Notes under the pieces: model-generated
Databases searched by the model: none
What the model saw: only the letters and a program-made list of their open reading frames with translations
Told to the model about the DNA's origin: nothing
Made by a program: the position numbers and the translations under genes
NCBI GenBank assembly: GCA_017643585.1
Contig: JAEPND010000009.1
Coordinates: 36,555 to 100,554, forward strand
From: Maricaulis sp.
GTDB taxonomy: Bacteria; Pseudomonadota; Alphaproteobacteria; Caulobacterales; Maricaulaceae
Length of the DNA stretch: 64,000 nucleotides
Direction of reading: 5' to 3'
Part shown: positions 1-64,000 of the stretch, one piece after another
Numbering within the stretch: position 1 is the stretch's first letter
Layout of the letters: each line of letters opens with the position of its first letter

Positions 1-92
1 ATCTCGCGCGTCAGCGCGTTTTTCTTGTCCGGGCGATTGAACCGGATTGTGCGGATCCCCTCCGCATCTTCGACCAAAACCAGTGAGCTCAC
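1..92 (-). CDS. Enoyl-CoA hydratase/isomerase family protein (N-terminal fragment)
   Basis: Only the first 30 codons lie in the window; the gene runs off the left edge. The reading begins at a GTG (92-90) behind an AGGAGGG ribosome binding site. The peptide contains TIRFNRPDKKNALTRE, the typical N-terminal strand and RP-x-x-x-NAL signature of the crotonase (enoyl-CoA hydratase) family, which acts on acyl-CoA thioesters. It starts about 40 bases downstream of the MarR gene on the same strand, so the two are probably cotranscribed. The exact substrate cannot be told from this fragment. Confidence 0.8.
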   Translation of the reverse strand, partial: MSSLVLVEDAEGIRTIRFNRPDKKNALTRE

Positions 93-132
93 TTGGGCCC
101 TCCTTTATTTTATGGAGGGCAAACTAGAGCGT

Positions 133-564
133 TCAGGCGCTGACCGCCAGACTTGTCAGAACCCGGTGCAGCATATCGCTGTCATCATCGCCCAGCTGGG
201 TTTCCAGTTCCTGGTTCATTTCCTTGAACACATGGTCAGCCGCATCGCCCATGGCGCGGCCTTTTTCAGTCAGGGAGACAATGGCGGAGCGCTTGTCACT
301 GGTCGAAGCGGTCTTGGTCACCAGGTTCAGGGCACTCATGCGATTGACCAGGCCGGTGACCGCGGGCGGGTTGAGCGACAGCATCTCGCCGATCTCACCC
401 ATTTTCCGCTCACCACGACGGGCCAGCAAGAACAGCACGGCCGCCTGCGCGGAGGTCACGCCAGCTTCTGCTTTCAGTCGCGCATCAGCTTCGCGATTGA
501 GTTTGCGTGCGGCGATTTCCAGCAAGAGAAACAGCCGACGATCCACCGCACGTACGCGGGCCAT
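133..564 (-). CDS. MarR-family transcriptional regulator
   Basis: 143 residues, the usual MarR length. The middle of the protein is a winged helix-turn-helix: a helix region with AQAAVLFLLARRGERKMGEI, a recognition helix around LNPPAVTGLVNRM, then a wing with TSTSDKRSAIVSLTEKG, the conserved D-x-R-x-x-x-x-x-LT-x-x-G motif of MarR proteins. Terminal helices would form the dimer interface. It is transcribed ahead of a crotonase-family gene with about 40 bases between, suggesting that it regulates fatty-acid or aromatic-acid catabolism in response to an acyl-CoA or phenolic ligand; the ligand is inference. Confidence 0.9.
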   Translation of the reverse strand: MARVRAVDRRLFLLLEIAARKLNREADARLKAEAGVTSAQAAVLFLLARRGERKMGEIGEMLSLNPPAVTGLVNRMSALNLVTKTASTSDKRSAIVSLTEKGRAMGDAADHVFKEMNQELETQLGDDDSDMLHRVLTSLAVSA

Positions 565-680
565 GATTAGTCTCCACCAGAAACGGCAACGAGGATTCGC
601 GCCGGAAGCGAAATATTCGGCCGGACATTGCCCTAAACTGCTGCGACTGTAAACGAATTTGCGAATTCTCCAGCCTGTTT

Positions 681-1343
681 TCAGGTCGCTTTAAACGACC
701 AGACCTTCGCCTGTCGGATTTCCCGGTCTTCCAGGTCCCGCGTGACGGGAACCGTGTATTCCGCCAGCTTGTTCAAGCGTCCGCTCGGCAGGAAAGACCG
801 GCCCGGATCGCCGATCAGAACGGTTGTTCCGCGACGCGCGTGTTCTTCCAGCCAGCCGCCAATATGGCGTGCGGGTTCGTCCTCGTAGAACACGTCGCCG
901 GCGATGATCACGTCCCAGTCGTCGAACCGGCCGACTACATCGCCCAGTTCCATTGCGAGCTCCACGCCATTCAGCGCGGCATTGGCCCGGCAGGCTTCGA
1001 TGGCGAACGGGTCCAGCTCGCTGGCGATGACGGTTTCAGCACCGGCCAGTTTGGCGGCTATGCCAGAGACGGCGCCGCCGGCCGCAAAGTCCAGCACCCG
1101 CTTGCCCTTCACAATGTCCGGATTGTCCAGGCAGTAGCGCGCCAGGGCCTGGCCGCCGGCCCAGGCAAAGGCCCAGAAAGGCGGCGGGAGACCCATCTCG
1201 CCGAGTGCCTCCTCGGTCTGTTCCCAGATGTCCACGGTCTCGGTGGCCAGGTGCAGCTTGATTTCCGGCACAAGCGGAGGCGCGAGCACTTCGGTGTGAT
1301 CGCGAATGAAGTCCTGGGGGTTGTCGAGTGAAAGCGGTTGCAC
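681..1343 (-). CDS. Class I SAM-dependent methyltransferase, ETFB-lysine / Nnt1-like
   Basis: 220 residues from the GTG at 1343, which has AGGAG five bases upstream; the frame is open further upstream but that part would run through the terminator of the preceding gene. Motif I is VLDFAAGGAVSGIAAKLAG, followed by an acidic VIASELDPFAIEACRANAALN and a post-I IIAGDVFYED. These are hallmarks of the METTL20/Nnt1-like protein lysine methyltransferases, whose bacterial members modify the electron-transfer flavoprotein beta subunit or ribosomal proteins. The family assignment is solid, the target protein is inferred. Confidence 0.8.
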   Translation of the reverse strand: MQPLSLDNPQDFIRDHTEVLAPPLVPEIKLHLATETVDIWEQTEEALGEMGLPPPFWAFAWAGGQALARYCLDNPDIVKGKRVLDFAAGGAVSGIAAKLAGAETVIASELDPFAIEACRANAALNGVELAMELGDVVGRFDDWDVIIAGDVFYEDEPARHIGGWLEEHARRGTTVLIGDPGRSFLPSGRLNKLAEYTVPVTRDLEDREIRQAKVWSFKAT

Positions 1344-1410
1344 GAGCACTCCTGCGGTTAGTCTGACCGGAATAGCGCAAGCGTGACGCCGCGCAAGGCG
1401 GGCTCGCATC

Positions 1411-1445
1411 AAACAAAAACGGCCGGGCACCAGGCCCGGCCGTTT
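1411..1445 (-). terminator. Rho-independent terminator of the M16 peptidase pair
   Basis: A 12-base-pair perfect stem, AAACGGCCGGGC pairing with GCCCGGCCGTTT (1417-1428 with 1434-1445), followed on the minus strand by GTTTTTGTTT. It lies just past the stop of the downstream M16 gene and separates it from the methyltransferase gene. Confidence 0.9.
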
Positions 1446-1467
1446 CGTTTCGGATCTGCATCCCGGA

Positions 1468-2892
1468 CTAGTGTTCAGCGTCCGTCGGTGCCGGCAGGAT
1501 GAACCGTGCATTGGCCAGTTCCGGCAGGGCGCGGACCTGTTCCTCGATCACGGCAAGATCGCCGACCACGACCAGGACGACATTGTCCAGGTCCAGATAG
1601 GTCGAAGCCACGCGGGAGATGTCGTCATTGGTGACGGCATTGAGGCTCGGCACGTAGTTCTCCAGGTAATCATCCGGCAGATCATAGAGATCGCGGAAGT
1701 TCAGCTGGCCGATAATGCCACCGGTCGACGCATTCTGCAGGATGAAGATGCCGGACATCCAGGTGCGAATGCCATCGGCTTCGACAGCGTCAGGCGCGTT
1801 TTCGGACAGACGCGTGATCTCGCCGAAGGTTTCCATCAGGGCTGCGCCTGTCACCTCGGTGTTCACATCGGCATTGAAGGTCCAGTAACCGCCGCCCATG
1901 CCCCAGGTGACACCACTGCCCGGGGAGTAGGTGTAACCCTTGTCCTCGCGCAGATTGCGGGTCAGGCGGGAGGTGAAGCTGCCGCCCAGGAGCGCGTTCA
2001 TGACGGCCAGGTCCGGGGCATCGGGATGATCGACACCGACGGCCGGGAAGCCGACACGCAGCGTTGACTGGGGGGCGCCCGGGCGGTCGATGAACTGGAC
2101 GACCGGACCACCGCGAGGAGCAGCCGGGGTCAAGGCATCGGCTGAACCGCTGGCCCAGTCGGAGAACGCCTCACGGATGGCGGCTTCCATCGCGGCCTCG
2201 TCAAAGCGACCGGCCACATAGAGGCGTGTTCGACCGGCGCCGAAATTGCCGTCATAGAACGCCTGGACATCGGCCAGCTCATAGCCGCGGACTTGTTCCT
2301 CGGTCGGCAGGGAGTTCCCGTAGGGATGTCCACCGCCAAACAGCAGCCGACGATAGGCTTCCGTGGCAATCGGGCCAGGCTGGGCTCGTGATACCGAGAC
2401 GTCTCGGACCATGTTCTGGCGAACCCGGTCAAACTCGGCTTCGTCGAAATTCGGACGCATCACAACATCCGCCACAATGCCCATGGCGTCGGGGGCATAT
2501 TGTGAGAGCACATTCACCCCGAAATTGGTCGAGTGCCAGCCAACGCCGACACCCAGCTCGCCCCCCATTGAAGCGATCTCGGTCGCGATGTCCTCGGCCG
2601 TGCGCCCGTTGGAGCCTTCCTCCATCATGCTGGCGGTCAGGTCCGAGATATAGGTCTGGCTGCCATCATCGATATTGCCGGCGCGAACACGCAGTGAAAT
2701 CTGCGTTGTCGGGGCCAGGCCGTACTGGATGAAGGTGACTTCCAGGCCGTTGTCGAGCGTGAAGCTGCGATTGTCTGGCACGGTGAAGGAGACCGGTTCT
2801 CCAAGGGCGGGTTGTTCATTGATCTGCGCGACGGACGGCGCGGCGATAAGGCTGGTGGCCGCGAGGGCGGCGCTGAACAGTTTGACTGTCAT
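1468..2892 (-). CDS. M16 family peptidase-like protein lacking the zinc motif (non-catalytic partner)
   Basis: 474 residues from the ATG at 2892, which has GGAG eight bases upstream and begins a signal peptide (MTVKLFSAALAATSLIAAPSVA). The two-lobed M16B layout is clear: an N-terminal half opening with FTLDNGLEVTF and a C-terminal half with FPAVGVDHPDAPDLAVMN, GGSFTSRL and LREDKGYTYS. Where active M16 enzymes carry HxxEH this protein has SDLTASMMEEGS, so no zinc site can form. It follows the active M16 gene by 19 bases and shares its terminator. Such active/inactive M16B pairs usually form heterodimeric periplasmic peptidases in which this subunit supplies the R/Y substrate-binding half. Confidence 0.88.
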   Translation of the reverse strand: MTVKLFSAALAATSLIAAPSVAQINEQPALGEPVSFTVPDNRSFTLDNGLEVTFIQYGLAPTTQISLRVRAGNIDDGSQTYISDLTASMMEEGSNGRTAEDIATEIASMGGELGVGVGWHSTNFGVNVLSQYAPDAMGIVADVVMRPNFDEAEFDRVRQNMVRDVSVSRAQPGPIATEAYRRLLFGGGHPYGNSLPTEEQVRGYELADVQAFYDGNFGAGRTRLYVAGRFDEAAMEAAIREAFSDWASGSADALTPAAPRGGPVVQFIDRPGAPQSTLRVGFPAVGVDHPDAPDLAVMNALLGGSFTSRLTRNLREDKGYTYSPGSGVTWGMGGGYWTFNADVNTEVTGAALMETFGEITRLSENAPDAVEADGIRTWMSGIFILQNASTGGIIGQLNFRDLYDLPDDYLENYVPSLNAVTNDDISRVASTYLDLDNVVLVVVGDLAVIEEQVRALPELANARFILPAPTDAEH

Positions 2893-2911
2893 GGCTTTGT
2901 CTCCTCGGGAC

Positions 2912-4330
2912 TTACTGGCTGTCATCGCCGGCAAGGCGAACTTCCAGCACGGTGCGGTTGGTTGGACGCAGATATTCCTGCGCTGTGCTCATCACCAGTT
3001 CCGGCGTGACCTGTTCAAAGCCCTCCGTAATGCGGTTGATGCGGCTCGGATCGTCATCGAACATCGCAAAGGAGGCCAACAGGTCCACCAGTCCAAAGCG
3101 CGTGGATGTGTCCACCGTTCCGTAGAAGTCCGAGAGCAGCTTGGTACGCGCACGCTCCAGCTCTGCCTCGGTCACCGGCGTGGTGCGGATGCCCTCGATC
3201 GTGGTGTCCATCGTGCCCATGACTTCAGACACGGTGAACTCGCTGTCGTGGATCAGGCCGACCGTCCACAGCATGGGGCCGGAATAGTTGAAGGCGTTGC
3301 CCAGAAGGTTGATGCCGCCAAACACGCCGGACGCATAGCCTTCCTCACTGACCAGGGACTGGGTCAGGCGGCTGTCATCGCCCTGGACCAGCAGCTGATC
3401 GATCAGGATCATGGCGTAATATTCCGGGGTGCCGCGTTCCGGCATGTGATAGCCAACGGCGAGGGCTGGCTGGTTGGCCAGATTGTCCTCGATATAGTCG
3501 AACTTCTCTTCTTCCTGGCGCGGTTCGGAAGTGTCGATCTCCGGCAGCGGATCACCCGCCTCGATGTAGGAGAAATACTGCTCGATCCAGCCGAGTGTCT
3601 CGTCCTTGTCGATATCGCCGGCCACGACGATGACAGCATTGTTCGGTGCATAGAACTGGTCGAAGAACGCCTGGGCATCTTCCAGCGATGCCGCGTCGAG
3701 ATCGGTCAGATCGCCGTAGAAATTGTGCGCATTGTGCCAGTTTTCATTGGCGACCATCGGCAGGTCGATCCAGATCCAGCCGCCATAGGGCTGGTTGATG
3801 ACATTGACGAAGACCTCGTTGCGAACGACTTCGCGCTGATTGTCCAGCTGGCTCTCGTCCAGGTTCGGCTGACCCATGCGGTCGGCCTCGGCCCAGATGA
3901 TCGCTTCCAGCGCGTTGGACGGAACGACCTCGAAATAGTTGGTGAAGTCATACCGGGTGGAGCCATTGTTCACGCCGCCCGATCCATAGATCAGCGTATC
4001 GAAGGCGCCGTGCGGGAGATTGCGCGAGCCCTGGAACATAAGGTGTTCGAACAGGTGCGCAAAACCGGTGCGTCCGCGCGGCTCGTTGCGAAAGCCGACG
4101 CCGTAATAGACGGCAACGGTCGCGGTCGGCACGGTGTGGTCCTCGGACAGGACAACGCGCAGGCCGTTGTCCAGCGTGTGATAGCTGACATCGACGGTGA
4201 AACTGGTTGAGGCGGCGGAAGTGTCCGCGCCGTTCGTATTGGCTGCTTGCTCGCTGCTGTCTGTCGCAGATTGGCAGGCTGCCAGTGCCAGGCTTCCCAG
4301 TGCCAGCACAAGAGATTTTCTGATCGTCAT
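2912..4330 (-). CDS. M16 family zinc metallopeptidase, lipoprotein (catalytic subunit)
   Basis: 472 residues from the ATG at 4330, with GGGAGAGC before it. The first residues, ending LGSLALAACQ, form a lipoprotein signal with lipobox LAAC. The inverted zinc motif HLFEH is present in FAHLFEHLMFQGS near residue 92, and the third ligand lies in the downstream helix NQREVVRNEVF. The second half resembles an inactive M16 domain. It is probably anchored to the outer or inner membrane facing the periplasm, degrading peptides together with the inactive partner encoded 19 bases downstream. Confidence 0.9.
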   Translation of the reverse strand: MTIRKSLVLALGSLALAACQSATDSSEQAANTNGADTSAASTSFTVDVSYHTLDNGLRVVLSEDHTVPTATVAVYYGVGFRNEPRGRTGFAHLFEHLMFQGSRNLPHGAFDTLIYGSGGVNNGSTRYDFTNYFEVVPSNALEAIIWAEADRMGQPNLDESQLDNQREVVRNEVFVNVINQPYGGWIWIDLPMVANENWHNAHNFYGDLTDLDAASLEDAQAFFDQFYAPNNAVIVVAGDIDKDETLGWIEQYFSYIEAGDPLPEIDTSEPRQEEEKFDYIEDNLANQPALAVGYHMPERGTPEYYAMILIDQLLVQGDDSRLTQSLVSEEGYASGVFGGINLLGNAFNYSGPMLWTVGLIHDSEFTVSEVMGTMDTTIEGIRTTPVTEAELERARTKLLSDFYGTVDTSTRFGLVDLLASFAMFDDDPSRINRITEGFEQVTPELVMSTAQEYLRPTNRTVLEVRLAGDDSQ

Positions 4331-4417
4331 GCTCTCCCCATATCGCTCAGAATAGACATGGAGACAGTTTGGGCCCAGCCGTGCGGCAGGGTCAAACAAG
4401 GAAGCGCTACTGACGCA

Positions 4418-5344
4418 TTACATGATCGTAACAAGCGCCAGGGTCGCGCAGAGCAGAAGCCCGGTTTCCCGATTGGATTTGAAGACCTTCAGGCACCCAG
4501 CGCCATCGTCCGTATCCATCAGCCGGATCTGGTTAAACAGGTGCGCGGCGTAGACCGCGAAGGCGATGGCGGCCAGCGGTGCGGCGTTGACCAGGTAAAG
4601 CGCTACGCCGACCAGCAGCGTCGTCAGGGCGTAGAAGCCCCCCACCCAGATCGGCGAGTGCCGGCCGAACAGCCGGGCGGTGGACCGAACCCCCACCAGT
4701 GCATCGTCCTCGCTGTCCTGATGGGCGTAGATGGTGTCATAGCCCAGCGTCCAGAATACGCACGACGCATACAGGGCCAGCACGGCGAGGTCGAACTGGC
4801 CGCTGGCGGCGACATAGGCCACGGGCACACCCCAGTTGAAGGTCAGGCCCAGCCAGGCCTGCGGCCACCATGTGATGCGCTTCATGAAAGGATAGGCCGC
4901 GACCAGCACGAGCGAGCCGAGACCGGTCAGGATGGCGATCAGCGGCAATTGTACCAATACGATCAGCCCGACCAGGGCCTGTCCGCCGAGGAAGGCCCAG
5001 GCCTGTTTCAGCGACACGGTTCCTGCCGCCAGCGGCCGGTCTGCCGTCCGGGCCACCTGGGCGTCGAGATCCCGATCGATGATGTCGTTATAGGTGCAGC
5101 CGGCCCCGCGCATGGCGATGGCGCCAATGGCGAACAGGATTGCATAATACAGATCGACCCAGCCGAGTCCGGTCTCGGCGCGCGCCAGCAGCAGCCCCAT
5201 CCAGCAGGGCAGGGCGAGCAGCCAGAAGCCGATCGGACGGTCATAGCGCGCCAGGCGCAGAAAGGGTCTCAGGGCGGTCGGTGCACGATCCACCCAGGTC
5301 TGGGGGATGCTGTCTGCGACTCGCCGGTCGAAATTCAAGTGCAT
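4418..5344 (-). CDS. ubiA: 4-hydroxybenzoate polyprenyltransferase (ubiquinone synthesis)
   Basis: 308 residues with eight to nine predicted membrane helices. The first aspartate-rich prenyl-diphosphate motif is NDIIDRDLDAQVARTADRP and the second is YDTIYAHQDSEDD, both characteristic of UbiA. The enzyme attaches the polyprenyl tail to 4-hydroxybenzoate in the inner membrane. It is divergent from rsmE with 77 bases between; the ubiA / rsmE / gshA neighbourhood is familiar in alphaproteobacteria. Confidence 0.95.
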   Translation of the reverse strand: MHLNFDRRVADSIPQTWVDRAPTALRPFLRLARYDRPIGFWLLALPCWMGLLLARAETGLGWVDLYYAILFAIGAIAMRGAGCTYNDIIDRDLDAQVARTADRPLAAGTVSLKQAWAFLGGQALVGLIVLVQLPLIAILTGLGSLVLVAAYPFMKRITWWPQAWLGLTFNWGVPVAYVAASGQFDLAVLALYASCVFWTLGYDTIYAHQDSEDDALVGVRSTARLFGRHSPIWVGGFYALTTLLVGVALYLVNAAPLAAIAFAVYAAHLFNQIRLMDTDDGAGCLKVFKSNRETGLLLCATLALVTIM

Positions 5345-5421
5345 GATCGTGGTTTGGCACTGCTAATCGACCAATTCAAGGCAGGTTGACGGACAAGGGC
5401 AGCACGAGGCAAAGCGAAGAC

Positions 5422-6186
5422 ATGAGCAATGATCCACGCCTTTTTATCGATGCGCCCCTCGGCGAAGGGCAGGCCGTGCCACTCTCGCGGGAGGACAGCC
5501 ACTACCTGATCAATGTCATGCGCCGGGAAGAGGGTGACCCCGTTCGCCTGTTCAACGGCCGCGATGGCGAATGGCAGGCCACGGTGGCCAAGGCCCACAA
5601 GAAAAACGCGGTGCTGGCCTGTGAAACGCAGAACCGGCTGCAGGCCGCTGTGCCGGATCTCTGGCTGATGTTTGCCCCGGTGAAGCGCCAGAAAAACGAG
5701 CTGATCGTGGAAAAGGCGACCGAGCTCGGCGTGGCGCAGATCCGCCCGGTCATTACCACGCGCACCCAGTCGGAGCGCTTGCGTCTTGATCGTTTCGAGA
5801 TCATCGCGAAGGAAGCAGCCGAACAGACCGAACGGCTCGACCTGCCGGTGGTCCACGAGGCCGTGAAACTCGACCAGATGCTCGAGGACTGGGATGAAAG
5901 CCGGGTGATCATCTATTGCGATGAAGCCGGCGATGACGGTGCCCGCCCCTGGGGCGGCGATACCGGCCGGGCCAGCCAGGCGCTGGGGCCGCTGACAGCA
6001 CTGCGCGGCAAGCCCGCAGCCCTGTTGATCGGTCCGGAAGGCGGTTTCACCCCGGAAGAACGCGACCGCCTGCGCAGTCTGGATTTTGTCCACGCCGTCG
6101 GCCTGGGCCCGCGCATCCTGCGCGCCGAGACGGCGGTGATCTCGGCGCTGACACTGTGGCAGAGCGTTTGCGGGGATTGGGAGTAG
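5422..6186 (+). CDS. rsmE: 16S rRNA (uracil-1498-N3)-methyltransferase
   Basis: 254 residues from ATG 5422 (MSNDPRLF); an in-frame TTG at 5386 is possible but lies directly on its purine-rich stretch. The SPOUT-class C-terminal knot is clear: LLIGPEGGFTPEERD and LGPRILRAETAVISAL are the RsmE signatures for SAM binding. The N-terminal PUA-like domain contains HYLINVMRREEGD. It methylates U1498 of 16S rRNA in the small subunit. The next gene starts three bases after its stop, so the two are probably transcribed together. Confidence 0.95.
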   Translation: MSNDPRLFIDAPLGEGQAVPLSREDSHYLINVMRREEGDPVRLFNGRDGEWQATVAKAHKKNAVLACETQNRLQAAVPDLWLMFAPVKRQKNELIVEKATELGVAQIRPVITTRTQSERLRLDRFEIIAKEAAEQTERLDLPVVHEAVKLDQMLEDWDESRVIIYCDEAGDDGARPWGGDTGRASQALGPLTALRGKPAALLIGPEGGFTPEERDRLRSLDFVHAVGLGPRILRAETAVISALTLWQSVCGDWE

Positions 6187-6188
6187 GG

Positions 6189-7634
6189 ATGGCTCAGAAG
6201 TGTTTCACGACGTGTGTGCTGATCGCGTCGACTTTGCTCTCTTCGTGCGATGAATCGTTGGTTGTGGCGTGCGATTATTCTGCTCAAACCGTAATTGGCG
6301 TCGGACCCTTCTCTGCTGATAGAGGGCATGAGCTGCAGCGCAGTTTTAATGAGGCGATTGCGCATCAATCTCGCCTGGTTGGAGCGGAAGCTTCGGACAT
6401 CAGCGTCTGCACGGCTGATCTACCGGCAAACGCGCTTTGGCAGCCTGGCCGTGATCGGGACTACAACGATGTTAATTGGGCTGTCTTCCATGGCCGAGTT
6501 GCGATCACCGAGACTGAACATGATTTCGTCGTTTGGGGTGCTGCCCCAGACAATCGCAGCGAAGAAATCATGTGGTTCGCGACCGAGGATCAAGATGAGC
6601 ATCCTCCGACCGATGGCTCTTTTCTGATCGCATCGGCTTCGGAAGGTGATGGAATTGATCGTGCTGCGCTCTGGACCTTGGTGGCCGCACTGGAAAGCAA
6701 GATAGAGACCCTCCCACCTGAGCCTCGCAGAACAATGGCGCGAGAGCTGATACAGCTCGCCGCGGAGCGCGGTGCCATGGGGCGCGAGCTTAGAGGGTAT
6801 GCCGAAATGGCATCCGCCTTGTTGTATCCTCGCTACATGTTGTCTGGGGACACCGGTGAGGCGACCGACAATTTGTCGATGGAGACGTCGTATGTGTTGA
6901 CCCGCGAGACGGCATTCCTCAGCGGCAGCAACGCCTATCGAGTGGCGACGGAGTTCTGGCCAGATGGGCAACATCCAGCTGGCTTAGAGAGGATTTTGGA
7001 CGCGCGTTCGTATTATCTCCACGCTGAGGCGAGAGACACGGAGGATTTCGAGGAGCTCCTCGGTATAATAGATCGTCGGCAAGCACTTTTGTCCGAAACC
7101 CAGGAACTCACCATTCGGGAGGTTTCTGGTCTCGACCTGGAGCGGGCGCGAGTACTATACGACCATGCTCACGCGATGGCGGATTTGGACTTGCTAGAAG
7201 CGGCTCTTTGGTTAGTTGCTGATTTGCGAACCCGTGCGATCCCCGAGGGACCCGGCTTAATAATTCGAGACAATTTGGCTGCTCAGTCCTTGGCGGGCCT
7301 CCAAGCGGAAATCGCTGCCACAGGATTCGAAATATCGCGGGATCAGGGCGGAAGTAGTGAGAAACAAGTTCAATATCTTGAGCAGGCGGTCCTAGCGTCG
7401 AGTAGCGCACTCGAAGCTGGGGAAGGGACAATCTTTCGCCATCAGCGCCTGGAACTTCAATGGTTGCGCGCTAGAGCTTATTTGCGTCTGGCCGATCTAC
7501 TTCGCGATCGCGAATTGCTAGATCGCGCGGATCAGGAGTTCGAAGAACTGGCGAGATGGGCTGGAGATCCAGCGCCGCAAGAATGGCTCGATGATATGAC
7601 GATGCTGGAACGCGTACGGTCTGAGCTCGGTTGA
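6189..7634 (+). CDS. Uncharacterised lipoprotein with a helical, TPR-like C-terminal half
   Basis: 481 residues from ATG 6189, preceded by GGGAGTAGGG and only two bases after the rsmE stop. The N-terminus (MAQKCFTTCVLIASTLLSSC) is a lipoprotein signal with lipobox LSSC. No known enzyme motif is recognised. Residues about 20-200 appear mixed alpha/beta. From about 300 onward there are amphipathic helical pairs, such as ERARVLYDHAHAMADLDLLE and WLRARAYLRLADLLRDRELL, resembling degenerate tetratricopeptide repeats. Base composition is visibly richer in A+T than the neighbours, with codons such as CTA, TTA and ATA rare elsewhere in the window. The gene interrupts the usual rsmE-gshA adjacency and is probably a later acquisition. 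Function unknown. Confidence 0.8.
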   Translation: MAQKCFTTCVLIASTLLSSCDESLVVACDYSAQTVIGVGPFSADRGHELQRSFNEAIAHQSRLVGAEASDISVCTADLPANALWQPGRDRDYNDVNWAVFHGRVAITETEHDFVVWGAAPDNRSEEIMWFATEDQDEHPPTDGSFLIASASEGDGIDRAALWTLVAALESKIETLPPEPRRTMARELIQLAAERGAMGRELRGYAEMASALLYPRYMLSGDTGEATDNLSMETSYVLTRETAFLSGSNAYRVATEFWPDGQHPAGLERILDARSYYLHAEARDTEDFEELLGIIDRRQALLSETQELTIREVSGLDLERARVLYDHAHAMADLDLLEAALWLVADLRTRAIPEGPGLIIRDNLAAQSLAGLQAEIAATGFEISRDQGGSSEKQVQYLEQAVLASSSALEAGEGTIFRHQRLELQWLRARAYLRLADLLRDRELLDRADQEFEELARWAGDPAPQEWLDDMTMLERVRSELG

Positions 7635-7762
7635 GCCGTGAAAGATCGAACCATGTCTTTGATGTTTTCATCAAGTCGTTGTGAAACTCAGTGCTTACCC
7701 CTTGTTTCACTCCGAACACCCACATATCTGTTGCGGACATTGCTTTAGGCGGGGGCGCTTTG

Positions 7763-9136
7763 ATGAGCGGCACTTATAATCCCGGTGGCGAAGGCGCTCC
7801 GATCGAATCCACGGATCAGCTCGGCGAGTACCTGGCGACCGGTTGCAAGCCGGCGGAAAACTTCCGCATCGGCACCGAGCACGAAAAATTCGGCTTTGCG
7901 CTCGAGACGCATGACCCGCTTCCCTATGACACGGACGGCCCCTCGGTCCTGAAGATGCTGGAAGGCCTCAAGCGGTTTGACTGGCAGCCGGTGGAAGAAG
8001 GCGGCTATCTGATCGCGTTGAAGCGCGAGGGGGCCTCGATCACCCTCGAGCCGGGTGGCCAGTTCGAGCTGTCGGGAGCCCCCCTGGAAAACGTCCACCA
8101 GACCTGCGCCGAGGTGAACCGCCACCTCAAGGAAGTGCGCGAAGTGGCCGACGAGATCGGTGCCGGTTTCCTGGGGCTGGGCTTTTCGCCGAAATGGTCG
8201 CTGGAAGACACGCCGATGATGCCCAAGGCGCGTTATGGTCTGATGAAGGCCTACATGCCCAAGGTCGGCACGCTGGGGCATCAGATGATGTTCCGCTCCT
8301 GTACGGTCCAGACCAATCTGGATTTCTCCAGTGAAGCCGACATGGTCAAGAAATTCCGTGTCTCCCTGGCCCTGCAGCCCGTTGCGACGGCGCTGTTTGC
8401 CAATTCACCTTTCGGGGATGGTGGTCTCAACGGTTTCCAGTCCTATCGGTCCCATGTCTGGACCGACACGGATAACAACCGCACCGGCATGCTGCCCTTC
8501 GTCTTTGAAGACGGGATGAGTTTCCAGCGTTATGCGGATTATGCCCTTGATGTGCCGATGTATTTCGTCAAACGAAACGGCGAGTATCTCGACGCGACGG
8601 GCCAGAGTTTCCGCGACTTCCTGGAGGGGCGCCTGCCCGCGCTGCCGGGTGAGAAGCCGGTGATGAACGACTGGGAGGATCACCTGTCGACCCTCTTCCC
8701 GGAAGTGCGTCTGAAAACCTTCCTGGAAATGCGCGGCGCCGACAGTGGCGCGTGGGACAGCCTGTGTGCCCTGCCGGCCTTCTGGGTCGGTCTTCTGTAT
8801 GACGATACGGCGCTGGATGCAGCCTGGGATCTGGTCAAGGATTGGACCGCGGACGAACGCGAGGGCCTGCGCCTGGCTGCCGGCAAACACGGTCTGCGAG
8901 CCGGTTGGCGCGACCACTCCATGGCCGAGCTGGCCAGGGAGGTCCTGGCGATCTCCCGTGAAGGGCTGAACAAGCGGCGCATGCTGAACGGTTATGGCGA
9001 GAATGAAGGCCATTTCCTCGACGAGCTGGATGAGATCGTCACCAGCGGGCGGACCCGGGCCGACATGCTGATCGAGCGGTTCAATGGTGAATGGGATGGT
9101 TCCATCGAACCGGTCTTCACCGAAGCCGCCTATTAG
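7763..9136 (+). CDS. gshA: Glutamate-cysteine ligase, plant/alphaproteobacterial type
   Basis: 457 residues from ATG 7763 (MSGTYNPGGEG), preceded by GGGGGCG. Key stretches are RIGTEHEKFGF, ITLEPGGQFELSGAP and the substrate-binding region MFRSCTVQTNLDF, typical of the plant-type GCS2/EgtA-related ligases. It makes gamma-glutamylcysteine from glutamate, cysteine and ATP, the first step of glutathione synthesis in the cytosol. The 128 bases upstream presumably hold its own promoter, since the inserted lipoprotein gene separates it from rsmE. Confidence 0.95.
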   Translation: MSGTYNPGGEGAPIESTDQLGEYLATGCKPAENFRIGTEHEKFGFALETHDPLPYDTDGPSVLKMLEGLKRFDWQPVEEGGYLIALKREGASITLEPGGQFELSGAPLENVHQTCAEVNRHLKEVREVADEIGAGFLGLGFSPKWSLEDTPMMPKARYGLMKAYMPKVGTLGHQMMFRSCTVQTNLDFSSEADMVKKFRVSLALQPVATALFANSPFGDGGLNGFQSYRSHVWTDTDNNRTGMLPFVFEDGMSFQRYADYALDVPMYFVKRNGEYLDATGQSFRDFLEGRLPALPGEKPVMNDWEDHLSTLFPEVRLKTFLEMRGADSGAWDSLCALPAFWVGLLYDDTALDAAWDLVKDWTADEREGLRLAAGKHGLRAGWRDHSMAELAREVLAISREGLNKRRMLNGYGENEGHFLDELDEIVTSGRTRADMLIERFNGEWDGSIEPVFTEAAY

Positions 9137-9153
9137 GTGTCAGCGCTAACACC
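9136..9153. promoter_or_regulatory. Imperfect 18-base palindrome, possible operator
   Basis: GGTGTCAGCGCTAACACC is an inverted repeat with two mismatched positions around an AGCGCT core. It starts on the last base of the gshA stop and lies 115 bases upstream of the POT transporter. Its form resembles operators of LacI-family regulators, but no regulator is encoded nearby; it could also be a chance repeat. Confidence 0.35.
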
Positions 9154-9268
9154 CGAAATTGTGAGGCGGGGCGTCAGTCCCAGCCGTTACAAAAGCTTGT
9201 GACTTCGCCGTCCCCATGATCAATTGACGCCCGAGTAATGACCCGCGGGGAGCGGGTACGGGGAGATT

Positions 9269-11182
9269 ATGGTTATCAATCTTGTTGTCGCCATTGGTGT
9301 TCTGGTGACGGTGGCTACGGCCATTCCGGTCTTCACGGAGATGCGTAAGCACCCGAAAGGCCTGCACATTCTGTTCTTCGCCGAAATGTGGGAGCGTTTC
9401 TCCTACTACGGCATGCGGGGTCTTCTGATTTTCTATCTGACCCAGCACTTCCTCTTTGACGATGCGTTCTCGAGCGCCCAGTACGGTGCCTACACCGCCC
9501 TGGTCTACCTGCTGCCGCTGGTGGGGGGCTTTCTGGCCGACAAGTATCTGGGTAACCGCAAGGCCATTGCCTTCGGTGCGCTCCTGCTCGTCGCCGGTCA
9601 CTTCACCATGGGTATTGAGGGCGAAGAAGCGCGTGAGGCGCTCGTCTATGACGGCGCGCAATACGAGTTGGTGACCGAGGGACGCGGTGCCTCGCGTACC
9701 GTTCAGGTCGAGATTGATGGTTCCGCCTACGATTTCACCGCGCAGCAGGATGGTTCGCTGGTGATCGAAGGCCTGCCGGCGTCTGCGTCTGTTCCACCGA
9801 CCCTGGCCGCAGGTTCATTCGACACGGAAGTGGTCGAGCGTGACCGTACCTATGTGAATATCTTCTATCTCGCCCTGGCCCTGATCATCATGGGGGTTGG
9901 CTTCCTGAAGGCGAATATCTCCTCGATCGTGGGTCAGCTCTATGAGGAAAATGACCCGCGCCGAGATGGCGGTTTCACCCTGTATTATTACGGCATCAAT
10001 CTCGGTTCCTTCTGGGCGGCCATCCTGTGTGGCCTGCTGGGCGAGACCGTGGGCTGGTGGGCTGGTTTCGGCCTCGCCGGTGTCGGCATGCTGCTGGGCT
10101 GGCTGGTCTTTGTGCGTGGTCGCGCACTCTTCTTCCTGCCGGGCAAGAACCTCATCGATCATGTCGGTAATCCGCCCGAGCCGGAAAAGCTCAAGCAGAA
10201 GGCCCTTGGTCCGCTCAATGTCGAGAACCTGATCTACGTCCTCGCCATTCTGGGCGTCGGTGTCGTCTGGTTCATGGTCCAGGCGCACACGGTCACGATC
10301 GGCAGCTTCGATCTGCTGGGACTGTTGCTGATTGTCGGTGGTCTCGGTTTCACCGGCTACATGATCTATTACATGGTCACCAAGTGCACGATAGTTGAGG
10401 CCCAGCGGCTGATCCTCGCGATATTCCTGATTGTGACGTCGGTTGTCTTCTGGGCGTTGTTCGAACAGGCCGGTTCGTCCATGAACCTGTTTGCGGCCCG
10501 AAACACCAATCTTGATGTCTCGGCAGCGGATATCGTTCAGCTTGGACCGATCGCGATCGAGATGACGCTGACCGCGTCGCAGATCCAGTCCTTCAACGCC
10601 GGTTTCATCCTGATCTTCGCACCGATATTTGCCGCGCTGTGGGCCTTCCTGGCCAAGCTGCAACGCAATCCGAACACGGTGTTGAAGTTCGGCCTGGCCC
10701 TGGTCCAGGTCGGTCTCGGCTTCATGCTGCTGGTCTGGGGTGTGAATTTCGCAGACGACAGCTATCGGGTGCCGCTGATCTTCCTGGCGGGTGCCTATCT
10801 GCTGCACACCACGGGTGAACTTTGCCTGTCGCCGGTTGGCCTGTCAGCGATCACCAAACTATCTCCGGGAGCGGTTGTCTCCTTCATGATGGCAGGCTGG
10901 TTCCTGTCCAGTGCCTTCGCGCAATATGTGGCTGGTATCATTTCCGCCTTCACCGCGACGGACACGGTGGCGGGACAGGTGCTGGATCCGCAGGCCGCGC
11001 TGAACGGTTATGCCCAGGTCTTCCAGGCGATTGGTGTGTTTGCCATCGGTCTGGGTGTTGTCGTCGGCTTGCTCAGCTTCTTCCTCAAGAAGCTGGGGCA
11101 TGGTCGCGCAGAAGACCAGGCCGTGATCGCGGGTGCAGCGGAAGCTGCGGGACCCGATCAGGACGCTCATCCGAAGGCTTAG
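9269..11182 (+). CDS. POT/PTR family proton-coupled oligopeptide transporter
   Basis: 637 residues with about 14 membrane helices. The PTR signature EMWERFSYYG (residues 39-48) provides the ExxER proton-coupling motif, and GFLKANISSIVGQLY is the second family signature. It imports di- and tripeptides with protons across the inner membrane. Unlike most relatives it carries about 75 polar residues (roughly 116-194) between the third and fourth helices, where the normal loop is only a few residues; from topology this insert faces the periplasm. The start ATG has GGGGAGATT before it, and a strong terminator follows. Confidence 0.93.
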   Translation: MVINLVVAIGVLVTVATAIPVFTEMRKHPKGLHILFFAEMWERFSYYGMRGLLIFYLTQHFLFDDAFSSAQYGAYTALVYLLPLVGGFLADKYLGNRKAIAFGALLLVAGHFTMGIEGEEAREALVYDGAQYELVTEGRGASRTVQVEIDGSAYDFTAQQDGSLVIEGLPASASVPPTLAAGSFDTEVVERDRTYVNIFYLALALIIMGVGFLKANISSIVGQLYEENDPRRDGGFTLYYYGINLGSFWAAILCGLLGETVGWWAGFGLAGVGMLLGWLVFVRGRALFFLPGKNLIDHVGNPPEPEKLKQKALGPLNVENLIYVLAILGVGVVWFMVQAHTVTIGSFDLLGLLLIVGGLGFTGYMIYYMVTKCTIVEAQRLILAIFLIVTSVVFWALFEQAGSSMNLFAARNTNLDVSAADIVQLGPIAIEMTLTASQIQSFNAGFILIFAPIFAALWAFLAKLQRNPNTVLKFGLALVQVGLGFMLLVWGVNFADDSYRVPLIFLAGAYLLHTTGELCLSPVGLSAITKLSPGAVVSFMMAGWFLSSAFAQYVAGIISAFTATDTVAGQVLDPQAALNGYAQVFQAIGVFAIGLGVVVGLLSFFLKKLGHGRAEDQAVIAGAAEAAGPDQDAHPKA

Positions 11183-11203
11183 CGCTTTTGGACATTCACA
11201 AAG

Positions 11204-11234
11204 AAAGCCGCGGCGTTCGCTCCGCGGCTTTTTT
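11204..11234 (+). terminator. Rho-independent terminator of the POT transporter
   Basis: AAAGCCGCGG (11204-11213) pairs with CCGCGGCTTT (11222-11231), loop of eight bases, followed by further T residues. It lies 22 bases after the POT stop and 18 bases before the end of the convergent protease gene. Confidence 0.92.
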
Positions 11235-11251
11235 CTTGGCTGGTGCGGGCT

Positions 11252-12193
11252 TCAGTCGGCGCCCAGTGCGTCCAGATTGACCCGTTCGGACGAGCTGCAT
11301 CGAAAGGCGCTGCCGGCGGGATCAATGTCCCACTGGCCGGTCTGGCGATCAATGGTCACGCGCGCTTCTGCGAGGATATCCATGCCGATCACAATGGCCG
11401 GTCCATCCTGCCAGCCAACCGCATGGAAAATATCCAGATCAGCCTGCAGGATCGGGTGGCGGCGAATGCACAGATTGCCGATGCGGAACTGGCGAACGGT
11501 GAAATAGTCCGCATCATCGCCGGTGCGGCCATCAACGCCGGAAATGCGATAGCGAATGCCGTCACGCGACATGAAGCGAAAGTGCAGGGTCGGATTGGCG
11601 ATCGTATAGGGCGATCCGCTGTCGATGATCACCCGGGCCACACGCGCTGTGCTGCCCAGGCGTGCCGCCCCGAACAGCAAGCCATATTCCGGATCGACGC
11701 GGCCATCGCCCTGAAACTCATGGTCCGGATTGAGGTCGATGCGCGCATTCTGGAAGTCGATCCGGTAGCGCAATCCCTGGAAGGCATCCAGGCCCAGCAG
11801 GCCGGCAACGTCCGAGCTGTGAGTGGGGGGGACCGGGACAACAACCATGTTCAGGTTTTGTGGTTCCAGCTGCGGCACGTCGATATCGGCCATGTGGAAC
11901 CGCTCGGCTTCAAACAGGCGGGTCAGGGATTGCACGTCATCCGGCGCGGACCAGGTCGAAACGAAGCCCAGGCGCTCGGCAACATCCTGGGCGATCGCGG
12001 TGCGATTGGCACCGGTGTCGAGGGCAAAGGTGAAGTCGCCATGATCGCCGATACCCACATCCAGCGCGAGATGTCCGGAGACGGTGCGTTCCAGCTCGAT
12101 GGTCTGGCCGAAGACGGGGGCGCCGGCGATGGCGAGCAGGGCGCTGCCGCTGACCAGGGCGGTACGAAACAGGTCTGACGATGATCGGGTCAT
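11252..12193 (-). CDS. Retropepsin-like aspartic protease with two catalytic motifs (copy 1)
   Basis: 313 residues from ATG 12193, which has GAGGA upstream and opens a signal peptide ending near APVFGQ. Two aspartic protease motifs are visible: ALDTGANRTAI (Asp59) and IIDSGSPYTIA (Asp191). Each lobe also has a hydrophobic-Gly element (GLLGLDAF; IGMDILAEARVTID). Bacterial retropepsin-like proteins often carry one motif per chain and dimerise; here a single chain could form the whole site, as in pepsin. A periplasmic location is predicted. The gene lies 43 bases downstream of a paralogue of the same architecture. Confidence 0.82.
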   Translation of the reverse strand: MTRSSSDLFRTALVSGSALLAIAGAPVFGQTIELERTVSGHLALDVGIGDHGDFTFALDTGANRTAIAQDVAERLGFVSTWSAPDDVQSLTRLFEAERFHMADIDVPQLEPQNLNMVVVPVPPTHSSDVAGLLGLDAFQGLRYRIDFQNARIDLNPDHEFQGDGRVDPEYGLLFGAARLGSTARVARVIIDSGSPYTIANPTLHFRFMSRDGIRYRISGVDGRTGDDADYFTVRQFRIGNLCIRRHPILQADLDIFHAVGWQDGPAIVIGMDILAEARVTIDRQTGQWDIDPAGSAFRCSSSERVNLDALGAD

Positions 12194-12236
12194 TGGCCTA
12201 AGTCCTCGAGATCGCTGAACTGGATGTGATGCTCCG

Positions 12237-13202
12237 CTAGGGCATGCCGACCGGCACTGCTCCCCTGAGCTGGACACGGCCATAGCGGCACCGGGTGTGG
12301 CGTGTGCTGGGGCTGAGTTCGACTATTCCGGACGGCAGGTCCACGGTCATTCGTGTCCGGCTGAGCAGGTCCATGCCCAGTATGATTGCGGGTTCGTCCG
12401 CCCAGCCCAGGGAATCGAAAATCTCCAGATCGGCCAGCAGCGTATCCGCATTGTCAAAACACACCCCACCAATGCGCAGGCTACGAATGGTCATGGTGCG
12501 TGTTCGCGAGGGATCGCCCTGACCGACGCCCCGGGCATGAAACTCGATGGTGCTGGCACGACCGGGTACGAGGTTGAACAGCGCAGCGTTGATAAAGGAC
12601 CGCGGCGAACCGGTGTCGATCATGACCCGCACCGGTGTCAGCCGGTCACTGACCCGCCCTTCGGCGAAAATCAGGCCTCGGGTGCTGGAGTAATAGGCGT
12701 CACGATAACGCGGCGCGCGAGGATTGAGCATCAGTTCGCCATCGGCAAAATTCAGACGGTAACGGTCTGAGCCCAGCGCATTGGTTGCGAAAAACCCGAC
12801 GACTTCCAGGGATGCATCATCCTCTGAGGGCAGGACCACGCTTTCAATATCGCCGATATCCAGTCCGTTGACGCTGACATCGCGGAGGGGGAAGACGTCG
12901 GCGGTAAACACTGCGTCCAGTGCCTGGACGGTGTTCTCCTCGCCCAACTCGGGCAGGTAGCCGGCGGCTTGTGCGATCGGCAGCGCGATAGCGCTGTGGC
13001 TGGCGCCCGTGTCCACGATGAAGTGATAGGGACCAAGTTCGCCGATCTCGACCAGCAAGGTGCGATGCCCCGCATTCGTCTCGCCCATGCGAAGCAGAAG
13101 TCTATCTTCTGTTGGGTCCGGATCCTGTGCAGTGGATGGAAAGGAAAGGCAAAGTGCGCCAGCCAGTGCAGACGCCAGTATTTTCACAGATACTCGTCCC
13201 AT
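12237..13202 (-). CDS. Retropepsin-like aspartic protease with two catalytic motifs (copy 2)
   Basis: 321 residues from ATG 13202, behind AGGAAG, with a signal peptide ending near FPSTAQ. Motifs are FIVDTGASHSAI (Asp64) and VMIDTGSPRSFIN (Asp196), plus the lobe-closing GMDLLSRTRMTVD. It is the upstream partner of the adjacent paralogue, sharing layout and length but only moderate sequence similarity, so the duplication is probably old. Both catalytic aspartates being intact argues that it is an active periplasmic protease; the substrate is unknown. Confidence 0.82.
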   Translation of the reverse strand: MGRVSVKILASALAGALCLSFPSTAQDPDPTEDRLLLRMGETNAGHRTLLVEIGELGPYHFIVDTGASHSAIALPIAQAAGYLPELGEENTVQALDAVFTADVFPLRDVSVNGLDIGDIESVVLPSEDDASLEVVGFFATNALGSDRYRLNFADGELMLNPRAPRYRDAYYSSTRGLIFAEGRVSDRLTPVRVMIDTGSPRSFINAALFNLVPGRASTIEFHARGVGQGDPSRTRTMTIRSLRIGGVCFDNADTLLADLEIFDSLGWADEPAIILGMDLLSRTRMTVDLPSGIVELSPSTRHTRCRYGRVQLRGAVPVGMP

Positions 13203-13316
13203 GGCCAATCTTCCTACCTCGTTTTCACATGCGCGCTCTGGTGCGCTGGATCAGTACTTCTTCATTCTTCGAAATCACTACAAACGGCTCAAGTCAGACT
13301 ATAGCACAAGGCCGTG

Positions 13317-13340
13317 AAAAGGGACGGGTTGCCCCGTCCC
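13317..13340 (-). terminator. Rho-independent terminator of the TonB-dependent receptor
   Basis: GGGACGGG (13321-13328) pairs with CCCGTCCC (13333-13340) around a four-base loop, and on the minus strand the hairpin is followed by TTTTCAC. It lies 17 bases past the receptor stop. Confidence 0.85.
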
Positions 13341-13357
13341 TGTGACGAATTCACGGA

Positions 13358-15466
13358 TCAGAATGTGCCGCGGGCGCGGATGTAGAAGGTCTTGCCCATC
13401 GATTCGTTCTGATACTCGATGCGGTCGATAATCCCGTCCGCGCGTGACCCGTTATAGAACACCCGTTCGCGGTCATCGCCATTATTGATGACGGCGTCGA
13501 CACCGGCGCGAAGGGTCAGACCCAACCAGCGCGTGGTCTCGACATAGAGATCGAGATCACCGTCGGTAAAGCCCTGAACGCGGTATTCCTGGGCGCGGAA
13601 GACTTCACCGTCCGAGAGCCAGAAATAGTCCCAGCCCCAGGCAAACTGGCTTTCCGGGAAGGTCTGGCGATAGTCCAGCCGCAGCTCCCACATGCGGTAG
13701 CCGGACCAGTGCCGGTCCATCATGGTCAGCTGATCTTCCACATTGGTGTCATAGTATTCTAGGAAGACGTCGATCACGGCATTGGAGAGCCCGAAATCGT
13801 CGAGCGGGGTGGTCATGTTTGTGGTGACCCGGAAGTTCGACCCGTCGCCGATATTGCCCGGCGCGTCGAACACGGAGCCATTGGCTTCGATTGGCACCCA
13901 ACCATCCAGGTCCTCGATCTTGTCATAGCCGATGACCAGCGAGAAAGATCCGTCACCAAAGCGACGTTCCCATTCGCCCTCCAGGGTCCAGGTGCGCTGG
14001 GGCACATAGTCCGGATTGCCCAGGGTGGAATTGTTGTCGGTCAGATCAACCTGGCTGGCGAAACGCCCGAAATTCAGCTGGGCGACATCACGGCGCAGAG
14101 TAATCCGATACCGGTTCTGCTCATCCTGGCGATAATTGAAGGTGAAAGAGGGCTTGGCATAGGTGAAGGAGCGCGACTGCTCGGCATCACCGGTCTGCTC
14201 GATCTCCGAGAATTCATACCGCAGTCCGCTTTCAAGGCTGATCCGGTCCGAGACTGTCCAGGTGTGATTGGCGAACAGTTCCGAACGGGTCTCTTCGACC
14301 ATGGTGTCGGAAACGGGCAGATCGAGCATGGTGATCGACGTGCCGTCATCGATGGCCAGGCTGAAACTGGTATCGCGGGAGTTGATCGCTGTCTCACCGC
14401 CAAATTCGACGGAATGGCGTTCATTGGGGTTCCACGAGAAAGTCTGGCGTATCGCCGTTTCCTTGTACTCGCCCTCGCCCTCATAGATGGACGCCTGGAC
14501 AAACCCGCTCAGGGGAGAAAACGTTTCGAAACGCTCCGGACCATCAAACCAGTCCTCGCGACTGACCAGGCCGATGGTTTCCGAGGAGAGGTTGTCACCG
14601 AGTTCGAGTGTATAGGTCGATGACATCGACCAGGACGAGCCATGATTATCCGTGTTGCTCTGCTCGAACCGCAGGTCAGCACCGGTTTCATCAACGACAT
14701 CGGAACGCATTCCACGGCGCCACTCCCAGGTCTGATAGCGCAGGTCGGTGCGCAGGCTGGAGGCCTCGTTGATGCGCCAGTTCAGCGAGAAGGTCGGAAT
14801 GAATTCCTGATAGTGGCGCTGGTCGTTATCCCAGCGCAGTTCGGCCAGGTCTCGCCCGCCATTGTCGTAGAGAGACTCGCGGCGGCGGAACAGATTGCCC
14901 TGCCAGCCGCCCTCGAAGCCAAACGTCATCTCGGCCGATCCGGCCTGGGTTGTGTAGGAGATCTCGCCGCCCGGTCCGACCCGGTTCGATGGAGACAGAC
15001 GCGCCACCGCAGACCAGGAGCCCGAATTGCCGGCACCTTCGCGCAGGATCACATTCACAAGCCGCGGATGTCCACGCATGTCGAATTGCGGAAGCGCTTC
15101 TCGGACGAGTTCGATGCGTTCAACATCATTGGCGTCAATCCGCTGCAGAACGGTCTGCAGGGACAGTGACTTGTTCGATGGGCGTGCACCATTGATCAGC
15201 AGGTTGCCAAAACTGTCAGCGAGCCCGCGGCGTCCCGAATCCCCCCCGGAAAGCGAAAAGCCTGGTACGCGCTGAACCATGTCCAGTGCCGTGGTCGGTG
15301 AAAAAGCGGTGAAAAAGGCCGGCGCGTAGCCGAGCACGCCGGATTGAAGTTCGACCACCGACGCGGCGCTGTCTGCCACCATGATTTCCTGTTGCGCCAA
15401 AGCGCTCGGCTGTAAAGCCGAAAGCAGCGCGATCGCTGCCGTCGCGCGCATGAAAGTCCCTCGCAT
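13358..15466 (-). CDS. TonB-dependent outer membrane receptor
   Basis: About 702 residues. ATG 15466 has GGGGAATAC before it; ATG 15451 with GAGGGACTTTC is equally plausible, and both give a signal peptide ending in QPSALA. The plug domain spans roughly residues 40-150, with ALDMVQRVPGFSLSGG, LLINGARPSNKS and ELVREALPQFD as its typical strands. The remainder is a beta-barrel of aromatic-rich strands and ends in phenylalanine (ARGTF), the outer-membrane insertion signal. Long extracellular loops and the absence of a linked substrate gene leave the ligand unknown. No TonB box is obvious. Confidence 0.88.
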   Translation of the reverse strand: MRGTFMRATAAIALLSALQPSALAQQEIMVADSAASVVELQSGVLGYAPAFFTAFSPTTALDMVQRVPGFSLSGGDSGRRGLADSFGNLLINGARPSNKSLSLQTVLQRIDANDVERIELVREALPQFDMRGHPRLVNVILREGAGNSGSWSAVARLSPSNRVGPGGEISYTTQAGSAEMTFGFEGGWQGNLFRRRESLYDNGGRDLAELRWDNDQRHYQEFIPTFSLNWRINEASSLRTDLRYQTWEWRRGMRSDVVDETGADLRFEQSNTDNHGSSWSMSSTYTLELGDNLSSETIGLVSREDWFDGPERFETFSPLSGFVQASIYEGEGEYKETAIRQTFSWNPNERHSVEFGGETAINSRDTSFSLAIDDGTSITMLDLPVSDTMVEETRSELFANHTWTVSDRISLESGLRYEFSEIEQTGDAEQSRSFTYAKPSFTFNYRQDEQNRYRITLRRDVAQLNFGRFASQVDLTDNNSTLGNPDYVPQRTWTLEGEWERRFGDGSFSLVIGYDKIEDLDGWVPIEANGSVFDAPGNIGDGSNFRVTTNMTTPLDDFGLSNAVIDVFLEYYDTNVEDQLTMMDRHWSGYRMWELRLDYRQTFPESQFAWGWDYFWLSDGEVFRAQEYRVQGFTDGDLDLYVETTRWLGLTLRAGVDAVINNGDDRERVFYNGSRADGIIDRIEYQNESMGKTFYIRARGTF

Positions 15467-15617
15467 GTATTCCCCGAGTTTGTGCCTGCCCAACTTCCCC
15501 GCGCTTTGGAATAGTCGAGCTCGTTACGAGGAACCATGTAATATTCGGTAACCTGCATCACTGCGGCGTGAGCGGGGCAATTGTAGAACCTTGTTCGCTT
15601 ATCATAGCGTCATGAAT

Positions 15618-15650
15618 ACAGGGACTTGCCCTGTCACTCATCCGTGAGTG
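15618..15650. repeat. Two adjacent stem-loops between tldD and the TonB receptor gene
   Basis: ACAGGG-ACTTG-CCCTGT (15618-15634) is immediately followed by CACTCA-TCCG-TGAGTG (15635-15650). They sit 16 bases past the tldD stop. There is no clear T tract, so they may be a weak terminator or an mRNA 3'-end stabiliser for tldD. Confidence 0.5.
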
Positions 15651-15665
15651 GCGAGTGCAATTCGC

Positions 15666-17078
15666 TTAGCCAGCCCCGCCGACTGTCAGGCCTGCGATCT
15701 TGAGCGAGGGCTGGCCGACGCCAACCGGGACACCCTGTCCGGCCTTCCCACAGACCCCGACGCCGGGGTCCATCTCGAAATCATCGCCAATCATCGTGAT
15801 CTGGGTGAGGGCGGTCGGACCATCACCGATCAGGGTGGCGCCCTTTACGGGCGTGTCGATCTTGCCGTCGATCACGCGATAGGCCTCGGTGCACTGGAAC
15901 ACGAACTTGCCGGAGGTGATGTCGACCTGGCCGCCGCCGAAATTCACGGCATAGATACCGTCCTTCAGGCTTTCGACCATTTCATCACGCTTGTGCTGGC
16001 CGGCCAGCATGTAGGTATTGGTCATGCGCGGCAGGGGCGGGTGTGCATAGGACTGGCGGCGCCCATTACCGGTTGGCTTGTGCCCCATCAGACGCGCATT
16101 CATGCGGTCCTGCATGTAGCCGGTCAGGATGCCGTCCTCGATCAGCACGGTGCGTTCGGTCGGCGTGCCCTCATCATCAATGGTCAGTGACCCGCGACGC
16201 TCGGCCATGGTGCCGTCATCAATGACGGTGACACCCGCCGCGGCCACGCGCTCGCCCATGCGACCGGCAAAGGCGGAAGAACCCTTGCGATTGAAATCGC
16301 CTTCCAGGCCGTGACCAACCGCCTCGTGTAGCAGGACAGCAGGCCAGCCTGCACCCAGGACCACGTCCATCACACCAGCTGGGGCATCGACCGCGTCCAG
16401 ATTGACCCGCGCGATGCGCATCGCTTCGTCGGCGAGGGCCTTCCAGCTGTCCGGCTTGATCCAGTCGTCGAACATGGCACGGCCACCGGCGCCGGCCGAA
16501 CCGCTTTCGCGGCGACCATCACGTTCCACTGTCACTGAGACATTGAGCCGGACCAGCGGGCGGATGTCGGACTTGATGTCACCATCCGCGCGAATGACAG
16601 AGATCGCCTGGCGCGAGCCGGCGATCGAGGCGCTGACCTGGACCACGCTGCCATCCTTGGCCCGGCAATAGGCGTCGATTTCCTGCAGCAGGGCCGATTT
16701 GACCTCGAAGGTCGGCGAGGAGACCGGGTCGACGGCGTCATAGAGTTTGGTATTCGTGCCCACTGGCGGTGCAGCGAGGGTGCCGGCGGCGCCACGTTTT
16801 ACGGCGGCGGCCGTTTCGGCGGCGCGCTTGACGGCGTCAAGGGTCGAGTCAGAAGAGTGTGCAAAGCCGAAGGCCTCACCCTGCACACAGCGCAGGCCGA
16901 AGCCGCGACTGGAATCAAAGCTCGAGGATTTCAGGCGGCCATCATCAAAGACCAGCGCTTCTGCCGTTGCCGTTTCGAGGAAGAGTTCGCCGTCATCGGC
17001 GCCGGCCATCGTGTTCTCAAGGACGGGCAGGACATCGTCCGCTGTAAAGTCGAATTGTTCGATCGGATCGTTGGACAT
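15666..17078 (-). CDS. tldD: TldD metallopeptidase
   Basis: 470 residues from ATG 17078 (MSNDPIEQF); the frame is open upstream but that part has no homologous character. The zinc motif HEAVGH in LLHEAVGHGLEGDF (near residue 252) is the HExxxH signature of TldD, and the C-terminal zinc-ligand region lies in VDITSGKFVFQCTEAYRV. TldD forms a heterodimer with TldE (PmbA), digests unfolded peptides and processes modified peptides. No tldE gene is in the window. Confidence 0.95.
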   Translation of the reverse strand: MSNDPIEQFDFTADDVLPVLENTMAGADDGELFLETATAEALVFDDGRLKSSSFDSSRGFGLRCVQGEAFGFAHSSDSTLDAVKRAAETAAAVKRGAAGTLAAPPVGTNTKLYDAVDPVSSPTFEVKSALLQEIDAYCRAKDGSVVQVSASIAGSRQAISVIRADGDIKSDIRPLVRLNVSVTVERDGRRESGSAGAGGRAMFDDWIKPDSWKALADEAMRIARVNLDAVDAPAGVMDVVLGAGWPAVLLHEAVGHGLEGDFNRKGSSAFAGRMGERVAAAGVTVIDDGTMAERRGSLTIDDEGTPTERTVLIEDGILTGYMQDRMNARLMGHKPTGNGRRQSYAHPPLPRMTNTYMLAGQHKRDEMVESLKDGIYAVNFGGGQVDITSGKFVFQCTEAYRVIDGKIDTPVKGATLIGDGPTALTQITMIGDDFEMDPGVGVCGKAGQGVPVGVGQPSLKIAGLTVGGAG

Positions 17079-17478
17079 GACAGGGCTCGCTTCGCAAATC
17101 GGATGTACCAGACATAATCGAGTGCGCCGGGAGTGCAAACAGATCAGCCACAGCGCGATCGGTGACCGTCTCGAATCGGAATCTGCAAATCCATCGCATA
17201 ACCTTGAAAGTGAGACGATTTGGCGCAGCACATAGCTCTGGCTGAGGGTATAAAGAGTATCAGTTCTTTCTTCCGACGGAGTGATGTGCAGTCGTGCTTT
17301 CGATGCTGCATGGTCAAGGGTTTGTTTTTGTTTGATTTTCCAGCGTCAGCGGGCTGCGGGTGCTAATGATCATCAAAAAATGCCGTTCATGGCCTGACAG
17401 CGCTGGCGACCGGCACTATATTCCGCCGCCATCGGCAGGGGCGACCCTGCCTTCACGCCTGACTTGTATGGGGAAGCC
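17079..17478. other. 400-base intergenic region between divergent tldD and ctaC
   Basis: No gene is seen here. It holds the ctaC promoter (17394-17422), an A/T-rich stretch around 17318-17382, and two GAATC sites at 17173-17177 and 17179-17183, which are CcrM (GANTC) targets about 100 bases upstream of tldD. No clear tldD promoter could be assigned. Confidence 0.6.
17394..17422 (+). promoter_or_regulatory. Sigma-70-type promoter of the cytochrome oxidase operon
   Basis: CTGACA (17394-17399) and TATATT (17417-17422) are separated by 17 bases, close to the housekeeping consensus. The ctaC start is 57 bases downstream of the -10 element. Confidence 0.6.
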
Positions 17479-18354
17479 ATGCGTTTTCTGACCGCATTAG
17501 CGCTCACCGCGATCACCTCGGCCAGCGCCTTCGCAACACCGCTCGTCGGACAACCGACGGATCGAGCCCTCGGTTTCCAGCCCGGTGTTACTCCGATCAT
17601 GGAGCAAGTGAACGATTTCCATAATATCCTGTTGTGGATCATCATTCCGATATCCGTCTTTGTGATGGGCCTGCTCGGCTGGATCATCATTCGCTACAAC
17701 AAGAAAGCGAACCCGGTACCGGCCAAGTTCAGCCACAACACGCTGCTCGAGGTTGTCTGGACCGGTATTCCGGTTCTGATCCTTGTCGTGATCTCTTTCT
17801 TCTCGTTCCCGCTGCTGTATCTGCAGGACACGATCCCGAGTGATCCGGATGGCGAGATCCCGCCGGCCGAGTTCACGATCAAGGCTGTCGGCTATCAGTG
17901 GTATTGGGGTTACGAATACCCCGATCACGGTATCGAGGAATTTGCCTCGACGATGATCGCTGACGAGGACCTGCGTCCGGACCAGCCGCGCAATCTGGCT
18001 GTTGACCAGCCGATCGTGATCCCGGTCGACACGACGATCCGCCTGCAGGTGGTCGCTGCCGACGTCATTCACAACTGGGCCATGCCGGCCTTTGGCACCA
18101 AGATGGATGCCATTCCGGGCCGCATCAACGAAGCCTGGTTCCACGTCACCCAGGAAGGCACCTACTACGGTCAGTGCTCTGAACTGTGTGGCCTGCGTCA
18201 TGCCTTCATGCCCATCGAAGTGCATGCCGTCAGCCGTGACGTGTTCGACCGCTGGGTCGAAATGGTTGCCGAGGACCCGTACTCCACGGAAGCCTATCAA
18301 CTGATTGCCGACAATTCCGCAGAGCGCATGACGCGCCTGGCGCAACTGGACTAA
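17479..18354 (+). CDS. ctaC: Cytochrome c oxidase subunit II
   Basis: 291 residues from ATG 17479 with GGGGAAGCC upstream. A signal peptide (MRFLTALALTAITSASAFA) precedes two transmembrane helices (about 45-70 and 90-110) and a periplasmic cupredoxin domain. The CuA ligands are in CSELCGLRHAFM near residue 235, and VGYQWYWGYEY is the aromatic electron-entry patch. It takes electrons from cytochrome c and passes them to heme a in subunit I. It is the first gene of the oxidase operon; ctaD starts 11 bases after it. Confidence 0.97.
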   Translation: MRFLTALALTAITSASAFATPLVGQPTDRALGFQPGVTPIMEQVNDFHNILLWIIIPISVFVMGLLGWIIIRYNKKANPVPAKFSHNTLLEVVWTGIPVLILVVISFFSFPLLYLQDTIPSDPDGEIPPAEFTIKAVGYQWYWGYEYPDHGIEEFASTMIADEDLRPDQPRNLAVDQPIVIPVDTTIRLQVVAADVIHNWAMPAFGTKMDAIPGRINEAWFHVTQEGTYYGQCSELCGLRHAFMPIEVHAVSRDVFDRWVEMVAEDPYSTEAYQLIADNSAERMTRLAQLD

Positions 18355-18362
18355 GGGGCTGA

Positions 18363-20003
<1,641 letters not shown>

Positions 20004-20010
20004 GTAGACC

Positions 20011-21003
20011 TTGAACCAAACGACGAACTCCAGCGTTCATCGCGCAGAGGGCGAGGCTGTTTCAACAGCCTCGCCCCGCGACTATTTTGACTTGATGAAA
20101 CCGCGGGTGATGACGCTGGTCGTTTTCACCGCCTTTGCCGGTCTCATCGCGGCGCCGACGGATGTCGATCCCTTCCTGGCGCTGATCTCGATCATTTCCC
20201 TGGCCATCGGGGCGGGCGCGGCTGGAGCGCTCAACATGGCCTATGACGCCGATATCGACGCCACCATGAAGCGCACGCAAAAGCGCCCGGTGCCGCGCGG
20301 TGCGGTGTCCATCTCCAATGCCTATGGCATGGGCCTGGTGGCTTCCATCCTGTCTGTGCTGATGATGGCCCTGGCGGCCAATTATCTGGCGGCCGGCCTG
20401 CTGGCCTTCTCGATCTTCTTCTATGCCGTCATCTACACGATGATCCTCAAGCGCTCGACGCCGCAGAATATCGTCATTGGTGGTGCGGCCGGTGCCTTTC
20501 CGCCGATGATCGGCTGGGTGATCGCGACCGGCGAGATCTCGCTGGATGCGGTGATCCTGTTCATGATCATCTTCCTGTGGACGCCGCCGCATTCCTGGGC
20601 CCTGGCGCTGTACAAGTCCGGTGACTATGCCGCAGCTAATGTGCCGATGATGCCGGTCGCCAAGGGCGCCAAGTCCACGCGCCTGCAGATCCTTTTGTAT
20701 TCCATCGTGCTGGTGATCTTTGCCGGCGCGCCCGTCCTGACCGGCCTTGGCGGACTGGTCTATGCCGCAACATCGCTGGGCGGTGGCGCGCTCTTCCTGC
20801 TGCTGGCCGTGCGCATCTACAAGTCCCGCGCGGGTGAAGCCGGCTCCGCTGAAGAGGGCGCCCTCTATGCCGTGCGTGCCGGTGACAAGGCCGCGCGTGA
20901 TCTCTTTGCCTTCTCGATCGGCTATCTGACGGTCCTTTTTGCCGCATTGATTGTTGAGCACGCATTTGGTGCTTATTGGGCAGTTCCCGGAGTAAATGGC
21001 TAA
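20011..21003 (+). CDS. ctaB: Protoheme IX farnesyltransferase (heme O synthase)
   Basis: 330 residues, with a TTG start at 20011 behind AGGTAGACC, seven bases after ctaD; no ATG or GTG lies before the conserved DYFDLMKPRVM. The prenyl-diphosphate motif is NMAYDADIDATMKRTQKRPVP, and about nine helices follow. It converts heme B to heme O, the precursor of heme A for subunit I. The stop overlaps the next start (TAATG). Confidence 0.95.
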   Translation: MNQTTNSSVHRAEGEAVSTASPRDYFDLMKPRVMTLVVFTAFAGLIAAPTDVDPFLALISIISLAIGAGAAGALNMAYDADIDATMKRTQKRPVPRGAVSISNAYGMGLVASILSVLMMALAANYLAAGLLAFSIFFYAVIYTMILKRSTPQNIVIGGAAGAFPPMIGWVIATGEISLDAVILFMIIFLWTPPHSWALALYKSGDYAAANVPMMPVAKGAKSTRLQILLYSIVLVIFAGAPVLTGLGGLVYAATSLGGGALFLLLAVRIYKSRAGEAGSAEEGALYAVRAGDKAARDLFAFSIGYLTVLFAALIVEHAFGAYWAVPGVNG

Positions 21004-21284
21004 TGGTCCCCGATAACGGTTCCGACACCCAGAATGATACCGCCACAGAGGTGGACACCGAGACAACCGATCCGGCGCTCGACAGTTCGGGTGCGCCAAC
21101 GTCGGAGAATTTCGGCTTCTACCACCGCGAAGGTCAGCCGTCCGGTGAGAGTGTGGAACTGAACGAGGACCAGATCGCCGCACGCAAGAAGCGCAATGTC
21201 GCAATCGCCTGGAGCCTGGTGGCCTTCATGGTTGTGATATTCCTTGTCACGGTCGCGCGGTTGAGCCAGAACGTGTCCAGCTGA
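21003..21284 (+). CDS. Small single-pass membrane protein of the oxidase operon (CoxF-like)
   Basis: 93 residues. The ATG shares its A with the ctaB stop codon (TAATG), so translation is probably coupled. The first 60 residues are acidic and polar, then a basic patch ARKKRN precedes one helix (VAIAWSLVAFMVVIFLVTVA). Small proteins of this layout sit between ctaB and ctaG in many alphaproteobacterial oxidase operons and are taken as assembly or accessory factors. The CoxF name rests on position and shape rather than a motif. Confidence 0.7.
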   Translation: MVPDNGSDTQNDTATEVDTETTDPALDSSGAPTSENFGFYHREGQPSGESVELNEDQIAARKKRNVAIAWSLVAFMVVIFLVTVARLSQNVSS

Positions 21285-21324
21285 CGCCGGTCGTTTTCGC
21301 GATCCCCGTTGGCCCGGGGGACAG

Positions 21325-22389
21325 ATGCGCATTCAAGATACCTACAACCAGATCGCTGACCGATTTGTCGGGCTGGATCGCAAGTATTGGGTGATCGCCC
21401 TGAGCGTTCTGGTCGGGCTGACGATCATCCAGCAAATACTGTTTTCGATCATGGCCTCAACGGGCGGGCTAGGGGGCTTTGCGGCGCAGGTTTACAGCTT
21501 CGCCGCCGGCTTTACGCGTCAGCCGGTCAGCGTGCCTGTACTCGTGCTCTTGTTGCACAGCGTGTCCACCTTCTGGCTTGGCGAAATCGGTACCCGCTTC
21601 CGGCGTTGTCTTGTGCCCGTAGCGCTGCTGCTGGTGGCGGCCATCCTGGTTGGCTGGATCGCCCGATATTGGCTTTATCAGGGACATACGGGTGCGCTCG
21701 CCTTGGGTGTTCTGACAGATCTTTTGATGCTCATTGCCGTTGCGTTACCGACGATTATCAAAGTGCAACTCCTGTCCCGGGAGAGTTCGGGGCGCCCAAG
21801 CACGGCACTCTGGTGGGAGATGTCGGCACTCGCCTTGCTGGTCATACCTGAGCTGGCTCAGATCCTGTCAATGATCACGCAGCTGGTCATGGGGGCGGGT
21901 TCCGCCGCTCGGTCTGGAGGCGGAGGGGCAAGTTCTGTTCTCGGCGTCGCAGTCATGGCCAGCTGGTATTTCTGGTTCGACCGGATGTGGCGCGTGCGCT
22001 TCAATCGAGTATTGGCGACGCTGCATCTGGCGACAGCGATGGTGGGGCCGCTGACGCTGGCTATTTACGCGATCGGTCTGGACGCCCTCTCGGTCTGGCG
22101 CCGGCTAGAGACTGGAGATCGTTGGTCAATGCCCGCCAGTGGGGATGGCGTGGACTACGCCGCAGTCGTTGCGATGGGCGATCATGTGACGCTCTTTAAC
22201 CTGATCGCGAATGCCCTATTTCTGATCGTGTTCCTCGAAGCCATGGTCAGGAAAATGATGGGCGGAACCGATCCGTCGTATGATGCGGCAACAGCACGCA
22301 GCCTGCGCCGCTATGCCGCTCTTGTATTGTTGGCCGGACTCCTGTTTATGGGCGGGAATTTTATCGTGTATTCATCGCTGACTCTATGA
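21325..22389 (+). CDS. Multi-pass membrane protein resembling the second half of CtaD without metal ligands
   Basis: 354 residues with about eight hydrophobic helices, placed between the CoxF-like gene and ctaG; its stop overlaps the ctaG start (ATGA). By eye it shares landmarks with CtaD of this operon in the same order: HSVSTF (78-83) with HIVSTF (288-293); IAVALPTIIK (137-146) with IAVPTGIK (343-350); WYFWFDRMWRVRFNRVLA (214-231) with [18 protein letters not shown] (424-441); VDYA (276-279) with VDYA (472-475). Gaps between landmarks differ by only 4 to 14 residues. The CuB histidine pair is replaced by non-histidines, and the HFH region by a glycine-rich linker near 190-204. Inference: a degenerate heme-copper oxidase paralogue, perhaps an assembly or structural subunit. 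If wrong, it is a membrane protein of unknown function. Confidence 0.6.
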   Translation: MRIQDTYNQIADRFVGLDRKYWVIALSVLVGLTIIQQILFSIMASTGGLGGFAAQVYSFAAGFTRQPVSVPVLVLLLHSVSTFWLGEIGTRFRRCLVPVALLLVAAILVGWIARYWLYQGHTGALALGVLTDLLMLIAVALPTIIKVQLLSRESSGRPSTALWWEMSALALLVIPELAQILSMITQLVMGAGSAARSGGGGASSVLGVAVMASWYFWFDRMWRVRFNRVLATLHLATAMVGPLTLAIYAIGLDALSVWRRLETGDRWSMPASGDGVDYAAVVAMGDHVTLFNLIANALFLIVFLEAMVRKMMGGTDPSYDAATARSLRRYAALVLLAGLLFMGGNFIVYSSLTL

Positions 22390-22952
22390 TCCGCTTGCCA
22401 CAAGACAAAAACACCCGTGTTGCCGTGATGGCTGCCTTTGGCGCCGTGACCATGGTGGGCGCTGCCTTTGCCGCCGTGCCGCTGTATGACCTGTTCTGCC
22501 GGGTGACCGGTTACGGGGGTACCACGCAGGTTGCCGTGGGTGAGGCGGGCGAGATCCTTGACCGTCAGGTGACGGTCTATTTCGACGCCAATACTGAACG
22601 CGACATGCCGTGGAGTTTCGAGCCGCTGCAGCGCTCGCTGACCGTCCAGGTCGGGGAGAGCGGGCTGGCCTATTACCGGGCCACCAACACGTCGGACCAG
22701 CCGGTCACCGGTGTCGCCTCTTATAATGTCGCGCCCTACAAGGCTGCGCCCTATTTTTCCAAGATCCAGTGTTTCTGCTTTACCGAGCAGACCCTGGCAC
22801 CGGGCGAAAGCATGGACATGCCGGTCCTGTTCTTCGTCGACCCTCTCATGGATGGGGAGCGCCGCATGGATGATGTGACGTCCTTCACCCTCTCTTACAC
22901 CTTCTTTGAAACCGACGGTGCTGCGTCCTCTTCCAGCGACGCCGCGCCTTAG
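22386..22952 (+). CDS. ctaG: Cytochrome c oxidase assembly protein CtaG (Cox11 family)
   Basis: 188 residues. One N-terminal helix (VAVMAAFGAVTMVGAAFAAV) anchors a periplasmic immunoglobulin-like domain with the copper-binding CFCF motif in KIQCFCFTEQTLAPGE and the family segment VPLYDLFCRVTGYGGTT. It delivers copper to the CuB site of subunit I. Its ATG overlaps the stop of the preceding CtaD-like gene, so translation of the two is probably linked. Confidence 0.97.
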   Translation: MIRLPQDKNTRVAVMAAFGAVTMVGAAFAAVPLYDLFCRVTGYGGTTQVAVGEAGEILDRQVTVYFDANTERDMPWSFEPLQRSLTVQVGESGLAYYRATNTSDQPVTGVASYNVAPYKAAPYFSKIQCFCFTEQTLAPGESMDMPVLFFVDPLMDGERRMDDVTSFTLSYTFFETDGAASSSSDAAP

Positions 22953-23022
22953 CATTGAACCTTTCGCCGCGTCCGGGTATCACCGGGCCAAGTGGCTGAT
23001 TTGATATCGCAGGAGATTCGCG

Positions 23023-23874
23023 ATGGCTGGGCAGGCTGTTAAGCACGACTACCACCTTGTGGACCCGTCACCATGGCCGTTTGTCGGCTCGTTGGGTGCC
23101 TTTTTGATGGCCGTTGGCGCGGTCGCCTGGATGAAGGGACTGGTGGACGCTGACCACTGGCTGGCCTTTTTCTATGGCCCGAACGCCGCTGCCGGCTTCT
23201 TCATCGGCCTTCTCATCGTGCTGATCACGATGTTTGGCTGGTGGGCAGATATTATCAAGGAATCGCGTGCGGGTGACCACACGCCGGTCGTTGATATTCA
23301 CCTTCGCTACGGCATGATCATGTTCATCGCTTCTGAAGTGATGTTCTTCGTGGCGTGGTTCTGGGCCTTCTTCGAATACGCGATCTTCCACGAGGTCCGC
23401 CTTGATCCGGGCCTGGCCAGCTGGCCGCCGGCAGGTGTCGAGACCTTCAACCCGTGGCACATCCCGCTGATGAACACGCTGATCCTGCTGCTGTCCGGCA
23501 CCACCGTGACCTGGGGTCACCACGCGCTGCAGCACGGCGATCGCAAGGGCGCCAAGCTGGGCCTGCTGTTCACCGTGATCCTCGGCCTCTGCTTCACCGC
23601 ACTGCAGGTCTACGAGTATCAGGAAGCACACTTTGCCTTCTCCATGGCCGATGGCGGCAATCTCTATGGTTCCACCTTCTACATGGCGACCGGCTTCCAC
23701 GGTGCGCACGTGGTCATCGGTACCATCTTCCTCGCTGTCTGCCTGTTGCGCCTGATGGCTGGCCACTTCACACCGGAGAAGCATTTCGGTCTGGAAGCGG
23801 CGGCCTGGTACTGGCACTTCGTTGACGTTGTCTGGCTGTTCCTGTTCGCCTTCGTCTACGTCGTCTACCAATAA
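23023..23874 (+). CDS. ctaE: Cytochrome c oxidase subunit III
   Basis: 283 residues with seven membrane helices, preceded by CAGGAGATTCGCG. Conserved segments include [20 protein letters not shown] at the N-terminus, [18 protein letters not shown] with the carboxylate helix, and [20 protein letters not shown] at the C-terminus. It stabilises proton uptake by subunit I. Confidence 0.97.
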
Positions 23875-23885
23875 GGCGAGACCAC

Positions 23886-24248
23886 ATGGATAATCCCTCT
23901 CCGTTTTCGACGGGCTTTCACGGCCGGTGTCCGAAATGCGGAGAGGGCGCCATGTTCAAGGGACTGCTCGAAATAGCGCCGCGGTGTGATGCCTGCGGCG
24001 TTAGTTTTGAGGGGGCTGATGTTGGTGACGGCGCCTCGGTGTTTGCGCTCTTCATCGTCGGCTTCATCGCCATGGTGGCCTACCTGCTGGTCGCCGTGAC
24101 GTTCAACCATCCCCCGCTCTGGGTTCACGCCCTGATCCAGCTGCCCCTGATCCCGATCGCGACGATCGCCTGTATCCGCCCGCTCAAGGGCGTGTTGTTT
24201 GCCCTCCAGTTCAAGCACGACGCCCAAGAGGCCCGTCTGGACGATTAG
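23886..24248 (+). CDS. DUF983 zinc-ribbon membrane protein
   Basis: 120 residues. A CPKC...CDAC zinc-ribbon-like N-terminus (GRCPKCGEGAMFKGLL, PRCDACGVSF) is followed by two membrane helices and a short polar tail. DUF983 proteins are regularly found between ctaE and surf1 in alphaproteobacterial oxidase operons, as here, which suggests a role in oxidase biogenesis, though no activity is established. It begins 11 bases after ctaE. Confidence 0.88.
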   Translation: MDNPSPFSTGFHGRCPKCGEGAMFKGLLEIAPRCDACGVSFEGADVGDGASVFALFIVGFIAMVAYLLVAVTFNHPPLWVHALIQLPLIPIATIACIRPLKGVLFALQFKHDAQEARLDD

Positions 24249-24261
24249 CCGGAGACCCGAT

Positions 24262-24915
24262 TTGCGCCGCTTCCCTGTCATCCTGACCGGCTTCACGCTC
24301 GCCTCGCTGGCCCTGCTGGTGTCACTGGGTACCTGGCAGATGCAGCGCATGGCCTGGAAGCGCGATCTGATTGCCCAGTATGAGGCACGCGGCGAGGCGG
24401 TGAGTTTCCAGGCGGCCCTGTGCGAGATGGGCGAGGGGTTTTTCAGCCCGCGCGTGTCCGGACCTGCGCCGCTGAGCGGCGAGGAATTGCGGTTCTACGT
24501 TTTGCGCGGTGAGCCTGGCTGGGTGCGCCTCGGGGTGCTGCAGGTCGAGGATTGCGACAGTGGTGAAGACCGGTTTGTCCTGATCGAGAGCGGGTTTGAA
24601 AACCTGGCCGGCGAGCGTGTCTCGCGCCCGGCCGTGTGGAGAGCGGAAGCTGCACCGGCTGCAGGAATGTTCACACCCGGCAACGAAGCAGATACCAATC
24701 AGTGGTATAGCTTTGATCAGATCGAAATGGCGCGTGCCCTGAATATCGCTCCCGACCAGCTTTTGCCGGTCTGGCTGCGAGAGGATAGCGGCATGCCGGC
24801 CAGTCTGAGCCTGACCCCGCCGTCCAAGCATTTTGGATATGCGCTGACCTGGTATGGCCTGGCCCTGGCGCTGATGGCGGTCTATGCCGCGATGCTGTTC
24901 AAGCGTCGCCAATAA
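24262..24915 (+). CDS. surf1: SURF1 family oxidase assembly factor
   Basis: 217 residues from a TTG at 24262, which has GGAGACCCGAT upstream and lies 13 bases past the DUF983 stop; the frame is open earlier but that would overlap DUF983. Two helices flank a periplasmic domain: the N-terminal one leads into SLGTWQMQRMAWK (the LGxWQxxR signature), and the C-terminal one is YALTWYGLALALMAVYAAML (HFGYALTWYG is typical). SURF1 helps insert heme A into subunit I. It is the last oxidase gene of the operon. Confidence 0.93.
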   Translation: MRRFPVILTGFTLASLALLVSLGTWQMQRMAWKRDLIAQYEARGEAVSFQAALCEMGEGFFSPRVSGPAPLSGEELRFYVLRGEPGWVRLGVLQVEDCDSGEDRFVLIESGFENLAGERVSRPAVWRAEAAPAAGMFTPGNEADTNQWYSFDQIEMARALNIAPDQLLPVWLREDSGMPASLSLTPPSKHFGYALTWYGLALALMAVYAAMLFKRRQ

Positions 24916-24977
24916 CACCGCTCCGGCGGAACATGGTATAAGAGCGGGTGGCTAGCCCACCGTATTGGGAGAGATGC

Positions 24978-25556
24978 GTGGCACTTTGGCGCGATGATCC
25001 GGAAGAAGACATCCTGTTCGGACAGGGGATCAAGCTGCGAGCCCCGGTGCTCGAGGACTATGATGCCTGGGCGAAGCTGCGCGGCGCCTCGCGCGCGCAC
25101 ACCGAGCCGTGGGAGCCGGCCTGGGCGGTCAATGAATTGTCCAAGGGAGCATTCCGCCGCCGTATTGCGCGCTACCAGGCCGACCGTCAGTCCGGTCTGG
25201 GCTATCCGTTTTTCATCGTGCGGCGGGAGGATGATGTCCTGCTTGGCGCGTGCAATCTGAACAATGTCCGGCGCGGCGTGCTGCAGGCGGCGGATATCGG
25301 CTACTGGGTCGGCAGCCCCTATGTGCGCAAGGGCTACACGCGCGCTGCGGTGAAGCGGGTTTTGTGTTTCGCTTTCGACTCGCTGGGTCTGCACCGCATC
25401 GAGGCGGCCTGCCGCCCGGAAAACCATGCCTCCCGCAAATTGCTGGAGGGCGTCGGCTTCCAGTTCGAGGGGCGCTCGCGTTCCTTCCTCAATATTGCTG
25501 GCGAGTGGCGTGACCATGATCGTTTTGCCCTGCTCAGCACTGACGAGCGCAAATGA
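24978..25556 (+). CDS. GNAT N-acetyltransferase, RimJ-like
   Basis: 192 residues from GTG 24978, with GGGAGAG six bases upstream. The acetyl-CoA-binding region is ADIGYWVGSPYVRKGYTRAAV, followed by FDSLGLHRIEAACRPENHAS and KLLEGVGFQFEG, the order found in RimJ/RimL-type ribosomal protein acetyltransferases. It probably acetylates the N-terminus of a ribosomal protein such as S5 in the cytosol; that substrate is inferred. Its stop overlaps the start of the EAL gene (ATGA). Confidence 0.88.
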   Translation: MALWRDDPEEDILFGQGIKLRAPVLEDYDAWAKLRGASRAHTEPWEPAWAVNELSKGAFRRRIARYQADRQSGLGYPFFIVRREDDVLLGACNLNNVRRGVLQAADIGYWVGSPYVRKGYTRAAVKRVLCFAFDSLGLHRIEAACRPENHASRKLLEGVGFQFEGRSRSFLNIAGEWRDHDRFALLSTDERK

Positions 25557-26686
25557 GTTCCGATCCGTTTGAAGTCGGTGCCGCAGCCGCGGGCGCGGTG
25601 GCGTTCAGCATCCATCCTGGGACCGGCGCCGTGACCCTGTCCGGCGAGCGAGCTCGCTTTGGCCTAAATGGCGATACCCTGACGCTGGAGGACTTCCTCG
25701 CGCGCATGGGCCCGACGGACCAGGATGCGGTGCGCCGGGACCTGGCGGCGGGCCGGATCGATGTGCGTGTGCGCCTGACCGGTCTGGACCAGCAGCTGAG
25801 TTATGTGCGCCTGATCGGTGCCCGGCGTGAGGGTGAGCGGGTCGACGGTCTGATGATCCCGGCCGGTGACACAGCCCACAAGGCCAACCGGATTGTCGAC
25901 GAGCACGCCCTGGCGCGGGCTGTGGAGGCGGGCGAGGTGCTGGCCTTTTACCAACCGATCATCTGTCTGAAGAGCCAGCGCCTGGCCGGTTTCGAAGCGC
26001 TGGCACGCTGGCGACGTCCAGGTGTTGGCGTGCTGGCCCCGCCAGACTTCCTGGCCATGGCCGATGATATCGATCAGCTGGGCAAGCTCAGTTCCAATAT
26101 CCGCTCGAATGCGATCGATGACCTGGCCGCCTGGCGCCGTGCCTCACCGCCGGCGCAGCAGCTCTTCGTCGCCGCGAATGTCTCGGTCAGTGAGCTCGTC
26201 GATACCGGCTTCCAGGATCGTATCATCGCTTACGTACAGCGTGCCGGCTTGCCAGCCGGTGTGTTCAAGCTGGAGATCGCCGAAACGGAGATCATGCGCG
26301 ATCCGGAAGCGGCAGCAGATGCCATGACACGTCTGTCCGAGGCCGGCATTGCCCTGGCGCTGGATGATTTCGGGACGGGTTACTCTTCGCTCGCGCGGCT
26401 GGAGATGCTGCCTTTTGATGTGGTCAAGATCGACCAGTATTTCGTCCGCGCCATGGTCGGCAATGAAAGTGCAACCACGGTCGTGCAATCGGTGATCCAG
26501 CTGGCCCAGCATTTCGAGATGAAAGTTGTCGCCGAAGGCGTGGAAACCGAGGAGACGGCGCAAACCCTGGCGGAGATCGGCTGCGATTTCGCGCAGGGCT
26601 ATCGATATTCCGGAGCGCTGGCGCCGCAGGATGCCTATGAGCTGATCGGGGCCGGGCTGGAAGGTCGGTTCAGGGCTGCCAGCTAG
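25553..26686 (+). CDS. PAS-EAL cyclic-di-GMP phosphodiesterase
   Basis: 377 residues, starting on the ATGA overlap with the acetyltransferase gene. Residues about 10-115 look like a PAS-3-type sensor (SIHPGTGAVTLSG, LTLEDFLARMGPTDQDAV). An EAL domain follows from about 120. The catalytic residues appear complete: AGFEALARW, the Asn in FVAANVSVSEL, LEIAETEI, DDFGTGYSSL, VVKIDQYF, VAEGVET and QGYRYSGAL. It should hydrolyse cyclic di-GMP in the cytosol, tuning motility or attachment. No GGDEF part and no membrane helix are present. Confidence 0.9.
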   Translation: MSSDPFEVGAAAAGAVAFSIHPGTGAVTLSGERARFGLNGDTLTLEDFLARMGPTDQDAVRRDLAAGRIDVRVRLTGLDQQLSYVRLIGARREGERVDGLMIPAGDTAHKANRIVDEHALARAVEAGEVLAFYQPIICLKSQRLAGFEALARWRRPGVGVLAPPDFLAMADDIDQLGKLSSNIRSNAIDDLAAWRRASPPAQQLFVAANVSVSELVDTGFQDRIIAYVQRAGLPAGVFKLEIAETEIMRDPEAAADAMTRLSEAGIALALDDFGTGYSSLARLEMLPFDVVKIDQYFVRAMVGNESATTVVQSVIQLAQHFEMKVVAEGVETEETAQTLAEIGCDFAQGYRYSGALAPQDAYELIGAGLEGRFRAAS

Positions 26687-27270
26687 GCATTGCCACTGAG
26701 ACTGGACAGGCGTTCGGGGTCGATACCCAGCAGGTCCAGCGCGCGTTCCCACTTGTCATCAGCGCTCTCGGCGAAGATCAGGTCTTCGTCCGGATCCGCG
26801 ACGAACCAGGCATTGCTGGCCAGTTCCTCTTCCAGCTGCCCGGCACCCCAGCCGGAATAGCCCAGGGCGAGCAGGCTGCGGCGCGGTGGTCTGGGCGAGG
26901 CGATGGCCTCCAGCGCGTCCTTGGTCGCTGTCAGCCCGATCGTGTCGCTGACGGGCAGGGTCGAATCACTCGATTCGAAATCGGCGCTGTGCAGGACAAA
27001 ACCGCGATCTCGCTCGACCGGTCCGCCCACCAGTACGGCGCGGTCCGGTGCATGGGGCTCGCCCTCGATGCCCAATTGTTCCAGCAGGGAGGGGAGTCGG
27101 AGGCCTTCAACAGGCTTGTTCAGTACGATTCCCATTGCATGATCCTCGGAATGATCGCACATGAGGATGACGGTGCGATCGAAACGCGGATCGCCGATCG
27201 ATGGAGAGGCGATCAACAGCTTGCCTCCGAGATATCTGTCGGCTGTCAGCGTATCATCTTTCCGATTCAT
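26683..27270 (-). CDS. yqgE: YqgE/AlgH family protein (DUF179)
   Basis: 195 residues. The family stretch is GGKLLIASPSIGDPRFDRTVILMCDHSEDHAMGIVLNKP, with LGYSGWGAGQLEEEL near the C-terminus. YqgE proteins are compact cytosolic proteins of uncertain role. The gene is convergent with the EAL gene, the two stops overlapping by four bases, and divergent from the peroxiredoxin gene. Confidence 0.93.
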   Translation of the reverse strand: MNRKDDTLTADRYLGGKLLIASPSIGDPRFDRTVILMCDHSEDHAMGIVLNKPVEGLRLPSLLEQLGIEGEPHAPDRAVLVGGPVERDRGFVLHSADFESSDSTLPVSDTIGLTATKDALEAIASPRPPRRSLLALGYSGWGAGQLEEELASNAWFVADPDEDLIFAESADDKWERALDLLGIDPERLSSLSGNA

Positions 27271-27368
27271 ACCGGCATGATCGCCTCAAATAGGGGATGC
27301 GTCTAGCCGGGTTCCCGCTATCTTAAAGTGCGCGTCCGCGCTCTAATAAACCTTCAGGAGAATAGACC

Positions 27369-27866
27369 ATGACGATTAAGGTCGGTGACCGCCTCCCCGA
27401 GGCCACTTTCATGACGATGACGGCCGATGGCCCAGCCCCCGTCTCCACGTCCGATGTTTTTGCTGGCAAGACTGTTGCCCTGTTCTCCGTGCCAGGCGCG
27501 TTTACGCCGACCTGTTCGGCCAAACACCTGCCGGGCTTTGTCGAGAACGCCGCTGCCATCAAGGGCAAGGGCGTCGACACCATCGCCTGCATGTCCGTCA
27601 ACGACGTCTTCGTCATGGGCGCCTGGGGCGCTGACCAAAAGGCGGGTGAAGATGTGATGATGCTGGCCGACGGCAATGCCGAGTTCGCCAAAGCCGTTGG
27701 CCTGGAGTTCGACGGCAGCGGTTTTGGCATGGGTGTGCGCGCGCAGCGTTTCTCCATGCTGGTCAAGGACGGCGTAGTGTCCGAGCTGAATGTTGAGGCT
27801 CCGGGCGAATTCAAGGTCTCGTCCGCCGACCACATTCTCGGACAGCTCGACAGCGTGTCCGCATAA
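27369..27866 (+). CDS. Peroxiredoxin, Prx5/type II family
   Basis: 165 residues behind a strong CAGGAGAATAGACC site. The peroxidatic cysteine is Cys49 in VPGAFTPTCSAKHLPGF, the signature of atypical Prx5 enzymes. Cys74 in IACMSVNDVFVM is a second conserved position. It reduces hydrogen and alkyl peroxides in the cytosol using a glutathione or thioredoxin system; the gshA in this window would supply glutathione. The 98 bases shared with the divergent yqgE gene contain its promoter. Confidence 0.93.
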   Translation: MTIKVGDRLPEATFMTMTADGPAPVSTSDVFAGKTVALFSVPGAFTPTCSAKHLPGFVENAAAIKGKGVDTIACMSVNDVFVMGAWGADQKAGEDVMMLADGNAEFAKAVGLEFDGSGFGMGVRAQRFSMLVKDGVVSELNVEAPGEFKVSSADHILGQLDSVSA

Positions 27867-27895
27867 ACAACTCGTGACTTAATGGGAGGGTCCGC

Positions 27896-28834
27896 ATGGA
27901 TTTCGGTTTGATTGGCATAGCCGTACTGTTTTTCCTCGCACTGGCGATCATCATGTCGGTGATCAAGACAGTGCCGCAGGGACAGGAATTTACGGTGGAG
28001 CGTTTCGGACGTTTCACGCGGACCCTTACGCCCGGTCTTCACTTCATCGTCCCGTTCGTGGACGGCATTGGTTACAAGATGAACATGCGTGAGCGTGTTC
28101 TCGATGTTCCCAACCAGGATGTGATCACCAAGGACAACGCGACCGTCTCGGTCGACGCCGTGGTGTTCATCCAGGTGATGGATGCGCCGCGCGCGGCCTA
28201 TGAAGTCGACAATCTCGACTTCGCCATCATCAACCTGGCGCTGACGAATGTACGGACTGTGGTCGGTTCCATGGATCTCGACGAAACCCTGTCCAAACGG
28301 GACGAGATCAATGCGCGCCTGCTGTCCGTGATCGATGCGGCGACCAACCCCTGGGGTGTAAAGGTGACCCGGATCGAGATCCGCGACCTGTCGCCGCCCA
28401 TGGATATCACCGAGGCCATGGCCCGCCAGATGAAGGCCGAACGTCTCAAGCGTGCTGAGATCCTGGAAGCCGAGGGCGCCAAACAGTCCCAGATCCTGCG
28501 GGCTGAAGGTGAGAAGGAAGCGGCGATCCGCGAGGCCGAGGGCCGCAAGGCGTCTGCCTTCCTCGATGCCGAGGCGCGCGAGCGTGAAGCCGAAGCCGAA
28601 GCCAAGGCGACCGAGATGGTCTCTGATGCGATCGGCAAGGGTGATGTCTCCGCGATCAACTACTTCCTGGGTCAGAAATATGTCGATGCGTTCGCCAATC
28701 TCGCGATCAGCGATCAGCAGAAGACAGTAATCATCCCGGCAGAATTCTCCAACATCATCGGGACCATCACCGGTGTTGGTGAGCTGGGCAAGGCGGCCCA
28801 CAAGGCCGTGAGCGAAGCTACGCACAAAGACTAA
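27896..28834 (+). CDS. qmcA: SPFH/band 7 protein (QmcA/stomatin-like)
   Basis: 312 residues. One N-terminal membrane helix (IGIAVLFFLALAIIMSVI) is followed by the band 7 domain (TVPQGQEFTVERFGRF, TPGLHFIVPFVDG) and, from about residue 175, an alanine- and glutamate-rich coiled coil (QMKAERLKRAEILEAEGAKQ onward). These proteins form large membrane-bound rings acting as scaffolds and modulating FtsH-type proteases. The NfeD gene begins 25 bases after its stop, the usual SPFH-NfeD pairing. Confidence 0.93.
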   Translation: MDFGLIGIAVLFFLALAIIMSVIKTVPQGQEFTVERFGRFTRTLTPGLHFIVPFVDGIGYKMNMRERVLDVPNQDVITKDNATVSVDAVVFIQVMDAPRAAYEVDNLDFAIINLALTNVRTVVGSMDLDETLSKRDEINARLLSVIDAATNPWGVKVTRIEIRDLSPPMDITEAMARQMKAERLKRAEILEAEGAKQSQILRAEGEKEAAIREAEGRKASAFLDAEAREREAEAEAKATEMVSDAIGKGDVSAINYFLGQKYVDAFANLAISDQQKTVIIPAEFSNIIGTITGVGELGKAAHKAVSEATHKD

Positions 28835-28859
28835 TCGTAACGGGTAGAGGAGGTCAGAT

Positions 28860-29333
28860 ATGGATTCGATTGTTTCACTGCTTGAGAAGCTGAACCTGTG
28901 GGCCTGGTGGGCAATTGCCGGCGTGCTCCTGATCGCAGAGCTGCTGACGGGCACGACTTACCTCCTCTGGCCGGCTGCGGCAGCTTTCCTGACCGGTTTC
29001 ATCGCGCTGGAATTTGTCGGTGCTGACTGGACCATCCAGCTGACCTTCTTTGCCTTCTCCTCGATCGCATTGATCTGGGCGGGCGATCGCTGGGTGCGTC
29101 CGCGCCTCAAGGCAGGTGCCAGCACCGGTCTCAATGACCGTTCCCAGCGCATGATTGGCCAGCGCGTTATTGCCGTGAGTGATTTTGCAGCGGCGCGCGG
29201 CCGGGTGAAATTCGGCGACACCGAATGGGCCGCAGAGATGATCGATGTCAGCGATCCGGCGTCCGGTACCACGCTCTATGTGCACGAGGTCAATGGCGTG
29301 ATCCTGCGCGTTTCTGACCAGCCTGTGCAGTGA
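28860..29333 (+). CDS. nfeD: NfeD family membrane protein
   Basis: 157 residues, short NfeD1b type without the ClpP-like protease part. Membrane helices at about 15-35 and 45-85 (WWAIAGVLLIAELLTG, LLWPAAAAFLTGFIALE) are followed by an OB-fold domain with SQRMIGQRVIAVSDFAAARGRVKFGDTEW. It is the obligate partner of the preceding SPFH protein, with a ribosome site AGGAGG before the ATG. Confidence 0.92.
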   Translation: MDSIVSLLEKLNLWAWWAIAGVLLIAELLTGTTYLLWPAAAAFLTGFIALEFVGADWTIQLTFFAFSSIALIWAGDRWVRPRLKAGASTGLNDRSQRMIGQRVIAVSDFAAARGRVKFGDTEWAAEMIDVSDPASGTTLYVHEVNGVILRVSDQPVQ

Positions 29334-29445
29334 GTCATACCATATACGCGGAACCGATAAAATTTTAGCTTTCCCGGGCAGGGTCTGGAAGGATTCTGTC
29401 CTTATACCCGCGCTCAGTTGAGTTTAATTCCTCGGGTGAGTGACA

Positions 29446-29787
29446 ATGAAAGCAAAAATCTTCTCCGTAATCGCTGCCGCTGGCATGTCTGTTTCTCTGA
29501 TCGGTGCTCCGGCCATCGCGCTGACCACAACCGATCGTGCTGCGGTTGAGCGCAGTGCTCCTGAATACCCGCGTGGTGCCGAGCGCCGCGGTATCGAGGG
29601 TTCCGTCACGGTTTCCTATGCGATTGACGCTGATGGCAGCGTTGTTGATGCCCAGATCGTGGAATCCACGCCGGCCGGCGTCTTCGACCGTGCCGCGCTG
29701 GCTGCAATCGAGACCTGGCGCTACGAAGCCAGTGAGGCCCGCACCGAGGGTCACACCTATTCCCTAGACTTCCGTCTCGGCCAGTAA
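29446..29787 (+). CDS. Stand-alone periplasmic TonB C-terminal domain protein
   Basis: 113 residues from ATG 29446 behind GGGTGAG. A signal peptide (MKAKIFSVIAAAGMSVSLIG...) leads directly into a TonB/TolA C-terminal domain: APEYPRGAERRGIEGSVTVSY, VDAQIVESTPAGVFDRAALAA and WRYEA. No proline-rich spacer and no cytoplasmic anchor exist, so it cannot transmit ExbB/ExbD energy in the classical manner. It may bind TonB boxes, peptidoglycan or a partner in the periplasm. It ends in its own terminator. Confidence 0.88.
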   Translation: MKAKIFSVIAAAGMSVSLIGAPAIALTTTDRAAVERSAPEYPRGAERRGIEGSVTVSYAIDADGSVVDAQIVESTPAGVFDRAALAAIETWRYEASEARTEGHTYSLDFRLGQ

Positions 29788-29807
29788 GCCTGGACAATTC
29801 CTCTCGG

Positions 29808-29839
29808 AAAAGCCGGTCCCTCGCGGGGCCGGCTTTTTT
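29808..29839 (+). terminator. Rho-independent terminator of the TonB-domain gene
   Basis: AAAGCCGGTCCC and GGGGCCGGCTTT form a 12-base-pair stem with one G-T pair around TCGC, followed by more T residues. It lies about 20 bases after the stop. Confidence 0.92.
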
Positions 29840-29930
29840 ATGCCTTGGGGGCGGGTGTGGCTGCATTAAGTTTTGGTAAACCGACGCGACTGAGATTGCG
29901 TCTTTTTTCTATCCGGACTCGGGGACTTTC

Positions 29931-32900
29931 TTGTCTGATAAGCAAACCGACCTTGAAGAAGCACGTCTAGCTGCCCTGTATGCGTTGGGCCTGCTGGATA
30001 CCGAAGCTGAGGACGGTTTCGACACACTCACCGACCTTGCGGTTGGGCTGACCGGCACGCGTATGTGTGCCGTCTCGCTGGTTGATCGGGACAGGCAGTG
30101 GTTCAAGTCGAACATCAATATTCCGGCCGACGAGACGCCGCGCGATGTCGCTTTCTGTCATCATGCGATTCAGGGTGATGAAATTTTCTACGTCCCCAAC
30201 GCGCTGGAGGATGACAGGTTCCGTGACAATCCGCTGGTGACCGGCGAGCCGCATATTCGCGGCTATGCGGGTGTTCCGATCCGCGAGTTCGGTGGACACA
30301 AGATCGGAACCCTGTGCGTTATTCATGACGAGCCAATCGATCTTTCGGTAAATGATTTTGAACGCCTGACGGCCCTGGCACGCCTCGTTGAGGAGCGTAT
30401 TGCCGAGCGCGCGCGGACTCGAGCTGCCGTCGCGTCGACCCGGCAATTGGCAGCTATCGCCCAGGTGCAGACCCAGTACATCGCCAATCTGGCAGATTCC
30501 AACATCGCTTTCGGTCAATTGCTCAGCGCCGCTCTGGAGCTTACCGGTGGCGAGTATGGTTTCATCGGTGAAATCCTCACCGACGAGAGCGGTCGTTTCC
30601 TCAAGACGCATGCGATTACCGACATTTCCTGGGACGAGGAAACGCGTCAGTTCTATGAGACCCACTCCAAGGCGGGTTTTGAGTTCCGAAATCTCGACAC
30701 TCTGTTTGGCTATACGATCAGGACCGGCGATGCGCTGATCACCAATAACCCATCAGAGCACGGAGAATCGGGAGGGCTACCGGAAGGACACCCGCCCCTA
30801 AAGGCCTATATGGGCATCCCGCTTTTCAGTCGGGGCGAGTTTGTGGCCATGATCGGGATTGCCAATCGCCCCGGTGGGTTTGACCCGGCGATCAGACAGG
30901 CGATCGAACCCCTGCTGGTGACAATTTCCAATCTCGTCAGTGCCCACCGCATGGAGCGCGCACGCGAGCAGGCGATTGCTGATCTCAACGACAGCCAGCG
31001 TCGCTACGATCTCGCTGTACAGGGCAGTGCATCGGGTGTCTGGGAGCTCGATGTGCGTCAGAATGCGGCATTCCTGTCGGAACGCTTGCTGGACATTGTC
31101 GGTCGGCCCGAAACAATGTCGCAGATGGGAAGCGGTCCGATCGACAACAGCGCCGAAGTGCTCCTCGGATTTGTTCACCCGGAAGATCGAGAGCGCGTCG
31201 AGACTGCCCTGAACGCACACTTGTTCAAGAAACAACCCTATCAACAGGAATACCGGCTGCGTAAGCCTGATGGCAGCTTCATAATTGTTCGTTCGCGCGG
31301 GCAGGCCGAATGGGATTTCGAGGGCAAGCCGGTCCGCATGGCCGGCTCCATCGAGGACATTACAGCCAGTGTCGAGCTTGAGAAGGAGAAACGACGGGCC
31401 ACAGAACGTCTCTTGGTGGTGACTGAACTTGGCGGAATTGGAAGCTGGGAGGTCGATATGGCCACCGGCCAACCGATCTGGGACGAGATTACCTGCAGGA
31501 TCCATGAAGTGCCGGCCGATTTCGAGCCTGCAATGGACGAGGCCATCAATTTTTACGCCCCGGAAGCGCGGCCGGTTATGACAGACGCGGTTCAGCGCGG
31601 AATCCAGGAGGGTGAACCCTGGGATCTGGAGCTGCCGTTTATTACGGCCAAGGGAAACAGAATTTGGGTGCGTGCCGTTGGGCGGGCCCTGTTTGAGAAT
31701 GGCGAGGTCAGCAAGCTGATCGGCTCCTTCCAGGACGTAACTGAACGTCGAGCCCGCGAAGAAGAGGTGCGTACGCTTTCCGGGCGCCTGGGCTTGGCTT
31801 TGCAAGTGGGCAAGATCGGCGTGTTCGAGATGAATCTCGATGATGGGTCTACCTGGTGGGACAAGGGATCCCACACCATGTTCGGCGTCGATCCCGAAGC
31901 AGCAGAAGATCCGTTCAAGATTTGGGAAAAGCGCATCCACCCGGACGATGAACCGGAGTTGCGCGAAAAGCTGGAAGCGGCTCTGCGCGAGGGTGCGGAG
32001 TATGATGCGGAGTACCGCATTGTGTTGGATGATGGCCGCGTGCGCCATATCCGCTCACAGGCACTGCTGCGCGAAGGCCTCTACGGTGAAAAAGTGTTCA
32101 GCGGGATCAATTTCGACCTGACGTCTGAGGTGCGTGCCCGCGAGGAAATCGAGCGTCGCCGCAAGGAGGCTGAAGAAGCCAACCTGGCAAAGTCCCAATT
32201 CCTTGCGAATATGAGTCACGAGATCAGAACGCCGCTGAATGGCGTGCTCGGCATGACGCAGCTATTGCGCCTGACTGATCTCACCGACAAACAGGCGGGT
32301 TTCGTCAATACGCTTGAGAATTCAGGTCGGGCCCTGCGCGACCTGATCGAGGATATCCTCGATATCTCCAAGATCGAGGCGGGCGCGGTCGATCTGTCGA
32401 ATGAGCCGTTCGACGTTGCGCAAACATCGCGTTCGGTCATTGACATGGTGGCGGGCATGGCCGCCGAAAAATCTCTCGACTTGTCGATCGAAATCGACCC
32501 GAAGATCCCGCGGAAGGTCCTCGGCGACCAGAAGCGTATCCGACAGGTTCTCATCAATCTTCTGGGCAATGCGGTGAAATTCACACCGAGCGGCTCTGTC
32601 AGTCTTGAAGTCAGCCAGCTGAAGCCGGATTGGGTTCGCTTCGTCGTTCGGGATACGGGCCCGGGAATACCCGCCGACCAGTGCAGCCATATCTTCGGTC
32701 GCTTCGCGCAGGTCGACGGCAGCGCAACTCGCGAGCATGGCGGAACGGGTCTCGGTCTGGCCATTTGCAGCGAAATCGTCGAGATGGCAGGAGGCGCTAT
32801 CGGTGTGCAGAGCGAGCTCGGCCAAGGTGCGTGTTTCTGGTTCGAAATGCCCCTGGAAAGCGCTGATAGCTGGAATTCCGGCGCTGAAACGAGGGATCTG

Positions 32901-33311
32901 GCTGCCGCCAGCCAGACGGCCCGGATATCGGCATCGGGTCGAATCCTTGTGGCGGATGACGTGGCCACGAACCTAATTGTTGCGACAGCGCTTCTGAAAG
33001 GTGCGGGTTACGAGGTGGAAACCGCCAGTAACGGCCAGGAGGCAATCGACGTTCTGGCCAACGGACGCTTTGACGCTGTTCTGATGGATATTCAGATGCC
33101 TGTTCTTTCCGGCGACGAAGCCATTCGCCAGATCCGTGAGTCCGGGGCCGAGTATGCGAACATTCCAATTTTCGCTGTGACGGCGGATGCGACCCGCGGT
33201 GCGCGCGAGAAATATCTCGCTTCCGGGGCCAATGGTTATCTCGCCAAGCCGCTCGATCTGGCCGAAGTCCTGGCTGTGCTGCAGCCCAGCGGCGAAGAGG
33301 CTAACGGCTAG
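29931..33311 (+). CDS. Cytosolic hybrid sensor histidine kinase (GAF-GAF-PAS-PAS-PAS-HisKA-HATPase-REC)
   Basis: 1126 residues from TTG 29931, behind GGGGACTTTC. No membrane helix is present. In order: a GAF domain (about 25-165), a second GAF (about 190-345), three PAS/PAC units (about 355-480, 490-605, 620-740, each ending in a D-I/V/L-T-x-x motif), a HisKA domain with His763 in [10 protein letters not shown], an ATPase with [17 protein letters not shown] and GGTGLGLAI, and a receiver with Asp1053 in VLMDIQMP. The kinase would phosphorylate its own receiver and pass phosphate through a separate Hpt protein, which is not encoded nearby. The signal is probably intracellular redox, light or a small molecule. 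It converges on rnhA, with the stops overlapping. Confidence 0.93.
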
Positions 33312-33745
33312 CCTAGTCCCGCAATACCTTCACGCGCCAGCTCGTCAGCGCGTTCATTGCCCGGATCTCCGGCGTGACCTTTTACCCAGCGCCACTCGAT
33401 CGTGTGCTCACGGGTCAGCGCGTCCAGCTCCTGCCAGAGATCGACATTCTTGACCGGCTTCTTGTCGGCGGTTTTCCAGCCGCGCTTCTTCCAGCCATGG
33501 ATCCATTTGGTGATGCCATCGCGCAGATAGACACTGTCCGTGATCAGAACGACGGTGCGACCCGGCTTCTTCAGCGCCTTCAACGCCTCGATTGCGGCCT
33601 GCATTTCCATGCGGTTATTCGTCGTGTCGCGCTCGCCACCATGCAATTCCTTGCGATGGCCATTCCATTCCAGGATCGCGCCCCAGCCGCCCGGCCCGGG
33701 ATTTCCCGAACAGGCGCCGTCAGTGTGAATTGTGATGGTGCTCAC
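33308..33745 (-). CDS. rnhA: Ribonuclease HI
   Basis: 145 residues. The catalytic acidic residues are in [20 protein letters not shown] (Asp9), [14 protein letters not shown] (Glu), VLITDSVY (Asp) and [11 protein letters not shown] (Asp), with the basic [18 protein letters not shown] handle present. It cleaves RNA in RNA-DNA hybrids. Its start overlaps the DUF1801 stop (ATGA) in a tight operon with ispH. A second RNase H (rnhB) lies at 60805-61416. Confidence 0.97.
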
Positions 33746-34161
33746 AGCGGATATTTCTTTTCCATATCGTCCAGCCCGGCGCGGATGAGTTCTTCAAGAA
33801 CATCCATGTCCACATCCGCCAGCTCGTTGAGATAAAGGCAGGATTTCCCGAGCTTGTGTTTGCCCAGCCGTTCCAGGATGGGATCGAAATTGGTGTAGCC
33901 GGGCATGATGTAACAGACCAGGTTCGCTTTGCGCGGAGAAAATCCCGTGCGCATGAATTCATGCCATTTCTTGTCGGCGGTCTGATATTTGTAGGTGCCG
34001 AAACCGATGATGGACGCACCCCACATCATGGCTTCCCAACCAGTGATTTTTTCCATCAGTGCCAACAGGGTCAGCGCGTCATCACGGCGTGTCGGATGCT
34101 CCACGCTGGCGATGAAGTCGCGCGGCGCTATCTGGGTCGGCTGGGTCTTGTTCTCAGGCAT
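33742..34161 (-). CDS. DUF1801 family protein
   Basis: 139 residues, cytosolic. The family features are [35 protein letters not shown] and [15 protein letters not shown], a YdhG-like fold. Function is not established for the family. It overlaps ispH upstream by eight bases and rnhA downstream by four, so the three are translated from one message. Confidence 0.88.
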
Positions 34162-35119
34162 TATCGGCCTCCTGTGCCAATACGCGTGGCAGTTTGAACT
34201 CGACGTTCTCGCGGGTCACAACCAACTCCTCGAGGGAGACATCAAACCGTTCCCTGAAAGCCGTGATCAGGCCCTGGACCAGCTCCTCCGGTGCAGAAGC
34301 GCCAGCGGTGATGCCCACGGTGCGGATTTCGCCCAGCGTGTCCCAGTCGACATCATTGGCGGATGCGACCAGTTCCGCGCTCTTGACGCCGGCACGTTCG
34401 GCGACTTCCACCAGGCGGACCGAGTTGGAAGAATTCGGGGCCCCGATCACAAAGACCTTGTCACAACGGTCGGCCATCTCCTTGACCGCGCTCTGGCGGT
34501 TCGTGGTGGCGTAACAGATGTCTTCCTTGTGCGGGGCGGCAATCGCCGGAAAACGCGCCTGCAGCCGGTCAACAATCGCGGAGGTGTCATCGACGGAGAG
34601 TGTGGTCTGAGTCACGAAGGCCAGCTTGGCCGGGTCGCGTGGTTCGAGGCGATCAACGTCCTCGACCGTCTCGACCAGTGTGATCGCCCCGTCGGGCAAT
34701 TGCCCCATTGTACCGATGACTTCCGGATGGCCGACATGGCCGATCAGCAGGATGTCGTGACCATTGTTGAAGTGGCGCTGGGCCTCGACATGGACCTTGG
34801 AGACCAGCGGACATGTGGCATCGACATAGATCATGTCACGGCGGGCGGCTTCCGCCGGTACGCTTTTGGGAACGCCGTGGGCGGAGAAGACGACCGGACG
34901 GTCATCAGGACACTGGTCCAGCTCCTCCACGAAAATGGCGCCCATGCCTTCCAGGCGCTCCACGACATGGCGGTTGTGCACGATTTCATGGCGCACATAG
35001 ACAGGGGCCCCGAATTTATCCAGGGCACCTTCAACAATCTGGATGGCGCGGTCTACGCCGGCGCAAAACCCGCGTGGAGCGGCCAGTAGAACGGTGAGAG
35101 GCTGTCGCGTCGCACTCAT
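34154..35119 (-). CDS. ispH: 4-hydroxy-3-methylbut-2-enyl diphosphate reductase
   Basis: 321 residues. Three cysteines for the iron-sulfur cluster are visible: [25 protein letters not shown] and [25 protein letters not shown] is the conserved substrate-binding region. It carries out the last step of the non-mevalonate isoprenoid pathway, giving IPP and DMAPP, and thus feeds the UbiA and CtaB prenyl donors. An AAGGAG site lies 11 bases upstream of its start. It leads the ispH-DUF1801-rnhA operon. Confidence 0.97.
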
Positions 35120-35241
35120 GAAATCGCATTCTCCTTCAGTGATGCCGTTGCGGACTTGCGCTGCGCATCGTATGACCGTCCTAACAATTCGGCTGCGTGC
35201 TATCCAGTGCCAGTCACTCTAGTGAAGTCAGGTGTCGCACA

Positions 35242-35802
35242 ATGCGTTCTTTTGCCCTTGTTGCCGCGGTTGGATCTCTTCTTGCCGGTTGTTCCACAGT
35301 CGAGAACATCCTGGAAACCGGTGAGCCCAATATTGGTCCGTGCCCCACGGCATTCGCCCTGCATGACGCTCACCGTTATGTGGAGCTCGAAGGCGACATC
35401 GTCTACGAAAATGTTGGCTTTACCGGTGAAATTCTCGCCGTGCGGTCCCTGTGCAGCTATTATGGCGACCGTCCGATCCTGGCCAATCTGGAGATTGATC
35501 TGGGCTTCGGCCGCGGCCCGGCAGCGTCCGGCTCTGAAAATACCTATGATTATTTTGTCGCCGTCACCCGGCGCGATATGGGCATGATCGAGAAAGAGGT
35601 TTTCCCGATCCGTGTCCGCTTTGGTTCCGGTGAAGACCGCGTATTCCGTACCGAGCGCGTCGAAGCGATTTCCATTCCGCGCGCGACACCGACCACGTCC
35701 GGCGGCAATTTCGAAATCCTCGTGGGCTTCGAACTGACCGACGAGCAGATCGCTTTCAATCGCAGTGGACGGCGTTTCCGCGTCGCTGCTGGCCAGGACT
35801 AG
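35242..35802 (+). CDS. Conserved lipoprotein of unknown function
   Basis: 186 residues from ATG 35242 (MRSFALVAAVGSLLAGC), with AGGTG upstream and a clear lipobox LAGC. The mature part is beta-rich (VELEGDIVYENVGFTGEILA, LANLEIDLGFGRG, NFEILVGFELT) with two cysteines near the N-terminus of the domain (GPCPTAF and RSLCSYY). No recognised motif is present. It lies five bases upstream of argS and is probably cotranscribed with it; a functional link is doubtful. Confidence 0.82.
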   Translation: MRSFALVAAVGSLLAGCSTVENILETGEPNIGPCPTAFALHDAHRYVELEGDIVYENVGFTGEILAVRSLCSYYGDRPILANLEIDLGFGRGPAASGSENTYDYFVAVTRRDMGMIEKEVFPIRVRFGSGEDRVFRTERVEAISIPRATPTTSGGNFEILVGFELTDEQIAFNRSGRRFRVAAGQD

Positions 35803-35807
35803 AATTC

Positions 35808-37574
35808 ATGCCTTCAATTGCTGATCAGCTCGGCGCGGCGCTGGGCGACGCGTTCGCTTCTCTTGAGCTTCCGCGGGAGCTGGGCCGTGTGAGCCCGTCC
35901 AAGCAGAACCCGGAAGTCTTCCCCTATCAGTGCAATGGCGCCATGCCGGCCGCCAAACAGGCCAAGAAGAACCCCCGCGAGATCGCCCAGGGCGTTGTTG
36001 ACGCGCTGGCCGGCAATGCGTTGATCGAGAAGGTCGAGATTGCCGGGCCGGGTTTCCTGAACCTGCGCCCGTCCTCGGATGCCATCACGGCACGTGCGGC
36101 TGAAATCGCCGCTGACGAGCGTGCCGGCGCGGTGAAAACCGAAACGCCACGCAAGGTGATGATCGATTTCGGCGGCCCCAACGTCGCCAAGCCGATGCAT
36201 GTCGGCCATCTGCGGTCTTCCGTGCTGGGTGACAGCCTGCAACGCCTGCTGCGTTTCCGCGGTGATGACGTCGTTTCCGACATCCATCTGGGCGATTGGG
36301 GCCTGCAGATGGGTCATCTGATTACCGAGTTGGCCGAGGAACAGCCGGACCTGGTCTATTTCGATGCGGATGTGACGGAGGGTTATCCGTCCGAGCCACC
36401 GGTGAATATCGAGGATCTCGCGCGGCTCTATCCGCAGGCCTCCAACAAGGCCAAGTCGGATGCGGACCGCCTCGAGGTTTCGCGCGCTGCGACCGCTGAA
36501 CTGCAGGCCGGACGCCCGGGCTATCGCGCATTGCTGCGCCATTTCATCGATGTCTCTGTCGCCGCCCTGAAAAAGGATTTCGGCGATCTCGGTGTGCATT
36601 TCGATCTTTGGAAGGGTGAAAGCGATGTTGATCCGCTGATCCCGGGCCTTGTGCAGGATTTCAAGGATCGCGGCGTGGCCGAGGAGAGCGAGGGCGCCTG
36701 GGTGGTGCGTGTGGCCCGCGAGGGCGACAAGAAGGAGCTGGCGCCGCTCATTCTGGTGACCTCGGGCGGTGCGTCGCTTTACGGCACGACCGACCTGGCC
36801 ACGATCCTGGACCGCAAGAACACGGTGGCGCCGGACCTGACGCTCTACGTCGTTGACCTGGCGCAGTCGGATCATTTCGAGCAGGTTTTCCGGGCCGCCG
36901 CCAAGGCCGGGCTGGCCGCCGAGGGCGCGCTGGAGCACGTGAAATTCGGAACGGTCAACGGCAAGGATGGCAAACGCCTGCGGACCCGTGACGGCGGAAC
37001 ATTCCGTCTTGCCGACCTGATTTCATCCTCTATTGAACGCGCTGGTGAGCGTCTCAAGGAAGCTGGCCTCGCAGCCGATGCGACCGAAGAGGAACGCGCC
37101 AATGTGGCCCGGATGGTGGGCCTGGCCGCGATCAAGTTCGCGGACCTGCAAAACTACCGCACGACCAATTATGTCTTTGACCTGGACCGTTTCACCAGTT
37201 TTGAAGGCAAGACCGGTCCCTACCTGCTCTATGCTGCGGTGCGCGTGAAATCGTTGATGCGCAAGGCTGAACGCGAGGGTGTTGCACCCGGTGCGATCCT
37301 CGTCGGCACCCAGGAAGAGACCGATCTGGTCCTGGCACTCGATGCCTTCGGTGCGGCGCTGGACCAGGCGTGCGAGAACCGGGCGCCGAACGCGATCTGT
37401 GATCACGCCTTCACCCTGGCCCAGGCCTTCTCGAAATTCTATGCCGCCTGTCCGATCCTCGGCGCGGATGAGGATGCCACCAAGGCCTCGCGTCTGGCCC
37501 TGGCCCGGGCAACTCTCAAACAGCTTGAGCTTTGCCTGCACCTGTTGGGCATGGAAGCGCCAGAGCGGATGTAG
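35808..37574 (+). CDS. argS: Arginyl-tRNA synthetase
   Basis: 588 residues. The class I HIGH motif is HVGHLRSS, preceded by VMIDFGGPNVAKPMHVGHLR. The KMSK-like loop is the non-canonical GKDGKRLRTRDGG usual for ArgRS. The N-terminal tRNA-recognition domain (FPYQCNGAMPAAKQAKKNP) and C-terminal DALR anticodon domain (GPYLLYAAVRVKSLMRKA onward) are intact. Confidence 0.98.
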   Translation: MPSIADQLGAALGDAFASLELPRELGRVSPSKQNPEVFPYQCNGAMPAAKQAKKNPREIAQGVVDALAGNALIEKVEIAGPGFLNLRPSSDAITARAAEIAADERAGAVKTETPRKVMIDFGGPNVAKPMHVGHLRSSVLGDSLQRLLRFRGDDVVSDIHLGDWGLQMGHLITELAEEQPDLVYFDADVTEGYPSEPPVNIEDLARLYPQASNKAKSDADRLEVSRAATAELQAGRPGYRALLRHFIDVSVAALKKDFGDLGVHFDLWKGESDVDPLIPGLVQDFKDRGVAEESEGAWVVRVAREGDKKELAPLILVTSGGASLYGTTDLATILDRKNTVAPDLTLYVVDLAQSDHFEQVFRAAAKAGLAAEGALEHVKFGTVNGKDGKRLRTRDGGTFRLADLISSSIERAGERLKEAGLAADATEEERANVARMVGLAAIKFADLQNYRTTNYVFDLDRFTSFEGKTGPYLLYAAVRVKSLMRKAEREGVAPGAILVGTQEETDLVLALDAFGAALDQACENRAPNAICDHAFTLAQAFSKFYAACPILGADEDATKASRLALARATLKQLELCLHLLGMEAPERM

Positions 37575-37600
37575 AAACCGGCGCTATTGCGCGCCGGTTT
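37575..37600. terminator. Bidirectional terminator hairpin between argS and the serine hydrolase gene
   Basis: AAACCGGCGC (37575-37584) pairs with GCGCCGGTTT (37591-37600). It begins at the argS stop and extends over the last codons of the convergent hydrolase gene, so the hairpin is partly coding. Confidence 0.6.
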
Positions 37601-39098
37601 CCAGCTCAGCGATACGGTTGCGAGCGTTCTCGCACCAGCCACAGCCGCCGTCTTCCGGCGCAAGCTCCAGTGATGTGCGGAAGGCTGAGAGGGCGGCCTC
37701 GGTATTGCCGAACGCGGCATGTCCTTCCCCGAGGCTGTCAAACAGATTGCCATCGCCCGGGAAGAGCTTGGTGTTCAACTCGAAGAGGGCAACGGCCCAG
37801 TCACCGCGCTCTTCGCCCAGAAGATGAAGACCGACGCGGTTTAGAATGCGGCGATCTGTAAGCTCTCGCCCGGTAATCCCTTCCAGGTGCGCGGGCGGGT
37901 CGGCGACCCGCTCAACCGGCTGGCTCTGGCTGTACTGATTGATCAGTGTGTAGGGCGATGCGTGTACAGGGCTGACCGCGTAGGTCGGGTCGACCAGCAT
38001 GCGGCGGACGACCGGACCCATGCGGTCCGCCGAGGGGCGGCTTTCATTGGTCCAGTGCATGATCAGGATGTCGTCAGCCGGATAGCGTCGGATGGTAGCG
38101 TTGAAGAGGCCGTTCGAGCCGGCGTGGTTGACGGGTGTGCCTTCGGACCCCGTTTCCACAACCCAGCCATAACCGTAATGATCCGGATCGCCTTCCTCCC
38201 ACGGGACGTGCGGCGCCTGCATCTGGGTTGTGGATTGTGCTGACAGAACAGTACCGTCCTGCAGTACGCGGTGCCATTTGCCCATATCGAGGAGCGTCGT
38301 GTAGAGGCCGCCATTGCCCAGCATGTGCCAGGAGACTTCCTCTTCACGCCAGCGCTCGATGAAGGTGCCGATATCCGCGCGTTCCGGGTCCAGGAAGCCG
38401 TGGAAATACATGTGCGCGAGGTTTTCATCCTCCCAGTCACGCAGGCGATAACCCGTCTGGTCCATGCCCGCCGGGTCCAGCACGGCCTCGATCAGAAAAC
38501 TCTCATAGTCCGTCCCGCTGACGTCCTCGATGATTGCGGCGAGAACCGTATAGCCGGCATTGGAGTATTCCAGCGACGTGCCGGGTTCCCGGCTGAGCGG
38601 GCTGGCGAATAGCGCGGAAAAGAAGTCCTCGCGTGACTTATAGGGGCTGTGATCGCTGCCCTCATACCCGCCAGTATGGTCCGACAGGCCCGAGCTGTGC
38701 GTCAGTAGCTGGTGGATGGTGATGCCGGTCTTGTCCGCCGGCAGGTCGGTGAAATACCGATCCAGCGTGTCGGTGACGCTCAACGCGCCGCGCTCTTGCA
38801 GCACCAGAATGGCCGCCGCGGTGAACTGTTTTGTCAGCGAGCCCATGTCGAACACGCTTTCAGGCGTTGCCGGATACTGGGCGCCACGATTGGCGAGGCC
38901 GTATCCGGTGGAAATCAGTGTCTCCCCACCTATCGTGACCAGCAGGCCACCAGCTGACCCAACCGCCTCTGCCGTGGCGATATAGTCCGCGATGCGTTGC
39001 TGCGTATCCGCGTTGACCGTAACGATCTGGGCGAAGGCCGAGGACGACATAAGCGAGGTGGCTGCCAGAAGACCGGCGGCAAGAGTTTTGAATGACAT
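37584..39098 (-). CDS. Serine beta-lactamase-fold hydrolase with a C-terminal TPR-like tail
   Basis: 504 residues from ATG 39098 (MSFKTLAAGLLAATSLMSSSAFA, a signal peptide). The penicillin-binding-protein fold is marked by the nucleophile motif SLTK in DMGSLTKQFTAA and by YSNAGY. The C-terminal 80 residues have helical repeats (WAVALFELNTKLFPGDGNLF, AFGNTEAALSAFRTSLELAP) resembling one to two tetratricopeptide units, ending in a CGWC pair. It is probably a periplasmic esterase, peptidase or beta-lactamase-like enzyme, not necessarily a resistance gene. Confidence 0.86.
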   Translation of the reverse strand: MSFKTLAAGLLAATSLMSSSAFAQIVTVNADTQQRIADYIATAEAVGSAGGLLVTIGGETLISTGYGLANRGAQYPATPESVFDMGSLTKQFTAAAILVLQERGALSVTDTLDRYFTDLPADKTGITIHQLLTHSSGLSDHTGGYEGSDHSPYKSREDFFSALFASPLSREPGTSLEYSNAGYTVLAAIIEDVSGTDYESFLIEAVLDPAGMDQTGYRLRDWEDENLAHMYFHGFLDPERADIGTFIERWREEEVSWHMLGNGGLYTTLLDMGKWHRVLQDGTVLSAQSTTQMQAPHVPWEEGDPDHYGYGWVVETGSEGTPVNHAGSNGLFNATIRRYPADDILIMHWTNESRPSADRMGPVVRRMLVDPTYAVSPVHASPYTLINQYSQSQPVERVADPPAHLEGITGRELTDRRILNRVGLHLLGEERGDWAVALFELNTKLFPGDGNLFDSLGEGHAAFGNTEAALSAFRTSLELAPEDGGCGWCENARNRIAELETGAQ

Positions 39099-39252
39099 GA
39101 AGTTATCACGAGCTAGTATGCCGGTGAGATGCGGCCAGGTCGGCATTTGGATGCAACCGGGTGTCAGCAGGCTGCAATCCTGGTCCCCCGTTTGGGGGAG
39201 AGGTGTTTGCAAAAACGGGTGTATGCTCGGGCCAGACTTCCGGGAGACAGCC

Positions 39253-39621
39253 ATGATCGTAACACTCCTCGCCAGCCTGACCGTCCAGTCCGCGGACCTG
39301 CCGACAGACCCGGCACGCCTGTCGGTTCTCATGCAGCAATCCTGTCGTATCCAGCAGGTGGATCGCCAGGGCGGGGCCGAGCCGGATCATTTTGCCTTTT
39401 GCCGTTGCCTTGACGGTGAGCTGGCCCAGAGCCTGACCCCCGAGGCCTATCGCGCAGCGGCGCTGGGCGGACAGGGTGCGATCCAGGGGCGCGGCGAGAT
39501 CGCGGACTGGGAAGCGGCGCGCCTTGAATCCCAGCAGGTCTTCGCCTCTCTTCCGGAGGCAGAACAGGCGGGGCTGGGCGGTCATATCCAGAGTGCGCTC
39601 GGCATCTGTCTGGGTGGCTAG
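39253..39621 (+). CDS. Small secreted protein of unknown function
   Basis: 122 residues from ATG 39253, behind GGGAGACAGCC. The N-terminus MIVTLLASLTVQSADLP looks like a short signal peptide. The mature part carries four cysteines, in QSCRIQ, FCRCLDGEL and GICLGG, which could form two disulfides. Nothing is recognised. It lies upstream of the glycine cleavage operon, which has its own promoter. Confidence 0.65.
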   Translation: MIVTLLASLTVQSADLPTDPARLSVLMQQSCRIQQVDRQGGAEPDHFAFCRCLDGELAQSLTPEAYRAAALGGQGAIQGRGEIADWEAARLESQQVFASLPEAEQAGLGGHIQSALGICLGG

Positions 39622-39651
39622 AATACCTTCGGATACAACCGTCAATCTGCA

Positions 39652-39679
39652 TTGACTAAACAGCGTTCGGGCCTAGAAT
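39652..39679 (+). promoter_or_regulatory. Promoter of the glycine cleavage operon
   Basis: TTGACT (39652-39657) and TAGAAT (39674-39679) with a 16-base spacer, about 50 bases upstream of the glycine riboswitch. Confidence 0.6.
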
Positions 39680-39730
39680 CCTGCAAATCTGTTTGACCGA
39701 CCGCGAGGTCCGTTTTACAGGCCAATTCTC

Positions 39731-39953
39731 CCCGCGGGAGAGACCGGCGAATAAGCCGGCGCCGAAGGCGCAACCGCCCCGGAAACGCTCAGGCCAAGGG
39801 ACCGCGGAAGAGACAAACGCTGGAAAGTGGATGCGCGCGTTTGGCAAGCATCCCACCGACGGAGCAAGCGTCGTCCCGGGCAAGCGGGGCTGGCGCGGAA
39901 TCTCTCAGGTTATCGGGACAGCGGGGGCAACGGCTGCAAGTGGCAACACTTGC
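39731..39953 (+). ncRNA. Tandem glycine riboswitch
   Basis: Two glycine aptamers in tandem. The first spans about 39731-39807 and has CGGGAGAGACC, GCCGAAGGCGCAA and GGAAACGCTCAGGCCAA followed by GGGACCGCGG. The second spans about 39808-39925 and has GCTGGAAAGTGG, CACCGACGGAGCAAGC and GAATCTCTCAGGTTATCGGGACAG. These CTCAGG and GGAGCAA segments are the gcvT motif. A following hairpin, GCAAGTG-GCAA-CACTTGC (39936-39953), lies before the ribosome site of gcvT and is probably the expression platform. Glycine binding should switch on the operon. Confidence 0.92.
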
Positions 39954-39981
39954 GGATCTCTGTTGCGCAAGGACCCGATTG

Positions 39982-41079
39982 ATGACCGATACCCTTCTCA
40001 AGACACCATTGCATGGCCTGCACGTCGAGCTCGGCGGCAAGATGGTGCCGTTCGCCGGCTACGACATGCCGGTCCAGTACCCGCTCGGCATCATGGGCGA
40101 GCACAAGCATTGCCGCACAAAGGCGGGCCTGTTTGACGTCTCCCATATGGGCCAGGCGCGTTATGTCGGTGACGAGGCCGCGCTGGAAGCGCTGATCACG
40201 GCGGACCTGTCGGCCCTGGGTGCCGGCGAACAGAAATACACCCTGCTGCTGAACGACAAGGGCGGTATCCGCGATGACCTCATGGTTTCGCGTCCGGCCG
40301 GTGAAGGTCTGTTCCTGGTCGTCAATGCCGCGACCAAGAACGAGGATTTCGCGCTGATCGAGGCGGCGACGGCGGGCAAGGGCACGCTGACCCGCATCGA
40401 GGACCGCGCCCTTCTGGCCCTGCAGGGGCCGGAAGCCAAGGACGTTATGGCACGTCTTTGCCCGGCAGCCTGCGAAATGGTCTTCATGCAGTGCGGTGCG
40501 TTCGAGCTGGACGGTGTCGAGGTGCTGATCTCCCGCTCCGGCTATACGGGGGAGGACGGTTTCGAGATTTCCATCCCCGAGGCGGATGCCACCCGTATCG
40601 CCAAGCTGCTGCTGGCCCAGGACGAGGTCGAGGCCATCGGCCTTGGCGCCCGTGACAGCCTGCGCCTGGAAGCCGGTCTTTGCCTTTACGGCCACGACAT
40701 GGACGAAAATTGTACGCCGGTCGAAGCCTCGCTGATCTGGGCTATGGCCAAGACCCGCCGCGAGCGCGGTGATTTCCCGGGCGCTGCCATCATCGCCCAG
40801 CAGATCCAGGACAAGACCTGTCAGAAACGCATCGGCCTGCGCCTCGAGGGCGCACCGGCCCGCGAGGGTGCGGAAATCGCTGACAAGGACGGAAACATCA
40901 TCGGCATCGTGACCTCTGGCGGCTTCGCCCCGACCATCGAGGGTCCGGTCGCCATGGGCTATATCGACCGCGCCTTCATGGCTGAAGGCACCGAGGTCGA
41001 TCTGATTGTGCGCGGTCGGGCGCGCGCAGCGACGGTGACCAAGATGCCGTTCGTTCCGAACAATTTCTATCGCGGATAA
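39982..41079 (+). CDS. gcvT: Glycine cleavage system T protein (aminomethyltransferase)
   Basis: 365 residues from ATG 39982, behind AAGGACCCGATTG. Family stretches are TPLHGLHVELGGKMVPFAGYDMPVQY, LFDVSHMGQ, GYTGEDGFEI and GLGARDSLRLEAGLCLYGHDM. It transfers the methylene group from the lipoyl arm of GcvH to tetrahydrofolate and releases ammonia. It is the first gene of the riboswitch-controlled operon. Confidence 0.97.
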   Translation: MTDTLLKTPLHGLHVELGGKMVPFAGYDMPVQYPLGIMGEHKHCRTKAGLFDVSHMGQARYVGDEAALEALITADLSALGAGEQKYTLLLNDKGGIRDDLMVSRPAGEGLFLVVNAATKNEDFALIEAATAGKGTLTRIEDRALLALQGPEAKDVMARLCPAACEMVFMQCGAFELDGVEVLISRSGYTGEDGFEISIPEADATRIAKLLLAQDEVEAIGLGARDSLRLEAGLCLYGHDMDENCTPVEASLIWAMAKTRRERGDFPGAAIIAQQIQDKTCQKRIGLRLEGAPAREGAEIADKDGNIIGIVTSGGFAPTIEGPVAMGYIDRAFMAEGTEVDLIVRGRARAATVTKMPFVPNNFYRG

Positions 41080-41103
41080 CTCTTTACAGGGGAAGGGAAA
41101 ATC

Positions 41104-41469
41104 ATGAGCACGAAATTTACTGAAGACCACGAGTGGATCACCATAGACGGCGATGTCGCCACGGTCGGCATTACGGCCTACGCCGCCGAACAGCTGGGCG
41201 ATGTGGTGTTTGTCGAGCTGCCGGATGTCGGCAAGACCGTCTCCAAGGGCGATGAGTTCGCGGTTGTTGAGTCCGTCAAGGCGGCCTCCGAGGTCTACGC
41301 GCCGGTCGATGGCGAGATCGTCGAGGTCAATGGTGAGCTGGAAGGCGAGCCGGCCAAGGTCAATGAAGAGCCGACCGCAGGCGGCTGGTTCGTGAAGTTC
41401 AAACTGTCCGACGCCTCCCAGCTGGAAGGCCTGATGGACGAAGCCGCTTACAAGGCGCACATCGCGTAA
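41104..41469 (+). CDS. gcvH: Glycine cleavage system H protein
   Basis: 121 residues. The lipoylation lysine sits in [20 protein letters not shown]. The N-terminus ([21 protein letters not shown]) is characteristic. It shuttles the aminomethyl group between the P, T and L proteins. Confidence 0.98.
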
Positions 41470-41471
41470 CG

Positions 41472-41648
41472 ATGAGGCTTCCAAGTTTCAGCGCGATTGT
41501 TACCACTGCCTTGGTGGCTGTGGGGTTGTTCACGATGGCGACACGAAATGAAGCGCCGGTCTGGATGGCTCTGTTGTTTGGTGCCGCCGGTATCATACCC
41601 GGTATAGCCCTTGAATTCAGTCGTCGTAACTCTCAGCGCGACAGATAG
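41472..41648 (+). CDS. 58-residue membrane microprotein inside the glycine cleavage operon
   Basis: ATG 41472 to TAG 41648, two bases after the gcvH stop and 12 bases before gcvPA. The peptide has two hydrophobic segments, SAIVTTALVAVGLFTMA and VWMALLFGAAGIIPGIAL, separated by RNEAP, with a basic tail SRRNSQRDR. The segment is less GC-rich than its neighbours and no strong ribosome site is visible. Its spacing and two-helix hairpin layout argue for a real gene; no family is recognised. Confidence 0.5.
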   Translation: MRLPSFSAIVTTALVAVGLFTMATRNEAPVWMALLFGAAGIIPGIALEFSRRNSQRDR

Positions 41649-41660
41649 ACGGAATAGAAA

Positions 41661-43004
41661 ATGCGTTATCTCCCTCACACAGATACTGACCGGAAGGACA
41701 TGCTCGATGCGATCGGTGTGGCTTCCATTGATGATCTGTTCGTCGACGTGCCCGATGCGGGTCGGCTCGACGGGCTGATCGATCTGCCGCTGAAACAGGG
41801 CGAGCTCCAGGTCGAGCGCGCCATGTCGGCGATGTCGTCGAAAAATGTCTCGGCGTCTTCGGTGCCGTTCTTTGTGGGGGCGGGCGCTTACAAGCATCAC
41901 ATCCCGTCAACCGTGGATCACCTGATCCAGCGTTCGGAATTCCTGACGGCCTATACGCCGTACCAGCCGGAAATCTCGCAGGGCACCCTGCAGACCCTGT
42001 TTGAATTCCAGACCCAGGTCGCCCAGCTGACCGGCATGGATGTGGCCAATGCCTCCATGTATGACGGCTCCACGGCCTGTGCCGAGGCGGTCATGATGGC
42101 AGCCCGTGTCACGCGCCGCATGAAGGCCGTCATGGCCGGCAATGTACACCCGCACTATGTCGAGGCCTCCAAGACACTGGCGAAATATTCCGACGTCGAG
42201 ATCGAGGTTACCGAGCCGGGCCTGGGTGGTCTGGAAACGCTGATCAACGCTATCGACGACGAGACCGCCTGTGTTGTCGTGCAGACGCCGGACGTGTTCG
42301 GTCAGCTGCATGATCTGCGGGCGATCTCCGAAGCAGCGCACGCCAAGGGCGCTCTGGTGATCGCGGCTTTCACCGAAGTCGTGTCCCTTGGCCTGATCGA
42401 GGCACCGGGTGCCATGGGCGCGGACATCGCGGTTGGCGAAGGCCAGTCGATCGGTGTCGGCCTTAATTTCGGCGGACCCTATGTGGGGCTGTTTGCCTGC
42501 AAGGATGATCGTCGCTTCATTCGACAGATGCCGGGCCGCCTGGCCGGCGAGACGGTGGATGCCGATGGCCGTCGCGGCTTCGTGCTGACGCTGTCGACGC
42601 GCGAACAGCATATCCGCCGGGACAAGGCGACCTCGAACATCTGCACCAATGCCGGTCTGTGTTCGCTGGCCTTCACCATCCACATGACCCTGCTGGGCGA
42701 GAAGGGCCTCAAGCAGATGGCCGTGATCAATCACGAGACCGCCTGCAGCCTCGCCGATGCGCTCGATGGAATTGACGGCGTTGAGGTGCTCAACGACGCC
42801 TTCTTCAACGAGTTCGCGGTTCGCCTGCCGAAAAATGCCAATGAAGTCGTCGACGCGCTGGCCAAGGTGGGAGTGCTCGCCGGGGTTCCGGCCAGCCGCC
42901 TCTTCCCGGGGCAGTTCGAGGACGTGCTCCTCGTGGCTGCGACCGAGATCAATACCGACGAAGATATCGCCATCTTCGACAAAGCCCTGCGGAGTGTTCT
43001 CTGA
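41661..43004 (+). CDS. gcvPA: Glycine dehydrogenase (decarboxylating) subunit 1
   Basis: 447 residues, the N-terminal half of the two-part P protein. Family stretches are [51 protein letters not shown] and [12 protein letters not shown]. It forms the heterotetramer with GcvPB, whose gene starts on its stop codon (TGATG). Confidence 0.97.
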
Positions 43005-44578
43005 TGCCCATGAATACCCAAGGACGTCCGACCCGCATGGCGGACAATATCGCAACCGGCGGATACGCCGAGACCACCTCCGGCTCCAAGGGCCTGGAAC
43101 AGGCGGAACCGCTGATCTATGAGCGCGGCTCTGCCGAACAGACCGGTGTCGACCTGCCCGAGCCGAAATGCACGCCGAACCGCCTGGGCGGTCTTGCGCG
43201 CCAGTCCGAACTGGGCCTGCCGGGCCTCTCCGAGCCGGAGACCATGCGCCACTATGTGCGCCTGTCGCGCAAGAATTACGCGATCGATCTGGGCCTCTAC
43301 CCGCTCGGTTCGTGCACCATGAAACACAATCCGCGTCTCAACGAGAAAATGGCGCGCTTGCCGGGCTTTGCCGATGTGCACCCGATGCAGCCGGCCTCGA
43401 CCGTGCAGGGCGCTTACCAGGTCATCGGTGAGCTGGCGCACTGGCTGATGACGCTGACCGGCATGCCGGGCGTGGCCATGTCGCCGAAAGCCGGTGCTCA
43501 TGGCGAGTTCTGCGGCATGATGGCGATCCGCGCCAAGCTGGACGCCGATGGCCAGACTCATCGTCGCCGTGTCCTGGTTCCGGAAAGTGCCCACGGCACC
43601 AATCCGGCCACCGCGGTCCAGTGTGGCTTCACCGTCGACGAGATCCCGGCCGATGATACCGGCCGTGTCGACATGGAGGCCTTCAAGGCCAAGCTGGGCG
43701 ATGATGTCGCCGGCATCATGCTGACCAACCCGAACACGTGTGGCCTGTTCGAGCGTGACATTCGCGAGATCGCTGACCTGATCCACGAGGCGGGCGGCTA
43801 TTTCTACTGTGATGGTGCGAACTTCAACGCCATCGTTGGTCGTGTGCGTCCGGGTGATCTCGGCGTCGACGCCATGCACATCAACCTGCACAAGACCTTC
43901 TCCACCCCGCACGGCGGTGGTGGCCCCGGTTCCGGACCGACGGTTCTGTCCGAGGCGCTCGCGCCGCACGCGCCGGTGCCCTACGTGGTCCAGAACGGCA
44001 ATGACTGGGAGCTGGTCGAGCACGAGGCCGATGCGGCAGGCGAGCCCTTTGGTCGCATGGCCGCCTTCCATGGCCAGATGGGCATGTTCACCCGCGCCCT
44101 GACCTACATGATGAGCCATGGTTCGGATGGTCTGAAACAGGTGGCCGAGGATGCGGTCCTCAACGCCAACTACATCCAGGCGCGTCTGAAACATGTCATG
44201 ACCCCGGCCTTTGACGGTGTCTGCATGCACGAAGCCCTGTTCGATGATCGTTTCCTGGAAGGCACGGGTGTCACCACGCTCGACTTTGCCAAGGCGATGA
44301 TCGACGAGGGCTATCACCCGATGACCATGTATTTCCCGCTGGTCGTTCACGGTGCCATGCTGATCGAACCGACCGAGACGGAGTCGAAGTCCGGGCTTGA
44401 TCGTTTCATCGATGTGCTCGAAGCGCTCTCGCTGGCCGCCAAGGCCGGTGAAAAGGAACGCTTCCAGGCGGCGCCGGTCCACGCGCCGACCAAGCGTCTC
44501 GACGAGACCCGCGCCGCCCGCCAGCCGGTCCTGCGCTGGACACCGTCGACGGACGACGAGTTGCAGGCCGCCGAATAG
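43004..44578 (+). CDS. gcvPB: Glycine dehydrogenase (decarboxylating) subunit 2
   Basis: 524 residues. The pyridoxal-phosphate lysine is in NLHKTFSTPHGGGGPG, and LTNPNTCGLFE and YCDGANFNAI are further cofactor contacts. It decarboxylates glycine and loads the lipoyl arm of GcvH. The start overlaps the gcvPA stop. A strong terminator follows. Confidence 0.97.
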   Translation: MPMNTQGRPTRMADNIATGGYAETTSGSKGLEQAEPLIYERGSAEQTGVDLPEPKCTPNRLGGLARQSELGLPGLSEPETMRHYVRLSRKNYAIDLGLYPLGSCTMKHNPRLNEKMARLPGFADVHPMQPASTVQGAYQVIGELAHWLMTLTGMPGVAMSPKAGAHGEFCGMMAIRAKLDADGQTHRRRVLVPESAHGTNPATAVQCGFTVDEIPADDTGRVDMEAFKAKLGDDVAGIMLTNPNTCGLFERDIREIADLIHEAGGYFYCDGANFNAIVGRVRPGDLGVDAMHINLHKTFSTPHGGGGPGSGPTVLSEALAPHAPVPYVVQNGNDWELVEHEADAAGEPFGRMAAFHGQMGMFTRALTYMMSHGSDGLKQVAEDAVLNANYIQARLKHVMTPAFDGVCMHEALFDDRFLEGTGVTTLDFAKAMIDEGYHPMTMYFPLVVHGAMLIEPTETESKSGLDRFIDVLEALSLAAKAGEKERFQAAPVHAPTKRLDETRAARQPVLRWTPSTDDELQAAE

Positions 44579-44600
44579 GTCGCACCGCAGACACAAGAAC

Positions 44601-44631
44601 AAGGCCCGCTCGATCGAGCGGGCCTTTTTTT
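44601..44631 (+). terminator. Rho-independent terminator of the glycine cleavage operon
   Basis: AAGGCCCGCTCGA and TCGAGCGGGCCTT form a near-perfect palindrome (44601-44626), followed by a run of T to 44631. It sits at the end of the convergent acyltransferase gene and may serve both. Confidence 0.95.
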
Positions 44632-45673
44632 AGCCGAACCAGCGACGCCCGAGCTGTTTGCTCCAGGCGAGGACCGGTTTTTCGAAGAAGCGATAGGCCA
44701 GATGGGCGACGATCACCGGCGCCAGGCTCATCACGAGAATGAATGCCAGATTGTCCAGCGGGCCATCCATGACCACACGCGACCAGATCCGCGCCAGCGT
44801 GGAAATGACGATCAGGTGTGACAGGTAGAGCGTGTAGGAAATATCGCCCAGCCAGACCATCCAGCCCGGCATGGTCCAGCGGTTGTCCTGTTCCAGACTG
44901 ACCAGGCCCAGCACCAGCAAGACAGCGCCGGGACCAAAAGCCATCACGCGGCCCCACCAGGTGTAGAATTCTGCGTCGCGTTCCAGTCCCAGCCAGATCG
45001 CTCCGCACAGGAGGGCAATGCCCCCCGCAGCGGCAATCCACAGGCCATGCGGGATGCGCCAGCGTTGCGCCGCCAAGGCCAGGAATGCGCCGCCCAGGAA
45101 TTCGAAGGTGAGCGGGTGGAAAACCAGAGACGTCCAGGGGCCGTTGCGGGCAATACCGGCGAGTTGTGCGAGCACGATGATCAATCCCCATCCAGCCAGT
45201 CCCAGGGGCAGCAAGCGGCGGGGCAGGAGCAGCAAGCCCGCGAAGACGAGGTAGAAATAAAGTTCGTGGATCAGCGTCCAGCTGACTCCGAGCAGCGGCG
45301 GGTTCTCCTGCGGCAAAAGCAGGTAAGAGAAGACCAGCCCACTTTGCTCCAGCCACATCCCAAGGGTGCCGGCGGCGGCAAAGCCCAGAATCGCGACTGT
45401 GGTCCATAACCATGCTGCGGGGTAGATGCGGGCCGCGCGGTTGAACAGGAAACGCGCGATGTTGATCGAGCGATCCGGGCTGCTGGTAATCCAAACCATG
45501 ACAAAGCCGGAGATGACGAAGAACAGATCAACGCCCGCGACACCATGGAGCAGCCAGGGCGTCAGCAGGGCCTCCGCATCGGTCCGTGCTTCATTGTACT
45601 GGATATGGACAGCCAGGACGAGGAGAACGGCAATCGCTCTTAGTCCCTGAATGTTGGAAAGTTTTGATGTCAC
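44630..45673 (-). CDS. Acyltransferase 3 family membrane protein
   Basis: 347 residues from GTG 45673 behind AGGACATAATGC. About ten membrane helices. The N-terminus NIQGLRAIAVLLVLAVHI contains the RxxA and His of the family, and HGVAGVDLFFVISGFVM is the second signature. These proteins transfer acetyl or other acyl groups to surface sugars (O-antigen, exopolysaccharide, glucans) across the inner membrane. No glycosyltransferase gene is adjacent, so the acceptor is unknown. Confidence 0.92.
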   Translation of the reverse strand: MTSKLSNIQGLRAIAVLLVLAVHIQYNEARTDAEALLTPWLLHGVAGVDLFFVISGFVMVWITSSPDRSINIARFLFNRAARIYPAAWLWTTVAILGFAAAGTLGMWLEQSGLVFSYLLLPQENPPLLGVSWTLIHELYFYLVFAGLLLLPRRLLPLGLAGWGLIIVLAQLAGIARNGPWTSLVFHPLTFEFLGGAFLALAAQRWRIPHGLWIAAAGGIALLCGAIWLGLERDAEFYTWWGRVMAFGPGAVLLVLGLVSLEQDNRWTMPGWMVWLGDISYTLYLSHLIVISTLARIWSRVVMDGPLDNLAFILVMSLAPVIVAHLAYRFFEKPVLAWSKQLGRRWFG

Positions 45674-45898
45674 GCATTATGTCCTGGACGACTCTGCGCC
45701 GACGCTATCACCCCGCGCGCGCCGCTGCCAGCAGGAGCAGGCATGTGTCAAATCTGATGCAAATCCCGACCATGTGACTCATGGCGTGTTCAGCGCGACA
45801 GGAGCGAAAATTTTGTGGTTTGTCCGAGGCGCGCTATTCGTCTCTTATTGGCCCCGTCCTTGCCGCAAGACTGCCAAGAAGGGAGGTTAGGGGGAGGC

Positions 45899-46819
45899 AT
45901 GCCTGCCCGTAACACATCCACCCGCCTGAGTTTCCGCCGCACTGGCTGGACCACGCGCCTGCGAGACATCCTCCTGTTCTCGATCGGGATCTATATCCTT
46001 CTTGGCGGTCTCTTGTGGCTCAGCGAACCCGGTTTCATCTATCATCCGTCCAGCGAACGCGTGGCGCCGCGTGAGGACTGGATCCACTCTGTGCGTCTGA
46101 ACACGGCAGACGGGGAGCAATTGACGGCCTGGTATTCCGAGGCAGAGCGCGGTTGCCCGACCTTCCTCTTCTTTGACGGCAATGCGGGCCGACCTGAAAT
46201 CCAGTCGGGCCGCTGGCAGCGCCTGCACGATCAGGGTGCGGGTTTCCTGGCGGTCTATTACCGCGGCTATTCCGGCTCAACCGGTGAACCCAGCGAAGAG
46301 GGGCTGCATATCGACGCCCAGGCTGGCCTGTCCTGGCTCTTGCGGCGCGATATTGATCCCAATGATATTATCGTTCACGGATTCTCGCTGGGCAGTGGTC
46401 CAGCTGTTCGCCTGGCCGCGACCAATGCTGTCGGTGCTCTGGTCCTGGAAGCCCCCTATTTGTCGATGAGCCAGCTGGCGAGGGAGAAGCTGCCGCTCTA
46501 CCCGTTCGACCTGTTCATGCGCGACAGTTTCCGTTCTGACCTCTGGATTGGAGCTCTGGATGAGCCGCTGCTGGTCGTGCATGGCTCGGAGGATCGTTTG
46601 ATCCCGGCCGATCATGGCGCTGCTCTCGTGGCGCTGGCGCCGGAACCGAGCGAATTTGTCGAGATCAATGGTGCCGATCATGCCACGCTGGTCAGGGACG
46701 GCTTTTATGATGAGGTTTGGCCCTTCCTGGCCCGAAACTGGACGGCCTCGGCCTCTCCTGGCCGCTCTTGCGGCGTGCAACCCGTGTCGATTGCGCGCGA
46801 AAACAGCGCTCTCGATTAA
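45899..46819 (+). CDS. Alpha/beta hydrolase with an N-terminal membrane anchor
   Basis: 306 residues from ATG 45899, behind GGGGGAGGC. A membrane helix (LLFSIGIYILLGGLLWL) is followed by an alpha/beta hydrolase fold: the nucleophile elbow GFSLGSGP, the acid in VVHGSEDRLIP and the His in INGADHATLV. YYRGYSGSTGEPSEEG is typical of the BEM46/ABHD13-like branch. It is probably tethered to the inner membrane facing the periplasm; the substrate is unknown. Confidence 0.88.
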   Translation: MPARNTSTRLSFRRTGWTTRLRDILLFSIGIYILLGGLLWLSEPGFIYHPSSERVAPREDWIHSVRLNTADGEQLTAWYSEAERGCPTFLFFDGNAGRPEIQSGRWQRLHDQGAGFLAVYYRGYSGSTGEPSEEGLHIDAQAGLSWLLRRDIDPNDIIVHGFSLGSGPAVRLAATNAVGALVLEAPYLSMSQLAREKLPLYPFDLFMRDSFRSDLWIGALDEPLLVVHGSEDRLIPADHGAALVALAPEPSEFVEINGADHATLVRDGFYDEVWPFLARNWTASASPGRSCGVQPVSIARENSALD

Positions 46820-47076
46820 TTTATGACGTCTGCACAGCGGGAACTGGCGACAGGCCTTTCCTCGGCGCCTGTCAGCCCCCATATTCGTCTTGCTAGCCGG
46901 GCTTTTCGACGATTCCCTGTCGATTTGATGCTGATATGCAACAGGCGTGAAACGAAGCGCAGATCGTGCCCGAATTTGGGCGCTTTTGTCTCGCATTGGG
47001 GTCACGTTTACGAATTAAGTGTTGTCTGTCTGGCCGCGCGGACAAAGAAGTCGCGCACCGGCAGACGGGGTTGGAG

Positions 47077-47394
47077 ATGGTTACAGCCATGAACGAGCAA
47101 CTGAACGGATGGGCACGCTCAAATGCCTTCGGCGCCGTCGTGGTGCTGGTGATCCGTGCTGTTGCGGTCGCCCTGGGGCTGGCCCTTATGGCCATCGCTG
47201 TTCCGGTGGGCCTGCTAACCCCCATTCTCCCGATCGGCGCAATGATCGGTTTCCTTGGTCTGGTTCTTGTGGCGGCAGCGTCCAAGACGCTGCATGGCTG
47301 GATCACCCAGATGCTCAAGCGTTTTCCCTGGCTTTGGAAGCGCGTGAAGTGGGCGTTTGGTGAGAAGGACAAGGCTGCCGACCCGGCGGAATAG
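47077..47394 (+). CDS. Small two-helix membrane protein of unknown function
   Basis: 105 residues from ATG 47077 (ATG 47089 possible). Two helices (VVVLVIRAVAVALGLALMAI and LLTPILPIGAMIGFLGLVLV) are followed by an amphipathic basic segment (MLKRFPWLWKRVKWAFGEKDK) that should lie on the membrane. The LTPILPIGAMIGFLGL turn is reminiscent of PGPGW-type membrane proteins but the assignment is weak. Confidence 0.65.
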   Translation: MVTAMNEQLNGWARSNAFGAVVVLVIRAVAVALGLALMAIAVPVGLLTPILPIGAMIGFLGLVLVAAASKTLHGWITQMLKRFPWLWKRVKWAFGEKDKAADPAE

Positions 47395-47552
47395 TCAGTC
47401 TTGAGCTTTCCGGCGAGCTGCGCCGAAGCCTATCCCGAAATGACGTCAGGACGCCCGAGCGCGGAAGGCCTTTGTCCGATAGCCGCTATCACTGAGACTG
47501 GCCCTGTGGCCGGGGCTGTCCGTGTGGCGCAAGGCTGAGGAAGTACAGGGCG

Positions 47553-47585
47553 CAAAAGAAAAGGCCCGGAGATGCTCCGGGCCTT
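47553..47585 (-). terminator. Rho-independent terminator of the F0 ATP synthase operon
   Basis: AAGGCCCGGA (47561-47570) pairs with TCCGGGCCTT (47576-47585), and on the minus strand the hairpin is followed by TTCTTTTGCG. It lies 25 bases past the atpF stop. Confidence 0.93.
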
Positions 47586-47610
47586 GTTCGTTCCGACAGT
47601 GCTGCGAGCC

Positions 47611-48153
47611 TTAGTTCAGGCGGTCCGCAACGGCCTTGATGTCTGCATCGACAATCTTATTCAGATCCGTCTTCTTCAGCTTGGACTGAAGGATTTCCTC
47701 GGCGGCGGCAGCAGCCAGCTCGGCGGCAGCGGCCTTGACCTCTGCAGCAGCCTGGGCTTCGGCCTGGGCGATACGCTGCTCGGCCATGGCCGTGCGACGC
47801 TCGAGACGCTCGGTGAGTTCCTTGCGGGACTCATCCTTGAGCATTTTTGCCTCGGATTTGGCCTGGGCGATGATGGCTTCGGCTTCCGCCTCGGCTTCAC
47901 GCTGTTTGCGCTGGTAGGAGGCGAGCATTTCTGCCGCTTCCTCGCGCAGACGCTTGGCGTCTTCGAGTTCGTTCTTGATGCCTTCGGCACGGTCGTCGAG
48001 CGTCTTGGCGATCGTCTTGAACACGCCCATATACATAAGCAGGCCAAAGAACACGACCAGGGCCAGGGAGGCGTAGAAAGACGGGTCTGCGAGCAGATAC
48101 TCGACCAGGCTTTGTTCGCCGTAAGCTTCTTCAGCAGCAATCCGCATGATCAA
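47611..48153 (-). CDS. atpF: ATP synthase F0 subunit b
   Basis: 180 residues. One N-terminal helix (YASLALVVFFGLLMYMGVF) precedes a long charged coiled coil (AEGIKNELEDAKRLREEAAE onward) that forms the peripheral stalk. Its start overlaps the b' stop by four bases. Confidence 0.96.
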   Translation of the reverse strand: MIMRIAAEEAYGEQSLVEYLLADPSFYASLALVVFFGLLMYMGVFKTIAKTLDDRAEGIKNELEDAKRLREEAAEMLASYQRKQREAEAEAEAIIAQAKSEAKMLKDESRKELTERLERRTAMAEQRIAQAEAQAAAEVKAAAAELAAAAAEEILQSKLKKTDLNKIVDADIKAVADRLN

Positions 48154-48704
48154 GCTCCATTCATGGCGCCATCGACAGCCTTCTCGGCGTCTTTGTCGCT
48201 GACTTCTACGCCGGCCAGGGCTTCAACGGCAGCAGCCGTTGCGCTGGCGGCGATACCGCGAACCTCGGCGAAGGCCTTGTCCTTGGCAGCGCGGATGGAC
48301 GCTTCAGCAGCTTCCTGCTTCTCGGCCAGTTCCGCTTCTACCTTGGCAGCTTCCTGCGCCAGTTCCTTGTCCAGGGCGTCGCGCGTGTCAGCAGCAATAC
48401 CGTGAGCCTTGGAACGAGCTTCCGCGAGGGATTTCTCGTAAGCCTCACCGGCTGCTTCTGCATCAGCTTTCGCCTGGGCAGCGGCATCCAGATCGTCCGC
48501 GATACGGTCGCGGCGGTCTTCGATCGTCGTCTTGATCTTCGGCAGGATAAAGCGATCCAGCGCGACGTAGAGCACGACGAAGCTGATCGCCAGCCAGAAG
48601 AGCTGGGACGGGAAATATGTCGGGTCGAAGGGCGGGAAGACGTCCGATGCCGCGTGAGCTGCATCTGCGCCGTGAGCCGCTTCTTGTTCCGGTGCGAGCG
48701 TCAT
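48150..48704 (-). CDS. atpG: ATP synthase F0 subunit b'
   Basis: 184 residues. The membrane helix follows PPFDPTYFPSQLFWLAISF, typical of the b' form, and FILPKIKTTIEDRRDRIADD leads into the coiled coil. A separate b' subunit marks alphaproteobacteria and phototrophs. It pairs with the b subunit in the stalk. Confidence 0.95.
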   Translation of the reverse strand: MTLAPEQEAAHGADAAHAASDVFPPFDPTYFPSQLFWLAISFVVLYVALDRFILPKIKTTIEDRRDRIADDLDAAAQAKADAEAAGEAYEKSLAEARSKAHGIAADTRDALDKELAQEAAKVEAELAEKQEAAEASIRAAKDKAFAEVRGIAASATAAAVEALAGVEVSDKDAEKAVDGAMNGA

Positions 48705-48788
48705 GGAACGCCTGCTCCTATGTCAAAGGTGCTCCCGAAAGGGAGCAAGAGCGCGCGGCAATCCGGTGATTACCGCGCGAACCTGATA

Positions 48789-49013
48789 TTAGCCGAACAG
48801 GGCCAGCAGGGCGATGAGCAGGGAGAAGATGCCCAGTGCCTCGGTAACGGCGAAGCCGAAGATCAGGTTACCGAACTGCTGCTGAGCAGCAGACGGGTTG
48901 CGCATAGCGCCCTGAAGGAAGGAACCGAAGATGTTGCCAACGCCGATGGCTGCACCGAGCATACCAAGGCAAGCCAGACCGGCGCCGATGTAACGAGCTG
49001 CTTCCGCTTCCAT
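48789..49013 (-). CDS. atpE: ATP synthase F0 subunit c
   Basis: 74 residues, a two-helix hairpin. The polar loop is RNPSAAQQQ, and the proton-carrying carboxylate is the Glu in [19 protein letters not shown]. It builds the rotor ring. A ribosome site AGGAG precedes it. Confidence 0.98.
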
Positions 49014-49064
49014 TTTGAAACTCCTTTAGAAGATCGTGTAGCTGTGAGTGAAACGACGTCCTGC

Positions 49065-49865
49065 TTAGTGTCCTGGGTGCAGGGCGTCGGAAAGATAGAT
49101 GCAGGTCAAAATCGCAAAGACATACGCCTGCAGGAAAGCGACCAGGAATTCGAGAGCCGTCAGCGCCAGCGTCATGGCGAAGGGCAATACGCCGACAGCG
49201 TAACCCAGCGCGCCCAGAGCTTCAGGCGCAGCCAGCATGACGATGAAACCGGCGAAAACCTTGAGCAGGATGTGACCTGCCAGCATGTTCGCGAACAGAC
49301 GTACAGAGTGCGAGATCGGACGGCTGATGAAGGAGATAATCTCGATCAGCGTCACGAAGGGCAGGATGTACATGGGTACGCCGGACGGTACGAAGAGCTT
49401 GAAGAATTTCGGGCCGTTCTTGAACAGGCCGTAAACCAGAACCGTCAGCCAGACCATCATGGCCAGCGCGGCCGTAACGATGATGTGCGAGGTGATGGTG
49501 AAGGAGTGCCAGCCCGGCGCCGGGAAATACGGGAACATGCCGAGCATGTTGGCGACCAGGATGAAGATGAAGAGCGTAAAGACAAACGGGAAGAAGCGCA
49601 GCGCGTCGGAGCCCGCGGTCGAGCGCAACATGTCTGCCACAAAACCGTAGATGATCTCGGCCACCGACTGCGAACGGCTCGGGATCGTCGCACGACGCCC
49701 CATAGCGGTGGAAAACAGCACGATGGTCAAAACCGAGGTCAGGACCATGAAGAAGCTGGAGTTGGTAAAGGACAGATCGTAGCCGAAGAGCTCAAAATGA
49801 AGCTCGCGACCGAAGAACTCCACCGTGTGGACTTCGAACTGCTTGATCGGGTTGGTGTCTGCCAC
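49065..49865 (-). CDS. atpB: ATP synthase F0 subunit a
   Basis: 266 residues from GTG 49865, with GAGG upstream. The essential arginine is in [19 protein letters not shown], and the last helices ([21 protein letters not shown]) form the second half-channel. It conducts protons past the c-ring. Confidence 0.97.
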
Positions 49866-49918
49866 GCCCGGCCTCTTTCATGTCTTGCGGCAGCTGCCGC
49901 TGTCTACCCAAGGAAACG

Positions 49919-50254
49919 TCAGCTTTCGCCGCTCGTCTCCGAATTAATCTCTTTGGCCGCCCTGACCACATTCAATGTGCCCGAGGCAAAGCCGAACATT
50001 GTGCCGATGACCAGTCCCCAGGGGCTCGAACCGGCAACCAGGTCGATAATGAAACCCAGCGCGGATCCGACGAACACGCCTGCGAAGAACTCGGATCCGT
50101 ATCGCATCCCGAGGGACCATGCGGATCGCGGCTCATCCTGTGTCTTGGCTCTGCGGGCTTCGCGCTGCGCGTCAATACGCTGCTGCAAGGCTTCGAGGTC
50201 GGATTTGGATGGGTCGCTCAGAGTGTTGTCTTCACAAGACTGATTAATCGGCAC
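49919..50254 (-). CDS. atpI: ATP synthase protein I
   Basis: 111 residues. A charged N-terminal part (LEALQQRIDAQREARRAKTQ) is followed by two helices (EFFAGVFVGSALGFIIDLVA and PWGLVIGTMFGFASGTLNVV). AtpI assists c-ring assembly. The GTG start at 50254 has no well-spaced ribosome site. It is the first gene of the atpI-B-E-G-F operon. Confidence 0.92.
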   Translation of the reverse strand: MPINQSCEDNTLSDPSKSDLEALQQRIDAQREARRAKTQDEPRSAWSLGMRYGSEFFAGVFVGSALGFIIDLVAGSSPWGLVIGTMFGFASGTLNVVRAAKEINSETSGES

Positions 50255-50287
50255 ACCTATGAAAGAGGACCCCCCATAGGCGCGCGC

Positions 50288-50316
50288 AAACTATCCTTGG
50301 GGCTTGGACAAGTCAA
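50288..50316 (-). promoter_or_regulatory. Promoter of the F0 ATP synthase operon
   Basis: On the minus strand TTGACT (50316-50311) and TAGTTT (50293-50288) with a 17-base spacer, 33 bases upstream of atpI. Confidence 0.6.
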
Positions 50317-50363
50317 GCAATGGTGCGGGAGCGGTAAGCGTATATAATTAAAGCGAAAATCGG

Positions 50364-53300
50364 CTACTCGGCCGCAATCAGCTGTTCCGCGCTTACCAGG
50401 TCTACCGAGACAAGTTGCGAAACGCCGCGTTCGGCCATGGTCACGCCGAACAGGCGATCCACCCGCGACATGGTCAGCGGATTGTGGGTGATCACCAGGA
50501 AACGGGTCTCCGTCAGGCGGCGCATTTCCGCCAGCATACGGCAATAGCGGTCGACATTGGCGTCATCGAGCGGGGCGTCGACCTCATCCATCACACAGAC
50601 CGGGGCGGGGTTGGACAGGAAGACCGCGAAGATCAGCGCGGAAGCGGTCAGCGCCTGTTCGCCACCGGACATCAGCGACATCGAATCGAGCTTCTTGCCG
50701 GGCGGGCAAGCGAAGATCTCCAGCCCGGCTTCCAGCGGATCATCATCCTCGGTCAGGCGCAGCTCGGCATGGCCACCCTCGAACAGGGTGGCAAAGAGAT
50801 TGCGGAAATGTCCGTCCACGATCTCGAAGGCTTCCAGCAGGCGCGCCCGGCCCTCGCGGGAGAGTTCATCTACCGCCTTGCGCAGGCGACTGATGGCTTC
50901 CAGCAGGTCATCGCGCTCCTTGGCCATCTCCTCGACGGTCTTGGCCAGTTCCTCGGCCTCTTCGTCAGCGCGCAGATTGACGGCGCCGAGGCGATCACGT
51001 GAGGCGCGGGCCTCGTTTAGACGGCGTTCCAGCTCGTCCGGAGACAGGCTGGTGATGTCCTCGTCCTCGATTCGCGAAGCCAGGGCGCCCGGCGCCGAAC
51101 CGGTCGCATCCTGCAGACGTTCCGTGGTCTCGTTGAGGCGTTCGCGAGCGCCGGACAGGCGGGCTTCGGCGGCGGCACGGCTCTCGCGGGCAGCAGAGGC
51201 GGCGGCCTCGGCCTTGCGGGCGGCGCTGTCAGCATCCTTGACCTGGTCTTCGGTGGCGCTGGCTTTTTCACGGGCCTCGCGTGCGACCTCTTCAGCCTTG
51301 TCGATCTTGTCGCCCAGGAGGTGCAATTGCTCCTCCAGCTTGGCCGGAAGCTCACGGGTCTCTGCGAGCCGGGTCTCGGTCTCGACGATCTGTTTGGCGA
51401 TCTCAGCCAGTTGGGCCCTGGCGCTTTCACAGCGCTTGGCCCACGCATCCTGTTCCCGCTGCAGGGCTACCATGCGCTGTTTGCGCATCTCGGCCTCGCG
51501 GCGCACGCTTTCAAAGGCGGCGCGGGCATCGGCGGCGGCCATGCGCGCGCGTTCAGCTTCCTCGCGCGCGGTCTCCAGCGCCTCGATATCGGCCTCGGCC
51601 TGGCTGTCCGTCTCACAGGCCTTGATCGCATCCTCGTGCGCTGCACGTGCCTCCGCCAGCTCTGCCGCGAGGCGCTCCAGCCGCTCCTTGAGGGCGGTGG
51701 CGCGGGCACTGTCCTTGGCGGCCTTCTCGCGCAGATCGCCAACACGGTTGATGGCGCCGCGGGCAGAGCGGTCGGCTTCCGGCAGGGCTTCCCGGGCAGA
51801 GATGGCATCCTGGCGGGCCGCGGTCAGGGCCGCCTGTGCCGCATCCTTGGCCTGCAGGGCGCTTTCCAGCGGATCGGTCTGCACCTTCAGCTCGGCCTCG
51901 ATTTCTTCCAGGCGATTGCGTTGTTCCAGTCGTGCGACGGCTGCAGTTGGTGCATCCGCACGGGCGACCAGCCCGTCCCAGCGCCACAAATCGCCTTCCA
52001 GCGTGACCACGCACTGTCCCGGCTTGAGCTTGCGTGCCGCTTCCTCGGCCCGTTCCGGTTTGACCACACCGATCGAGTCGAGGCGGGCCTTCAGGGCGGG
52101 GGGAGCCTTCACATGATCCGACAGCGGGACAGAGCCGCCGGGCAGCTGGTCGAGCGTGATGGCCAGTTCCTGCCAGTAACGGGGCGCATCGCCGTCCAGC
52201 GAGGCATCAAGATCATCGCCCAGCGCCGCCGCCAGGGCCTGTTCAAAACCTGATCGAGCGCGAACCGCATCAACTGCAGGGTTGGGCGTGTCCTGGGTCG
52301 AGGCGGCCAGCAGGCGTTCCAGTGCCTGGGCCTCTCTTTGCAGGGCATCATGATCGGATTGGCGTTCGCGGTAGGTTTCCAGCGCGTGTTCGAAGGCCGT
52401 CTCGGCCTCGGCCCGGATTGTGTCAGCGGTTTCCGATCGGGTCTTGGCGAGGGTCAGTGCCTGCTCTGCGGTTTCAACGGCCGCTTCGGCTTCGGCCAGA
52501 TCGGCCAGGGCGGTCGAGGCCTGGACACGTTCGCGTTCAACGCTGGCGGCGCTCATCTCCCGCTCGATCTGATTGAGACGGGCAGCCAGGCGTTCGGCAT
52601 CGCGACGGGCGGCTTCCAGGGCGGCCCGGTTCTCGGCGGCCTCCCGGGCCTTGGTGTCGAGGATGGCTTCCTTCTGGGTGCGGCGCTTTTCAGCATCCTG
52701 CGAAGCGGCTTCAGCAAAAGAGAGCGCATCCTTCTCTTTGGCTGCTTCCTGTTCGAGACTTTCGATCTGGCTGGCGGTTTCGCTGCGCGATGTTTCCGCA
52801 TCCTCGCCGATCTGCTCTTCGCGGCGGGTCGAGGCGGCGAGTTCGGTCAAGCGGTTTTCGAAGCCGGAAATGCGATTCTGGACGTCACTTGCATCGCGTT
52901 CCAGCCGGTCGCGTTCGCGCTCCAGCGCCCGCAGGGCCGCGGCGGCCTCGGCCTCTGCCAGGCGTGCGGGCTCTCGGGCCGCGGCCTCGACTTCGGCCTT
53001 TGTCCGGGCATCCGCGGCGGAGCGGGTGGCGGTTTCAGCGGCTTCCAGGCACTCGGCCAGCGCCGCCTCGGCCTCTTCGACCTGGCTGGCAGCGTGGCGC
53101 CAGCGGTTCAGCCAGACGGCGGCTTCCAGCGTGCGGATGCTGGTGGAGAGCTTGCGATAGCGCGATGCCTGGCGCGCCTGTTTCTGCAGGGCGGAATGAC
53201 GGCTGTCTGTCTCGTCGATGACCTCCTGCAGCCGGTCCAGATTACTCTCGGCACCCTTGAGTCTCAGCTCGGCTTCGTGACGGCGAGCCCGCAGGCCGGA

Positions 53301-53810
53301 GACGCCAGCGGCTTCTTCGAGAACACGGCGGCGGTTCTGCGGCTTGGCAGCGATGAGTTCGGAGATCTGGCCCTGGCGGACGAGAGCGGGCGAGTTGGCG
53401 CCCGTGCCGGCGTCGGCGAACAGCAGCTGGACGTCCTTGGCGCGGACTTCCTCGCCATTGATCTTGTAGGCAGAGCCGGCACCACGGGTGATCCGACGGG
53501 TGACTTCCAACGTCGGCGCGTCATTGAAGGCCGGCGGAGCACGACGCTCCGCATTGTCGATGGTCAGGACAACTTCGGCCTGGTTGCGCGCCGGGCGCAT
53601 GTCGGTACCGGCGAAGATGACGTCTTCCATCCCGCCGCCGCGCAGCGATTTGGCAGAGGTGGCACCCATAACCCAGCGCAGGGCTTCGAGCAGGTTGGAC
53701 TTGCCGCACCCGTTCGGCCCAATAATTCCGGTCAAACCCGGATCGATCCGCAATTCGGTCGGATCGACAAAGGATTTAAATCCGGTCAGCCTGAGCTGAG
53801 TGAACTTCAC
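50364..53810 (-). CDS. smc: Chromosome segregation ATPase SMC
   Basis: 1148 residues. Walker A is GPNGCGKSN (31-39) in the N-terminal head. Two long coiled-coil arms (about 170-480 and 660-980) flank a hinge with RSGFEQALAAALGDDLDA. The C-terminal head has the signature SLMSGGEQALTASAL and Walker B VCVMDEVDAPLDDANVDRY. As the condensin motor it loops DNA and aligns chromosome arms, with ScpA and ScpB encoded elsewhere. It is the last gene of the DUF721-DsbA-DsbA-smc row. Confidence 0.98.
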   Translation of the reverse strand: MKFTQLRLTGFKSFVDPTELRIDPGLTGIIGPNGCGKSNLLEALRWVMGATSAKSLRGGGMEDVIFAGTDMRPARNQAEVVLTIDNAERRAPPAFNDAPTLEVTRRITRGAGSAYKINGEEVRAKDVQLLFADAGTGANSPALVRQGQISELIAAKPQNRRRVLEEAAGVSGLRARRHEAELRLKGAESNLDRLQEVIDETDSRHSALQKQARQASRYRKLSTSIRTLEAAVWLNRWRHAASQVEEAEAALAECLEAAETATRSAADARTKAEVEAAAREPARLAEAEAAAALRALERERDRLERDASDVQNRISGFENRLTELAASTRREEQIGEDAETSRSETASQIESLEQEAAKEKDALSFAEAASQDAEKRRTQKEAILDTKAREAAENRAALEAARRDAERLAARLNQIEREMSAASVERERVQASTALADLAEAEAAVETAEQALTLAKTRSETADTIRAEAETAFEHALETYRERQSDHDALQREAQALERLLAASTQDTPNPAVDAVRARSGFEQALAAALGDDLDASLDGDAPRYWQELAITLDQLPGGSVPLSDHVKAPPALKARLDSIGVVKPERAEEAARKLKPGQCVVTLEGDLWRWDGLVARADAPTAAVARLEQRNRLEEIEAELKVQTDPLESALQAKDAAQAALTAARQDAISAREALPEADRSARGAINRVGDLREKAAKDSARATALKERLERLAAELAEARAAHEDAIKACETDSQAEADIEALETAREEAERARMAAADARAAFESVRREAEMRKQRMVALQREQDAWAKRCESARAQLAEIAKQIVETETRLAETRELPAKLEEQLHLLGDKIDKAEEVAREAREKASATEDQVKDADSAARKAEAAASAARESRAAAEARLSGARERLNETTERLQDATGSAPGALASRIEDEDITSLSPDELERRLNEARASRDRLGAVNLRADEEAEELAKTVEEMAKERDDLLEAISRLRKAVDELSREGRARLLEAFEIVDGHFRNLFATLFEGGHAELRLTEDDDPLEAGLEIFACPPGKKLDSMSLMSGGEQALTASALIFAVFLSNPAPVCVMDEVDAPLDDANVDRYCRMLAEMRRLTETRFLVITHNPLTMSRVDRLFGVTMAERGVSQLVSVDLVSAEQLIAAE

Positions 53811-53876
53811 CTGACCTCCACGACGCCGTTTTCACCATGTGTACAAGGCAAATGCGGCGCTTTCCTGACAAATTGT

Positions 53877-54590
53877 CTAGTCCGAATCGGACTCTGTCAG
53901 GAAGTGAAGAATGATTCTCCTGAAGGAGTCTTCAGTGAACTCGGCAGCAACCCTATCTCCGTTGATGATAAGTGGCTCCTCGCCATAGATGAAAATGTAC
54001 TCGCCATCGACTTGCTGGCTCGACAGGAGCACGCCGTTGAACAGGAAGCTGGGCGTGCCCCGTACTCCGTCCAGACTGGCCTGGTAGAGGTTGGACATCA
54101 GGCGCGTATTGTTCGCTTCGTCATTGAAACAGGCGAGCATCTCGTCCTGGGTCCGGCCCAGTGCCCCGGCAATGCGCGCGTAGATACCCAGCACATCCTC
54201 GCGATTGCGCATGCCTTCGAGGATATTGGACTGTTCCATGAACAACAGGTCGACGGCGTCGTAATAGCGTTCGTCACCGACACAATAACTCAGGAAGGCG
54301 CCCGCCGCGGCCATCTGCTCGGGCGGGGTCACGATCGGTCGGAAAATGAAGCGGACCTGGCCCGTCTCCACGAATTCCGAATTGATCATGTGCCAATTGT
54401 TCTCGTGGAAATGTCCGCAATGCGGGCAGGCATAGGAGCCGTATTCAATGATTTCCAGGCGCGCCTCGGCAGAGCCCAGGACAACGTCCTGCGGCGGAGG
54501 AGGCGGGTCAGACGGTTGTTGGGCGTGAGCGCTCCCCAGCGCAAGCACGGACAGGGTCAGGGCGACAAGGGAACGCATCACACCACGCAT
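53877..54590 (-). CDS. DsbA-family thiol-disulfide protein (CPHC)
   Basis: 237 residues with a signal peptide (VALTLSVLALGSAHA). The thioredoxin-fold active site is YGSYACPHCGHFHENN, CPHC as in DsbA, and a cis-proline region is GVRGTPSFLFNGV. It is of the BdbD/Com1-like (thioredoxin_4) type and likely oxidises periplasmic cysteines. It starts five bases after its paralogue. Confidence 0.9.
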   Translation of the reverse strand: MRGVMRSLVALTLSVLALGSAHAQQPSDPPPPPQDVVLGSAEARLEIIEYGSYACPHCGHFHENNWHMINSEFVETGQVRFIFRPIVTPPEQMAAAGAFLSYCVGDERYYDAVDLLFMEQSNILEGMRNREDVLGIYARIAGALGRTQDEMLACFNDEANNTRLMSNLYQASLDGVRGTPSFLFNGVLLSSQQVDGEYIFIYGEEPLIINGDRVAAEFTEDSFRRIILHFLTESDSD

Positions 54591-54595
54591 CGCAA

Positions 54596-55318
54596 TTAGC
54601 CTTCAGAGCTGGCTTGTTCGACCAGGTGGTCGAGCAGGCGGCGGAAATTGTCTGCGTCAACAATGGCTTCAACCGGCTCACCATCGATCAGGACCGGGTT
54701 CCCACCCAGGGTGAAGATCGAGCGATTGCCGTCACGTTCACTGTCCAGCATCTGGCCGTTGAACACGAAACGCGGCGTGCCTGTGATACCGGCCTCGAAG
54801 GCACGGTCATGGCTGTCGATAATCGCCTGGTTGATGGCTTCGTCGTTCAGGCAGGCATCCATCTCGGCTTCGGACAGGCCCATGGAGCGTGCAATGGCGA
54901 CATATTGCCGGCGTGCACCACCAGGCTGAGAGGCGGCCTGGAAGATCGCGCGCTGCTGTTGGAACAGCAGGTCGACCATGTCGAAATAGCGGTCATCCTC
55001 GACGCAACGGGCAAGGGAGAAGCCAGCGACAGCAAAGGTGGCTCCGCCATTGAGCATCTCACGCATCACATAGCGGACCTTGCCGGTCTCGACGAATTCG
55101 GACTCGATCGTACCCCACACCTCTTCATGGAAAGTGGCGCAATGGCCGCAGGCCACGGAGGCGTATTCGATCATCGTCACCGGTGCGTCGACCGAGCCGA
55201 GGCTGCGCTCGTCAGCGCCCGGGCCCTCGATTGAACCATTGGAGCCGCCACCGCAGGCCGCCAGCGCCAGCGACGCTGTCATGGTCACGGCAGTGAAAAA
55301 TCGACGAGTTACGCTCAT
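54596..55318 (-). CDS. DsbA-family thiol-disulfide lipoprotein (CGHC)
   Basis: 240 residues. The start is MSVTRRFFTAVTMTASLALAAC, a lipoprotein signal with lipobox LAAC. The active site is YASVACGHCATFHEEVW, CGHC, the dipeptide seen in protein disulfide isomerases, and the cis-proline loop is GITGTPRFVFNGQ. Tethered in the periplasm, it may work with the soluble CPHC copy as an oxidase/isomerase pair. That division of labour is inference. Confidence 0.9.
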   Translation of the reverse strand: MSVTRRFFTAVTMTASLALAACGGGSNGSIEGPGADERSLGSVDAPVTMIEYASVACGHCATFHEEVWGTIESEFVETGKVRYVMREMLNGGATFAVAGFSLARCVEDDRYFDMVDLLFQQQRAIFQAASQPGGARRQYVAIARSMGLSEAEMDACLNDEAINQAIIDSHDRAFEAGITGTPRFVFNGQMLDSERDGNRSIFTLGGNPVLIDGEPVEAIVDADNFRRLLDHLVEQASSEG

Positions 55319-55336
55319 TCCAATCCCCTCAGAAAT

Positions 55337-55864
55337 TCAGTTTCCGCCACGGGCTTTGACGGATTTGTCGAAACGTTTCAAGGCGGACAATAACCTTGCC
55401 TCAGCAGAAGTCTCTACCTGATCGCTGTTTTGTGATCTTATTTGCCCGCTTGTCACCCCTGTCTGAACAGGCGACGAGGCGCTCATACTGCCTTGTATCA
55501 CACGCAAACGCGTCGGCGATCGACCGCCGGAATATGTGCCGACACGCTCCAGAATTCGGCGGCTCTCAGCCTGCAATACGGCAGCCGCCGGGCCGCGCGC
55601 CTCGATCACCAGTGTGGCGACGCCCCCAGTGCGCTGAATGGATTTGGGCGCACTCCATTGTGCCAGGCGTTGACCGACGATCTCTGGCCAGTACTGGGCG
55701 AGCTGGTCCACGCCGACACCGAATTTCTTGGCCAAGGGGCGCAATATACGTTCAGCAGCGCGTCCGGCGCGCGGTGCCGGGCGGATAGCGGCGCGGCCGC
55801 GATGCTCCTGCAGATACTGGCCTGCGGCCTGTTCCACGCTTGACTGTGTCGGGCGTCGTCTCAT
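55337..55864 (-). CDS. DUF721 / DciA-like protein
   Basis: 175 residues from ATG 55864 (MRRRPTQSS); a TTG start at 55900 is possible. The DUF721 segment is LRPLAKKFGVGVDQLAQYWPEIVGQRLAQWSAPKSI followed by TLVIEARGPAAAVLQAESRRILERV. DciA proteins of this family load the replicative helicase in bacteria lacking DnaC. The N- and C-terminal extensions look disordered. It is divergent from mutY, an arrangement frequent in alphaproteobacteria. Confidence 0.82.
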   Translation of the reverse strand: MRRRPTQSSVEQAAGQYLQEHRGRAAIRPAPRAGRAAERILRPLAKKFGVGVDQLAQYWPEIVGQRLAQWSAPKSIQRTGGVATLVIEARGPAAAVLQAESRRILERVGTYSGGRSPTRLRVIQGSMSASSPVQTGVTSGQIRSQNSDQVETSAEARLLSALKRFDKSVKARGGN

Positions 55865-55911
55865 GTCACACAGCATTGCGCCTTTGCCATTTTCCCGCAA
55901 GTTGACGCCTC

Positions 55912-56973
55912 ATGCAGACCCGCCCCGAAATCCTTGATCTTCGACAGCGCCTGTTGACCTGGTATGACCGGGAAGGGCGCAGCCTGCCCTGGCGCGTTCG
56001 GCCCGAAGACCGCGAGGCCGGCGTGGTGGCGGATCCCTATGCTATCTGGCTGTCCGAAATCATGTTGCAGCAGACGACGGTTCCTCATGCGACGCCTTAC
56101 TGGCACCGCTTTCTCGCGCTGTGGCCGGGCGTCGAGAACTTGGCTGCTGCGCCGCGCGAGGACGTCATGCGCGAGTGGGCGGGGTTGGGCTATTATGCGC
56201 GAGCGCGCAATCTGCACGCCTGTGCCCAGGCCGTGACAACAGAGCACGCGGGACAGTTTCCCGATACGCTCAAGGGTTTGCTGGCCCTGCCGGGGATCGG
56301 CGAGTACACGGCGAATGCGATCCTGGCGGCTGCGTTCAACGTGCCGGCCAGCGTGGTTGATGGCAATGTCGAGCGGGTGATCACGCGGTTTTACCGGGTC
56401 CAGGTCCCGCTTCCCAAATCCAAGCCCGAGATCAAGCGTCTTGCCGCCGAGATCGCCTGTCCGGAACGGTCATGTGATTACGCGCAGGCGATCATGGATC
56501 TGGGCGCCACCATCTGTACGCCCAAATCGCCCGATTGTGACGCCTGTCCGTGGTCGCAGGGCTGTCAGGCGCGCGCGGAGGGTGACGTGCTGCGCTACCC
56601 GCTCAAGGACCGCAAGAAGCCCAAACCGGTGCGTCGGGGAATCGCCTGGCTGGTGCGTCATGACGGCAAGGTCTGGCTTCGGACACGCGCAGACCAGGGT
56701 CTGCTCGGCGGCATGCGGGAAGTCCCGTCCACGCCATGGGCCGACGCAGAACCGGAGTGGCAACCGCCATTCGATTCAGACTGGACCGCTCGCGGCGAGG
56801 TGAAACACGTCTTCACCCATTTCGAGTTGAAATTGTCGGTGCAGGAGGCTGCGCCGCCAGCCGGCTGGACGCCGGCATCGGGTGACTGGGTGGACGAGAC
56901 TGCGCTCGACCGGGAAGCCTTGCCCAGCGTGATGCGCAAGGTGCTGGCCACCCGTCTGGGTGTCAGTCGCTAG
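55912..56973 (+). CDS. mutY: A/G-specific adenine glycosylase
   Basis: 353 residues. The helix-hairpin-helix is LLALPGIGEYTANAI, the catalytic Asp is in VVDGNVERVITRF, and the iron-sulfur motif C-x6-C-x2-C-x5-C spans CTPKSPDCDACPWSQGC. The C-terminal NUDIX-like domain (AWLVRHDGKVWLRTRADQGL) recognises 8-oxoguanine. It removes adenine mispaired with oxidised guanine. Confidence 0.97.
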   Translation: MQTRPEILDLRQRLLTWYDREGRSLPWRVRPEDREAGVVADPYAIWLSEIMLQQTTVPHATPYWHRFLALWPGVENLAAAPREDVMREWAGLGYYARARNLHACAQAVTTEHAGQFPDTLKGLLALPGIGEYTANAILAAAFNVPASVVDGNVERVITRFYRVQVPLPKSKPEIKRLAAEIACPERSCDYAQAIMDLGATICTPKSPDCDACPWSQGCQARAEGDVLRYPLKDRKKPKPVRRGIAWLVRHDGKVWLRTRADQGLLGGMREVPSTPWADAEPEWQPPFDSDWTARGEVKHVFTHFELKLSVQEAAPPAGWTPASGDWVDETALDREALPSVMRKVLATRLGVSR

Positions 56974-56976
56974 GCG

Positions 56977-59496
56977 TCATCCGTCGGTCGGCGCTGCAAG
57001 CGCTTCCATCATCGCATTGAAGAAATCGGGTGCGTTCAGCGGCTTGGCGGCAAAGCTGTTCATTCCCGCGGCCCTGCAGGCCCGGGCATCCTCTTCCGTG
57101 GCATTGGCCGTCAGCGCCACGATCGGCAGAGTGCTGCGGCCATTGCCAAGGGCGCGGATCTGCCGGGTTGCTTCCAGGCCGTCCATGACCGGCATGCGCA
57201 TATCCATCAGGACGAGATCGAACGCGCTGTCCACGACGGCATCCACGCCCTGTTTGCCATCATGCGCTTCGGTAACGGTGGCGCCCAGCGGTTTGAGGAA
57301 AGCCTTGGCGACCTCGCGATTGATCAGATTGTCCTCGACCAGCAGGATCGAGCGACCATGCAGCGGCGCAAATTGCGGGTCCTTGGCCAGTTCCACCGGG
57401 GTCTGGGCGACGGTCTCCACCGTGTCACGGCGGGATTTGCCAGCCAGCTTGAATTCCAGCGTGAAGCACGACCCCTTGCCTGGGGCGGAATCTACCCGGA
57501 TATCGCCGCCCATCATGCGGGCCAGATTGCGTGAGATAACCAGGCCCAGCCCGGTACCACCAAACCGCGTCGACGTTGACGCATCGGCTTGCTGGAACGG
57601 GGCGAAGAGCTTTTCGGTGACTGCGGCGTCCATGCCGATGCCGCTATCCTCGACCGCAACGGTGATGATGTGTCCATCCTCGACCTCACGCGCAGAGGCG
57701 CGGGTGATGATCTTGCCGCTATCGGTGAACTTGATCGCGTTGGACAGCAGGTTTGACAGGCATTGTCTGACGCGGTGGGCGTCGACAGTGCCGGAATCGG
57801 GCAGTGCGGGATCCATCTCCAGCTTGAATTCCAGCCCCTTGTCACCGGCCTGGGCCGAGAACAGAGCGTGGATGTCATTCAACAGCTGGGGCAGCTTTAC
57901 CTGGGTCGGTGACATTTCCAGCTTGCCGGCCTCGATCTTGGACATGTCGAGGATGTCGCTGAGCAGGAGGGTCAGAGTTTCTCCCGATGCCTGGATCATG
58001 CGGGCCTGTTCCTTCAGTTCCGGCTCTTCCAGGTTGGACTCCAGGGCCTGCGCAAGCCCGTAAATCCCGTTCAGGGGGGTGCGCAGCTCATGGCTCATAT
58101 TGGCGATGAATTCACTCTTGGCCTGATTGGCCTTTGCCAGTTCACGGGTACGCGCCTCCACCCGATCTTCCAGTTCGGTCATAAGTTGCCGATTGCGCAG
58201 GTCCTGGTCGGCGAGGGTGCGGGTCAACGCCCCGATTTCATCGCGCCGCGTTGCGAGGAGGTGGGTGGCGCAAGAGACATCGGGCCGTTTTTCCACGTCC
58301 GGGGAGAAATGCCGGGTCAAGGCGCCAAGCGGCGATACGATATGACGCCGGAAATACCACAGCAGGAACAGCGCTTGCAGGGCAACGCCGATGATGGCGA
58401 CGGCGAGAATTTTTCCGGTTTCGCGGATGGCGTCGGCGCGCAGGGCCTCGCGATCGAGCAGGGTGACGTAGAACCAGTCCGGCCCGATCATGCGCGAAAA
58501 CCCGACCAGCCATCGCCCGTCCGGGCTGACCAGCGCACCCTCCGTCTCGCCGGATCCTAGGATGGCTTGGTGGATCATGTCGACACCGAGCTGGTCTGCC
58601 AGCGCGTCGACAACATCCTGGGTGATCTCGCCGTCGAGCAGGTCGCGGTGTGCGATCAGGTCGCCAGCACCATTGATGAAGAGATTTTGCCCATCCGGCA
58701 GCGTGTCCGTCATCGCTTCGCGGAAATGCACCTGCAGTGGAACCGTGGTTCCAAACGCTCCCAGATGTTCGCCATTGCGACGCACGGGCGTGAAGCAGCC
58801 GGTTGTCAGCGCTTCGCGGTTCTGGATGAAGGCGATTTGGGACAACTCATCGCACAGGAAGGCCCCGTCCGGATTGCTCTCGGGTGTGACAAGCTGGGTG
58901 AAGCTGGACTGGGTGAGGTCAAAATCCGGGGGCGCCTCGCGGCGATAGAACATTAGCTGGTCTTCGCGCGATGCCGCAGAGATGACGAGCTCGTTATAGG
59001 GGGTGAAGAGGTAGAGGTTCTGGACGCGCCCCTCGAGCATTCCACCGCCCTGGTCGACCACATTATAGGCTGCAAGCAGCAGGCGTTTGCGGTTGATGTC
59101 GAGCGGTTGCAGGGAGCCCATAAACGCGCCGACACCATGATGGAAGTTCCCGTGCTCGTCGGTGTAACCGTCGAAGAGGGCGTCTATCGACCGTCTGGTG
59201 CCATCGTCATTGACCGGGAAGAGCCGGTCGAATTCGGCTTCGACCCGTGCGTCCGACAAGGCTACAAGGCGGCGATCCAGTGCAGTTTGCGCGGTGAGAT
59301 GCGCCTGGCGGATCTCTTGGAACATGTCATTGGCCCGGTGCGCGCGCTCCGCGATGTACATGTCCAGGGATTGGGTCTGCTGACGCTCGATATCGCGCCA
59401 GAAGCTGTTGGCGACGAGGATGGTCGCAACGACAGAGAGTGCCAGCGTGGACAGCAGGATCGCTGTGACGATTCTCAGTGTCAGTGATCGATTCAA
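56977..59496 (-). CDS. Membrane hybrid sensor histidine kinase with periplasmic dCache-like domain
   Basis: 839 residues. The first helix is about 8-30, then a periplasmic domain of about 310 residues with paired PAS-like folds (dCache type; YLFTPYNELVISAASREDQL, LFINGADLIAH-like and PDGRWLVGFSRMIGPDWFYV), and the second helix about 344-365. The cytosolic part has a short linker, HisKA with His469 in SHELRTPLNG, an ATPase domain with NLLSNAIKFT, GIGMD and GGTGLGLVI, and a receiver with Asp765 in VLMDMRMPVMDG. Small-molecule sensing outside the membrane is probable. It is convergent with mutY, three bases apart, and has no partner response regulator nearby. Confidence 0.93.
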   Translation of the reverse strand: MNRSLTLRIVTAILLSTLALSVVATILVANSFWRDIERQQTQSLDMYIAERAHRANDMFQEIRQAHLTAQTALDRRLVALSDARVEAEFDRLFPVNDDGTRRSIDALFDGYTDEHGNFHHGVGAFMGSLQPLDINRKRLLLAAYNVVDQGGGMLEGRVQNLYLFTPYNELVISAASREDQLMFYRREAPPDFDLTQSSFTQLVTPESNPDGAFLCDELSQIAFIQNREALTTGCFTPVRRNGEHLGAFGTTVPLQVHFREAMTDTLPDGQNLFINGAGDLIAHRDLLDGEITQDVVDALADQLGVDMIHQAILGSGETEGALVSPDGRWLVGFSRMIGPDWFYVTLLDREALRADAIRETGKILAVAIIGVALQALFLLWYFRRHIVSPLGALTRHFSPDVEKRPDVSCATHLLATRRDEIGALTRTLADQDLRNRQLMTELEDRVEARTRELAKANQAKSEFIANMSHELRTPLNGIYGLAQALESNLEEPELKEQARMIQASGETLTLLLSDILDMSKIEAGKLEMSPTQVKLPQLLNDIHALFSAQAGDKGLEFKLEMDPALPDSGTVDAHRVRQCLSNLLSNAIKFTDSGKIITRASAREVEDGHIITVAVEDSGIGMDAAVTEKLFAPFQQADASTSTRFGGTGLGLVISRNLARMMGGDIRVDSAPGKGSCFTLEFKLAGKSRRDTVETVAQTPVELAKDPQFAPLHGRSILLVEDNLINREVAKAFLKPLGATVTEAHDGKQGVDAVVDSAFDLVLMDMRMPVMDGLEATRQIRALGNGRSTLPIVALTANATEEDARACRAAGMNSFAAKPLNAPDFFNAMMEALAAPTDG

Positions 59497-59647
59497 CTCA
59501 GCCCCCTACGCCGAACCGCCAGATTTGCCTGATTTGCCATGCTGGCCAAGCCGTCCGGTGGCGTCTTGCGACCTTGAGTTGGGGCGGGGTTTGCCGAGCG
59601 CACTCCGCTGTCTCATCTCGCAGTCGCGCGCCGCCGGTGGCGCCGGC

Positions 59648-60751
<1,104 letters not shown>

Positions 60752-60777
60752 CTACGGTCCGTTTTCCGCTTTTAGGG

Positions 60778-60820
60778 CTAACGGGGCGTTAACCGTGAAT
60801 CAAGTTATCCACAATGATTC
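60778..60820 (-). promoter_or_regulatory. Cell-cycle control region of ccrM: CtrA-like boxes, GANTC sites and a DnaA box
   Basis: On the plus strand CTAA (60778-60781), TTAA (60789-60792) and TCAA (60800-60803) are each separated by exactly seven bases; the CtrA consensus is TTAA-N7-TTAA. GAATC (60797-60801) and GATTC (60816-60820) are CcrM methylation sites. TTATCCACA (60805-60813) matches the DnaA-box consensus and contains the rnhB stop codon on the other strand. The block starts 51 bases upstream of the ccrM ATG. Confidence 0.6.
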
Positions 60821-61416
60821 GCATCCCGGGGCTGGCGCGATTCGAGGGCTTTGCGGACCGGCGCGTAACTCATCCGGTGGATCGGGCAGGGCCCGAGGCG
60901 CTCAAGCGCTTCGCGGTGAACAGGGCTGGGATAACCCTTGTGCCTGGCAAAGCCGTAACCGGGATAACGCGCATCTGCGAGAAGCATCAGGTCGTCGCGG
61001 AGTGTCTTGGCGATAATGGAGGCGGCACCGATCGCCGCCACCTTGGCGTCACCCTTGATGATTGCACTTGCAGGGACGGGCAGGTCCGGTGGTACGCGAT
61101 TGCCATCGATCTGGATTTCCGTGACCGCTACACCAAGTCCCAGGACGGCGCGGCGCATCGCGGCCGTGGTCGCATGCAGAATATTCAGTCGATCGATTTC
61201 CGCCGGCTCGGCGATGCCGACACCGATATGTGCCTTGTCCGAAATCTCCTGGAACAGCATCCGCCGGCGTTTCTCCGAAAGGGCCTTGGAATCGCCCAGC
61301 CCCGCAATCGGTCGATCGGGATCGAGCGCGACGGCGGCAGCAACCACCGGCCCGGCGAGGGGGCCGCGCCCGGCTTCATCAACGCCGGCCAGTGGCAAAG
61401 TCGAACAAAAATCCAT
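60805..61416 (-). CDS. rnhB: Ribonuclease HII
   Basis: 203 residues from ATG 61416 ([19 protein letters not shown]); the frame is open upstream but the extra part lacks family character. Catalytic acids are in [15 protein letters not shown] (Asp-Glu) and [18 protein letters not shown] (Asp), with [18 protein letters not shown] near the end. It excises ribonucleotides from DNA. The stop overlaps the DnaA box in front of ccrM; the rnhB-ccrM adjacency is known from Caulobacter-like genomes. Confidence 0.95.
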
Positions 61417-61486
61417 CGCGTTAAGCTTAAATCCAAATTTTCGTGTCAGAATCCAGCCCAAAGGTGGATGGACCGAGTAAAAAGAC

Positions 61487-63922
61487 GTGAAAGAAGTAAT
61501 GGTCAATTCGGCCGCAGTACATGATCTGTGGCTGTTGGGGATTGCTGCTCTGCTGAGCCTAGCGTGCGCGGGCGCCGCGACCGCGGCTGTGCGCCGTATC
61601 CTCATCCTGGAAGACGAAAGACGCCTGGTCTGGCTGACCGTGGCTGGATTCCTCACCGGTATCGGCAGCTGGGGTGCGGGCTTTATCGCGTTGATGGGGT
61701 TCAATGCGGGGGTCACCATTGCGTTCGATCCCTTCCTGGTGCTTTCGGCATTTCTCGTCGGTGTGGGCATGGCCTGTGCGGGCTGGACCGTGATGGCTTT
61801 TTTCAAGCACAGGCTGGGAAGTCTGCTGGGAGGGGCGACGGTTGGCGCCGGCACGGCAGCGATGCTCTATTTCAGCTTGAATGCGGTCAGTGCACCTGTG
61901 CCTGTCGGGTGGAACGAGGCCACTGCCTGCCTGGGTATGGGAGCTGTTGTGCTGATCGCCATGGTCAGCGCGATGACGGCAGCGCGCGTGAATGGGTGGC
62001 TTGGCCTGGGGCTGGCTGCAGTCTTGTTGTCGACCATTCCCGGAGTGGCGTATTTCGCCCTGACCTCGGCGCTCGAGATCAGCGAGGCGGCGGCCGCACC
62101 GTTGAACAAGCTGGAGACGGCACAAAAATTGTTGGGATTGACGATCGCGCTGGGCATTTTGCCGATCGCCGGTCTTGGCCTGACCTTTGCCCTGTTCGAT
62201 CTGCACATTGGCAAGCGGCGCGAAGCCGAGGGGCAGCGGATCAACGCCCTGGCCAATTCAACCTTCGAAGGCCTGGTGCTGGTCCAGGACGGCCGCATCG
62301 TCGAGGCGAATGACCGTATCTGCGAGATTACCGGGCTGGCCAAGGAAGACCTGATCGACATGCCGCTGTGCAAGGTCGCTCTGGATGAACAGTCTGTGGA
62401 GCGCCTGCAGACCCTGAACTGTGGTGACAAGGCCACTTGTCATTTGCGTTCGCGCCGCGGTGAGAACATCACCGCACAAGTCAGCTGTCGCCAGATCGAG
62501 TATCGCAAGCGCGACAGCCTGATCCTGGCCTTCCGCGACATTTCCAGCGAGGAGCGTTCGCGCCAGCGCATCATGCACATGGCGCATCATGATGCGTTGA
62601 CCGGGCTGCCCAATCGCCTGCGCTTCCGCGAGTGCCTGGAAAACGAACTGACCATGGCCTGGGGAGATCATTCCGAGGTCGCCCTGATGTTCTTTGACCT
62701 GGATCGCTTCAAGGAGGTCAATGACGTGCACGGCCATGCCGCTGGCGATGAATTGCTCAAAGCAGTTGCCGAGCGCATGCAGGACGCCCTGCCCAAGGGG
62801 GCGATCGCCGCACGTCTCAGCGGAGACGAGTTTGCGGTCATCCTGCCGGGCGTGGAAACCCGTATGGCGGCCACTGCTGTAGCCGAGCGGGTTGTGACAT
62901 CGGTCGGATCCCCGGTCACGCTGGGCACGGTGCATCTCAATGTCAGCGCGTCGGGCGGTGTGACCATGTTTCCGCTGGATGGTGAGGACCCGGACCGGTT
63001 GATGAACCAGGCGGATCTGGCGCTGTACAAGGCCAAGAATCTGGGCCGCAATTGTGTCTGTGAATTCGATCCGAAAATGGGTCGGGAACTGCAGGAACGG
63101 CGCATGCTGGAGTCAGACCTGGCCCTGGCGATCGAGGATGAATTGCTCGACCTGCATTTCCAACCACAGGCGCATATGTGCACAGGTGAAATCGTTGGTT
63201 TCGAGGCGCTGGTGCGCTGGGAAGACGAGGTTCGTGGTTTTGTGTCTCCGGCTGAATTCGTCCAGCTGGCCGAGGAAAGCGGGCAGATCCTGAAACTGGG
63301 ACAATGGGTGCTGGAACGCGCCTGTCGCGAGGCGGTCTACTGGCCGGGCGGTCAGCGGGTTTCGGTCAATGTTTCGCCGGCACAGTTCAAGCAGGGCAAT
63401 TTCATCCTCTCGGTCGAGCGGGCGCTGTCGAGTTCTGGTCTGGAGCCGCATCGTCTGGAGATCGAGATCACCGAGGGCGTGCTGATCGATGACGAGGCGC
63501 GGGCGCTGAGCCTGATGCGCCGGCTCAATGAGCTCGGGGTCGGCCTGTCCATGGATGATTTCGGCACCGGCTATGCCTCGCTGAACTATCTGCGCGCCTT
63601 CCCGTTCGACAAGATCAAGATCGACCGCTCTTTCATCTCCGGCCTTCAGAATGAACCGGAGGCCCAGATCATCGTCGCCTCGACGATCGAGCTGGCGCAC
63701 CAGCTGGGCATGGGAGTTGTCGTCGAAGGGATCGAGGATCTCGACGAGATGTCGGCTCTGGGTGACCAGCCGGAAGTGCTCATCCAGGGCTATCTGCTGT
63801 CGCGCCCGCTGACCCGTGGGCAATTGCCGGAATTCCTCGCCAACCCGCCGGACCTGGCAGCACGTGCGGCTGATCATCTGTGCGAACAGCTCTCACAGGA
63901 TTGGGGCAGCGGCGCGGCCTAG
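61487..63922 (+). CDS. GGDEF-EAL protein with a degenerate MHYT membrane sensor and a PAS domain
   Basis: 811 residues. Seven membrane helices (about 12-240) follow the MHYT layout: the repeats occur as [10 protein letters not shown] (61-70), AAMLYFSL (124-131) and GVAYFAL (186-192), where canonical forms are SMHFIGM, AMHYTGM and GMHYTGM. All three histidines are replaced (Gly65, Leu127, Ala188). A PAS domain (about 255-365) is followed by GGDEF (SGDEF instead of GGDEF in [12 protein letters not shown], no RxxD inhibitory site) and EAL ([46 protein letters not shown]). It probably hydrolyses, and perhaps makes, cyclic di-GMP. Confidence 0.9.
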
Positions 63923-64000
63923 ATGTGAGTTCTCATAAGGTTGTTCACCCGGGCTGAAGCCTTGAGACTGGTTGATGCGAAGCAAACAGCGATCAAGGAG
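63923..64000 (+). other. Tail of the window, upstream region of a further gene
   Basis: No gene lies in these 78 bases. The last six bases are AAGGAG, a ribosome binding site that suggests a plus-strand gene starting just outside the window. Confidence 0.4.

Follow-up and report, generated by a model that had tools for sequence, protein, structure and literature searches.

Why would an operon that encodes an intact subunit I of the aa3 oxidase also encode a second protein that resembles subunit I but has none of its heme and copper ligands? The question is raised by a 64,000-nucleotide stretch of DNA from Maricaulis sp. (the window), in which a gene of 354 codons, here called X, lies between a coxF-like gene and ctaG. 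A sequence-only reading of this DNA had described the product as a relative of CtaD free of metal ligands, which might act in the assembly of CtaD or as an extra structural subunit.

The oxidase operon and the resemblance of X to CtaD

The operon has the order ctaC, ctaD, ctaB, coxF-like, X, ctaG, ctaE, DUF983 and SURF1, and those of its genes given with coordinates below are on the plus strand. ctaC (17479..18354; PF00116 6e-49, PF02790 5e-24) encodes subunit II and ctaD (18366..20003; PF00115 1.1e-160) encodes an intact subunit I, in whose sequence HPEVY, HH and HFH are all present. ctaB (20011..21003; PF01040 7e-59) belongs to the UbiA family (heme O synthase) and is followed by an open reading frame for a small membrane protein (21003..21284), whose ATG at 21003 was picked since it overlaps the ctaB stop; the name coxF is that of the earlier reading, and a Pfam search put the product in no family. 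X itself (21325..22389; protein P0001, 354 amino acids) is an intact gene, and the coordinates, length and start first assigned to it are correct. ctaG/cox11 (22386..22952; PF04442 2e-57) starts at 22386 within the X stop (CT-ATGA), the four bases ATGA being common to both genes, which agrees with the translational coupling proposed for them; the overlap is found in both genomes that have X, namely that of the window and that of another Maricaulis (G064). Further downstream are ctaE (23023..23874; PF00510 1e-87), which encodes subunit III, and the SURF1 gene (24199..24915; an open reading frame with PF02104 2e-20), for which the start codon is uncertain and the first possible start is given. 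The aa3 assembly factors CtaG/Cox11 and SURF1 are encoded in the same operon as X but differ from it in belonging to other Pfam families.

The resemblance between X and CtaD very probably reflects homology and not chance. The four landmarks on which the proposal was based are all present and in order. The best of them, X 214-231 against CtaD 424-441, again gave 8 of 18 residues identical and 8 conservative when recounted; PTxIK (X 142-146, CtaD 346-350) and VDYA (X 276-279, CtaD 472-475) stand likewise, while HxVSTF (X 78-83, CtaD 288-293) is a weak landmark alone, as the orthologue of X in G064 has IASF. BLASTP aligns X with the window CtaD at E 5e-6 (X 209-323, CtaD 419-523), and the pairwise similarity is concentrated in these 115 residues; the orthologue alone matches CtaD at E 2e-4 over just 22 residues. 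In Smith-Waterman comparisons with CtaD, X gave a z score of 6.2 and the orthologue 6.0, and in each case none of 1000 membrane-aware shuffles, in which membrane and non-membrane composition were both preserved, was as good. Profile-profile comparison, suggested earlier as a check, aligned the X pair with 13 CtaD sequences over X 138-323 (hhalign probability 94.5%, E 7.6e-8), both profiles being of low diversity.

Profile searches were run in both directions against 878 open frames, collected at 100 loci as well as in the window; this set is rich in CtaD and so favours such counts. The CtaD profile found X at E 2.2e-7 and the orthologue at 3.2e-6, with the next non-CtaD frame at 0.24. The X profile gave 94 rows (6 X, 69 CtaD and 19 other), with 50 CtaD rows, representing 43 distinct sequences, ahead of the first other frame at E 0.036. 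At a threshold of E 0.001, a search of the window's own genome with X returned X only and not CtaD, and a search of 59 family genomes returned X and five other places, all five inside CtaD; 53 of the 59 had no match in this whole-genome search. Within the genus and at E up to 1, 14 places were found, comprising X, the orthologue, nine in CtaD and three others (E 0.07-0.22).

Confident placement of X in an unrelated family had been named as one of two findings that would speak against kinship with CtaD, the other being a predicted structure without overlap to CtaD. The Pfam and NCBIfam searches put X in no family, with no Pfam match up to E 10, COX1 included, and none in NCBIfam; the orthologue likewise has no PF00115 (COX1) match in Pfam, and a PDB sequence search with X gave no match. 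If X were unrelated to CtaD, the similarity would be a convergence between membrane proteins. The missing family match, the concentration of the pairwise similarity in 115 residues and two non-CtaD frames (0.036 and 0.06) that the X profile ranked just under weak CtaD rows are all points that such a view could use, but the membrane-aware shuffles, the reciprocal profiles, hhalign and the occurrence of a CtaD paralogue in the same place in a third Maricaulis (G009, see below) make convergence very improbable.

Missing ligands, retained helices and a putative role

In a MAFFT alignment of X, the orthologue, the G009 protein and 13 CtaD sequences, X is collinear with CtaD over a region that begins at about helix V and extends to helix XII, at 22-25% identity. 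The helix numbers and ligand roles assigned to these positions are those that we take to hold for COX1. None of the six CtaD histidine ligands has a histidine counterpart in X, the orthologue or the G009 protein; four of the positions fall in gaps in X and in the orthologue, and one does in the G009 protein. The loss of the ligands noted from the sequence is thus confirmed, and the glycine-rich linker described with it corresponds to a short glycine-rich piece (21910..21936) that faces a 12-residue stretch of CtaD. Helices I to VI had all been thought missing, and this is correct for I-IV; V and VI, by contrast, probably have counterparts in X, HxVSTF lying at the end of helix VI. Also kept are the helix VIII lysine (PTIIK at 21748..21762, the counterpart of PTGIK in CtaD, and PTVLK in the orthologue), which the G009 protein has lost, VDY, and the end of helix X with the X-XI loop, which together form the best-conserved block of X (residues 214-231; 21964..22017). 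X differs from CtaD in its N-terminal segment, which has no clear CtaD counterpart, and in one extra C-terminal hydrophobic helix (22303..22377; alignment and hydropathy count) past the counterpart of helix XII.

A crude hydropathy count gives nine helices for the orthologue, which would place 20 K+R toward the cytoplasm and 7 outside if the N-terminus is inside, and nine for the G009 protein, both fewer than the twelve core helices. The method is a coarse one, giving 10 segments for X and 13 for CtaD, so that nine helices in X are taken from the alignment. Structure models of X were poor. The AlphaFold model made from X and its orthologue alone had a pLDDT of 45, and Foldseek found no significant match to it and no oxidase among the best 50 of 71 matches. 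When 13 CtaD rows and the G009 row were added, the pLDDT was 59.5 and the two highest ranks in Foldseek were ba3 oxidase subunit I (probability 0.94 and 0.89, TM 0.45 and 0.42, E 0.27 and 0.35). This result is counted as no evidence, because none of the 281 matches was significant and the input alignment leans to CtaD.

Based on these comparisons, X may have begun as a ctaD copy inserted into the aa3 oxidase operon at the coxF-ctaG junction. That copy would have lost helices I-IV at its N-terminal end as well as all the ligands of heme and CuB, and the C-terminal helix would be a gain of the window's lineage. Expression of X is probably from the operon transcript, with coupling to ctaG, and the product probably lies in the membrane in the same orientation as CtaD. 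Because the residues that hold the redox centres are missing, X is predicted not to be an oxidase and to be unable to take up heme a, heme a3 and CuB the way subunit I does. As a look-alike of subunit I it could hold a partner that normally meets CtaD (CtaG, CoxF, CtaB, CtaC or CtaE), and would then most likely be an assembly scaffold or an accessory subunit of the aa3 oxidase. To stand in for CtaD toward such a partner would be the simplest useful role for a protein that has the operon, the coupling and probably the membrane surfaces in common with CtaD. The interpretation preferred here, tentatively and with slightly less than even confidence, is that X is a degenerate, non-catalytic second subunit I, a homologue of CtaD comprising helices V-XII and a new C-terminal helix, that would serve aa3 biogenesis or structure.

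Alternatively, X could be a membrane protein of CtaD descent that no longer has a part in the oxidase and acts elsewhere, for instance as a sensor or a transporter, and is merely carried in the operon. Such a protein might be expected to diverge fast, as X does, and the extra C-terminal helix and the N-terminal segment without a clear CtaD counterpart would fit it as well; the position in the cta operon and the coupling in both X genomes, with a gene in the same place in G009, argue otherwise, and a role outside the oxidase is considered rather improbable.

To our knowledge, no aa3 assembly factor has been derived from the subunit that it serves. A ligand-free relative of COX1 is nevertheless known in Acetobacter, reportedly from the work of Matsutani in 2014, the title of which is said to concern a cytochrome c oxidase replaced by ubiquinol oxidase. 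In PMC10715153, this COX1-like protein is described as being without all conserved metal-binding residues and kept in a cluster with ctaB, and Degli Esposti and colleagues propose that it may have a structural role in stabilising CtaB. The sequence-only reading knew of no described factor of this kind, and here it needs correction, a ligand-free COX1-like protein being in print (PMC10715153). X is likewise COX1-like, ligand-free and clustered with ctaB, as far as the two can be compared by description, but the Maricaulis operon differs in that it also has intact CtaD, CtaG, CtaE and SURF1. What appears to be new is the occurrence of such a copy together with an intact ctaD within one operon, an arrangement that a literature search did not find. 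CtaG binds subunit I early in assembly according to the available text of PMC9145763, and neither there nor in that of PMC4013037 is such a gene named.

The position between coxF and ctaG in other genomes

A survey of related genomes had been proposed, and it showed such a gene in a minority of the Maricaulis loci read and in none of those read outside the genus. What precedes ctaG was determined at 16 Maricaulis loci, including the window (no ctaG was obtained from three of the 19 genomes of the genus). At thirteen of them nothing is encoded between coxF and ctaG, and in the remaining three of the 16 the position holds X (the window and G064) or a CtaD paralogue (G009). The G064 gene (L018 5995-7068) is the one clear orthologue of X, 50% identical and in the same place. 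G038 has no gene there, though its CtaD is the sister of the G009 CtaD. In all 40 loci sampled from 109 other family genomes with a ctaG match, ctaG follows coxF, or ctaB in the 10 loci where coxF was undetected, too closely for a 1-kb gene to fit in. Across 385 class genomes and 398 phylum genomes, the X profile matched only the window's own genome, a wider contig search for orthologues gave a single Maricaulis locus (from the MAG that holds the G064 orthologue), and a plasmid search gave none. This patchy presence points to a genus that for the most part manages without X.

Two of the loci differ in their spacing. G056 (L021), the nearest relative without X by CtaG identity, has a 117-base spacer between coxF and ctaG, which overlap or nearly do so in most Maricaulis loci read; the spacer was considered as a deletion scar of X and rejected, having no similarity to it (337 and 219 of 500 shuffles were as good). 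At L061 (G012), one of the 40 loci outside the genus, ctaB and coxF are separated by two unrelated genes, whose products are presumably a TPR-like and a DUF885-like protein.

The G009 gene (minus strand; L033 2135-3322, G009:C6:523183-524367) encodes a protein of 395 amino acids (P0002) and is certainly a ligand-free copy of ctaD by sequence comparison. The protein matches PF00115 at E 7.6e-27 (94.7 bits, with a cut-off of 34.8), CtaD by BLASTP at 2e-43 (32% over 374 amino acids) and oxidases in the PDB at 2e-28. It aligns from CtaD 159 on, over helices IV-XII, the region of helix II being absent, and all ligands in the aligned part are replaced (HPEVY by QWEVS, HH by SG and HFH by QVQ). Like X it lies between coxF and ctaG, is derived from CtaD and lacks the ligands; unlike X it is much closer to CtaD, has no extra C-terminal helix and has lost K350. 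Since the G009 gene, the stronger case of the two and the best evidence on the origin of X, is certainly CtaD-derived, X is very likely to be so too, and looks like a further-diverged copy of this type, of whose decay the G009 gene would show an earlier stage.

The direct match between the two is weak: BLASTP gives 0.023 for X and the G009 protein, with a z score of 2.7 (13 of 1000 shuffles as good), and the orthologue gives a z score of 1.2 (135 of 1000). K350, W424 and N437 of CtaD are kept in the X pair only, and D400 of HDTYY in G009 only. Because of the weak match and the different residues kept, the two genes need not share one duplication, and they would be sisters of long standing or else would go back to ctaD copies captured separately in the same place, an event compatible with the other explanations. 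Separate captures would account for both observations and are a possibility to be taken seriously, if the less probable course; the position is identical in G009 and the window pair, and in a tree of 33 sequences and 276 columns X, the orthologue and the G009 protein group together (ultrafast bootstrap 90), although on very long branches that may cause the grouping. When the G009 gene was used to search for relatives closer than CtaD, 150 genomes of the order returned G009 only and 385 genomes of the class returned none, in a sample that does not contain G009 and so has no positive control. Second, distant matches of the G009 protein were seen in frames of 862-1011 amino acids in G145, G153, G173 and G187.

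Rates of evolution and constraint on X

Pairwise comparison of the window with the genome of the X orthologue shows that ctaD, ctaB, ctaG and ctaE are 93-97% identical (dN/dS 0.05-0.10) and SURF1 80% (0.18), whereas the coxF-like gene evolves fast beside its near-identical neighbours (75%, 0.40) and X is 50% identical, about half the figure for the first four genes, with a dN/dS of 0.44, a value also expected of a poorly constrained gene. As pN is below pS in all seven windows of 50 codons, X would appear to be a fast-evolving gene under some loose constraint.

The main rival to a role in the oxidase is that X and the G009 gene are functionless, decaying duplicates of ctaD, with frames still open but heading for loss. 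It would explain the patchy presence (3 of 16 Maricaulis loci, with absence in G038), the divergence of X beside neighbours that are 93-97% identical, and the low constraint. Simple decay is less easily reconciled with pN below pS in seven of seven windows at such divergence, with frames that are open in three genomes (X in two, the G009 gene in one), with the ATGA coupling in both X genomes or with blocks of near-identity between X and its orthologue such as WYFWFDRMWRVRFNRVL, and is judged unlikely. Returning to a role in the oxidase, a dead copy of subunit I might have become, in Maricaulis, a pseudoenzyme devoted to assembling a working aa3 oxidase or built into it as one more structural subunit. 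It would have been made from a ctaD copy and still be diverging, and two stages of it (G009 and the window pair) would be seen in one genus; this fuller proposal is put forward as a conjecture more doubtful than not.

With an intact subunit I and the CuB chaperone encoded next to it, and with near relatives in the genus lacking it, a ligand-free subunit I of this kind lends itself to a simple test by gene removal. Should X act on the oxidase, a respiratory complex would have a pseudoenzyme for a partner, of which we know few cases, and X would indicate the faces of subunit I that assembly factors hold.

The dS of X is 1.05, which is 1.4 to 3.8 times that of its operon neighbours (0.28-0.76), yet only 0.18 in codons 301-350. 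This mosaic suggests, without proof, that recombination exchanges alleles of X and that there are further alleles.
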